A stretch of 35,393 nucleotides of DNA from a virus, in IMG/VR virus record IMGVR_UViG_3300040751_001829, positions 1 through 35,393 of that record. One strand, written 5' to 3'. Numbering within the stretch: the first letter of the stretch is position 1; every line of letters begins with the position of its first letter. The notes beneath the pieces were generated by a model. That model did no database searches. It was given only the letters and a program-made list of their open reading frames with translations, and was not told where the DNA came from. Below, piece after piece: positions 1 to 35,393 of this stretch. The position numbers and the translations under genes are program-made.

Positions 1-268
1 CTCTACCACTGTAAAAACCGTATGGTTTACGTTTAGCCATTTCAAATGTAGCCACGGTAATAGCAACAGCTCCTAGCAACAATGAATGTGCTATCATACT
101 ATAAAGACCTGCCCACATACTTCCTACAATAATACCGAATACGATACACCACATCCAAGCCAGAACTTGCATAATCATATGGCGCGTATTTAAATCTGGA
201 ATATTACTTAATGGATTAAGATTATGATCCATCACCACATTCCAACTACTGTAAATAAACCTAATCAT
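1..268 (-). CDS. Partial membrane protein, C-terminus beyond window
   Basis: The reading frame starts at ATG 268, preceded by an AGGAAAG ribosome site, and stays open to the window edge, so about 89 residues are visible. The N-terminal 30 or so residues are soluble. They are followed by two hydrophobic stretches (around VLAWMWCIVFGIIVGSMWAG and MIAHSLLLGAVAITVA) and then a basic tail (MAKRKPYG). This looks like a small two-helix membrane protein. It overlaps the stop of the 27-residue ORF upstream, which suggests translational coupling. I do not recognise a family, and no function can be given. Confidence 0.6.
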   Translation of the reverse strand, partial: MIRFIYSSWNVVMDHNLNPLSNIPDLNTRHMIMQVLAWMWCIVFGIIVGSMWAGLYSMIAHSLLLGAVAITVATFEMAKRKPYGFYSGR

Positions 269-344
269 CGTCTTTCCTATCAAAAATGAGAAACAGGGCC
301 GTCAAAGTAAGAGATAGCCCTGCTAGTATTATCCAATCAGGCAT
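261..344 (-). CDS. 27-residue single-pass membrane peptide
   Basis: A short ORF begins MPDWIILAGL and continues as one hydrophobic helix of about 18 residues, ending in the charged tail FDRKDDD. Its start lies 3 bases after the stop of the BMP-family gene, and its end overlaps the next gene's start, so it fits an operon of closely packed genes. No clear Shine-Dalgarno sequence is visible, so reinitiation after the BMP gene is the likely way it would be translated. The layout resembles small phage membrane peptides, but no family is recognised. Confidence 0.45.
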   Translation of the reverse strand: MPDWIILAGLSLTLTALFLIFDRKDDD

Positions 345-347
345 ATA

Positions 348-1406
348 TTAATTTGGTACAGCTGCATCAATACCTTCGACATAAAACATCATAGTATCAA
401 GCTGCGCTCGTGTTGCAACTTCACCTTCAGCTAAGAATGGTGTACCATCTTGCTTATTAATCGGACCAGTAAAACCATGAAGTTCTCCACTAGAAATAGC
501 ATCCTTAATACGTTGAGCTTCTTCAGCTACCATAGGTGGCATATTTGCAAACGGTGCCATTTGAACAGCACCTTCGTCCATAGTACCAAAATAATCTCCT
601 GATGTCCATGTGCCATCAAGTACTTGACCTACTTTAGCAATGTAATATGGGCCCCAGTTATCAATAGATGCGGTCAACTGTGCTTTCGGAGCGAACTTCA
701 TTTGATCTGAAGCTTGACCAAAACCAACTACACCCGCTTCTTCAGCTGCTTGCAATGGCGCTGGACTATCTGTATGCTGTGCTACAACATCGCAGCCTTG
801 TTGAATCATCGCTACTGCTGCATCTTTTTCTTTGCCGGGATCATACCATGTGTATACCCATGTAATAGCAATCTCTACATCAGGATTATACTTCTTTGCG
901 CCTAGATAATATGTATTAATTTCACGCATAACTTCTGGAATCGGGAACGAGGCGACATAACAAATCTTATTGGTTTTTGTCATCATACCTGCAATAACAC
1001 CTTGTACGTGCCGAGCTTGATATAATCTCAAACCATAGTTAGCTACGTTTTCCGCCATTTTATAACCAGTTGCGTGTTCAAACTTTACGTTTGGAAATTT
1101 CTCAGCCACATTCATTACTGGATCCATATATCCAAATGAGGTAGCAAAGATAATATCGGCGCCTTGAAGAGCCATTTGAGTGAGTACTCGCTCTGCATCT
1201 GCACCTTCTGGTACTGACTCAACAAACGTGGTTTCGACACGATCACCAAAAGCGTCTTCTACTTGCTGACGACCAATATCATGACGATATGTCCATCCAT
1301 GGTCTCCTGTTGGTCCTACATAGATGAACCCAACTTTTGCTTTATCTGCTGCAATTCCAGCAGTAGCCATCATGGCTGCAGTAATAAAAACTAAAAATTT
1401 TTTCAT
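348..1406 (-). CDS. BMP-family ABC transporter substrate-binding protein
   Basis: The 352-residue product starts with a clear signal peptide: a Lys-Lys N-terminus, a hydrophobic core and a likely cut after AGIAA near residue 20. The mature part reads as a basic membrane protein / PnrA-Med type periplasmic binding protein (COG1744), with KVGFIYVGPTGDHGW near the N-terminus and the GADIIFATSFGY segment further on. Family members bind nucleosides or related solutes in the periplasm and pass them to an ABC permease. No permease or ATPase gene is nearby, so it would have to use host transporter parts or act alone. A GGGAAA-type ribosome site precedes ATG 1406. The gene follows two small ORFs in the accessory cluster beyond regA. 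Solute identity is not readable from sequence. Family assignment is strong; its role in infection is inference. Confidence 0.88.
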   Translation of the reverse strand: MKKFLVFITAAMMATAGIAADKAKVGFIYVGPTGDHGWTYRHDIGRQQVEDAFGDRVETTFVESVPEGADAERVLTQMALQGADIIFATSFGYMDPVMNVAEKFPNVKFEHATGYKMAENVANYGLRLYQARHVQGVIAGMMTKTNKICYVASFPIPEVMREINTYYLGAKKYNPDVEIAITWVYTWYDPGKEKDAAVAMIQQGCDVVAQHTDSPAPLQAAEEAGVVGFGQASDQMKFAPKAQLTASIDNWGPYYIAKVGQVLDGTWTSGDYFGTMDEGAVQMAPFANMPPMVAEEAQRIKDAISSGELHGFTGPINKQDGTPFLAEGEVATRAQLDTMMFYVEGIDAAVPN

Positions 1407-1414
1407 ATTTTTCC

Positions 1415-1636
1415 CTATTTTTTGTCTGATACAAAAGAATACATTTCTTTTGCTTTTTTCATTAAATCGTCCATAGAATACATTTGATATGCTTCTTGCA
1501 CTTCTTCGTAGTTTTTCTTGCCTTGTTCGTACATATCATTCATCAGCTGTACGTTCATATTATACTGCTGATCCATATAATCTTTTGCTAGTTTGAGCAT
1601 GTCTGCTCTTATTTCAAATGGGTTCTTATTAGTCAT
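1415..1636 (-). CDS. Small helical protein, weakly phasin-like
   Basis: This 73-residue protein is predicted all-helical and charged, beginning MTNKNPFEIRADMLKLAKDY and rich in Met, Tyr, Lys and Glu. The NPFE start and amphipathic helical make-up recall phasins and also small hypothetical proteins of marine T4-like phages, but there is no diagnostic motif. Its ATG overlaps the end of the preceding 66-residue gene by 8 bases, so the two are probably coupled and may be related partners. It lies directly upstream of the BMP-family gene. The function is not known. Confidence 0.65.
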   Translation of the reverse strand: MTNKNPFEIRADMLKLAKDYMDQQYNMNVQLMNDMYEQGKKNYEEVQEAYQMYSMDDLMKKAKEMYSFVSDKK

Positions 1637-1829
1637 TGACGTAACCCTTCATATCTGTTGCAAGCTTATGAACAGCTTCGTCCATAGCTTTAAGTTGATC
1701 TTTATAGAAATTGAAAGTATAAGCATTTGCTGCTTTACTAAAAGTATCCCAACCGGCTACTTTTAAATCGACCATTTCTTCATAGAAAGTTTTATTATGG
1801 TCCATAAATTGTTTGTATGTAAAAATCAT
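1629..1829 (-). CDS. Small helical protein, partner of the next gene
   Basis: The 66-residue product begins MIFTYKQFMDHNKTFYEEM and is probably one or two amphipathic helices. The stretch NKTFYEEM...AGWDTFSKAANA is loosely phasin-like, but this is a weak resemblance. An AGGAGAT ribosome site sits just before ATG 1829. The gene has its own late promoter (TATAAATA at 1890-1897) and a hairpin at the predicted transcript start, so it probably heads a late transcript that runs through the 73-residue gene and the BMP gene. Confidence 0.65.
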   Translation of the reverse strand: MIFTYKQFMDHNKTFYEEMVDLKVAGWDTFSKAANAYTFNFYKDQLKAMDEAVHKLATDMKGYVND

Positions 1830-1862
1830 TTACATCTCCTATTTGTGTGTTGTGTGTGACTA

Positions 1863-1884
1863 AGAGGGCGATCTCCCGCCCTCT
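1863..1884 (-). other. Perfect 8-bp hairpin at predicted 5' end of late mRNA
   Basis: On the minus strand AGAGGGCG and CGCCCTCT form a perfect GC-rich stem with a 6-base loop. Counting the TATAAATA box at 1890-1897 as -13 to -6, transcription would begin at 1884, exactly the first base of the stem. There is no T-run after it, so it is not an intrinsic terminator. A 5'-terminal hairpin of this kind would be expected to stabilise the mRNA. Confidence 0.6.
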
Positions 1885-1889
1885 GTGCT

Positions 1890-1897
1890 TATTTATA
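1890..1897 (-). promoter_or_regulatory. T4-type late promoter box TATAAATA
   Basis: An exact TATAAATA on the minus strand, 60 bases upstream of the 66-residue gene at 1829. T4 late promoters use this box with gp55, activated by the DNA-loaded gp45 clamp; both proteins are encoded here. Confidence 0.75.
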
Positions 1898-1904
1898 TGG
1901 ATTA

Positions 1905-2081
1905 CTAATTATCATGTAATTTTTGTATTTCCACCATGCACTTCCGAGACTCCTCGTAAAGCCCCATTCTTGCGAGCTCCGCTGCCGCTCTGGAATATCC
2001 AATCGTCTGTGTAAACCGATCGAATGAAGACCACAAACCCGACAAGGGTGAGAAGACATAGTTTGCTACTAAAGCTGTCAT
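1905..2081 (-). CDS. Small protein with alphaproteobacterial-style C-terminus
   Basis: The product has 58 residues if it starts at ATG 2081, which overlaps the stop of the DUF1127 gene (TAATG) and has a GAGAGGTTGGG ribosome site. A TTG seven to nine bases further upstream would add three residues but is less likely. The N-terminus is mildly hydrophobic (MTALVANYVFSPL). The C-terminal half contains YSRAAAELARMGLYEESRKC, a style seen in small alphaproteobacterial proteins found with DUF1127 proteins; this likeness is from memory. The gene belongs to a coupled unit of hsp20, DUF1127 and this gene. The function is unknown. Confidence 0.65.
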   Translation of the reverse strand: MTALVANYVFSPLSGLWSSFDRFTQTIGYSRAAAELARMGLYEESRKCMVEIQKLHDN

Positions 2082-2335
2082 TAGACCCAACCTCTCAGAT
2101 TGTTATTAGTTTTAGCGGTTTCGATAGTTGATTTACGGCGGGCAACAGTATAAATGTCACCACGTGTAAGACCAATATCTGCTAAATCATAATCCGATAA
2201 TTTGCCTAATTCTCTTTCTGTTGCTTTAATAACTTTACGTTCTGAACGATGTTGTTTAAAAGTTCTAAACGCTTCTATAATGGATTCAATTGCCCTCGTT
2301 GAGTAACTGTGGGCTGTTAGTATTGCTTGTGTCAT
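2081..2335 (-). CDS. DUF1127-domain small protein
   Basis: The 84-residue product carries a C-terminal DUF1127 (YjiS-like) motif, ERELGKLSDYDLADIGLTRG, followed by a basic end. A Lys/Arg-rich helix precedes it (FKQHRSERKVIK). The start at ATG 2335 is chosen because of the GAGGAAAAC ribosome site; an in-frame start at 2395 would lie deeper inside hsp20 without such a site. It overlaps the end of hsp20 by 50 bases. DUF1127 proteins are abundant in alphaproteobacteria, where some have been linked to small-RNA processing and RNA turnover. A phage copy could act on host or phage RNA. The family is fairly certain; the role is inference. Confidence 0.8.
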   Translation of the reverse strand: MTQAILTAHSYSTRAIESIIEAFRTFKQHRSERKVIKATERELGKLSDYDLADIGLTRGDIYTVARRKSTIETAKTNNNLRGWV

Positions 2336-2756
2336 TGTTTTCCTCGTTTTTACCAATATTGATTTTACGAGGACGCTGATTTTCTGGGACAACATACTTC
2401 AGTTCGATTGCAAGTATGCCGTCTTGAATATCTGCTCCATGCACTTGTACGTGCTCAGACAGCCGGAATGTGCGTTTAAATTTCTTTGTGGAAATTCCAC
2501 GGTGAATAAACTCACGACCCCTTGAGACGTGTTCTCCCACTACCGTTAAAGTTCTATCTTTAACCTCAACAGATAGTTCATCTTTAGAAAATCCCGCAAC
2601 TGCAAGTTCAATAAGATAATCATTCTCATCAGTTTTAATAATATTATGTGGAGGATAATGATCTTTTGAATGTTTAGCGGTATATTCTAACTCGTTAAAC
2701 AGATGGTCAAAGCCAACAAAAGATGAACGTGGAAAAAGTGTTTGTATGCCTGTCAT
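2286..2756 (-). CDS. Small heat-shock protein (Hsp20 / alpha-crystallin)
   Basis: The 156-residue product contains an alpha-crystallin domain at roughly residues 35-130, with NDYLIELAVAGFSKDELSV, then LTVVGEH, FKRTFRL and the DGILAIEL strand typical of IbpA-like proteins. The short N-terminal arm and Asn-rich tail are normal for the family. Small Hsps hold unfolding proteins in an ATP-independent way and occur in many marine T4-like phages. The start is ATG 2756, served by AAGGAGAAAAC; a TTG at 2780 would extend it through that ribosome site and is rejected. A late promoter box and inverted repeats lie in the regA-hsp20 gap, so the gene is probably made late, in time to assist capsid or tail folding. 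Confidence 0.92.
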   Translation of the reverse strand: MTGIQTLFPRSSFVGFDHLFNELEYTAKHSKDHYPPHNIIKTDENDYLIELAVAGFSKDELSVEVKDRTLTVVGEHVSRGREFIHRGISTKKFKRTFRLSEHVQVHGADIQDGILAIELKYVVPENQRPRKINIGKNEENNDTSNTNSPQLLNEGN

Positions 2757-2785
2757 TGTTTTCTCCTTTTTGTCAAGCAAGAATT

Positions 2786-2817
2786 AATAGTGGACCAGTA
2801 AAACTGCATCCACTATT
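2786..2817 (-). repeat. Inverted repeat in hsp20 leader
   Basis: AATAGTGGA and TCCACTATT are perfect 9-base arms, with a second nested pair CAGT/ACTG around an AAA loop. The repeat overlaps the late promoter's last base, so a transcript from that promoter would hold only the inner part. Read-through RNA from regA would hold all of it. It lies upstream of the AAGGAG ribosome site and does not cover it. Confidence 0.6.
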
Positions 2818-2824
2818 ATTTATA
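2817..2824 (-). promoter_or_regulatory. T4-type late promoter box TATAAATA
   Basis: An exact TATAAATA on the minus strand, about 60 bases upstream of the hsp20 start at 2756. Its position suggests late expression of the hsp20-DUF1127 unit. Confidence 0.72.
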
Positions 2825-2830
2825 ACGATG

Positions 2831-2860
2831 AGCTATTACTTTAGTGAATAGCTGCTATTC
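2831..2860 (-). repeat. Two mutually exclusive stem-loops after regA
   Basis: Three 7-base segments can pair in two ways. AGCTATT (2831-2837) pairs with AATAGCT (2847-2853), or GAATAGC (2846-2852) pairs with GCTATTC (2854-2860), which touches the regA stop codon. No T-run follows, so a standard terminator is not seen. Alternative pairing is possible, but short AT-rich arms can arise by chance. Confidence 0.4.
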
Positions 2861-3276
2861 TATTTACGTCCAATATTATATTTTGGACATAGTTCCCATT
2901 CCTGTTTATCCTTAAACGGAATGATTTTAATTTGTCTTAGAGGTGATAAAGGCTGCGCTTTATTTTCATCTTGGATTGTAACCAAACCCCAATCAGACAT
3001 AAGAGTGGCAATTGTATTTCTACGAGCAACATCGCCTTCTTCTAAATTAGATTTTTTACCATCTAATAAAAATAGTTCTTTAAAATGAACTATAAAATAT
3101 CTGCCTTGCTTATGTAATATATGGCAAGACTGAAATAATTTCTTTTCTTTTCGAGATGCAACGCCGATGCGTGTAAGTGTTTCTCTAACCTTTAAAAAAT
3201 CATCAGGTTCATTAAGAGAAACTTCTAACATAGTTTCTGGTGTCCATTTCACTAACTCATTATTGACTTCATTCAT
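2860..3276 (-). CDS. regA: RegA translational repressor
   Basis: The 138-residue product matches T4 RegA along its length: PDDFLKVRETLTRIGVASR, then LFQSCHILHKQGRYFIVHFK, and the end EWELCPKYNIG. RegA binds the start regions of many early phage mRNAs and blocks their translation, lowering early proteins once replication is under way. It carries an N-terminal extension of about 13 residues relative to T4. As in T4 it lies next to the clamp and clamp-loader genes. A late promoter box sits at 3339-3346, and the ribosome site before ATG 3276 is weak (GAAGAT). Confidence 0.95.
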   Translation of the reverse strand: MNEVNNELVKWTPETMLEVSLNEPDDFLKVRETLTRIGVASRKEKKLFQSCHILHKQGRYFIVHFKELFLLDGKKSNLEEGDVARRNTIATLMSDWGLVTIQDENKAQPLSPLRQIKIIPFKDKQEWELCPKYNIGRK

Positions 3277-3338
3277 ATCTTCAACTCACGTAAATTTATT
3301 ATTATAGTTATAATACATGATTCTTTTCATGATAAGAC

Positions 3339-3346
3339 TATTTATA
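3339..3346 (-). promoter_or_regulatory. T4-type late promoter box TATAAATA
   Basis: An exact TATAAATA on the minus strand, 63 bases upstream of the regA start and just past the end of gene 62. It could give a late transcript for regA and the accessory genes behind it. Confidence 0.65.
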
Positions 3347-3357
3347 ATATACAACTT

Positions 3358-3738
3358 TTAGGGTTTTCTACCACCCTTACTTAACTTTTTACTAATAAAC
3401 GCAAGCTGTTCTTTAGATAGTAATGGTAATACTTGAAATGCTTTTTCTTTAGAGTATCCATAATATTCTTTTATTAAATCAATATCTGAATTTTTATCTT
3501 CTTTTGTCCACTTTGAAAATCTTTTACGTTTTCTAATTAATGTTCTAAGAAAATCGTATTGTAACTTAGAATCTATATGAGCATATCTATTCATCTCATT
3601 TGCATATATAACAGTATCATTAAAATAGGATAAACCACGATTAACCATAAAAGAATTATATGCTTTTTCATCGAGGTTATCGTGCATAATATTTTCTTTA
3701 GAATAGTTAATACTATTTAAATAATCAAAATGGTTCAT
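3358..3738 (-). CDS. 62: Clamp loader small subunit gp62
   Basis: The position between gp44/dexA and regA, plus the segment KLQYDFLRTLIRKRKRFSKW (compare the T4 gp62 region ending GKRYGKWAK), identify gp62. With gp44 it forms the ATP-driven complex that opens and loads the gp45 sliding clamp onto primed DNA. At 126 residues it is shorter than T4 gp62 (187 residues), lacking part of the N- and C-terminal regions. Its ATG overlaps the dexA stop as ATGA, so the two are coupled. The C-terminus is basic (SKGGRKP). Confidence 0.85.
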   Translation of the reverse strand: MNHFDYLNSINYSKENIMHDNLDEKAYNSFMVNRGLSYFNDTVIYANEMNRYAHIDSKLQYDFLRTLIRKRKRFSKWTKEDKNSDIDLIKEYYGYSKEKAFQVLPLLSKEQLAFISKKLSKGGRKP

Positions 3739-4328
3739 GATATAGCCCTTACTAATGTTTGCATTCTCATAACATCTAGTGCAATATCGTGAACTGGATC
3801 ATGATGAATAAAGTTATCACAGCCTTCGGGCATAAAACTATTTTTTAATCCGCTACCCCAAGACAGACCCTCTATTATTGATCTAGTATCTCGTAGTTGC
3901 CAAAAAGAATATGGGTGAGGTTTATGAAGTTGATCCATAATATTTTCAAATATAATAGGATCAAAATTATTACCTCTGGTATATACTTTACTTTTAAATG
4001 TCATATCGGCAATTGTAGAAACAAAGAAATCATAAAGTTCTGTAATAGATTGATCTTGATCCGATGGAATTAACTGTTTCTTTGCTTCGGAGCCCTGCTC
4101 GTTCCACCACTCTAATGTTTTCTTATCAATAACACGATTATGATTTTTTACTTGATCTTGAACATTAAACTTAATAAGCTTTGCAGATTCTACTAATTCA
4201 TCAAATGAATATCCGTTTTCAGAAGTAAAATTATCTTCTGAAAACTTAAGAGCTGCTAATGAAACCACAACACAATTATATCTATCTGTGGATAATGTTT
4301 CAAAGTCAAAGATAATTGAATTAGACAT
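3735..4328 (-). CDS. dexA: DexA-like 3'-5' exonuclease
   Basis: The 197-residue product is a DEDDh-type exonuclease: FDFETLS carries the first Asp and Glu (residues 8 and 10), a middle Asp lies in NNFDPIIFE, and HHDPVHDIALD gives the last His/Asp motif. The segment DKKTLEWWNEQGSEAK and the FWQLRDTRSIIE block match T4 exonuclease A. The start is taken as ATG 4328 because it gives MSNSIIFDFETLS, aligning with T4 DexA. An ATG at 4340 would add four residues. In T4 dexA is not part of the 44-62 operon, but here it sits between those genes. It probably trims DNA ends during recombination or degrades host DNA. Confidence 0.88.
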   Translation of the reverse strand: MSNSIIFDFETLSTDRYNCVVVSLAALKFSEDNFTSENGYSFDELVESAKLIKFNVQDQVKNHNRVIDKKTLEWWNEQGSEAKKQLIPSDQDQSITELYDFFVSTIADMTFKSKVYTRGNNFDPIIFENIMDQLHKPHPYSFWQLRDTRSIIEGLSWGSGLKNSFMPEGCDNFIHHDPVHDIALDVMRMQTLVRAIS

Positions 4329-4434
4329 CTTTAGCCCCATCTATTTGTTTTTGAATTAACCTTTCAGGCAAAGAGCATATCCAGTAATATGAAAACCAAA
4401 AAATAATATTATAAATTATAATTTCTGTATTCAT
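4321..4434 (-). CDS. 37-residue membrane peptide between 44 and dexA
   Basis: An ORF begins at ATG 4434, overlapping the gene 44 stop as ATGA, and ends 8 bases inside dexA. It encodes a hydrophobic helix (IIIYNIIFWFSYYWICSL) followed by a charged tail (PERLIQKQIDGAKDV). The coupled start and fit into an otherwise empty gap support translation. No ribosome site stronger than the local sequence is seen, and no family is recognised. Confidence 0.45.
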   Translation of the reverse strand: MNTEIIIYNIIFWFSYYWICSLPERLIQKQIDGAKDV

Positions 4435-5369
4435 TGGAATTCCACATTCGCCATAAGTTCTGTCATACAGGCTACAACATTAAGTTCATGATCTGCTACA
4501 AATGCATTTTTATATTGATAGTCTGCTAAAATAAGAACAACTTGTGGTATTGATTGCGGCTTTACGGAATCGGACATTCTATCATAAATCCCTCTAAAAA
4601 TAGAAGATGCATCGGTATCAATATTATTTACAACCCATGAACGCATTTTCTTAAAATCTTTTGTTTTTAGAAAGTCCATAAGGCTCTTAAAAGATTGGTC
4701 ACCAATGTTAACTAGAATACCAGAATCAATTTTACCGCCAATAGAATATCTCTGTGCTTCATTTAGAATACGGCGCCAATCTGGACCATATTTCATAATA
4801 AGTTCAGCAAGAACTTTATTTTCAAATTCAACATTCTCAGATTTAAGAATATTCTGAAGTCTAGCCATCATTTGGGCAGCTAGTGGTGCCATATCTTTTT
4901 TAGAAGTATTAAATTCATACACAGAACACCGTGAATGAAGCGGTTCGATAATTCTATTTTTAAAATTACAGGTTAGAATAAATCTACAGTTATTTGAAAA
5001 TTCTTCTATAAAACCCCGCAAGGCAGGTTGGGTGCTCTGGGGATTTAAGTAATCAGCCTCATCAAGAATGACTACTTTATACCCACCTTGCAGGGAAACA
5101 GAAGAGGCAAATTGTTTAATCTTAGTTCTAAGAGTATCAATATTACCTTCTTCTGAACCGTTAACCAAGATATAATCAAGATCCAATTCGTTACATAACG
5201 CTTTGGCTACGGTTGTCTTACCAAGACCGGCAGTACCAGAAAAGAGCATATTCGGTAGCTCTCCGGTTTTGATAATATTTTGAAAGATTGTTTTTAGATT
5301 AGGGGTTAGGATAGTATCTTCAATAGTTGCTGGGCGGTATTTCTCCACCCATAAAAAATCATTATTCAT
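4431..5369 (-). CDS. 44: Clamp loader large subunit gp44 (AAA+ ATPase)
   Basis: The 312-residue product is a RFC/DnaX-class AAA+ ATPase: Walker A SGTAGLGKTT near residue 44, Walker B VVILDEAD near 97-104, and the SRC arginine-finger motif near 147. Its start WVEKYRP is the hallmark of clamp loaders. Length matches T4 gp44 (319). It works with gp62 to load gp45 on DNA for replication and late transcription. It follows a 66-residue unknown gene and precedes dexA and 62 in one minus-strand operon. Confidence 0.96.
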   Translation of the reverse strand: MNNDFLWVEKYRPATIEDTILTPNLKTIFQNIIKTGELPNMLFSGTAGLGKTTVAKALCNELDLDYILVNGSEEGNIDTLRTKIKQFASSVSLQGGYKVVILDEADYLNPQSTQPALRGFIEEFSNNCRFILTCNFKNRIIEPLHSRCSVYEFNTSKKDMAPLAAQMMARLQNILKSENVEFENKVLAELIMKYGPDWRRILNEAQRYSIGGKIDSGILVNIGDQSFKSLMDFLKTKDFKKMRSWVVNNIDTDASSIFRGIYDRMSDSVKPQSIPQVVLILADYQYKNAFVADHELNVVACMTELMANVEFQ

Positions 5370-5391
5370 AATATAGTTTTATCCTTAAGAA

Positions 5392-5592
5392 TTAATCTTC
5401 AGCTTGTTCTTGTTTCCAGCTTTCTACGATTTGGACACCCTGTGTACATTGGTCACGCAAATTACCAATAGTGGAAAGTTCTTCACCTCGAAAACCACCA
5501 CGTTGAGTGATAGTATCAATAATAGCAATAGAGCTACGAGAAACTTGATTTAATAGTTCCATTGCACGTTTTGTATCTTCATTATCAGACAT
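5392..5592 (-). CDS. 66-residue acidic helical protein
   Basis: The product is small, hydrophilic and probably a helical hairpin (KRAMELLNQVSRSSIAIIDT, then TIGNLRDQCTQGVQIVESW). A GGAGAAT ribosome site precedes ATG 5592, and it is packed 3 bases after gene 45 and 22 bases before gene 44, so it is almost certainly translated. T4 has rpbA on the other side of gene 45, but there is no visible likeness. The function is unknown; a clamp- or loader-linked role is only suggested by place. Confidence 0.65.
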   Translation of the reverse strand: MSDNEDTKRAMELLNQVSRSSIAIIDTITQRGGFRGEELSTIGNLRDQCTQGVQIVESWKQEQAED

Positions 5593-5595
5593 TTA

Positions 5596-6270
5596 TTATT
5601 CTCCGTATGTTGATGTCTTTTCAAGAGCAATCCAATACATAAGATCACTCGCTGAGTTGGTAAATTTTGAAATTAATTTTGAAGAAATCTCTACTTCATA
5701 ATCTCCTTGATCAATCTTTAAATTAGAAATATTAAAGATAAAGTTGTATTTATCACTGGTAGAACTGCCTTCTACATCAATAGAGAAACTATTTGCTGTA
5801 GAATTTTCAGAAGATGTAACAGTTAAACTTACTGCAGATCCACTAGGCGAAACATGAAGTTCGCTGTGTCCAAGAGCCGAAGCTGCGCGTTTAACTTTAC
5901 CGAGAGTATCTCCATCAAGGGTAAATCTTACATCAGTCTCTGGCATCTTTACTTCTTTAGATGGTGTTGTGAGCATCTCTGTATCTGAGTAAAAATACTT
6001 TACTTTTGATCTACCAGTAGAATCACCAATGATAACGTAATTTTCTTCAAAGTTGAGACGAGGAGAATCAACTAAACCAAGAACACCAAGGAATTCATTT
6101 AGATCATAAACTCCGAATGTTTTTGGAAAGCTTTCCTTAATCTCTGCTTTTGAGAGAATGTTTTTTGCTTCAGAGATAGTTTGAAGTGTACTACCTTCAT
6201 TAATAACCAAGTTAGAATTTATTGAAGCATAATTCTTTAAAATTGAAAGTGTAGAGTCACTAAGTTCCAT
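5596..6270 (-). CDS. 45: DNA polymerase sliding clamp gp45
   Basis: The 224-residue product aligns with T4 gp45 (228 residues) at both ends: LSDSTLSILKNYASINSNL at the start, FGVYDLNEFLGVLGLV in the first domain, and KYNFIFNISNLKIDQGDYEV plus YWIALEKTSTYG at the end. The trimer encircles DNA, holds the polymerase and, in T4, is the mobile activator of late promoters through contacts with gp55 and gp33. It has its own sigma70-type promoter at 6305-6333 and a GGAG ribosome site. Confidence 0.96.
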   Translation of the reverse strand: MELSDSTLSILKNYASINSNLVINEGSTLQTISEAKNILSKAEIKESFPKTFGVYDLNEFLGVLGLVDSPRLNFEENYVIIGDSTGRSKVKYFYSDTEMLTTPSKEVKMPETDVRFTLDGDTLGKVKRAASALGHSELHVSPSGSAVSLTVTSSENSTANSFSIDVEGSSTSDKYNFIFNISNLKIDQGDYEVEISSKLISKFTNSASDLMYWIALEKTSTYGE

Positions 6271-6304
6271 TATATTTATTTCTCCGTTTCATAAAATATA
6301 GTTT

Positions 6305-6333
6305 ATTATATCATATATTGCTGTTGCTGTAAA
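6305..6333 (-). promoter_or_regulatory. Sigma70-type (early) promoter for gene 45
   Basis: On the minus strand TTTACA (6333-6328), a 17-base spacer and TATAAT (6310-6305) lie 35 bases upstream of the gene 45 start. The GTTTACA -35 form resembles T4 early promoters. It sits in the 67-base gap after the carboxykinase gene, so it serves gene 45 and onward but not the carboxykinase. Confidence 0.8.
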
Positions 6334-6337
6334 CACA

Positions 6338-7531
6338 TTAATTTATCAATTCTTCTAATATTTCTAAGCATAACTTACTATCATCAGATGTGGTACCATC
6401 TTTAATTGCAGATTTTACACACTTACGAGTAAAATCAAGAGCATATCTGTTTCCTGATGCATCCATTCCCGTATTAATTAAATACACATTACAATTATTT
6501 GCATGGATTTTCTGCATTAAAAGATTACTGTATTCGCTTACTTGTCTAGGCATAAATGGAGAACCATAGCAGGGGCTAAATACTTTCTTAATTTCATTAT
6601 TACCTGCTTCAGTACCGGGCATCTGACTTGTGTAACCAGTTTCAAAGAATCTCTTAATAGTACCGTTTGTAATCTTACTTACTGCTGGAAATTTTCCAGT
6701 TACATCCATAGTTAAGAAAAATATATTATCTGGATGAGTAAAATCTTTATTCCCGTGATATGCATTCTCAACAGAAGTAATTGGATAACTTAATCTGGCA
6801 TTTGAAACACCTGGATTTTCTACTACTAAACAATCTTTTTTTCTAGCATCTTCTACAGCATAAAAAATTGTAGGATGTGTTTCTGGGCTAAGACCCTCAC
6901 TCTTAGCGTAGCAACCAGTTTCTACCATACGAATGCCATCTTGAGCCCAATAAACTTCATCATCACTAATTAATTTATAATCGGGATCGCTACTTAATGT
7001 AGTTTTACCTGTACCGCTTAATCCAAACATTAAATTAGTTGTATCGTTATAGGTAAAAGCACTACAGTGCATAGGTAAAGTACCATTTTCTGGTAACTCA
7101 AAACTTATAATACCGAACACACCTTTTTTAATTTCACCAAGAAACGTAGTTCCACCAATTAACATAACACATTCGTCCAAATGAACATAAATATATGGCT
7201 CATCTACTACCATTTCAGTATTATGTATAATCGTCCAATCAGCAGTATATTGTAGAGGATTGTCTACTACTGGAAACATATTACGGACAAATTGTGCATG
7301 TCTATCATCATTAGTCTCTACACGAAAACACACTCCAGCGGCATAAAATACAAGGTTATGTGAATAATCCATAAGATCCATACGCATATGCATTACGTGA
7401 TAATCTTCTTCGTTACCAATTTTATTATACTTAGGACGACTAAGATCAAGATATTTTGTTTTTTCACCAAAGAAATATTTATTTTCTGGGCTTCTACCTG
7501 TAGGTTTGGTTGTTATTTCAATATTAGGCAT
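6338..7531 (-). CDS. pckA: ATP-dependent phosphoenolpyruvate carboxykinase, compact form
   Basis: The 397-residue product is a member of the ATP-type PEP carboxykinase family (oxaloacetate + ATP to PEP + ADP + CO2). Visible motifs: GRSPENKY at 12-19 (substrate-binding Arg13), GGTTFLGEIKKGVF at 126-139 (metal-ligand Lys135), MHCSA at 154-158 (metal-ligand His155), the kinase P-loop GLSGTGKTTLS at 170-180 (Lys176), SDDE at 189-192 (Asp190/191) and NARLSYP with Arg246. The lid segment GTEAG...FSPCYGSPF is also present. Cellular enzymes are about 525-540 residues; this one lacks about 50 N-terminal and about 70 C-terminal residues. One Tyr of the usual active-site motif is Phe130, and the usual His after DDE is Val. 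Its ATG overlaps the gene 46 stop (TAATG), inside the replication operon. The family is certain; activity in infected cells is inference. Confidence 0.95.
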   Translation of the reverse strand: MPNIEITTKPTGRSPENKYFFGEKTKYLDLSRPKYNKIGNEEDYHVMHMRMDLMDYSHNLVFYAAGVCFRVETNDDRHAQFVRNMFPVVDNPLQYTADWTIIHNTEMVVDEPYIYVHLDECVMLIGGTTFLGEIKKGVFGIISFELPENGTLPMHCSAFTYNDTTNLMFGLSGTGKTTLSSDPDYKLISDDEVYWAQDGIRMVETGCYAKSEGLSPETHPTIFYAVEDARKKDCLVVENPGVSNARLSYPITSVENAYHGNKDFTHPDNIFFLTMDVTGKFPAVSKITNGTIKRFFETGYTSQMPGTEAGNNEIKKVFSPCYGSPFMPRQVSEYSNLLMQKIHANNCNVYLINTGMDASGNRYALDFTRKCVKSAIKDGTTSDDSKLCLEILEELIN

Positions 7532-9249
7532 TATGCCACCATTTTACTAAAGTTCTTTTCTTTCTTGAACTCCAGCTTTTCTTCAAATTTTCCATCAAGT
7601 ATTTCTCCTTTATGAGAGATTACAAATACGTTTGTGTCATCATCTAGTGTATGTAAAATTTTCATTAGATTATCAACACCATCATGATCTAAAGATGAAT
7701 CAAATGTTTCATCTAATATAAGCAAATTGGTAGCTACAGAGTTTTTCATCTTAGCAATCATTCTCCAAGTAAACAGTAGAGCAAGATCAATTCTTTGCTT
7801 TTCACCCTCTGAAAAAGAATCGTATGAGAATGCATCTCTATGACGTGATCTAATAGTTTCTTGAAAGCTTTCATCTAAATTAAAGTGTACAAAGAAATCC
7901 AGAACTTGAAGATATTGATTTACTAATTTATTGATTACTGGAATGTATTGTTTAATAACCTTAGTTTTAATGCCTGTATCTTTTAACATCTCAGCCATAA
8001 CAGTATTATATGAATATTCTTCATTAAGAGTTAATTTGTGTTCCATTAACTCGTTTCTTTCTTCATTCATATCATGAAGCTCTTGATTAGCCTCACCAAT
8101 ATCACCTTCTCTGGAACTAAGTCTTTGTATATCGAGATTAAAACCATCTATTTGTTTTTGATGAGATGATATAAGTTTATTATTGGTATTAATTAAATTA
8201 TTATTATCTTTAACTTCTTCAGCTTTATTATTCCATTCGTCTATTAAAGCTGCTACATCATTAGCTTCCGATTGTATTCTTTCAAGGGTTTCTTTAGTTT
8301 GTAATGCTTTTTGCTTACATTCGTGTATTTTCCTCTTTTTAAAATCTGGTTCGATTTCCTGTGAACAGGTCGGACAGGTGTCATTCTGTTCATAAAATTT
8401 AGAATCGCCAACGATTGTTTTAATTTCTGATGTTGCACTGGCCTTATCTTGTAGAATGATTTGTTTTTTATTATTTGCTTCTTTAAGTTGCTTTGATACC
8501 TCTTCGGCATTTGCTTCATTAAAAGCACTACACGCGGCATTACTATTGTGTAATTGCTTGATTTCACTCTCGACCTCTGAGATTTTTTTCTTTTTATCAT
8601 TAATCTCATCCTCATTAATTTGCGTAATATCTCTAATATATTTTCTTTGAGACTCCAGTTTGTTCTTTAGAATATCTAGTTGATATGAATTATCTTTTAG
8701 TTTTTCTTTTAGTACACTATTCTTTTCTTTTATCAAAGTATTCATTTTAGAGAAAACATTAATGTCCAGAAGATCCTCAATAACATCTCTTCTATGCTGT
8801 GCTGGTAGTTGCATAAAAGGAATAAAAGATGAAGAACCTAGCACAACAATCTGATGAAAGCTTTTATGATTTAACTTAATGATGTTTTGTTCAAGGACCT
8901 TCTGGTACTCCTTAGCGTGAGAAGATTGATTAATCATCACGCCGTTTTTCCATATTTCAAATATTTGTGGCTTTATACCACGAACAACTTTAAAAAGTGC
9001 TTTACCTATAATAAATTCAACCTCTACAACACTATCTTTATTATTGATAGTATTAACCAACTGAGGTTTATTAATATTACGATGTGGTTTACCAAATAAA
9101 CCAAAGGAAAGTGCATCAAGAATAGTTGACTTTCCCGCTCCATTTTGACCTACTATAAGGGTTGATTTTGTTCTGTTAAGACTAATAGTTGTCCAATTAT
9201 TACCAGTCGATAAAAAGTTTTTATATCGAATAGATTTAAAAGTAATCAT
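7531..9249 (-). CDS. 46: Recombination endonuclease subunit gp46 (Rad50/SbcC-like)
   Basis: The 572-residue SMC-family ATPase has Walker A GQNGAGKST at 34-42, a long coiled coil from about 170 to 430 broken by a zinc-hook CPTC near residue 292, the signature SEGEKQR near 480, Walker B LLILDET near 510 and the His-loop VISHKGE near 546. With gp47 it resects DNA ends for recombination-dependent replication and host DNA breakdown. T4 gp46 has 560 residues. ATG 9249 overlaps the stop of a 38-residue ORF, and its own stop overlaps the carboxykinase start. Confidence 0.96.
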   Translation of the reverse strand: MITFKSIRYKNFLSTGNNWTTISLNRTKSTLIVGQNGAGKSTILDALSFGLFGKPHRNINKPQLVNTINNKDSVVEVEFIIGKALFKVVRGIKPQIFEIWKNGVMINQSSHAKEYQKVLEQNIIKLNHKSFHQIVVLGSSSFIPFMQLPAQHRRDVIEDLLDINVFSKMNTLIKEKNSVLKEKLKDNSYQLDILKNKLESQRKYIRDITQINEDEINDKKKKISEVESEIKQLHNSNAACSAFNEANAEEVSKQLKEANNKKQIILQDKASATSEIKTIVGDSKFYEQNDTCPTCSQEIEPDFKKRKIHECKQKALQTKETLERIQSEANDVAALIDEWNNKAEEVKDNNNLINTNNKLISSHQKQIDGFNLDIQRLSSREGDIGEANQELHDMNEERNELMEHKLTLNEEYSYNTVMAEMLKDTGIKTKVIKQYIPVINKLVNQYLQVLDFFVHFNLDESFQETIRSRHRDAFSYDSFSEGEKQRIDLALLFTWRMIAKMKNSVATNLLILDETFDSSLDHDGVDNLMKILHTLDDDTNVFVISHKGEILDGKFEEKLEFKKEKNFSKMVA

Positions 9250-9362
9250 TCTTTTTGCCTTATTTGTTTCTTAGATTTCTGTCTATCTTTTTTCTTGGCA
9301 GCTTTTTTATAAGCTTTTTCCCATTTCTTAGATAGGCAGTGTATTCTTTCTTGTTTGGGCAC
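9246..9362 (-). CDS. 38-residue Lys-rich protein between 47 and 46
   Basis: A GTG start at 9362 overlaps the gene 47 stop (TAGTG), and the TGA stop overlaps the gene 46 start (ATGA), so the ORF exactly fills the gap. The product begins VPKQERIHCLSKKWEKAYKK and is strongly basic, with about 15 Lys/Arg in 38 residues, suggesting nucleic acid contact. T4 also has small ORFs near gene 46, but no sequence likeness is claimed. The double overlap is the main evidence. Confidence 0.6.
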   Translation of the reverse strand: MPKQERIHCLSKKWEKAYKKAAKKKDRQKSKKQIRQKE

Positions 9363-10423
9363 TAAACTATTTCCATTGATTGTGCTTCTGTAAGAAGTTT
9401 CCTCATATTTACTTTTATCTTATCTTTGTCAAGATCCGTATCAACAGCATCAACATAACTATCTAACAAAACTTCGGTATCTTCCATAGATATACTTTCG
9501 TCTTCAACATTCTCTCCAATAAACTCATTAAAGTTTTCTGCAATCTTTAGTTCATGAATCTTTCTATTCTGTATTCTATCAACTAAACGATCAAATGTAA
9601 AGAGGTCAGACTTATTAATTACAACTATTTTTACAAATTTATTATCTAAATGGTCCACATTAAAATCTGAATAACTTTGTCTTGAATCATCATATACAAT
9701 CTTTTCGTATAGAGTGTATGGATTTCTAATGGCTTCCATTTCACGAGTTTCGGTATCTATCACATGAAAGTGTTTGTTATCGTGAGCATCAGACCAGAAA
9801 AATTCCATCTGAGTGCCTAGATATGTTATATTATCTTTTATTGATTTAGTATGAAAATGGCCAGATAAAACTTTCTCAAAGCGGGAGAAAAGTTTATGAT
9901 CCATACCATGTTTATTTTCTATGCCTCGCATCATCTCAAACCCACTAAGTTCAAGATGACCGCCTAACCAATCTGCTTTACAGTTCTTAACAAACTCCAT
10001 AGATTTATCGTGATTTTCTTGAGTGATCCAAGGTAACATTGCAATCTTAAGAGAATCATATTCGAGAACACGAGGTTCCATAATAATATTAATTTCATTC
10101 ATAAAGTGACCTAATAGTTCTTTTAAACTATTTAAGTCGTTTGTATTCTTATAGTAAGTATCGTGGTTACCAGGCACAATATCCATAGACATTCCGTAAT
10201 CACGAAGATGTGATAAAAAATGTTTACGATTATGATTTAAAGCTCGGAAATTAATAAACTTACGATTATCATAATAATCACCAAGATGAATAATTTGCTT
10301 AATATCATGTTCTTTACAATACGGGAAAAAGATGTTTTCATAAAAATCTGCTGCATTATTTAAAAATACATCAGAGCTATTTCTAATACCACAGTGGGTA
10401 TCATTTAATACTGCTATTTTCAT
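9362..10423 (-). CDS. 47: Recombination endonuclease subunit gp47 (Mre11/SbcD-like)
   Basis: The 353-residue metallophosphoesterase shows the five expected motifs: NDTHCG near residue 8, HLGDYYDN near 47, VPGNHDTY near 83, WLGGHLE near 153 and SGHFHTKS near 188. Length is close to T4 gp47 (339). It is the nuclease partner of gp46 in processing DNA ends. An extended acidic C-terminal part (ENVEDESISMEDTEV) follows the catalytic domain. The gene starts 6 bases after gene 55. Confidence 0.96.
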   Translation of the reverse strand: MKIAVLNDTHCGIRNSSDVFLNNAADFYENIFFPYCKEHDIKQIIHLGDYYDNRKFINFRALNHNRKHFLSHLRDYGMSMDIVPGNHDTYYKNTNDLNSLKELLGHFMNEINIIMEPRVLEYDSLKIAMLPWITQENHDKSMEFVKNCKADWLGGHLELSGFEMMRGIENKHGMDHKLFSRFEKVLSGHFHTKSIKDNITYLGTQMEFFWSDAHDNKHFHVIDTETREMEAIRNPYTLYEKIVYDDSRQSYSDFNVDHLDNKFVKIVVINKSDLFTFDRLVDRIQNRKIHELKIAENFNEFIGENVEDESISMEDTEVLLDSYVDAVDTDLDKDKIKVNMRKLLTEAQSMEIV

Positions 10424-10429
10424 TATATA

Positions 10430-11026
10430 TCATTCCAAAAAGTCGGATAAATCTGAATCTACGTTAACTGCTCTTTTTTTTCTATTTTTTACTACTTTTG
10501 AAAAAGTTTTAATTTCTGTATCATATGCTTTTACTTTATCAATTCTATCTTTAAGTGTATCAATAAAATGATTAGCAACTTGAGATGATGCATCATCAGT
10601 GCCAAGTTCTGTAACAAGAAATGCATCTATTCCAGATTGAGCAAGATATTTTTCTTTAATTTCTTGCTGTTTCTTTTCTTTAGTAATCCTACGAAGAAAA
10701 GCATACCAAATGATCTGAGTAAAATAAGCAAACGCATTGGGTTTTCCTGTTCTAGTTGTAGCATTAATATTATAATTTTCTATAGCTTTTAAACAATTCT
10801 CTACAGCATCCATAACCATTTCTTCACGATATGTATATCGGATAAAGTTGGATTTATGAGATAGATTCTCTGCTATCTGAAGAAAACTCCTAGCGATATA
10901 GTCTGGTACTATTGGAAGTTTTTCTTCATTTTCTTTTGCTAAAGTTACTTTTTTCACATACTCTACAATAGCCAATGAAAATTCTGAATTATTAATATAG
11001 TGGATGTTTTTTGTCTTTTTTGCCAT
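10430..11026 (-). CDS. 55: Late-transcription sigma factor gp55
   Basis: The 198-residue product matches T4 gp55 in the start (IHYINNSEFSLAIVEYVK, compare YNYVNNKELLQAI), in the core (IAENLSHKSNFIRYTYREEM, compare IAEGLSKRFNF) and in the segment NAFAYFTQIIWYAFLRRITK. It also ends with an acidic-hydrophobic tail (DLSDFLE) of the kind that binds the sliding clamp in T4. It directs host RNA polymerase to TATAAATA boxes, seven of which are seen in this window. It has a strong sigma70-type promoter at 11050-11078 and heads the operon 55-47-46-pckA. Confidence 0.94.
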   Translation of the reverse strand: MAKKTKNIHYINNSEFSLAIVEYVKKVTLAKENEEKLPIVPDYIARSFLQIAENLSHKSNFIRYTYREEMVMDAVENCLKAIENYNINATTRTGKPNAFAYFTQIIWYAFLRRITKEKKQQEIKEKYLAQSGIDAFLVTELGTDDASSQVANHFIDTLKDRIDKVKAYDTEIKTFSKVVKNRKKRAVNVDSDLSDFLE

Positions 11027-11049
11027 AAATATAAACCTTTTACATATAT

Positions 11050-11078
11050 ATTATAAACTAATTATCAACAGATGTAAA
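11050..11078 (-). promoter_or_regulatory. Strong sigma70-type (early) promoter for gene 55
   Basis: On the minus strand TTTACA (11078-11073), a 17-base spacer and a perfect TATAAT (11055-11050) precede the gene 55 ATG by about 24 bases. It would give a short leader and drive 55-47-46-pckA. Confidence 0.85.
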
Positions 11079-11103
11079 CAACTATTTTTTTTGTTTTTAC
11101 ATC
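11071..11103. repeat. Inverted repeat between the divergent promoters
   Basis: GATGTAAA (11071-11078) and TTTACATC (11096-11103) form 8-base arms around a T-rich 17-base centre. One arm contains the -35 box of the gene 55 promoter. It could be an operator or chance in AT-rich DNA. Confidence 0.4.
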
Positions 11104-11112
11104 ATTTTTTGG

Positions 11113-11141
11113 TTTACAGTTGCACGAATCTAGTATATAAT
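11113..11141 (+). promoter_or_regulatory. Plus-strand sigma70-type promoter, antisense
   Basis: TTTACA (11113-11118), a 17-base spacer and TATAAT (11136-11141) on the plus strand, followed by AAAGAGTA. It points into the 3' end of the 140-residue gene and uvsW, where no plus-strand gene of ordinary size exists. The pattern GGTTTACA...TAGTATAT...AAGAGTA is shared with the promoter at 14143-14171. Confidence 0.72.
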
Positions 11142-11171
11142 AAAAGAGTACTTAGTTGAGGATAGGGAATA

Positions 11172-11594
11172 CTAATGAAGTTTAGTTTTATCAATAAAGT
11201 TAAATTTTAACACGTTATCAGCATCAATCTCTTGCGTTACATTTACTTCATCTTTTAAATTTTCTTCTTGTCTAGTATTTAATTCTTCGTCTCGTTCTAA
11301 TCTTGCTTCATTAATTTTTTCTGTAGCATTTTCATATTGTTCTAAAATATCTTTAGATGGCACCGTTGCTGCTATTAAGTGATACAGATTAATTGTTATA
11401 AAATGATCGGGTTCTTCTACATAAGTCATCCATGGTTTAAACATATAATAACTTCTTTCACTATCTAAATCTACCCTAGCTATTCTAAAAGCACCTCTTA
11501 CAACTATATCTTCCTCAAGTTCTTCCATTATCTCACAGATGATTTCAGAGCCGTCGGCTATTTTTAATTGTTTAACATTGTTTATATCTATCAT
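11172..11594 (-). CDS. Conserved-looking 140-residue protein after uvsW
   Basis: ATG 11594 overlaps the uvsW stop (ATGA). The N-terminal part (VKQLKIADGSEIICEIMEEL, then DIVVRGAFRIARV) looks like a small beta-barrel, loosely of the Sm-like style seen in small phage proteins. The middle has aromatic strands (SYYMFKPWMTYVEEP), and the C-terminal third is a charged helix rich in Glu and Asn. I do not recognise the family. Its coupling to uvsW and place before gene 55 suggest a DNA-metabolism or RNA-binding role, but this is a guess. Confidence 0.7.
   Translation of the reverse strand: MIDINNVKQLKIADGSEIICEIMEELEEDIVVRGAFRIARVDLDSERSYYMFKPWMTYVEEPDHFITINLYHLIAATVPSKDILEQYENATEKINEARLERDEELNTRQEENLKDEVNVTQEIDADNVLKFNFIDKTKLH
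11175..11210 (+). CDS. 11-codon leader-type ORF behind the antisense promoter
   Basis: ATG 11175 is preceded by GAGGATAGGG at good spacing and reads MKFSFINKVKF before TAA. It lies 34 bases downstream of the plus-strand promoter and antisense to the end of the 140-residue gene. It may be a real micro-ORF, a relic, or coincidence. Confidence 0.25.
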   Translation: MKFSFINKVKF

Positions 11595-13099
11595 ATGGTA
11601 ACCTTGTAGAATTTAAATTTAAACTTTTCTTTTTTGTAAATCTTTAATCTTTCTTCGCTGTGAAGGAGCGCATAGTTTTTTCTTGATTTATGTTGGAAGT
11701 CATCTGATATGTCATAGAGTTTAGTAGTTGTTCCATCCTCTGATTTCCGTAATCCCCTCCCAATAGACTGGAGAACTTTGATCTGGGATTTTGACGGAGA
11801 AGCAAATATGATATTATGCAAGTTCCGTATATTAATACCAGTACTAAAAGTACCAAGACTAGCAACGATGATAGCATCTTTTTGACCCTCTGTTATTTTT
11901 CTAATAGCTTCTCTATCAGAAGTTTCTGTAGCACCACTTACAAAAAATACTTTTCTTCCCTCTTTAGCCTTAGTATTTATCAGTTCAAAAAGAGGCTTTC
12001 CATGCTTCTCTACAAACTGAAATAGAACCAAAGTATTACCTTTCTGATCAAGAGCCAGGTTTCTTATAAACTTATTTCTTTGTTCATATCTTACAATATA
12101 ATCTATTTCATCTTGGTATTGTAAACCGACCATCTGTTTTTTAATTTCTTCACTGTATTGTAGTTGGATCATAAGAATTTCTAAGTCAGCAAGAGTTTGA
12201 TTGTCCTGCAAAGTTCTAGTCGTAGTAACTTTCATTACTTTGCCAAAAAGACCCTCTAATACCAACTGATGTGTTTGTGTTCCATCAAGCGTACCAGTGG
12301 TACCATAGCGATATTCTGCTAATTTACATTTATTCATAATATTAGTAAGTGATTTAGATTTAAACCCGTGGCACTCATCTCCTAAGATCATGCCAAACTG
12401 ATCAAACCAAGCGGGTGGCATTTTATAAATGGATTGCCATGTACTTATACAGATAGCACTCTCAAACTCTTTATCTTTACCAGAATAGATTTTATGCATA
12501 CCAGTAGGATTTTGTCCGTAATCGGCAAAATCTCCGTACATCTGTTCAACCAAAGATGTGGTAGGAACAATAATTAAAACTTTTCCTGCTCTTGGATAAT
12601 TAAATCCGTCTGTAAGCATCTGAAGCCAATACTTAGCTAAACAGTATAAAATTAAAGACTTACCCGAACCTGTAGGTGATAATAGTATTGATCTTTTTCT
12701 TTGTAGTCCTTCACAGATAGCATTAAACTGATAATCTCTTATGGATATGGGCTCACCTTTGCTTTTTAGATCAAGGCTTTTTATAAATTCCATAATCTTA
12801 TTAGGATCTATTTTATTATATGATTCCGGTAAACCATATTTACTTTTTTCATATTCTAGTTGATAATTTCTTTTTTCACAAAAATCTTTTACATAAGATA
12901 TGAGACCACAAGATAATTCGCAGTTATTTACGTTAAATAATCTTATCTTTCCGTCCCATACCTTATTTTTATATAAAGGCATAAATTTATAACCAGGAAC
13001 AAAGAAAGAAAAATAATCAGATAGTTCTTGAGCAATACCCCAATCGCATCCGATAATCATATTAGCATGATCTTTTTTCTGTATTTTAACTATATCCAC
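11591..13099 (-). CDS. uvsW: UvsW ATP-dependent helicase
   Basis: The 502-residue SF2 helicase has an N-terminal UvsW domain (ELSDYFSFFVPGYKF, VWDGKIRLF), Walker A SPTGSGKS near residue 141, motif Ia VPTTSLVEQM, DECH box (GDECHGF) near 241, and the C-terminal ATGTFSTGI-like VASLGTFSTGI and QSIGRGLRKSE motifs. Length equals T4 UvsW (503). It remodels branched DNA and R-loops in recombination and in the switch between replication modes. The start is GTG 13099, overlapping the uvsY stop (TAGTG). It gives MDIVKI, which lines up with the T4 start; the next Met is 13 residues in. Confidence 0.95.
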   Translation of the reverse strand: MDIVKIQKKDHANMIIGCDWGIAQELSDYFSFFVPGYKFMPLYKNKVWDGKIRLFNVNNCELSCGLISYVKDFCEKRNYQLEYEKSKYGLPESYNKIDPNKIMEFIKSLDLKSKGEPISIRDYQFNAICEGLQRKRSILLSPTGSGKSLILYCLAKYWLQMLTDGFNYPRAGKVLIIVPTTSLVEQMYGDFADYGQNPTGMHKIYSGKDKEFESAICISTWQSIYKMPPAWFDQFGMILGDECHGFKSKSLTNIMNKCKLAEYRYGTTGTLDGTQTHQLVLEGLFGKVMKVTTTRTLQDNQTLADLEILMIQLQYSEEIKKQMVGLQYQDEIDYIVRYEQRNKFIRNLALDQKGNTLVLFQFVEKHGKPLFELINTKAKEGRKVFFVSGATETSDREAIRKITEGQKDAIIVASLGTFSTGINIRNLHNIIFASPSKSQIKVLQSIGRGLRKSEDGTTTKLYDISDDFQHKSRKNYALLHSEERLKIYKKEKFKFKFYKVTI

Positions 13100-13560
13100 T
13101 AAAAACCACCAGCTTCAAATTGTTTCCATTTTATAATATTACCTATAGTTTGATGTTTCCAATTAATATTGGTTACAATTTCTTGTAGTGTTTCAACTAA
13201 GGTTTTATAATAAGTTACTCTTTCTTCACTCTTTTGAATATCTATGTCGGAATCATAATAGTGATTCATATCACCTTTCATTACTTTCATTCCATTAAAA
13301 GGATCATATTCCCAACCTCTTTCTTCTATTTGTTCTTGAGTCATTTTATCATTATAGTATAACCATTTATCTTTAAGCAAAGTTTTCTGTTTTAACTCAG
13401 TCTTTTTCAACTGTAGTTTAGAAATAGAAAGAAGTTGTAAATATTTTGCGTGAAGTTTTGCTATGTCAATTGATGATTTATCCAAATGGCTTTCATCAAT
13501 TACACAGTCTTTTTTCCAATCATTAAGTATATCTTCAAGATTCAGCAAGTGCATCTCCAT
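13099..13560 (-). CDS. uvsY: UvsY recombination mediator
   Basis: The 153-residue product shares with T4 UvsY the start (LNLEDILNDWKKDCVIDESHLD, compare MRLEDLQEELKKDVFIDSTKL) and the end (IIKWKQFEAGGF, compare MRAFEAGK). UvsY loads the UvsX recombinase onto gp32-coated single strands. It is followed by uvsW in a coupled pair. The start could also be the Met two codons in (13554). The ribosome site is weak for both. Confidence 0.85.
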   Translation of the reverse strand: MEMHLLNLEDILNDWKKDCVIDESHLDKSSIDIAKLHAKYLQLLSISKLQLKKTELKQKTLLKDKWLYYNDKMTQEQIEERGWEYDPFNGMKVMKGDMNHYYDSDIDIQKSEERVTYYKTLVETLQEIVTNINWKHQTIGNIIKWKQFEAGGF

Positions 13561-13588
13561 AATAAATTAATTTCAATATTAATAGTAT

Positions 13589-14086
13589 CTATACTAATTC
13601 AAAGTATGATATTTTAAAGTTTACCGGAAAGGTAATAACTGGAGTTTCGGTACCAGATGCTTCTAATAATAGTGTTCCTATATTTGTCACTACACAGTCT
13701 ATATATCTAATTTTTTTAACAACATTATTATGACTACTTAGTATAGACAATGTTATATCAACTACATTTTCATCATCTGCTATTATTTTATTTTTATTAT
13801 TTGATGGAGTGACTACAAGACTTTCTAACCAATTATATACTTCAACATAGCTTGTCATATTTTCATCTACTAATACATCAAAAGCTAAATCGTCAACACC
13901 AATTGTATCTCCTGGAACAGCAATACTTTGAATTCGTTTATATGGTACTATAGGTGCAGTAACTGTTACTCCAGGGTGGATAACTCTTTGAGCAAAAAAT
14001 TCTAAGTTACCATATTTTTTTCTATCTATAACAACCTTAAAGTTGCTAGCCTGTAAAAAATTAAAATTTTCAGTAAGGTCTGCCAT
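13589..14086 (-). CDS. gp19-like tail tube family protein
   Basis: The 165-residue product has the make-up of the T4 tail-tube fold family: NFLQASNFKVVIDRKKYGNL at the start, the VIHPGVTVTAPIVPYK segment, FDVLVDENMTSYVEVYNWL in the middle, and a strand-rich end (FPVNFKISYFELV). It is distinct from the main tube protein at 27339-27881 and probably has a baseplate or tube-end role. Marine T4-like phages often have such a second copy near uvsY. A CGGAGAGG ribosome site and a late promoter box at 14111-14118 suit a structural gene. Confidence 0.75.
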   Translation of the reverse strand: MADLTENFNFLQASNFKVVIDRKKYGNLEFFAQRVIHPGVTVTAPIVPYKRIQSIAVPGDTIGVDDLAFDVLVDENMTSYVEVYNWLESLVVTPSNNKNKIIADDENVVDITLSILSSHNNVVKKIRYIDCVVTNIGTLLLEASGTETPVITFPVNFKISYFELV

Positions 14087-14110
14087 GTGCCTCTCCGTTG
14101 AAGTTATATC

Positions 14111-14118
14111 TATTTATA
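14111..14118 (-). promoter_or_regulatory. T4-type late promoter box TATAAATA
   Basis: An exact TATAAATA on the minus strand, 25 bases upstream of the gp19-like gene, in the 113-base gap shared with the divergent plus-strand promoter. Confidence 0.78.
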
Positions 14119-14142
14119 TTGATAAAAAGTACATTTTAGGGG

Positions 14143-14171
14143 TTTACAAGTGATGATTTTTAGTATATGTT
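14143..14171 (+). promoter_or_regulatory. Sigma70-type promoter for the plus-strand gene
   Basis: TTTACA (14143-14148), a 17-base spacer and TATGTT (14166-14171), followed by GTAAGAGTA, lie 28 bases before ATG 14200. It resembles the promoter at 11113-11141 base for base around both boxes. Confidence 0.75.
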
Positions 14172-14199
14172 GTAAGAGTAAATAGAATCGGAGAAAGAT

Positions 14200-14550
14200 A
14201 TGACTAAGTTTGATAAATCTAAATTTACTTTTCACGGTGGTTATCTTGAGTACACAGGTACTTACGAAGGCCAACCAACATGGGATCAAGTTGCTCCTAA
14301 CTGTCACCCATCACGTGTAGGTATGCCAAAAGAATTATTCATAGCTCGGTTTAAATATAATGGTCCGTTTACTAAGGCTAAATTTCTAAAAGAATTAATC
14401 AAAAGCTTTACTGTTGAAGAATATGTAGAAGCTCGCAAAAAAGAAGGGCCTGAAAGTGCTCCTCTTAAAATCTTAAAAAATAATAATCCTGAATGGGCTG
14501 ATAATATCATGTTTCAGTGGTTAAAGAAGATGTCTAATAAGACGGCATAA
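14200..14550 (+). CDS. Lone plus-strand gene, unknown 116-residue protein
   Basis: The only ordinary gene on the plus strand. It has its own promoter, a GGAGAAAG ribosome site and a terminator at 14579-14607, so it is a self-contained unit between gp23 and the gp19-like gene. The product is soluble and basic. It starts TKFDKSKFTFHGGYLEYTGT, has a short beta-rich front (PKELFIARFKYNGPF) and a helical back (TKAKFLKELIKSFTVEEYVE; EWADNIMFQWLKKM). No family is recognised. The promoter type suggests early expression, and the layout is that of a moron-type gene whose product could act on the host. Confidence 0.8.
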   Translation: MTKFDKSKFTFHGGYLEYTGTYEGQPTWDQVAPNCHPSRVGMPKELFIARFKYNGPFTKAKFLKELIKSFTVEEYVEARKKEGPESAPLKILKNNNPEWADNIMFQWLKKMSNKTA

Positions 14551-14573
14551 AAAAAAGCCCCACGAATGGAGCT
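14548..14573 (-). terminator. UUCG-tetraloop terminator after gp23
   Basis: On the minus strand AGCTCCA-TTCG-TGGGGCT (14573-14556) is followed by a run of eight T (14556-14549, the first of which closes the stem). The stable UUCG loop with a T-run is a classic intrinsic terminator for the capsid transcript. Confidence 0.85.
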
Positions 14574-14578
14574 TAGTT

Positions 14579-14607
14579 GGGAGGGTTGAACCCCTCCCTT
14601 TTTTTTT
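14579..14607 (+). terminator. GC-rich terminator of the plus-strand gene
   Basis: GGGAGGG (14579-14585), a six-base loop and CCCTCCC (14592-14598) are followed by nine T. It ends the plus-strand transcript 29 bases after its stop codon. Confidence 0.88.
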
Positions 14608-14618
14608 ATATTAAAATC

Positions 14619-15950
14619 TTATGCGTTAAGGATGTTATCCACACGGAAGATTCTGTAGTACTGGTTGGTTTTTGCTGCTGCAAGACCGCTTGATGGGTTT
14701 AAACCTACAAATGGGTTTGATACCATGCCGTAGCGAGTTTTGAACCCGATTTTTGGCTGGAAGTCATTCTCACCAACTGCACGTACCATAGTTAGTGGTA
14801 CATATGGGCAATAGAATACACCGGCGTCATATGCGTTAGTACCTTTATAACCTACGGTTACATAGTCTGTTGTTGCATATGGGTCGATATATACTCTTGT
14901 GCGTCCGTTAAGAACACCAGCAAAAGTATTACCTGTATCATCTACATTTAGGTTAGTTGCTAATGCCGGAGCATAATCAAGCATACCTGTTGCAGACAAG
15001 CATGATGCTACGTCTGATGATGTGATGATGAAGTTACCGCGGCCTCTACGAGTTTCTTTAGCAATAGTATTTGCTTCACGCTCGATTTGTACCATAAGAC
15101 CTTTGAACTTCTCCACTGACCAACGGCCATCAGCATCGTTCGCAAGATCAAACACACCATTAAGAGCTGTTTGAGCTGTAGAAGCACCAGTCTTAGCTTG
15201 TGAGTTGATTGTACGGATTACTTCACGGTTGATTTCTGCAAGAATCTCTGTTGACAAGATGTTTGCCAATTCTGATTCTGCATCAAGACCATGAATTGCT
15301 TTCAAGTCTTGTGCTAGCTCTAGGCTATACTCTGCTTTCAACGCACGTGTTTTTGCAGACACAGTTGCTTTTTCAATGGTGAAACCCATTTCATTGAAAG
15401 TAGATCCAGTAGTACCAAGTGCCTCACCGTCTGCTGTTGGCATACCACCAGCAAAACCAGTAGTTACACGGTCATTATCGAGTGTACTATCTGATGCTGC
15501 ATCAGTTACACCAGAAAGACCTGATGGTCCTGCTGTACCGTTTGCACCTGTTGAATCGCCACCCCAAGCAGTATTTGCTTCGTTGAAAAGTGCTTCAGTT
15601 GAACTTGTTGCACCTGCACCATAGCGTGATTTCATTGCGAAGATCAAGCCTGTTGGACCAGTCATTGGCTGCACACCACATACATCATATGCCATCATAT
15701 TTGGCATAGCACGACGCACGAGTGAGATAAGGATTGGATCCCAGTTACCTACTGAACCAGTGTTATTTGATGGTGAACTTTCTGTCAAGAAGCCTTGCTC
15801 TGCTTGACGCTGCTCAGCAAGAGCTTTTTCTTGGTTCTCAAGAACAACAGCTGTTACTGATTTTCTGTAAGAATCTTCGATTTTACCCGCTGATTCTTCA
15901 TTGAGCACTGGTGCCCATTTCTCTGTGAGATTTTTATATGTATTAGACAT
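14619..15950 (-). CDS. 23: Major capsid protein gp23
   Basis: The 443-residue product shows T4-like gp23 features: the start NLTEKWAPVLNEE, the WDPILISLVRRAMPNMMAYD block, VQPMTGPTGLIFAMKSRYG, the central RGRGNFIITSSDVASCL and the end YYRIFRVDNI. A likely prohead protease site lies at FLTE/SS, after Glu57, close to the place of the T4 cut after residue 65. The mature form would have about 386 residues. An AAGGGGAC ribosome site suits high expression. It ends at a strong terminator. Confidence 0.97.
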   Translation of the reverse strand: MSNTYKNLTEKWAPVLNEESAGKIEDSYRKSVTAVVLENQEKALAEQRQAEQGFLTESSPSNNTGSVGNWDPILISLVRRAMPNMMAYDVCGVQPMTGPTGLIFAMKSRYGAGATSSTEALFNEANTAWGGDSTGANGTAGPSGLSGVTDAASDSTLDNDRVTTGFAGGMPTADGEALGTTGSTFNEMGFTIEKATVSAKTRALKAEYSLELAQDLKAIHGLDAESELANILSTEILAEINREVIRTINSQAKTGASTAQTALNGVFDLANDADGRWSVEKFKGLMVQIEREANTIAKETRRGRGNFIITSSDVASCLSATGMLDYAPALATNLNVDDTGNTFAGVLNGRTRVYIDPYATTDYVTVGYKGTNAYDAGVFYCPYVPLTMVRAVGENDFQPKIGFKTRYGMVSNPFVGLNPSSGLAAAKTNQYYRIFRVDNILNA

Positions 15951-15969
15951 TTTCTTTTGTCCCCTTAAA

Positions 15970-17052
15970 TTAAGATGTTCTCAAAGCTGAGAGATATTTA
16001 TCCATGTTGCTTGAAATTTCAGTTTCATCTGCTTCTTCTTCTACAACACTTTCATTAACCATTTCTACTGGCGCTTCTGTAGTTTCTACAGGTTTCTGAG
16101 CAAAATATGATTCTTTAAGTGTAGAGATTTTTGAAACAAAATCTTCTTCGGTTGTAAAGTCAACACTTTCAGCAAGACTTCTAAGTTTTTCAACTTGTGT
16201 TTCTGCTAGGTCTTTAGAAGCTTCACGAATGCAAACTTCTTTTTTCATTGATTTTACAGATTCTGACATTTGCATGTTTTTCTCTGTTTGTGAATTTAAT
16301 TGGTTTTCAAGCTCTTCAACTTGCTCTACCAAATCATCCACAAGATCAATTTTGGATTCTGGAACTTCGATATAAGATTCAGTAAACAAGTCTTTCAAAT
16401 TGTTCATGAATGTTTCTGCAATCTCTGTTCTCAAACCAGCTTCTACAGCCAATCTGTTTTCTTCCATCCAAGTTTCAACTACATAGTTTAGATAGCTGTC
16501 GATTTTCTCAACAAGCTCTCCACGTGTTTCGTTGAGACCTTCTTCAATTTCTGTTGCATACTGCTCTTCAAGAGCTGTTACTCTTTCAGCAATAGTTGCT
16601 TCAAGTTCAGCTTCTTTCTTAGATACTGCTTCATTCACTTTTGAATTAACAGCTGCTTCAAAAATTGTTGCGGCTTTTTCTTTAAAACCTTCCGCAAGAC
16701 CTTCTTCATTAGCAATAAGTGCTTGTAGGTCTTCCTTGTGCTCAGAGACGACTACGTCATCTTCCATTTCAACTTCTTCGCCCATCATACTTTTATATGA
16801 TGCTTGAAGATCAGTTTTCTTCATAGCCTGTAACTTACCGTACATAGCGTTAACCATGCCAGCTTTAGTTTTTGGCATTGGCTCTGAATTTGACTTATCG
16901 CCTTTCCGCTTTGGAGCAGCTTTAGTCGCATCACCGGCAGCATCTACTGATGCTACAGATTGAGCTTCTGCATTCTTAGGATCATGAGCTTCGTCCACAA
17001 CTTCCGCTGCTTCATCGAGCTCAACTTCCTGGTCTTGTACTTGATCAGTCAT
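15970..17052 (-). CDS. 22: Prohead scaffold protein gp22
   Basis: The 360-residue product lies between the protease and capsid genes, as in T4. It is very acidic and helical, with a long coiled-coil region from about 120 to 310 (such as EKNMQMSESVKSMKKEVCIR) and an Ala/Asp/Glu-rich start. It builds the prohead core and is destroyed by gp21 on maturation. It is longer than T4 gp22 (269); the first 110 residues, holding a basic APKRKGDKSN stretch, are extra. Identification rests on position and composition. Confidence 0.85.
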   Translation of the reverse strand: MTDQVQDQEVELDEAAEVVDEAHDPKNAEAQSVASVDAAGDATKAAPKRKGDKSNSEPMPKTKAGMVNAMYGKLQAMKKTDLQASYKSMMGEEVEMEDDVVVSEHKEDLQALIANEEGLAEGFKEKAATIFEAAVNSKVNEAVSKKEAELEATIAERVTALEEQYATEIEEGLNETRGELVEKIDSYLNYVVETWMEENRLAVEAGLRTEIAETFMNNLKDLFTESYIEVPESKIDLVDDLVEQVEELENQLNSQTEKNMQMSESVKSMKKEVCIREASKDLAETQVEKLRSLAESVDFTTEEDFVSKISTLKESYFAQKPVETTEAPVEMVNESVVEEEADETEISSNMDKYLSALRTS

Positions 17053-17066
17053 GTTTGACTCCTCTT

Positions 17067-17720
17067 TTATTTGAGCAACGAGAGGAAATTCTTAAACTCA
17101 CGTTCCTGCACTAAATGCATATCAGCACGCGGAGCTTTTTTAATTTCAGTCTCAATTTCTTCAATATCTTGAGGTTGAATAACACCATTGTTCCAAACCC
17201 ACTCTACACCTTCCATAATCCCATTAACGAAAGCTTCTGGAGCAGATGGATCTTGTACAATGTCGACAGTGTTTAACATAAAGTCTTCCTTTACATACAT
17301 TGTCCCATTACGATTCTCAAGACTTCCCATACCACGAGTTGAAACGCCTAGTTGAACACCACCATCGAGGAGACCTTTTACAATGTTTCCCATTGGAGTA
17401 TCTAATATAAGCGCTTTCCCCATCACATTATTTCCTTCCCAAGTCATCTCGGTAATGCGATGTGAAACCTTATCTAAGTTAACAGTTGGTCCTTCTGGAT
17501 GATTTAACTCTCCAACTGCTCTCTTAGTTGCAACCTGTTCGGTTGCAAATTTATGAACTGCAGATTCCATAATACTTCTAGGATATATTCTGCCGTTTCT
17601 ATTTTTACTTTCAGCTTGTGCGAAGATACCTTCGATCACATAGTTTTTCTTACCACTCTCATCTACCTCTTCGGTAATATAAGATAATTCTTGATCATTG
17701 TATTCCGCAATAAGCTTCAT
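17067..17720 (-). CDS. 21: Prohead core protease gp21
   Basis: The 217-residue product is a serine protease of the T4 gp21 / herpes assemblin-like type: GELNHPEGPTVNLDKVSHRI holds the catalytic His, and LGVSTRGMGSLE holds the catalytic Ser near residue 142. It cleaves scaffold, core and capsid proteins after Glu in (I/L)xE sites. The start is ATG 17720 (MKLIAEYNDQ), with GGATAA upstream. An upstream start at 17786 would run through the end of the small preceding gene and is rejected. Confidence 0.93.
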   Translation of the reverse strand: MKLIAEYNDQELSYITEEVDESGKKNYVIEGIFAQAESKNRNGRIYPRSIMESAVHKFATEQVATKRAVGELNHPEGPTVNLDKVSHRITEMTWEGNNVMGKALILDTPMGNIVKGLLDGGVQLGVSTRGMGSLENRNGTMYVKEDFMLNTVDIVQDPSAPEAFVNGIMEGVEWVWNNGVIQPQDIEEIETEIKKAPRADMHLVQEREFKNFLSLLK

Positions 17721-17724
17721 AGTT

Positions 17725-17919
17725 TTATCCTTTATACTGTTTGACGAACTCTTTCGCCATTTTCTCAGCTTCTTTTTCTGAAGCATAAGTATCTAAAACG
17801 TCACCATCAACTTTAGCCTGAAACTTATTTTTGACCTTTACAATCTCAATTGCAATGCCTTTAACTTTCATCTTCTTAGATTCATCTAAGCTGGCTTTTA
17901 AAGTTTTAAACGATTTCAT
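17725..17919 (-). CDS. 64-residue basic protein, gp68 position
   Basis: The product is Lys-rich (about 17 Lys), beginning MKSFKTLKASLDESKKMKVK. It lies between the gp67-like gene, which it overlaps by 14 bases, and gene 21. This is the T4 place of prohead core gene 68, but sequence likeness is not evident. The end (DTYASEKEAEKMAKEFVKQY) is helical. A prohead core role is inferred from place only. Confidence 0.65.
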   Translation of the reverse strand: MKSFKTLKASLDESKKMKVKGIAIEIVKVKNKFQAKVDGDVLDTYASEKEAEKMAKEFVKQYKG

Positions 17920-18235
17920 CTTCTACTTCTACTTCCATATCTACTTCTGCATCTACTTCTTCAGGTGCATTATTATATAATCTATTAGCTAATTCAATTC
18001 TTTTATTATCAATAGCATCTGATAGTTTATTAGCAACTAAATCATTAAAAATATTTGAAGAATTTACAAAATCTTTATCCTCAATAGACGATATCATCGC
18101 CTCGATTGGATCAAGTTCCACTTCTGGTTCATCACTTGTATCTTCTTCAGCAGATGTATCTACTGTATCAATATCTTCAAGACTTTCGATGTTTTCGTCT
18201 GAAACATCTGTAACATTATTTAATTCATCATCCAT
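17906..18235 (-). CDS. 67: Prohead core protein gp67-like
   Basis: The 109-residue product is highly acidic. Its middle segment, IEAMISSIEDKDFVNSSNIF through DNKRIELANRLYNNAPEE, matches the pattern of T4 gp67 (start with LIEAIKSNDLVAARKLF; later KIAIARNFL). The N-terminal 45 residues are an acidic extension absent from T4. gp67 is a minor prohead core protein that helps set head length. A late promoter box lies at 18258-18265 and GGAGAAT before ATG 18235. Confidence 0.8.
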   Translation of the reverse strand: MDDELNNVTDVSDENIESLEDIDTVDTSAEEDTSDEPEVELDPIEAMISSIEDKDFVNSSNIFNDLVANKLSDAIDNKRIELANRLYNNAPEEVDAEVDMEVEVEDEIV

Positions 18236-18257
18236 AATTATTCTCCATATTTTAGAT

Positions 18258-18265
18258 TATTTATA
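18258..18265 (-). promoter_or_regulatory. T4-type late promoter box TATAAATA
   Basis: An exact TATAAATA on the minus strand, 23 bases upstream of the gp67-like gene, in the 49-base gap after the glycine-rich protein gene. It starts a late transcript for the prohead cluster 67-21-22-23. Confidence 0.8.
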
Positions 18266-18284
18266 TAAATTAAGTTTTTGACTT

Positions 18285-19511
18285 TTAATCTCCCAATACA
18301 TCATCATAATCGGGATATTGCCTTGTTGCTCCATTACTTTGATTGCCCCAAACAATTCTTACAGCCCCATCACCGCCTTTTTGTCCATGACCAATTTTAC
18401 TTTGAATAATACCAGCACCACCACCGCCAGGTGAAGCAGCTTGACCACTAAATGATGGATGATTAGCTGAACCAGAAGTTGGTGGAGTTATCGAACCTGC
18501 ACCGCTTGATGGTCCTAACGGACCAGCAAAGAAAGCAATGCCACTAATCCAATTGCTTCCGTGTCTTGAGTATTGCACATGTACACCAAGCGGTGAGCTG
18601 ACGAATGCTCCCCCACCATCACCCATACCGTATATTCCAGTAGCGCCACCAGCTTGAAAATCTTCTGGAAACCCATTGTTTGAAGAACTTGACTGTGTTC
18701 TTGAGCCACCCCCACCACCACCTGCGTATCCAGCACCAGCCGCCGGGGATCCATCTGCGTGCCAACCACGACCACCAGAACTCTGATAACCACCTGCACC
18801 ACCACCACCTGGAGATTTATGTGGGGTAGATGTTGAACTAGAACCGCCGCGGCCACCAGTACCTCCGCCCGTTTTATCAAAGCCGCCACTCATACCACCG
18901 GCACCACCTGCAGTGTCATTTGCTGTATCAGTCAACCCACCTTCGCCACCATATGCAATTAGTCTTGTAGAACCACTCGAGTTAAGAATATAAGTATCCC
19001 CACCATCAGATCCATTTGCTCCAGAGCTTGTTCCACCAGCACCACCCGCACCAACCACTATAGTAAAAGTATCACCTGGAGATACTGAAATATTACCATA
19101 GACGCAACCGCCCCCACCGCCGGCAGATGCTGCAGTGGCTGAAGTAGATGAATTACCTCCTCCGCCTCCACCGGCGCCTACACAAACAGCAGATATTTGA
19201 TAGACGTTGGCTGGTACAGTAAAAGTAACATTTGAACCAAGTGTAACATTACTTCTATCAAATATTGCCGATACCGGTATAGTATTAAATCCTTGATTTC
19301 TAAAATCGCTAAAACTAATTTGACCGCTTGTAGGGATTCCAGATGTAACTACAGAACTAGCTATAACATTAGTTGCGGATATAGCTGTTTGAACATTAGT
19401 GCCGTTTCTATAGTATTCTGATAAACTCATTGCAGGAGTGGTCTGATCTTCAAATACATATTCTATGTTATTATTAAATGATATGGCTCCGGTGCTTGGT
19501 ACAAATGGCAT
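18285..19511 (-). CDS. Glycine-rich tail adhesin-like protein
   Basis: The 408-residue product has a 100-residue N-terminal part without Gly runs (MPFVPSTGAISFNNNIEYVF; SGQISFSDFR) and then a long Gly/Ser-rich region with many GGGGG blocks, from about residue 110 to the end. The opening VPANVYQISAVCVGAGGGGG and SVSPGDTFTIVVGAGGAGG are typical of phage glycine-rich tail-tip domains. Its start overlaps the fibre stop (TAATG). This recalls the gp37-gp38 pair of some T-even phages, where gp38 is a fibre-tip adhesin with glycine-rich loops, so a receptor-binding role is inferred. Confidence 0.75.
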   Translation of the reverse strand: MPFVPSTGAISFNNNIEYVFEDQTTPAMSLSEYYRNGTNVQTAISATNVIASSVVTSGIPTSGQISFSDFRNQGFNTIPVSAIFDRSNVTLGSNVTFTVPANVYQISAVCVGAGGGGGGNSSTSATAASAGGGGGCVYGNISVSPGDTFTIVVGAGGAGGTSSGANGSDGGDTYILNSSGSTRLIAYGGEGGLTDTANDTAGGAGGMSGGFDKTGGGTGGRGGSSSTSTPHKSPGGGGAGGYQSSGGRGWHADGSPAAGAGYAGGGGGGSRTQSSSSNNGFPEDFQAGGATGIYGMGDGGGAFVSSPLGVHVQYSRHGSNWISGIAFFAGPLGPSSGAGSITPPTSGSANHPSFSGQAASPGGGGAGIIQSKIGHGQKGGDGAVRIVWGNQSNGATRQYPDYDDVLGD

Positions 19512-22500
19512 TATTTTTCCCTTTCAAGTCTTTCAACTTTTTCGGAAAGTTCTTTAATTGCTTCAATTAATAATGGAACCAATTTTTCATATCTAACAGC
19601 TTTATATCCATCTTCTCTTGTTGTAGTAACTTCTGGTAACACTTCTTCAACTTCTTGAGCTAAGACTCCAGCCTCTCTGAGAGTTTGATCTTTATCTTCA
19701 GCTAATTCATTCCAATTAAATGTATATCCAGAAATTTTATTTATCTTATCTAAAGCATTATCAATTACGGAAATATTAGTCTTTAATCTTTTATCAGATG
19801 TTCCAAATGCAGTAATATCTCCTGTCGCAGTAAAGTCACCAGTAAGTGTAAAATTACCAGTGTAAGCCCCGGACATTGCTAAACCATTAGCTTCTTGTGT
19901 TAATCCACTACCAGCAGCAACGCTAAATGAAGTACCACTTAAACCAATACCTTGACCAGCTGAATATGTAGTATCAGTTGCAGATATTTCATTATTAGCA
20001 TCTATTGATATATTTGTACCTGCAGTATATACTTCTCCTGCATCTCCTGCAATAAAGCTAGAAGTTGATGCTTGATAAATTATAGCTTGACCATCAGATA
20101 TGCCTGCTGTACTAACATCTGTAAGATCATTCATAGCTACATCTGCTGCAACATCACCAGGTACAAAGTTTGTGCCATCCCACACTAATGCTTGATCATT
20201 TGTTGGTGCCGTTGTACTAATATCGACATCAGATAGATCGTCTATACTAGATGGTATATCAAGTAAATCACTTAATGCTGTATTTCTCCAAGCATTTGCA
20301 CCTCCAGCGGTAGGGTAATTTGGTCCAACCCAAGCTAAAACTTCTTCAGAAGCTTGACCACTTATATCGACATCTGTAATATCGTGTGCATTAAAATTTA
20401 TTTTTCGAGTAGTGAAATTAGTACCATCCCACATAGGAACGTGACCTATATGATAAGTAGTACCGTTTTCTGCATCATGACCTTCATCACTATTTGAAGT
20501 ACCTGTTGTATCTACATCTGTTAAATTATTAAAAGCACCAACAACGCTTGGAGTTGATATAGTTATTTTAGTACCACCGGCATCTGCTGTTACTGTGGTT
20601 TGTCCACTACCCTCAATTATAACATCTTCGGCGCTACCACTTTGTCCATTTGCTTGAGTATCTAAGCGAATAACTGCTTCATTACTAACTGTAGCACTCA
20701 TTAAATACTGACCTGCTACAGTACCATTAGTAACGGATTGTACGTGACCAAATTTATCAAGATTTATATTCTGTATAACAGTTTGACCACTATTTGACGT
20801 AGTTACAGCTGTTCCAGAACCTGTACTCCCATGATTAGTTTCTGATGTAGAACTATTAACTGTAAATTGTGTTGTAGATCCAAAAGAGATACCGGCATCT
20901 GCATTTGTTTCAAAATCTATTGTCTCGTTATTAATCTGTTCAATCTGAACTATTGAACCAATATGTAATTCACCATTTGATTCAGCTACTAAAATACCAT
21001 TATTTGATATAATTTTTAACGTTGTATCTTCACCGCTATCTGGACCTTGGTGTATTAATTTAAAATCAACTTCATTCTCTGTAACACCGGGTGGATCGGC
21101 AAACTCTGCAATATATGTAGTATTTGGGTGGTGCATACTATCTGCACTAATTGTTATTATTCCATCATGAACCCCAGCTGGTGCTATAGATGAAACTGTA
21201 ATACCACCAGTACCAACAAATTCTATAAACTGTTCTGTAGAATTTGCAGCTGCATCTGTTTCGGTAAAAGTAATTCTAGTATCAACCCCTGCAGCAGATG
21301 CATTAGCTTGTAAAGTGGAAGTAATTTGAAGGGCGGCTGCACTAATATCCAAAGTAGCATTACCTGCGCCATTACTATCAACACTAATTTCAATACCGTT
21401 TGCTCCAGTAACACCTAAATTAGTTGTAGTAAGTCCCGCAACAGGGCTAGAATCATTTAAAGTTATAAAACTATTACCACCTGTTTGGTTTGCTGTAATA
21501 GTACTTACGGCTTGAAGATCAATTCCAGATATTGTTATTTCATCTGAAGCTTGAGATACTGAAATACCATCGGCACCTAAAAAACTAACTTGATCATCTA
21601 CAGTATTATTATCAACATCAGTTTCTGTAAGAATTAACTTAGATCCGCCCGTTACATCACCGCTTGATACTGAATAAGTTTTAACTAAGGAACCTGCATC
21701 AACTACTAATGAGTTTGTACCAGAACCATCAATATTAATTCCATTAAGCCCAGTAACTGTAATAGTTTCAGTTCTTGAAATTCCATTAGAATCAATATTT
21801 AATTTTATTTGGCCATTATTAGATGCTGTTCCACCACCTTCCAATTCATACTTAGTTTGTAATCCGAATACAGATCCTTGTGTAAGTGTTGATGTTATTT
21901 CTATAGTACCAGCTGCACCACCATTATCGGTATAAGTGACTAATATATCGTCATCACCAGACATAATATTACCAACGGCATCTTGAGCCCGCTCATCAGT
22001 AAAGTAAAGATTAGTGGCCCCTTCTGGCAACCCATCTGTATTAGTAATACCTTCAAATTCAAGTGTTTTGGTTGCCTGATTAACATTAATATTACCTATA
22101 CCACCACCGGCAGCATCATAAACTGTATTACTATTAGTATTTTCATGCTTTAAAGCTATAAACATTCTAGCAGAATCAAAATATAAATTTAATCCTGATG
22201 GTCCTTCTGGAACATCATCAGTGGTTAAACCCACTTGCCTACCGGTACCTTCACCTATTTCTGTTACTGGTGTTCCACCTGGATGATTAAAGTTAAATGC
22301 ACCATTTGACTCAAGATTCATATTTACAGTACCGTCTTCTTCAACAGAAAATACTGCATCATCCTTTGTTGTTGCTTCTATTATAGGATTTTTATTTGAA
22401 AATATACCGAAGAAATTATCAGTTTCATTATTATTTCTATCTAAGAAATTAAATATACTTTGACGTGAAGCAGTCGCTATACTATTACTACCTTTACCTA

Positions 22501-25500
22501 AAGTATAACCAAGATCAATTAATTCATGCTCTAAGGAGTCTCTATACATTCTAAACTGTTGTACATCTAAATCACCACCAAGTTGAGGTGTTTGATCAAA
22601 TACTATATGTAAATTTCCTCTATGGAAGTTTATAAATCCATTTTGTAGTACACCATCTACATCAGGAACTTCAAATGCTATCTTATCGTTAAGGTTATCT
22701 CCAACTTTAAGAACCATTGTTCTCTGGGAATCCTCTTCGGATACAAGATAAATTCTAGCACTGTCTTCATTAATTCCGCTAGCAGTAAAAGATGTTCCAT
22801 CAAATGCAAGCCCCTTATATCTGCCTTCTGTGAGCATAAGAGTATTATTAATTTTAGTATTGTGGTTTTCATCTATCCAAGCCTCTCTTTTACCGTTCCA
22901 AGCCGATAAAGAGTTTGGTTGTTCTGGACCATAGGTATGAAATGTACCTCTGGTAATACTAAATGTTAAATCTGCATAGGGAGAAGCTGAAGAATCATCA
23001 CTACTTATTTCATGTGCTTTTACAGTTCCATTAGTACCAGTTTTCTGAAATACTGCAGCATACGGGTTTCTAATAGGGCTTGTTGGAGCATTATAGAGTT
23101 TCATTAGCCCTTGATCAAAGGCAGTAGTTCTGAGAGTATCATTTACATTTGCTATCCAAGCATCATATGATGTTATTGCACCAATATGACCATTAGTCAT
23201 ATTATTAATTGCATTAGAAAGTAAAGTGGAATTTGACTCTGATCCGTGTGTATCAAATGTAGTAGAAGAAAGTTTTGTGCCGACAGTATCAAATGTAGTA
23301 AGATTTAATCCCCTACCGTGACCATGGTATCCTTTTAATAAAATAGGATTTTGATTAAACTCAAAGTACTCTGTTTCATTATCAATATAAAGATATGCTG
23401 GAGAATTATTATTTAATCCGGTTCCTCTCATTTCTATATATGCAGAACTTTGAGGTAAGCCACTTAAGTCAACTTCTTTTATAAGCTGATATGAATTATC
23501 TGGGTCTTTCCAATATAATGTTTTTGATCTATCATTATAAAATAGTCTACCGGTATTCATTATTTGATCAACACCAATATTACTATCAAAAACATAATAA
23601 CCAGGTGAATCAACGCCAAATTCATCTTTTTCTCTATCCGAAACAAAGGTATAAATTAAATCATTTTTTAAATCAAATATATTCTTATCATTATCTTCGG
23701 TTGTAAATAAAATATTTGTTATAATAGCATCAGTCTGCTTTTGCGTACCAAATCCATAAGATGTTTCTGCATTTAGAAACGGCTCTAAAAATGTACTGCC
23801 CGCTGCTATTTCTTCTTCTATATTTAATAAAATTCCAGTTTTTAATTCTGGATTTTCTATATTTGTAGAACCAAATTGATTTGTTGCAACATATATTATA
23901 TTATTATCTTTAAATCCCCATACAGTTGTCTGGCCAGCAGAAACCCAATCACTAGTAGATTGCCCATCAAATGTTGGTGTAACTGGTGCTGGTGCCATTC
24001 CTCTTGTTACCCAATCAAAATCAAAGTAATATTCATCTGATTGACCATAGTTATAAACTAAGCCCCATGAAGGAGGATTTACATTAATATGGTTAAGTTC
24101 TAAATAATCACCATGTTCTTGAAGAATTCCTTTTGGTCTCCTAAAAGCACTAATAGTATATTCTCTACCTCTTATGGTTAACTGTGCTATTACTAGAAAT
24201 ATTGGAAAATCTGTAGCTGTGGTAGAACTAAAGGTTGCTCTAACATTATATGAATTATATCTTTTAGGTGATATAAAACCAGCAAATGTTCTAGGTGCAA
24301 AATCACTATAAATGCTATTAGTGGTTTCGTCGTATCTTAATACTTGAGCATCTGAATCATTAAAAGGAAATGTAAAATCTTCAACAGGATCACTATCAAA
24401 TTCTCTTATATTATAGTGAGAAAAATTACTAAACTGATCATAGTATTTGTACTTACCTTGAGAATCCATAGACTCAAGTTGAGTATCAGGGATAAATTCT
24501 TTTTCTGCATTTAGCTGATCATCATCAAATATAAATCTACCAGTTTTAAGTGCATAATCTAAATAATATGCTTCAGATGCCGCTCCATAAGATAAAAATT
24601 GACCATTCTTTCCAGAAAGATTTAAAAGCAAATTATTCGAAGATAAAGATAAGTCTGAATCGGATCCGGGGGTTACTGAGTCTGCATAACCAAATAAATC
24701 TGGTTCTATTCTCCAAGCTTGAACATCACTATCATAATATATTTTTACATTACTATCTTTAGACCATTTTAGTCCGCCACTATCCAAAATATACTGATTA
24801 ACTTCAAGAGATTTTGCTATAACAGCGCCAGTTTCATCAATACTAAAGATAGCATTATTTTTATTAATATTATCTGTATATGCATTTAAATTGTTATATA
24901 GAGCCCAATAATTTCCTGTTTCACTATTATTAACATCTAAAAAATTATGTATAGATTGTAATGAAGTAAGTGCTACACTATTGTCTCTATCAGTTGGCTC
25001 GTCATAATCTAAGTCTAATGTATTACCATTAAGTGCTGATCCAACACCATATATTTTCTGCCCATTAATTTCTAAGTCAGTGATAAGTGTGTTAGCTGCT
25101 AAAGTATTTGTAGTAATATGTTCAAATTGTGCAGAATCACCCTCTATAAGATTAACATATGCTAAATGTCTAATATGAGCCGAATCAACTCTCATTCCGT
25201 TAATATATGCAGAATCTATAGTAAGACTGCTTGTTGGCGCGCCAAAATCAGATTCAAATTCGTCTACTGGTAACACATCTAAAAATACTTGTGCAGGATT
25301 TCCATTTGCATATATGGTAAATATAATATCAGCTGATGTACTTTCTATCCATTGGCCATTCTTTAAAGCGCTTTCGGACTGAGCAACTGCAGTACTTAAT
25401 CTAAAATCTAATACTCTATTCCCTTGAGGATCAAGAATTGTATTTTCATCAAGATATAGTCTAACTGGGACATTAGATGTATATAATTTTTTATCTGGCG

Positions 25501-25738
25501 GATTTGTGCCAGTTTCTATAGCTGATGAATTGGGAAAAAAACTATAGCCAGGTAAGGTTTCATCAGTAAAGAACCAACCACGTATATAATCTGGATTAGG
25601 TGGTGTTTCTAAATCTACAGAAAACTCAATCCAAACAGTATCATAGTCGATTGTTCTAGCAATTATGCCAGGTGAACTAGAAGGATCTATTGTCCCACTT
25701 TGCCCTTTGTTCGTGATATAGGAAACTAAATCATACAT
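19511..25738 (-). CDS. Long tail fibre with C-terminal S74 chaperone
   Basis: The 2075-residue product is the largest gene in the window. The start (MYDLVSYITNKGQSGTI, then a 130-residue beta domain) probably attaches to the virion. The long middle is a repetitive beta-structured shaft of Thr, Asn, Ser and Gly. Near residues 1735-1900 it contains several LTDVDTTG/LSDVDIS repeats linked to VWDGTNF-type segments. The end holds an intramolecular chaperone of the peptidase S74 type: SDKRLKTNIS near residue 1985, then AGVLAQEVEEVLPEV, and a closing coiled coil. S74 domains trimerise the fibre and cut themselves off. It lies between portal and prohead core genes, an unusual site. The role in host recognition is inferred from domain content. 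Confidence 0.9.
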   Translation of the reverse strand: MYDLVSYITNKGQSGTIDPSSSPGIIARTIDYDTVWIEFSVDLETPPNPDYIRGWFFTDETLPGYSFFPNSSAIETGTNPPDKKLYTSNVPVRLYLDENTILDPQGNRVLDFRLSTAVAQSESALKNGQWIESTSADIIFTIYANGNPAQVFLDVLPVDEFESDFGAPTSSLTIDSAYINGMRVDSAHIRHLAYVNLIEGDSAQFEHITTNTLAANTLITDLEINGQKIYGVGSALNGNTLDLDYDEPTDRDNSVALTSLQSIHNFLDVNNSETGNYWALYNNLNAYTDNINKNNAIFSIDETGAVIAKSLEVNQYILDSGGLKWSKDSNVKIYYDSDVQAWRIEPDLFGYADSVTPGSDSDLSLSSNNLLLNLSGKNGQFLSYGAASEAYYLDYALKTGRFIFDDDQLNAEKEFIPDTQLESMDSQGKYKYYDQFSNFSHYNIREFDSDPVEDFTFPFNDSDAQVLRYDETTNSIYSDFAPRTFAGFISPKRYNSYNVRATFSSTTATDFPIFLVIAQLTIRGREYTISAFRRPKGILQEHGDYLELNHINVNPPSWGLVYNYGQSDEYYFDFDWVTRGMAPAPVTPTFDGQSTSDWVSAGQTTVWGFKDNNIIYVATNQFGSTNIENPELKTGILLNIEEEIAAGSTFLEPFLNAETSYGFGTQKQTDAIITNILFTTEDNDKNIFDLKNDLIYTFVSDREKDEFGVDSPGYYVFDSNIGVDQIMNTGRLFYNDRSKTLYWKDPDNSYQLIKEVDLSGLPQSSAYIEMRGTGLNNNSPAYLYIDNETEYFEFNQNPILLKGYHGHGRGLNLTTFDTVGTKLSSTTFDTHGSESNSTLLSNAINNMTNGHIGAITSYDAWIANVNDTLRTTAFDQGLMKLYNAPTSPIRNPYAAVFQKTGTNGTVKAHEISSDDSSASPYADLTFSITRGTFHTYGPEQPNSLSAWNGKREAWIDENHNTKINNTLMLTEGRYKGLAFDGTSFTASGINEDSARIYLVSEEDSQRTMVLKVGDNLNDKIAFEVPDVDGVLQNGFINFHRGNLHIVFDQTPQLGGDLDVQQFRMYRDSLEHELIDLGYTLGKGSNSIATASRQSIFNFLDRNNNETDNFFGIFSNKNPIIEATTKDDAVFSVEEDGTVNMNLESNGAFNFNHPGGTPVTEIGEGTGRQVGLTTDDVPEGPSGLNLYFDSARMFIALKHENTNSNTVYDAAGGGIGNINVNQATKTLEFEGITNTDGLPEGATNLYFTDERAQDAVGNIMSGDDDILVTYTDNGGAAGTIEITSTLTQGSVFGLQTKYELEGGGTASNNGQIKLNIDSNGISRTETITVTGLNGINIDGSGTNSLVVDAGSLVKTYSVSSGDVTGGSKLILTETDVDNNTVDDQVSFLGADGISVSQASDEITISGIDLQAVSTITANQTGGNSFITLNDSSPVAGLTTTNLGVTGANGIEISVDSNGAGNATLDISAAALQITSTLQANASAAGVDTRITFTETDAAANSTEQFIEFVGTGGITVSSIAPAGVHDGIITISADSMHHPNTTYIAEFADPPGVTENEVDFKLIHQGPDSGEDTTLKIISNNGILVAESNGELHIGSIVQIEQINNETIDFETNADAGISFGSTTQFTVNSSTSETNHGSTGSGTAVTTSNSGQTVIQNINLDKFGHVQSVTNGTVAGQYLMSATVSNEAVIRLDTQANGQSGSAEDVIIEGSGQTTVTADAGGTKITISTPSVVGAFNNLTDVDTTGTSNSDEGHDAENGTTYHIGHVPMWDGTNFTTRKINFNAHDITDVDISGQASEEVLAWVGPNYPTAGGANAWRNTALSDLLDIPSSIDDLSDVDISTTAPTNDQALVWDGTNFVPGDVAADVAMNDLTDVSTAGISDGQAIIYQASTSSFIAGDAGEVYTAGTNISIDANNEISATDTTYSAGQGIGLSGTSFSVAAGSGLTQEANGLAMSGAYTGNFTLTGDFTATGDITAFGTSDKRLKTNISVIDNALDKINKISGYTFNWNELAEDKDQTLREAGVLAQEVEEVLPEVTTTREDGYKAVRYEKLVPLLIEAIKELSEKVERLEREK

Positions 25739-25753
25739 TATTTAAACTTCGAG

Positions 25754-27271
25754 CTATTCGTTATCAGATTCAATATTATCTATCTCATCCGCTTTTTCTT
25801 TATTTTCGTCATCTACATCTTGTTCCATGTTTTTCATATCTTCTTCAGAAAACTTTAGAACATTTCTCATAACCCAATCTTTAGTGTAGTATTCTCCAAC
25901 ATACTGTTGCATCATATCAAGAGTTTGAATACGCTCTTTTAATATTTCACTTTCCTTAGATTCAGCAAAATAATTATCCCTAGCATAATCAATCTTAAAA
26001 TGCATTTTATGATTATCCCAGTCTGAATCGGTAATAATCTTTTTTAAGATAAGCTGTTTCTTTAGAATATTTAAAAATAGATGACTAAATTTTTTACGGA
26101 GTCTATCAATAAACTTTTGAAACTTAACTTCATCTCTGGAAATTTCATTTGATCTACCAAGAGAAAATTGTGCTTCTTGTTCTAATCTACTAATAGGAAC
26201 ATTTAGTGCACGATAAACACGTTTTTGGAAATAAACAATATCATCTATCTGTCCAAGATTTTCTCCTCCTGGTAGAGTAGAGATTTCAGTACCTCTACCA
26301 CCTTCTCTACGAGGTAACCAAAAATCTTCCAACATAGACATATGTTTACGATCATCTCTTAACTCTCCGTTCTGAGCGTCATATACTAATTTATTACGAT
26401 ACTTTGTCATAATATTTTTCATGTATTCTTCGGCTTTACCTTTTGGTAAATTACCTACATCAATATAAAAAATTCTACGTTCTGGTGCTCTAGCAAGTCT
26501 ATAGATAACAAGCGAGTCTTCCATCATTCTTAATTGGTTAATTGGTTTAATTGATTTATGTAAATGAGATACTACTTTTTTTCGAGTTTCATCAAGTAAA
26601 CCGGATGTAACATAACTAATTGAATCAAGAGTAAACTTAACCGCATCTTTTTGTTGTCCTGGTTTTTCTTGATACACATAGTATTCGTTTACACTATCTA
26701 TAATGTCAGCATTAGTAAGAGGATCTTTTTTCTTCTTTACCTCTTTCATTTTACGGATCTTCATAGCATCAATAAAACGAATATCTTGAATACCAGCTTT
26801 TTCGTTCTTTTCGTCAACTACCAGATGATGATATATTCTACCATCAACATACCATCTTCTGAATATATCGTGCCCGTTTTCTTCAAAGTTTAACATACCT
26901 AAAATATTAGTAAATTCTTCTTGTACTTGTTTTTTAATATTTTCTGGAAAATCAACATCCTCAAGTGTCAAACTAATAGGATCAGTATCATCACTTCCTA
27001 CAATAGCTTCATTAACAATATCTTCGATAGCATTGTCAACTTCGGGATGTAGTGATACACCACGATATTTTCTTATCATCTGATAGTTATCTTTTGCAGC
27101 ACTCCCATCAATATCTAAGTATTGGCCAAAGTGACTACCAGATGCAGTAATGTAACCAGCACCATCATCATCAGCTTTTGGTACAACCGATTTAATCTTC
27201 TGCTGGGCTTTTTCAGATGAATTGGCTCTTTTGATTTCAAATCCAAAGAGTTTAAGTGAATTATCTGCCAT
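25754..27271 (-). CDS. 20: Portal vertex protein gp20
   Basis: The 505-residue product matches T4 gp20 (524) in HPEVDNAIEDIVNEAIVG near the start, FRRWYVDGRIYHHLVVDEKN near 160, the RRIFYIDVGNLPKGKAEEYM segment near 275, and the FDRLRKKFSHLF-like end (FIDRLRKKFSHLFLNILKKQ). Twelve copies form the DNA entry ring of the prohead. An acidic tail closes it. An AAGGAT ribosome site precedes ATG 27271, just after a terminator. Confidence 0.95.
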   Translation of the reverse strand: MADNSLKLFGFEIKRANSSEKAQQKIKSVVPKADDDGAGYITASGSHFGQYLDIDGSAAKDNYQMIRKYRGVSLHPEVDNAIEDIVNEAIVGSDDTDPISLTLEDVDFPENIKKQVQEEFTNILGMLNFEENGHDIFRRWYVDGRIYHHLVVDEKNEKAGIQDIRFIDAMKIRKMKEVKKKKDPLTNADIIDSVNEYYVYQEKPGQQKDAVKFTLDSISYVTSGLLDETRKKVVSHLHKSIKPINQLRMMEDSLVIYRLARAPERRIFYIDVGNLPKGKAEEYMKNIMTKYRNKLVYDAQNGELRDDRKHMSMLEDFWLPRREGGRGTEISTLPGGENLGQIDDIVYFQKRVYRALNVPISRLEQEAQFSLGRSNEISRDEVKFQKFIDRLRKKFSHLFLNILKKQLILKKIITDSDWDNHKMHFKIDYARDNYFAESKESEILKERIQTLDMMQQYVGEYYTKDWVMRNVLKFSEEDMKNMEQDVDDENKEKADEIDNIESDNE

Positions 27272-27284
27272 AACTATCCTTTAA

Positions 27285-27318
27285 CTATATAAAGGTTAGG
27301 GGAATAGCTCCCCTAACC
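27285..27318 (-). terminator. Hairpin terminator between tube and portal genes
   Basis: GGTTAGGGGA and TCCCCTAACC are perfect 10-base arms (27318-27309 and 27303-27294) around a 5-base loop. On the minus strand TTTATATAG follows. The T-run is short, so partial termination or mRNA end protection is likely. Confidence 0.7.
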
Positions 27319-27338
27319 AAATTATATTTATTCAACTT

Positions 27339-27881
27339 TTAAGAAGTTACAAATCCATCAGGAGCGATTGACTCCCAATATTGAATCTGAAATTCTACGC
27401 CGAACTCTTCAATTGTATCTACATTTTCATATGATACATCAATTGCACTAATAGCAGTCGGGAAGATACCTCTAAATTTATATTCATAGAGAACAGAACC
27501 ATCTTTATCTAACTGCTGAACAGCTGCATCAACTTGGTAATCAGCTGGATTAGTGATACCAGTGTTTGCTTGGTGTTGGTTAATACCATTCATCCACTGT
27601 TCCATTGATTTTCTAATTTTAAAATCAGTATCATTGATAACAGTAACTGCCCAAGGTTCGAAAGTTCTATCCCCAGCCATTTGCAACTGACGCCCTCTAT
27701 ATGCTACAGGAATAGTTCCCATAACAGAAGCCGGCATTTGTGCTGCTTTGATCATGAATGATGCGAGTTCAACATCCCCAGCCACATAAGCAGGGAAACT
27801 TAATATTACTTGGAAGAGGTTAGGACGTGCCCCACCACCTCTAAGTTTTGATTTAAAATCATTTACGCCTAAAATTGCCAT
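27339..27881 (-). CDS. 19: Tail tube protein gp19
   Basis: The 180-residue product follows the sheath gene and has the T4 gp19 pattern: FKSKLRGGGARPNLFQVILS at the start, AAQMPASVMGTIPVAYRGRQ in the first third, FEPWAVTVINDTDFKIRKSM, and the end YENVDTIEEFGVEFQIQYWE. It forms the inner tube of the contractile tail. It is slightly longer than in T4 (163). It is followed by a terminator, so strong tube and sheath expression may be separated from portal expression. Confidence 0.94.
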   Translation of the reverse strand: MAILGVNDFKSKLRGGGARPNLFQVILSFPAYVAGDVELASFMIKAAQMPASVMGTIPVAYRGRQLQMAGDRTFEPWAVTVINDTDFKIRKSMEQWMNGINQHQANTGITNPADYQVDAAVQQLDKDGSVLYEYKFRGIFPTAISAIDVSYENVDTIEEFGVEFQIQYWESIAPDGFVTS

Positions 27882-27896
27882 TTTTATGTACCCCTA

Positions 27897-29912
27897 TTAT
27901 ACTGCGCCGACGACTTCTTCAAAAGAAACGCCAGATCGAACAGCTACAAAATTAAGAGTAATGAAGTTGATTGATCTTGCGGGCTTAATGAAGATATTTG
28001 CTATAAATTGATTAGTATCAATTATTTCTGCGGTGTTATTAGTTTCATCGCATACTAGTTTAAAGTCAGTAATACCTCTTCTGCCCTGAACATTTCTAAG
28101 GACTGGTTCTACAATATTTACGAACTCAGCTCTTGTAAACTCATCATTGAATTCAAAGAGAATATTTTGAGCAGCTGAAGATATTGCTTTTTCAAGAGTA
28201 AGAAACAATCTACGAACATTAATTCTATCAAATGCTGAAGGTCTTGATAAGTGGGTTTTATCACCAAATAGTGTGACTCCCTGACCTGGTAGATTAGCAA
28301 TTGGATTGTATCCAGCTTTATATAGTTCGTCTCTATCCGACTTATCAGGATTAAACGCTAGAGATGCCACACCAAAGTATGAACCTCTTCTTGTACCTGC
28401 AGGAGAAAACCACGGTGCTGTTTCATTATCTGAAGCAGCCATAATACCAGCTGTTGAAGATGCAGCAGGAATAAACACATAGTTATCATTAAACTTATCA
28501 TACACTTTAAGATAGTTAGCATCTGCAAATAGATATGAACTACGTGTAAATGTATTACTTGTTTGAGCTGCAATAATAGATGCCCGTGGTGTGGCATTGC
28601 CGACTACTGCCGCTCTATTTGGTGAGGCAACAACCACACAATCTTTTCTAGTATTTTCAGCAATGATTACCATATTATTAACTACAGTTTGCTGATCACT
28701 AGCAGATCCCATACCCGGAGCAATTAAGAAATCAACCGCAGTTCCATTTGGATCATTTACAGTAGCAAAACCTGTTGCATATTCTGTAGCTGTAAGACTA
28801 CCAGAATTAGAACCATTTACAAGACTAACAGTGTGAGTTAAGACACCAGATCCGGCATAGTTTTTACCGTTTGCTGTTGCGGTACCTGCATTAGATCCAA
28901 ATGCCGCTGGCATTGCTGCTATCCAAATATAATTTGAACTTCTAGCAACTACATCAGGAGCATAGTTTCCTGTGCCTTGTGTTGTCTTTGCATTTGAAGC
29001 AAGTGACAAATATGAGAAAGTTTCAAGAACTCTGTTAGGAACTCCACTAAACTCTCCATCTTCATCAATAACCGCTACGTGAACTTCATCATTTGAAGCA
29101 CCACGATCTGAAGCAAAGCCTGATGTGCCAGGTGCACCATCAAATAATGAAGCATAAGCCCAGTTAGTAAAGTCTGAATCATTAGCGCCACACATAGAAA
29201 CTTTTAACGAGTTTCCTAGTTCACCTGGCCACTTAGCAATAGTAATATGATTATTAGCTGCATGACCTGCTTTATCAGTATCCCATCCATCAGCATTTTG
29301 TACTACTGGTAAAGTTTCTGGTGTATTTGTGGCATCATATGCGTTAACAGCAACTGTTTCTCTTCCACCACCAGTAATAGTAAATACTGGAGCTGTGTCA
29401 TATCTATAAGTTCCACCGGAACCATCAGAGTCTGCTACAGTAATTCCATCAATTTCATCATTAACTGCATCATAGTTTAAAGTAATTGCAGGAGTTACGC
29501 CCGAATCTGGTGCAGAAATTGTAACTGTTGGTTCTGAAGTATATCCACCATTAGCTGCTACGGCAACTGCTGTGACGATACCGTCGCCATTAAGAGTTGC
29601 GGTAAGTACTGCTGGTATTTGTGCACCACCAGTAGCTGTTGAAGTTGTAATTGCTCTAACGACATAAAGATCGTCTGAATATTGTAAGTAACTTGAAGCA
29701 CTAAGGAAATCTATTGCTCTATCTGCATCAGGATTTCCAAATTTGTTTGCAAGAGTTGCTTCGTTGTTAACGAGTACCGGCTCATTTACAGGACCCCAGC
29801 GAAAGTCTCCTACAAATGCACCAGTCGATGTTGGTACATTCGGGACTCCGTTAGTAAGGTCTACTTCACGAGTAATAATTGCCGGAGACTCTGATGCTGT
29901 ATATAAAGCCAT
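27897..29912 (-). CDS. 18: Tail sheath protein gp18
   Basis: The 671-residue product starts ASESPAIITREVDLTNGVPN, typical of T4-like sheaths, continues with GAFVGDFRWGPVNEPVLV, and ends in a conserved C-terminal domain (FGDKTHLSRPSAFDRINVRR, LFLTLEKAISSAAQNILFEF). T4 gp18 has 659 residues. It forms the contractile outer tail. A late promoter box at 29981-29988 and a GGAAAGAG ribosome site precede it, and gene 19 follows 15 bases later. Confidence 0.96.
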   Translation of the reverse strand: MALYTASESPAIITREVDLTNGVPNVPTSTGAFVGDFRWGPVNEPVLVNNEATLANKFGNPDADRAIDFLSASSYLQYSDDLYVVRAITTSTATGGAQIPAVLTATLNGDGIVTAVAVAANGGYTSEPTVTISAPDSGVTPAITLNYDAVNDEIDGITVADSDGSGGTYRYDTAPVFTITGGGRETVAVNAYDATNTPETLPVVQNADGWDTDKAGHAANNHITIAKWPGELGNSLKVSMCGANDSDFTNWAYASLFDGAPGTSGFASDRGASNDEVHVAVIDEDGEFSGVPNRVLETFSYLSLASNAKTTQGTGNYAPDVVARSSNYIWIAAMPAAFGSNAGTATANGKNYAGSGVLTHTVSLVNGSNSGSLTATEYATGFATVNDPNGTAVDFLIAPGMGSASDQQTVVNNMVIIAENTRKDCVVVASPNRAAVVGNATPRASIIAAQTSNTFTRSSYLFADANYLKVYDKFNDNYVFIPAASSTAGIMAASDNETAPWFSPAGTRRGSYFGVASLAFNPDKSDRDELYKAGYNPIANLPGQGVTLFGDKTHLSRPSAFDRINVRRLFLTLEKAISSAAQNILFEFNDEFTRAEFVNIVEPVLRNVQGRRGITDFKLVCDETNNTAEIIDTNQFIANIFIKPARSINFITLNFVAVRSGVSFEEVVGAV

Positions 29913-29980
29913 GTCTCTTTCCTTTTTCCATTTTGGTAAATTATAAGCTATTTCATAATACGGTTATGTTCAATTAATAG

Positions 29981-29988
29981 TATTTATA
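29981..29988 (-). promoter_or_regulatory. T4-type late promoter box TATAAATA
   Basis: An exact TATAAATA on the minus strand, 69 bases upstream of gene 18, just after the end of gene 17. It gives the sheath and tube genes a transcript of their own. Confidence 0.8.
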
Positions 29989-29999
29989 TAAAAAAGAGT

Positions 30000-31595
30000 T
30001 TAGAAGTTTTCGTGACTATATTCTACAGCCCATCCATCACGATCTGGATCATATTGTGGTTGCTGATCTAATCCATCATCTATAAACCCAAATGGAAGCA
30101 CATCATTTTCAATCTCTTGCATTCTTTCTTCAAACATAAGTTGTTTAATATTAATATCAGTTATTTCATTAAAGAATATGGTTCCACTAAAATAGCTAAA
30201 CATAATAAAATTCATTACTAAATCGTCATGATTCCCCTGAGATGCTTCATACGACTGACCTTTTGCTACAAAAGTTGATATTTCAAGTATTGTATCTTCA
30301 TCTACAATTTCTATTTTTTGATTTTCTAATAAATCTTTAAAAGAAGAACAACCAATACGTTTAACTTTTCTAGTCATAAGTAAACCAAGAGAATTTGCTT
30401 TTACTGTTGATTCGACAAACATATTTTCATATTCTAGTTCATGATATAATCCATTACAAACAACTTGGCCAGAATCATTTGACTCAATTACTACCATTGC
30501 CTGATTGTAGCTTTCCGCAAATTTATAAATAATATTTGGGTAGAGTAATGGAGAGATAGTATTGTTGCGATAGACAGCAACCTGTTTAAACGGATTAGCA
30601 GTCACATCGAGTAAATTAAAAGTCGAATAATCTTGACCTCTACCCTTCGCAACATCTACAGTCATTATATACTGATGACCTTTTATAGGCTTTTCATATA
30701 TTTTAACACCTTCTTTAGTAGTCTGAATAGGATCTCTACGTCTTAGAGATAATAGAGTTTCTGCACCAATAAGTGTATCTCCAGTTCCAAAGAACGTATT
30801 ACCAAATTCTTGGTCGAATTGTAATTGAGAAGTATTAGCAATAGTTTGTTTTGCCCATTCTTTATCTCTTCCTGGAACATCCCACCAATCTACTCTAAAT
30901 GATTTATATTCATTTACACCTTGAGTAGCACCTTCCCATATTTTATGGAATACATTACCAATACCATTTGCTGTGGAAGTAATAATAACCTTAGTATCTT
31001 TACCAGAAGATACAACTGGATATGTTGATGTATAAAATTCATTTGCTCTTTCCACAAAAGCAAACTCGTCAAGATATAGTAAGTTAACAGACATACCACG
31101 AATAGAAGAACCAGATGTAGCAGCTGCAACTATTCTTGAATTATTGCTAAATTCTATGGATCCTTTATTAAGTGCTTTACAACCTGGCTGTAAAAAGAAC
31201 GGTAAATTTTCAAGCATAAGAGTAATTCTACCTAGCATTTCTCTTGCAGTAGCACCTTTATTTGCCATTACGGCAATAGTTTTTTCTGGGTGAAATAAAG
31301 CAAACCAAAGTAAGTAAGCAACAGATGAGATAGATTTACCAGATTGTCTACAAGCTAAAACAATAGAAAATCTATGATCATTAAAATGCTTAAACATTTT
31401 TTCTTGATATGGATATAATGTAAAAGGGACCAAACCTTCATCAAGAGATATAATTTTACAGTATCTTTTTGCAAAATAACCAGAATCTTGAGAGCATTTC
31501 ATATACTCGGCTATTTCCTGTTGTGCCCATTGTTGTACAACACCATCACGTTTTACGTTTGGGTTACCTAAGTATGATTCATTTTGGTTCATCAT
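30000..31595 (-). CDS. 17: Terminase large subunit gp17
   Basis: The 531-residue packaging motor has an N-terminal ATPase (Walker A CRQSGKS at 82-88, Walker B LLYLDE with Asp176/Glu177, coupling TSTAN near 207) and a C-terminal RNase H-like nuclease (TVDVAKGRGQDYS with Asp314, VIESNDSG with Glu371, GNHDDLVM with Asp457/458). It cuts concatemers and pumps DNA through the gp20 portal. It is about 80 residues shorter than T4 gp17 (610). The start overlaps the end of gene 16 by 17 bases; Met1 or Met2 may be used. Confidence 0.97.
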   Translation of the reverse strand: MMNQNESYLGNPNVKRDGVVQQWAQQEIAEYMKCSQDSGYFAKRYCKIISLDEGLVPFTLYPYQEKMFKHFNDHRFSIVLACRQSGKSISSVAYLLWFALFHPEKTIAVMANKGATAREMLGRITLMLENLPFFLQPGCKALNKGSIEFSNNSRIVAAATSGSSIRGMSVNLLYLDEFAFVERANEFYTSTYPVVSSGKDTKVIITSTANGIGNVFHKIWEGATQGVNEYKSFRVDWWDVPGRDKEWAKQTIANTSQLQFDQEFGNTFFGTGDTLIGAETLLSLRRRDPIQTTKEGVKIYEKPIKGHQYIMTVDVAKGRGQDYSTFNLLDVTANPFKQVAVYRNNTISPLLYPNIIYKFAESYNQAMVVIESNDSGQVVCNGLYHELEYENMFVESTVKANSLGLLMTRKVKRIGCSSFKDLLENQKIEIVDEDTILEISTFVAKGQSYEASQGNHDDLVMNFIMFSYFSGTIFFNEITDINIKQLMFEERMQEIENDVLPFGFIDDGLDQQPQYDPDRDGWAVEYSHENF

Positions 31596-31956
31596 TTAAT
31601 CTATCAGTAATATCAATTACATTATCTTGTTCTTTATTCATATCTTGAAGCATACGTTGTAGTTCTACTGTAGAACCAACAAAAAGATTATTATTAGTTG
31701 TGCCATCAACAGGTTTGGGTATATCTTTTTTATTATAATCTTTTTTCTTTTTATGAAGATCCATAAGACGATCGTTAACGTCTGATATATTTTTTATCAT
31801 ACCAGAAACTACCTCAAATGCTCTTGGGTGTTCAAGCTGCTTAGCAACCTCCATCATCTCCTCAAGAGCGCCCTGACCTTTTTCAATTAAATCGTAGTAT
31901 GTTCTTCTTGAATATTCAAAATCATCATCTACATTTTCGTGTTTTTCATCACTCAT
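31579..31956 (-). CDS. 16: Terminase small subunit gp16
   Basis: The 125-residue product lies directly before and overlaps gene 17. It is charged and helical. The central region RTYYDLIEKGQGALEEMMEV...EHPRAFEVVSGMIKNISDVN fits the T4-type small terminase core, with a coiled coil that forms the ring which regulates gp17. It is shorter than T4 gp16 (164). A CGGAG ribosome site precedes ATG 31956. Confidence 0.88.
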   Translation of the reverse strand: MSDEKHENVDDDFEYSRRTYYDLIEKGQGALEEMMEVAKQLEHPRAFEVVSGMIKNISDVNDRLMDLHKKKKDYNKKDIPKPVDGTTNNNLFVGSTVELQRMLQDMNKEQDNVIDITDRLNDEPK

Positions 31957-31970
31957 AAATTTACTCCGAT

Positions 31971-32750
31971 TTAACCTGAATCAAAATCTTCTAGTATTGT
32001 TGTGGTAAAACCATAATCACTATCTGGATTAATAGATAGTGGATTGGGTGTTGTGGTAATTCTTTGTAGTTTTGGATCTGTTGTAATGCTAAAATCAATA
32101 GCATCATGAATAGTAGTGTCTGTCTGCCTAATAATACTCTTAGCATCTATCGGACCATAGAAGTTAACAGACATTCCAAAATCTAATGTGTAAATAATTG
32201 TTCTTCTACTTTCAAGTGTCCCTTCAAAATCATCACTAAAGTTTACGCCTTGAATTGTAATAGGAACATCTTCAACAATATCTGCATGTGTATCAGTAAA
32301 TGGTTTAATACTAATTGTATACTGTGGATTAAAATATGGGAGTATTTGTTCTACAACCTGTAAAGCATCATCTTGGTTCTTTGCAAATATATTTAATTGG
32401 AATGTAATTTGATATGGGCTTGGAGAAAAGAATTTATCACGTGTTGTGTTAGTAACACCTTTATGATAATTATTTAATTTTGGAAGTTTTCTTTCGGGAT
32501 CATATCCAATACTTGTAATTTCAAAAGACATTCTTGGAAGCTTTAAAGCAATTTGTGAATTATTTCTTAAATCTGGATTTGTTCTAATTCTTTCAAGATA
32601 TTTTTCTCTTGGTGCATATGCTAAAGGTACTTTTATCTGACTAATGGATTTGCCAGTCTTATCTTTACGAATAACATAAATGTCATTGAAAAGAGTACCA
32701 AATAAAGCAACTGATTTTCTAATTCTTTGATGATAAAAATATGTAAACAT
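31971..32750 (-). CDS. 15: Tail completion protein gp15
   Basis: The 259-residue product starts MFTYFYHQRIRKSVALFGTL, as in T4 gp15 (MFGYFYNSSFRRY...), and has IKVPLAYAPREKYLERIR, then YQITFQLNIFAKNQDDALQV and VEQILPYFNPQYTISI, all in gp15 order. It caps the tail tube and sheath and joins the neck. Length is close to T4 (272). Its ATG overlaps the stop of gene 14. Confidence 0.94.
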   Translation of the reverse strand: MFTYFYHQRIRKSVALFGTLFNDIYVIRKDKTGKSISQIKVPLAYAPREKYLERIRTNPDLRNNSQIALKLPRMSFEITSIGYDPERKLPKLNNYHKGVTNTTRDKFFSPSPYQITFQLNIFAKNQDDALQVVEQILPYFNPQYTISIKPFTDTHADIVEDVPITIQGVNFSDDFEGTLESRRTIIYTLDFGMSVNFYGPIDAKSIIRQTDTTIHDAIDFSITTDPKLQRITTTPNPLSINPDSDYGFTTTILEDFDSG

Positions 32751-33712
32751 TATAAATCCTCTGGATCGCCGAATGGGTTATTCTCAGAGAAATCTAAGAA
32801 GTCCAAATCAAATGAGTTTTCTGTAGTATCAAATATATCATTTTGAGCAAAGCTGCTATCACCATAAACATTTTCATCTATTGAAACCAATGTTCTTGAT
32901 ACAGACCTTTCAGAATCGCCTAAAAATGCAAGAGCGCCAGATACATTTCTTAGTCTTGTATTAGTTATTGTCCCGGGTACGAACATTCCATAAGTACCAT
33001 CACTTGTACTAATATGTGATACAACAATATAATTTTCAGCTTGATTATATTCAAGAACTTCTGCAGATAGAATTTTACCACTTGATTGTGTTTGTTGTAC
33101 AAATTCCCCTTCCATAAAGTCATATGAAATATTAGAGTTGATACTATCAATACCTTGATTCATATTTAATTGAAGATTATAACCTAATCTTTCTATATCG
33201 TCAATTGCATCAATATTTGTGTTAAGTCTCTCATCACTATAAGTAAATAGTTCACATCTAAGTTTAAATGTTGGAAGATTACTTAGTTGATAAAAAGGTT
33301 GTTCGTGTTCTACATGCATAATTTCAAATAGTTTATTAGTCAGAGTAAGATAAATTAAATCCCCTTCTCTTGGTCTAATACTTTCTATTTGATTGTTCAT
33401 CTGACCAACGACATTAGCCCATCTTTTTCTTGAAACTATAAATGTAGCAGCATCTCTTATCTCAACACCAAACTTTGTAAATAGATCACCTTCTCCATCA
33501 AAACCTTCAGTATTTTCAATATACATTTCTATCTTATGAGCAGAAGAAAATTTAGATGGAACATCTTCACCAAATATAGTATTTTCATTTACTATCTCAC
33601 GAGGCAAATAATAAACATCTTGACCATATATTTTTAGGCTCTCTATGATTATATCTTCATAGAGATTTTGTTCGTTTTTGGCTCTTTGATTAAAGTAATG
33701 ATTTAAAGCCAT
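32750..33712 (-). CDS. 14: Neck protein gp14
   Basis: The 320-residue product sits between 13 and 15. It starts MALNHYFNQRAKNEQNLYED and contains IIIESLKIYGQDVYYLPREI, a hallmark of T4 gp14 and its relatives, followed by a beta-rich middle (SRKRWANVVGQMNNQIESIR). It is longer than T4 gp14 (256), the extra part being an acidic Asp/Ser/Phe-rich end (FDLDFLDFSENNPFGD). With gp13 it closes the head after packaging. Confidence 0.92.
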   Translation of the reverse strand: MALNHYFNQRAKNEQNLYEDIIIESLKIYGQDVYYLPREIVNENTIFGEDVPSKFSSAHKIEMYIENTEGFDGEGDLFTKFGVEIRDAATFIVSRKRWANVVGQMNNQIESIRPREGDLIYLTLTNKLFEIMHVEHEQPFYQLSNLPTFKLRCELFTYSDERLNTNIDAIDDIERLGYNLQLNMNQGIDSINSNISYDFMEGEFVQQTQSSGKILSAEVLEYNQAENYIVVSHISTSDGTYGMFVPGTITNTRLRNVSGALAFLGDSERSVSRTLVSIDENVYGDSSFAQNDIFDTTENSFDLDFLDFSENNPFGDPEDL

Positions 33713-33715
33713 TTA

Positions 33716-34471
33716 TTATCCTACAAAAAAGTCTGCTGGCATTTCGTGTTCAAGACGCATATTCTCTTCAAGCTTCTCAATGTCTTGCATTGCATCTTCA
33801 AAGATTTGTCTACCGTTTAGCATTACACCACCTGGTAGTTGCATACCTTCAAATTTTATAAGATTAGCACCCCACTGTCTCTTAATAAGAGCAGTAGTAT
33901 AGGCTTTTACGAATTTATCATTATATACACTTGTATGTGTATCTGGATCAATTAATTGATAAACTTCAGCAACAATATAATCGCCGGCTTTTATATCATT
34001 ATCCTTAAAGTCACCAAAAATATAAAGTCTATGCTGATGTCTTGAAAACTGAACTTGTGGCAATCCATTTAACTTCATATCAATTAAAGTTAAATATTGC
34101 TGTAGTTGAGTATAATATGCAAGATCACCCGCAAAGTTTTGTAGATCAGTAATATCATTAAGCATCATTTGATACTTAACACTGAACATATCAATGCTAT
34201 TATTGCTTGAACTTGAAACTGGAAAAAGTTTGGACACAATGTCTATGTTATTAGGCATTGTGATATATTCGTTGGTTACATCATCTGCTGTTATAAGATG
34301 TTTAAAGTAAGTGCGAAGGGTAGCATCAGAATGAAACTCTTGAAAAAATTCAAGTGCTTCATCTATTCTATCTTCTATTTGATCTGGATCTACATTGATG
34401 TCTATAACCGGAGCGCCAAGTCTTCTTAAACAATACTCTGATAATTCATCTCTTGAGGTAACTGCAGCCAT
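33716..34471 (-). CDS. 13: Neck protein gp13
   Basis: The 251-residue product begins with a helical segment typical of gp13 (SRDELSEYCLRRLGAPVIDI, DPDQIEDRIDEALEFFQEFH). The middle has YQMMLNDITDLQNFAGDLAY, and the end has KAYTTALIKRQWGANLIKFE and MQLPGGVMLNGRQIFEDAMQ. T4 gp13 has 309 residues. Together with gp14 it joins the filled head to the tail. A late promoter box at 34503-34510 starts the 13-14-15-16-17 unit. Confidence 0.93.
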   Translation of the reverse strand: MAAVTSRDELSEYCLRRLGAPVIDINVDPDQIEDRIDEALEFFQEFHSDATLRTYFKHLITADDVTNEYITMPNNIDIVSKLFPVSSSSNNSIDMFSVKYQMMLNDITDLQNFAGDLAYYTQLQQYLTLIDMKLNGLPQVQFSRHQHRLYIFGDFKDNDIKAGDYIVAEVYQLIDPDTHTSVYNDKFVKAYTTALIKRQWGANLIKFEGMQLPGGVMLNGRQIFEDAMQDIEKLEENMRLEHEMPADFFVG

Positions 34472-34487
34472 TATAACTTTCCTATTA

Positions 34488-34506
34488 AATAGTATTTGCT
34501 ACTATT
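34488..34506 (-). repeat. 7-base inverted repeat at gene 13 promoter
   Basis: AATAGTA and TACTATT form 7-base arms around a 5-base loop, overlapping the late promoter box. The predicted transcript start falls in the loop, so the RNA would not form it. If it matters it acts at the DNA level or in read-through RNA. Confidence 0.35.
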
Positions 34507-34510
34507 TATA
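34503..34510 (-). promoter_or_regulatory. T4-type late promoter box TATAAATA
   Basis: An exact TATAAATA on the minus strand, 32 bases upstream of the gene 13 start. Confidence 0.8.
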
Positions 34511-34533
34511 TAAAAAATTATTACAACTTAAAA

Positions 34534-35393
34534 TTAACCTTCTAATGAAGCTGTTGGTGGTGTAAAGTTTGCGGTGTAGCGAGCAAGACCTTTAGTAATG
34601 CGGAAGTCTTGGATGTAACCTTTGAACCAATTTCCAACGCCGGTGCCGTTTGCTGCGTCATATTCTGCACCAATTGCTAATATACAATCTTCCCAATTAA
34701 CTTCAGAAAGATTTGCAAATGTGTGAGACAAAACTTCAGAACCGTTTAAATAAATTTTTGTTGAAGTTCCTACAACAACACAAGCAACATGACTCCATTG
34801 ATTTATAGACACATCTGAACTAGTTTGCACATTCCCACTGCCAGAATATAGGGCCCCGCCGCCGTAGGCGGAAAATACGAGTACATTTCCCCCATTAGAA
34901 ATTAAATTTAATCCAAAGAGTGCATGATTTCCTTGAGCAGCAGACCACTCTATTGGATACATCCAAGATTCGATAGTAAACCCAGAGGTTGTATTTAATG
35001 CACCTGTTCCTAAATCTTCTAATCTAATATAATCCCCACTCCCATCAAAATACATTGACTTAGTACCCGCAAACTTTACCTGAGTTGTAGAGCCAGTAGT
35101 ATTACCAACCAATTTTAGGTTATCGCCTTGCGATTTATCTATGATAGAAGCGTCTGTGCCTTTGATGTGTAAGGAAGTGCCAGATGAGGATAGGGGTGCA
35201 GTAGGTGGAGTAAAAATAGATGATCCAACTGTTGTGCTAGAAGTTTGATATTCAGTAGGAATAGATGTAGTTACTCTGACGTCAGATAAATTACCTGTCA
35301 TTAAATATTGGGCGTATGGGCCATATTTTGAAAGAGTAAAAGTTAAATTCTCATTGAGAGGCGTTACAGACTTTGTGAAAATTAACACACCGT
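34534..35393 (-). CDS. LamG-repeat structural protein, N-terminus beyond window
   Basis: The frame is open to the window edge, and the first possible start is only a GTG at 35388 without a ribosome site, so this is the C-terminal part of a longer gene. It holds one complete laminin-G/concanavalin-like domain (from about TSLHIKGTDASIIDKS through KSMYFDGSGDYIRLEDLG, FTIESWMYPIEW, WSHVACVVVGTSTKIYLNGS to IQDFRITKGLARYTANFTPP). The 70 residues before it end with NLSDVRVTTSIP...IFTPPTAPL, which looks like the tail of a preceding repeat of the same kind. It lies where T4 has wac (fibritin). A sugar-binding virion surface role is inferred. Confidence 0.8.
   Translation of the reverse strand, partial: GVLIFTKSVTPLNENLTFTLSKYGPYAQYLMTGNLSDVRVTTSIPTEYQTSSTTVGSSIFTPPTAPLSSSGTSLHIKGTDASIIDKSQGDNLKLVGNTTGSTTQVKFAGTKSMYFDGSGDYIRLEDLGTGALNTTSGFTIESWMYPIEWSAAQGNHALFGLNLISNGGNVLVFSAYGGGALYSGSGNVQTSSDVSINQWSHVACVVVGTSTKIYLNGSEVLSHTFANLSEVNWEDCILAIGAEYDAANGTGVGNWFKGYIQDFRITKGLARYTANFTPPTASLEG

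Follow-up and report, generated by a model that had tools for sequence, protein, structure and literature searches.

The binding-protein gene and its phage setting

The window, by which we mean the whole stretch of DNA analyzed, is a virus record of 35,393 bases. One strand of it holds genes for terminase, portal, sheath, capsid, UvsW, gp55, gp44, gp45, RegA and others, recognized by Pfam and by homology to phage C48C1, and the record is a fragment of a T4-like phage, with a terminase that shares 71% identity with the C48C1 terminase and about 46% with those of cyanophages. Between hsp20 and the DNA polymerase gene, as variable cargo, lies an intact ORF that starts with ATG and encodes a 352-aa solute-binding protein of the BMP family (348–1406, minus strand; read on the plus strand, this span has stop codons throughout). 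The gene and the features around it are the following:

2–283, minus strand: small hydrophobic ORF adjoining the BMP gene, 94 aa from a TTG start, with an in-frame ATG at 268 (ORF list)
348–1406, minus strand: BMP-family (PF02608) solute-binding protein, most likely of the purine-base type, 352 aa (ORF list, Pfam, structure and sequence relatives, model)
768–1295, minus strand: span with the pocket codons W38, S90, F91, R132, E158, E162, W187, H211 and D213 (alignment to AtzT)
1347–1406, minus strand: predicted Sec-type signal peptide, residues 1–19 or 1–20, with an inferred cleavage site (composition and the low-confidence model region 1–17)
1415–1636, minus strand: small ORF of 73 aa, with 8 nt between its end and the BMP start (ORF list; no Pfam match)
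1629–1829, minus strand: small ORF of 66 aa that opens the BMP late unit (ORF list; no credible Pfam match)
1863–1884, minus strand: hairpin AGAGGGCGGGAGATCGCCCTCT, directly behind the late promoter (conservation in the lineage)
1890–1897, minus strand: late-promoter element TATAAATA, 68 nt upstream of the 66-aa ORF (motif scan, conservation)

An earlier note on this DNA had described a phage-borne BMP-type binding protein in an accessory position and with no transporter partner, and all three points were borne out. The protein matches PF02608 over its full length and above the gathering score (2.1e−51, residues 23–297, 175.1 bits against a cut-off of 24.1) on a contig that carries T4 core genes, and a chance ORF is excluded because ten other contigs have the gene at the same junction, with 95–99% identity and dN/dS values of 0.019–0.061; the presence of a BMP-family solute-binding protein in this T4-like phage is thus confirmed. 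Transporter subunits were found neither in the window nor in a collinear relative of 177.5 kb. The gene is variable cargo of the island, since of 29 related T4-like contigs covering gp44-RegA-DNA polymerase only two have it, and it is missing from C48C1 and from a close relative (L189, gp44 94%), in which the polymerase comes directly after hsp20, DUF1127 and two small ORFs of the set. With carriage this limited, its benefit is not a general one.

The protein matched no PHROG family and no NCBIfam model above the model's own cut-off; a vitamin B6 binder was rejected, as ABC_BMP_B6 scores 70 bits against a cut-off of 400. Its leader, MKKFLVFITAAMMATAGIAA, has KK in the n-region, a hydrophobic core with a mean Kyte-Doolittle value of 2.48, small residues where cleavage is expected and no lipobox cysteine. 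In composition, on which this description is based, it resembles a Sec type I leader without lipobox, and the protein is accordingly predicted to be cleaved and exported.

The 73-aa ORF and the BMP gene are probably co-transcribed. A phasin-like identity of the two upstream small ORFs, a by-eye impression, had no Pfam support, and a small hydrophobic ORF of the 2–283 type also lies near the BMP gene in several other phage loci. TATAAATA is the core of a T4-type late promoter, and the GC-rich, 8-bp hairpin behind it lies close to where the transcript is expected to begin; both are kept in the window lineage, the hairpin being identical in the contigs of seven relatives and present in a variant form in L189. 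An excess of late-promoter elements over chance was rejected (eight in the window vs. 7.1 expected) and only their strand and position are unusual: seven of the eight are on the coding strand, where each precedes an ORF start by 30–76 nt, and such zones make up 10% of positions. Late expression of the BMP gene is likely because the element stands upstream of this gene set in the fitting strand and position, and because element and hairpin are conserved. Just upstream of the BMP gene in other phages, a late promoter was found in 0 of 50 loci. No Rfam RNA was matched in the window.

Two further genes of the window were recorded. A phage-borne ATP-type phosphoenolpyruvate carboxykinase (6338–7531, minus strand, 397 aa) lies between gp46 and gp45; it is shorter than the bacterial enzyme and also present in L006, L009 and L189. 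A plus-strand ORF of 116 aa (14200–14550) stands among minus-strand genes, between gp23 and a gp19-like gene, and is conserved, being nearly identical in L183 (4597–4947).

Fold, pocket and ligand class

The AlphaFold model of the protein, built from an alignment of the window and locus proteins, has a mean pLDDT of 93.9, with residues 1–17 low and nearly all others > 90. It shows the two-lobe fold of the family, its top structural matches are all family members, and a fusion or extra domain was not found in it. Among solved proteins, 3S99 ranks first by sequence with 416 bits and AtzT second with 340 bits, followed by a protein at only 65 bits. The same two lead by structure, with 3S99 as the top Foldseek match (TM 0.92/0.98, rmsd 1.0) followed by AtzT, and with VIA-align Z values of 51.8 for 3S99, 50.5 for AtzT, 38.5 for Lbp and about 34–35 for PnrA and BmpD. 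As 3S99 and AtzT are much closer in both sequence and fold, the PnrA-like type suggested in the earlier note was not upheld. Riboflavin (RfuA) or sugar binding was likewise rejected, the folds of RfuA and of sugar binders being more distant from the model.

AtzT kept guanine through purification, with binding values of 110 nM for guanine and 2.5 μM for adenine, and the adenine of 3S99 was modelled rather than measured (PMC6834077). The AtzT contacts are Tyr45, Ser97, Phe98, Glu165, Trp194, Asn218 and Asn220 (PMC6834077), and the alignment of the pockets (window/AtzT) pairs W38/Y45, S90/S97, F91/F98, R132/T139, E158/E165, E162/N169, W187/W194, H211/N218 and D213/N220. The contacts in common are thus S, F, E and W, and AtzT departs from the window protein at three contact positions. 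The combination W38, S90, F91, E158, W187, H211 and D213 is that of 3S99, with which the window pocket is identical at eight of nine positions, the exception being E162 (G in 3S99). Loss of pocket residues in related phages, which would have spoken against a binding role, was looked for: all nine positions are invariant across the window protein and 50 dereplicated phage copies, an outcome that would arise by chance less than once in a thousand given that 44% of mature columns are invariant across the phage proteins. At the level of pocket residues the protein thus falls with the purine-nucleobase binders 3S99 and AtzT, and sequence, fold, pocket and the host operons described below together make purine nucleobases, not nucleosides, its most likely ligands.

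Related phages and bacterial homologues

In IMG/VR, 188 stretches encode relatives of the protein, and the best 80 of the 188 were retrieved for comparison. Several of the retrieved contigs have T4 core genes beside the BMP gene, and a Terminase_6N gene occurs in seven of 41 larger phage records, most of the records being fragments. A search of 50,697 named phage records gave no close copy (best match 38%, in unannotated faecal contigs), so the trait sits in uncultured phages, whose hosts are probably abundant marine alphaproteobacteria. Within the window lineage, dN/dS is 0.019, 0.033 and 0.061 at dS 0.43–0.62, and the protein has therefore been kept by selection across phages. Its gene has a GC content of 0.42, against 0.34 for the window. 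With T4 core genes on the same contig, host homologues and these dN/dS values, it is a host-like gene under selection in a phage genome and a putative auxiliary metabolic gene.

In trees from quick searches with SH-aLRT support only, the phage copies are interspersed with proteins of Planktomarina, other Rhodobacteraceae and SAR116, and a single origin was rejected (monophyly of the phage rows, p-AU 1.7e−10). Planktomarina, other Rhodobacteraceae and SAR116 all fit as hosts. In the close relative L009, genes for a cytochrome oxidase subunit IV-like protein, a plastocyanin/azurin-type copper protein and a DoxX-like protein lie downstream of the BMP gene (9607–10651); host assignment from this copper protein was tried and abandoned, as its 43–55% identity to several alphaproteobacteria favoured no single host.

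The nearest bacterial homologue, 81% identical, is already part of a purine importer. Bacteria with the complete operon typically have the order xdhB-xdhC-ATPase-permease-permease-BMP; in the Planktomarina locus the BMP gene is on the opposite strand, facing the xdhB-xdhC-ATPase-permease-permease genes, and the annotated records of Ruegeria sp. AD91A and Paroceanicella profunda have xdhABC accompanied by these ABC genes and BMP, the latter locus additionally encoding guanine deaminase, 8-oxoguanine deaminase and urate hydroxylase. All 11 bacterial genomes tested, SAR116 ones among them, have a homologue of the host permease, so that a phage BMP protein would meet a suitable importer in such hosts. 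A hidden permease of this type in the phages was searched for and rejected, with BPD_transp_2 in 0 of 41 phage records and none in the 177.5-kb relative.

Beyond the window lineage the gene stands in a wider cassette. In 43 of the 50 dereplicated phage loci (L012–L080; e.g., L015 9020–9883) it is followed, usually directly, by a 2OG-Fe(II) oxygenase with DIOX_N and 2OG-FeII_Oxy domains whose best solved relative is thymine dioxygenase, and SAR116 genomes have the same BMP-oxygenase pair without adjacent permeases (e.g., L084 7068–7934). FolE lies upstream in 19 of the 50 loci and APRT downstream in 11. In L015 (6868–14463), L034, L035 and L060, genes for FolE, QueD- or QueE-like proteins, APRT, PurA (not PurZ) and other phosphoribosyltransferases surround BMP, hinting at 7-deazaguanine or purine metabolism. 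Two phage loci have a complete NMT1-type importer between BMP and oxygenase; the NMT1/SsuA-type ABC importer genes (binding protein, ATPase, permease) of L061 (9152–11580) and L046 (9114–11528) come with an arylsulfotransferase-like gene. Xanthine riboswitch control covers dioxygenase and NMT1-type genes (PMC7373994), and by analogy the cassette dioxygenase and NMT1-type genes recall those under such control.

About 48 nt before many BMP and NMT1-type binding-protein genes of related phages there is a hairpin of 27–31 nt, GGNUGAARCAU-AGUUAAAGWACANCC, examples of which are:

L065, 7917–7945: conserved 5′ hairpin
L061, 9096–9126: conserved 5′ hairpin
L025, 7922–7948: conserved 5′ hairpin

One pair of its stem occurs as G-C, A-U and C-G (covariation), and its exact form is found in 26 viral contigs. 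In 25 of these the gene that begins directly after the hairpin is a BMP or NMT1-type gene; in L163 the gene that follows sits between BMP and oxygenase. Known riboswitches were rejected as its identity (no Rfam match at gathering score or permissive limits), as was the NMT1 xanthine aptamer, GAAGCNU being common to one strand only when compared with the aptamer of the crystal paper. A second conserved leader, GGCAGAGTCGATCCTGCCTTAACACCCTCGAAAAGGA, lies just upstream of BMP in L014, L032, L034, L053 and L080, and its CCTT could pair with a ribosome-binding AAGG. In L020 (7623–7947), L032 (7601–7948), L014 (1697–2026) and L040 (7635–7943) a tmRNA of alphaproteobacterial type is directly upstream of BMP (Rfam RF01849, 82–133 bits).

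These loci may, tentatively and at somewhat less than even chances, represent a shared mobile module for purine uptake and oxidation in marine alphaproteobacterial phages, also moved between phages and bacteria, that would comprise the BMP purine-base binder, the 2OG oxygenase related to thymine dioxygenase, a further importer of NMT1 type in some of them and, before the binding-protein genes, a metabolite-sensing RNA hairpin of an undescribed kind; the window would hold the binding-protein part alone. The oxygenase and the 27–31-nt hairpin are both missing from the window lineage, so the cassette supports the ligand class by homology only. The 177.5-kb relative encodes no 2OG oxygenase, APRT, PurA or FolE, and the absence of a recognisable downstream purine enzyme makes the metabolic use less clear in this lineage than in its relatives.

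Function and comparison with known systems

We consider it probable that this is a horizontally acquired, late-made cargo gene that augments purine-base uptake via the host's BMP-type importer. This reading builds on the gene, its predicted fold, the identity of the pocket, purifying selection, the accessory position and the presence of permeases in the bacteria and not in the phages. The gene would have come from marine alphaproteobacteria of the Roseobacter/SAR116 type; its product would be made late in infection from the T4-type late promoter and exported by Sec to the periplasm, where W38 and W187 would sandwich a purine base as the protein closes, and S90, F91, E158, H211 and D213 would read its edges. 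Loaded protein would pass its ligand on to the BMP-type ABC importer that the host itself has, and more purine uptake would provide ready nucleobases, or nitrogen and carbon, for phage synthesis. The earlier proposal that a host ABC permease is redirected toward nucleosides thus survives in part: work with a host permease is probable, the nucleosides give way to nucleobases, and augmenting an existing importer fits better than redirecting a permease because the nearest homologue belongs to a purine importer. The surface role also suggested there is without support.

Alternatively, the protein might bind purines without feeding an importer, by periplasmic holding or buffering or by competition with the host binding protein. 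No permease travels with it and late expression would leave little time for import to pay off, but matching importers occur in every bacterial genome checked and relatives pair BMP with purine-processing enzymes, which require the base inside the cell; we regard this as unlikely. A PnrA-like nucleoside binder that redirects the host permease would share the Pfam family and fold class of PnrA, BmpD and Lbp, whose structures bind nucleosides; these proteins are, however, more distant (17–24% identity, Z 34–38 vs. 50–52), and the pocket, like the host operons, points to nucleobases, which makes nucleosides rather improbable. Co-option for superinfection exclusion, as a virion part or for chemoreception could explain why the gene shares a late promoter with two small ORFs and a small hydrophobic one, yet an unchanged pocket and strong purifying selection over the whole protein argue for retained binding, and with no fusion or added domain such a job seems very unlikely. 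That the gene is a functionless passenger recently taken from a host, as its variable carriage, absence from the close relative and C48C1, and higher GC might suggest, is largely refuted and hardly credible given the long retention under selection that dS of 0.43–0.62 with dN/dS of 0.02–0.06 across samples implies.

To our knowledge, phage-encoded solute-binding proteins are known mainly for phosphate, and within the reach of the search wording used, no report of a phage BMP protein was found in the literature. The window protein would be an orphan phage solute-binding protein new for the purine-base type. If such a binder is widespread, marine phages would draw on extracellular nucleobases or organic nitrogen, the raw material used most directly for phage genomes, and would be tied to dissolved purine turnover in the ocean.

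Among solved proteins, the closest is 3S99 of Brucella melitensis, a BMP-family structure from structural genomics with 55% identity over 330 residues and an rmsd of 0.9–1.0 Å, whose pocket differs at E162 only; it is the product of a bacterial gene, whereas ours comes from a phage gene without adjoining transporter genes. AtzT, the guanine/2-hydroxyatrazine binder of Pseudomonas sp. ADP (PMC6834077), is 48% identical; its aromatic sandwich and its Ser, Phe and Glu contacts are kept, while Asn218, Asn220 and Tyr45 are replaced by His211, Asp213 and Trp38, and unlike the phage gene it is encoded with its own transporter, on a plasmid. PnrA, BmpD and Lbp have family and fold class in common with the window protein and nucleosides in their solved structures. 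The Xanthine-I (NMT1 motif) riboswitch regulons and hpxDE purine oxidation genes (PMC7373994) resemble the cassettes of related phages in the co-occurrence of isopenicillin-N-synthase-like/DIOX_N dioxygenases with NMT1/THI5-type transporters, but the hairpin of the phages has no match in Rfam, and oxygenase and hairpin are both absent from the window lineage. The nearest parallel among phages is the cyanophage PstS, a phage-encoded phosphate-binding protein thought to feed the host ABC importer (PMC3429862, PMC2984593): it too is an orphan host-derived binding protein of marine T4-like phages that encode no permease or ATPase for it, but it belongs to another protein family than PF02608 with its purine-type pocket, its solute is phosphate, and its homologues are cyanobacterial, whereas those of the window protein are alphaproteobacterial.
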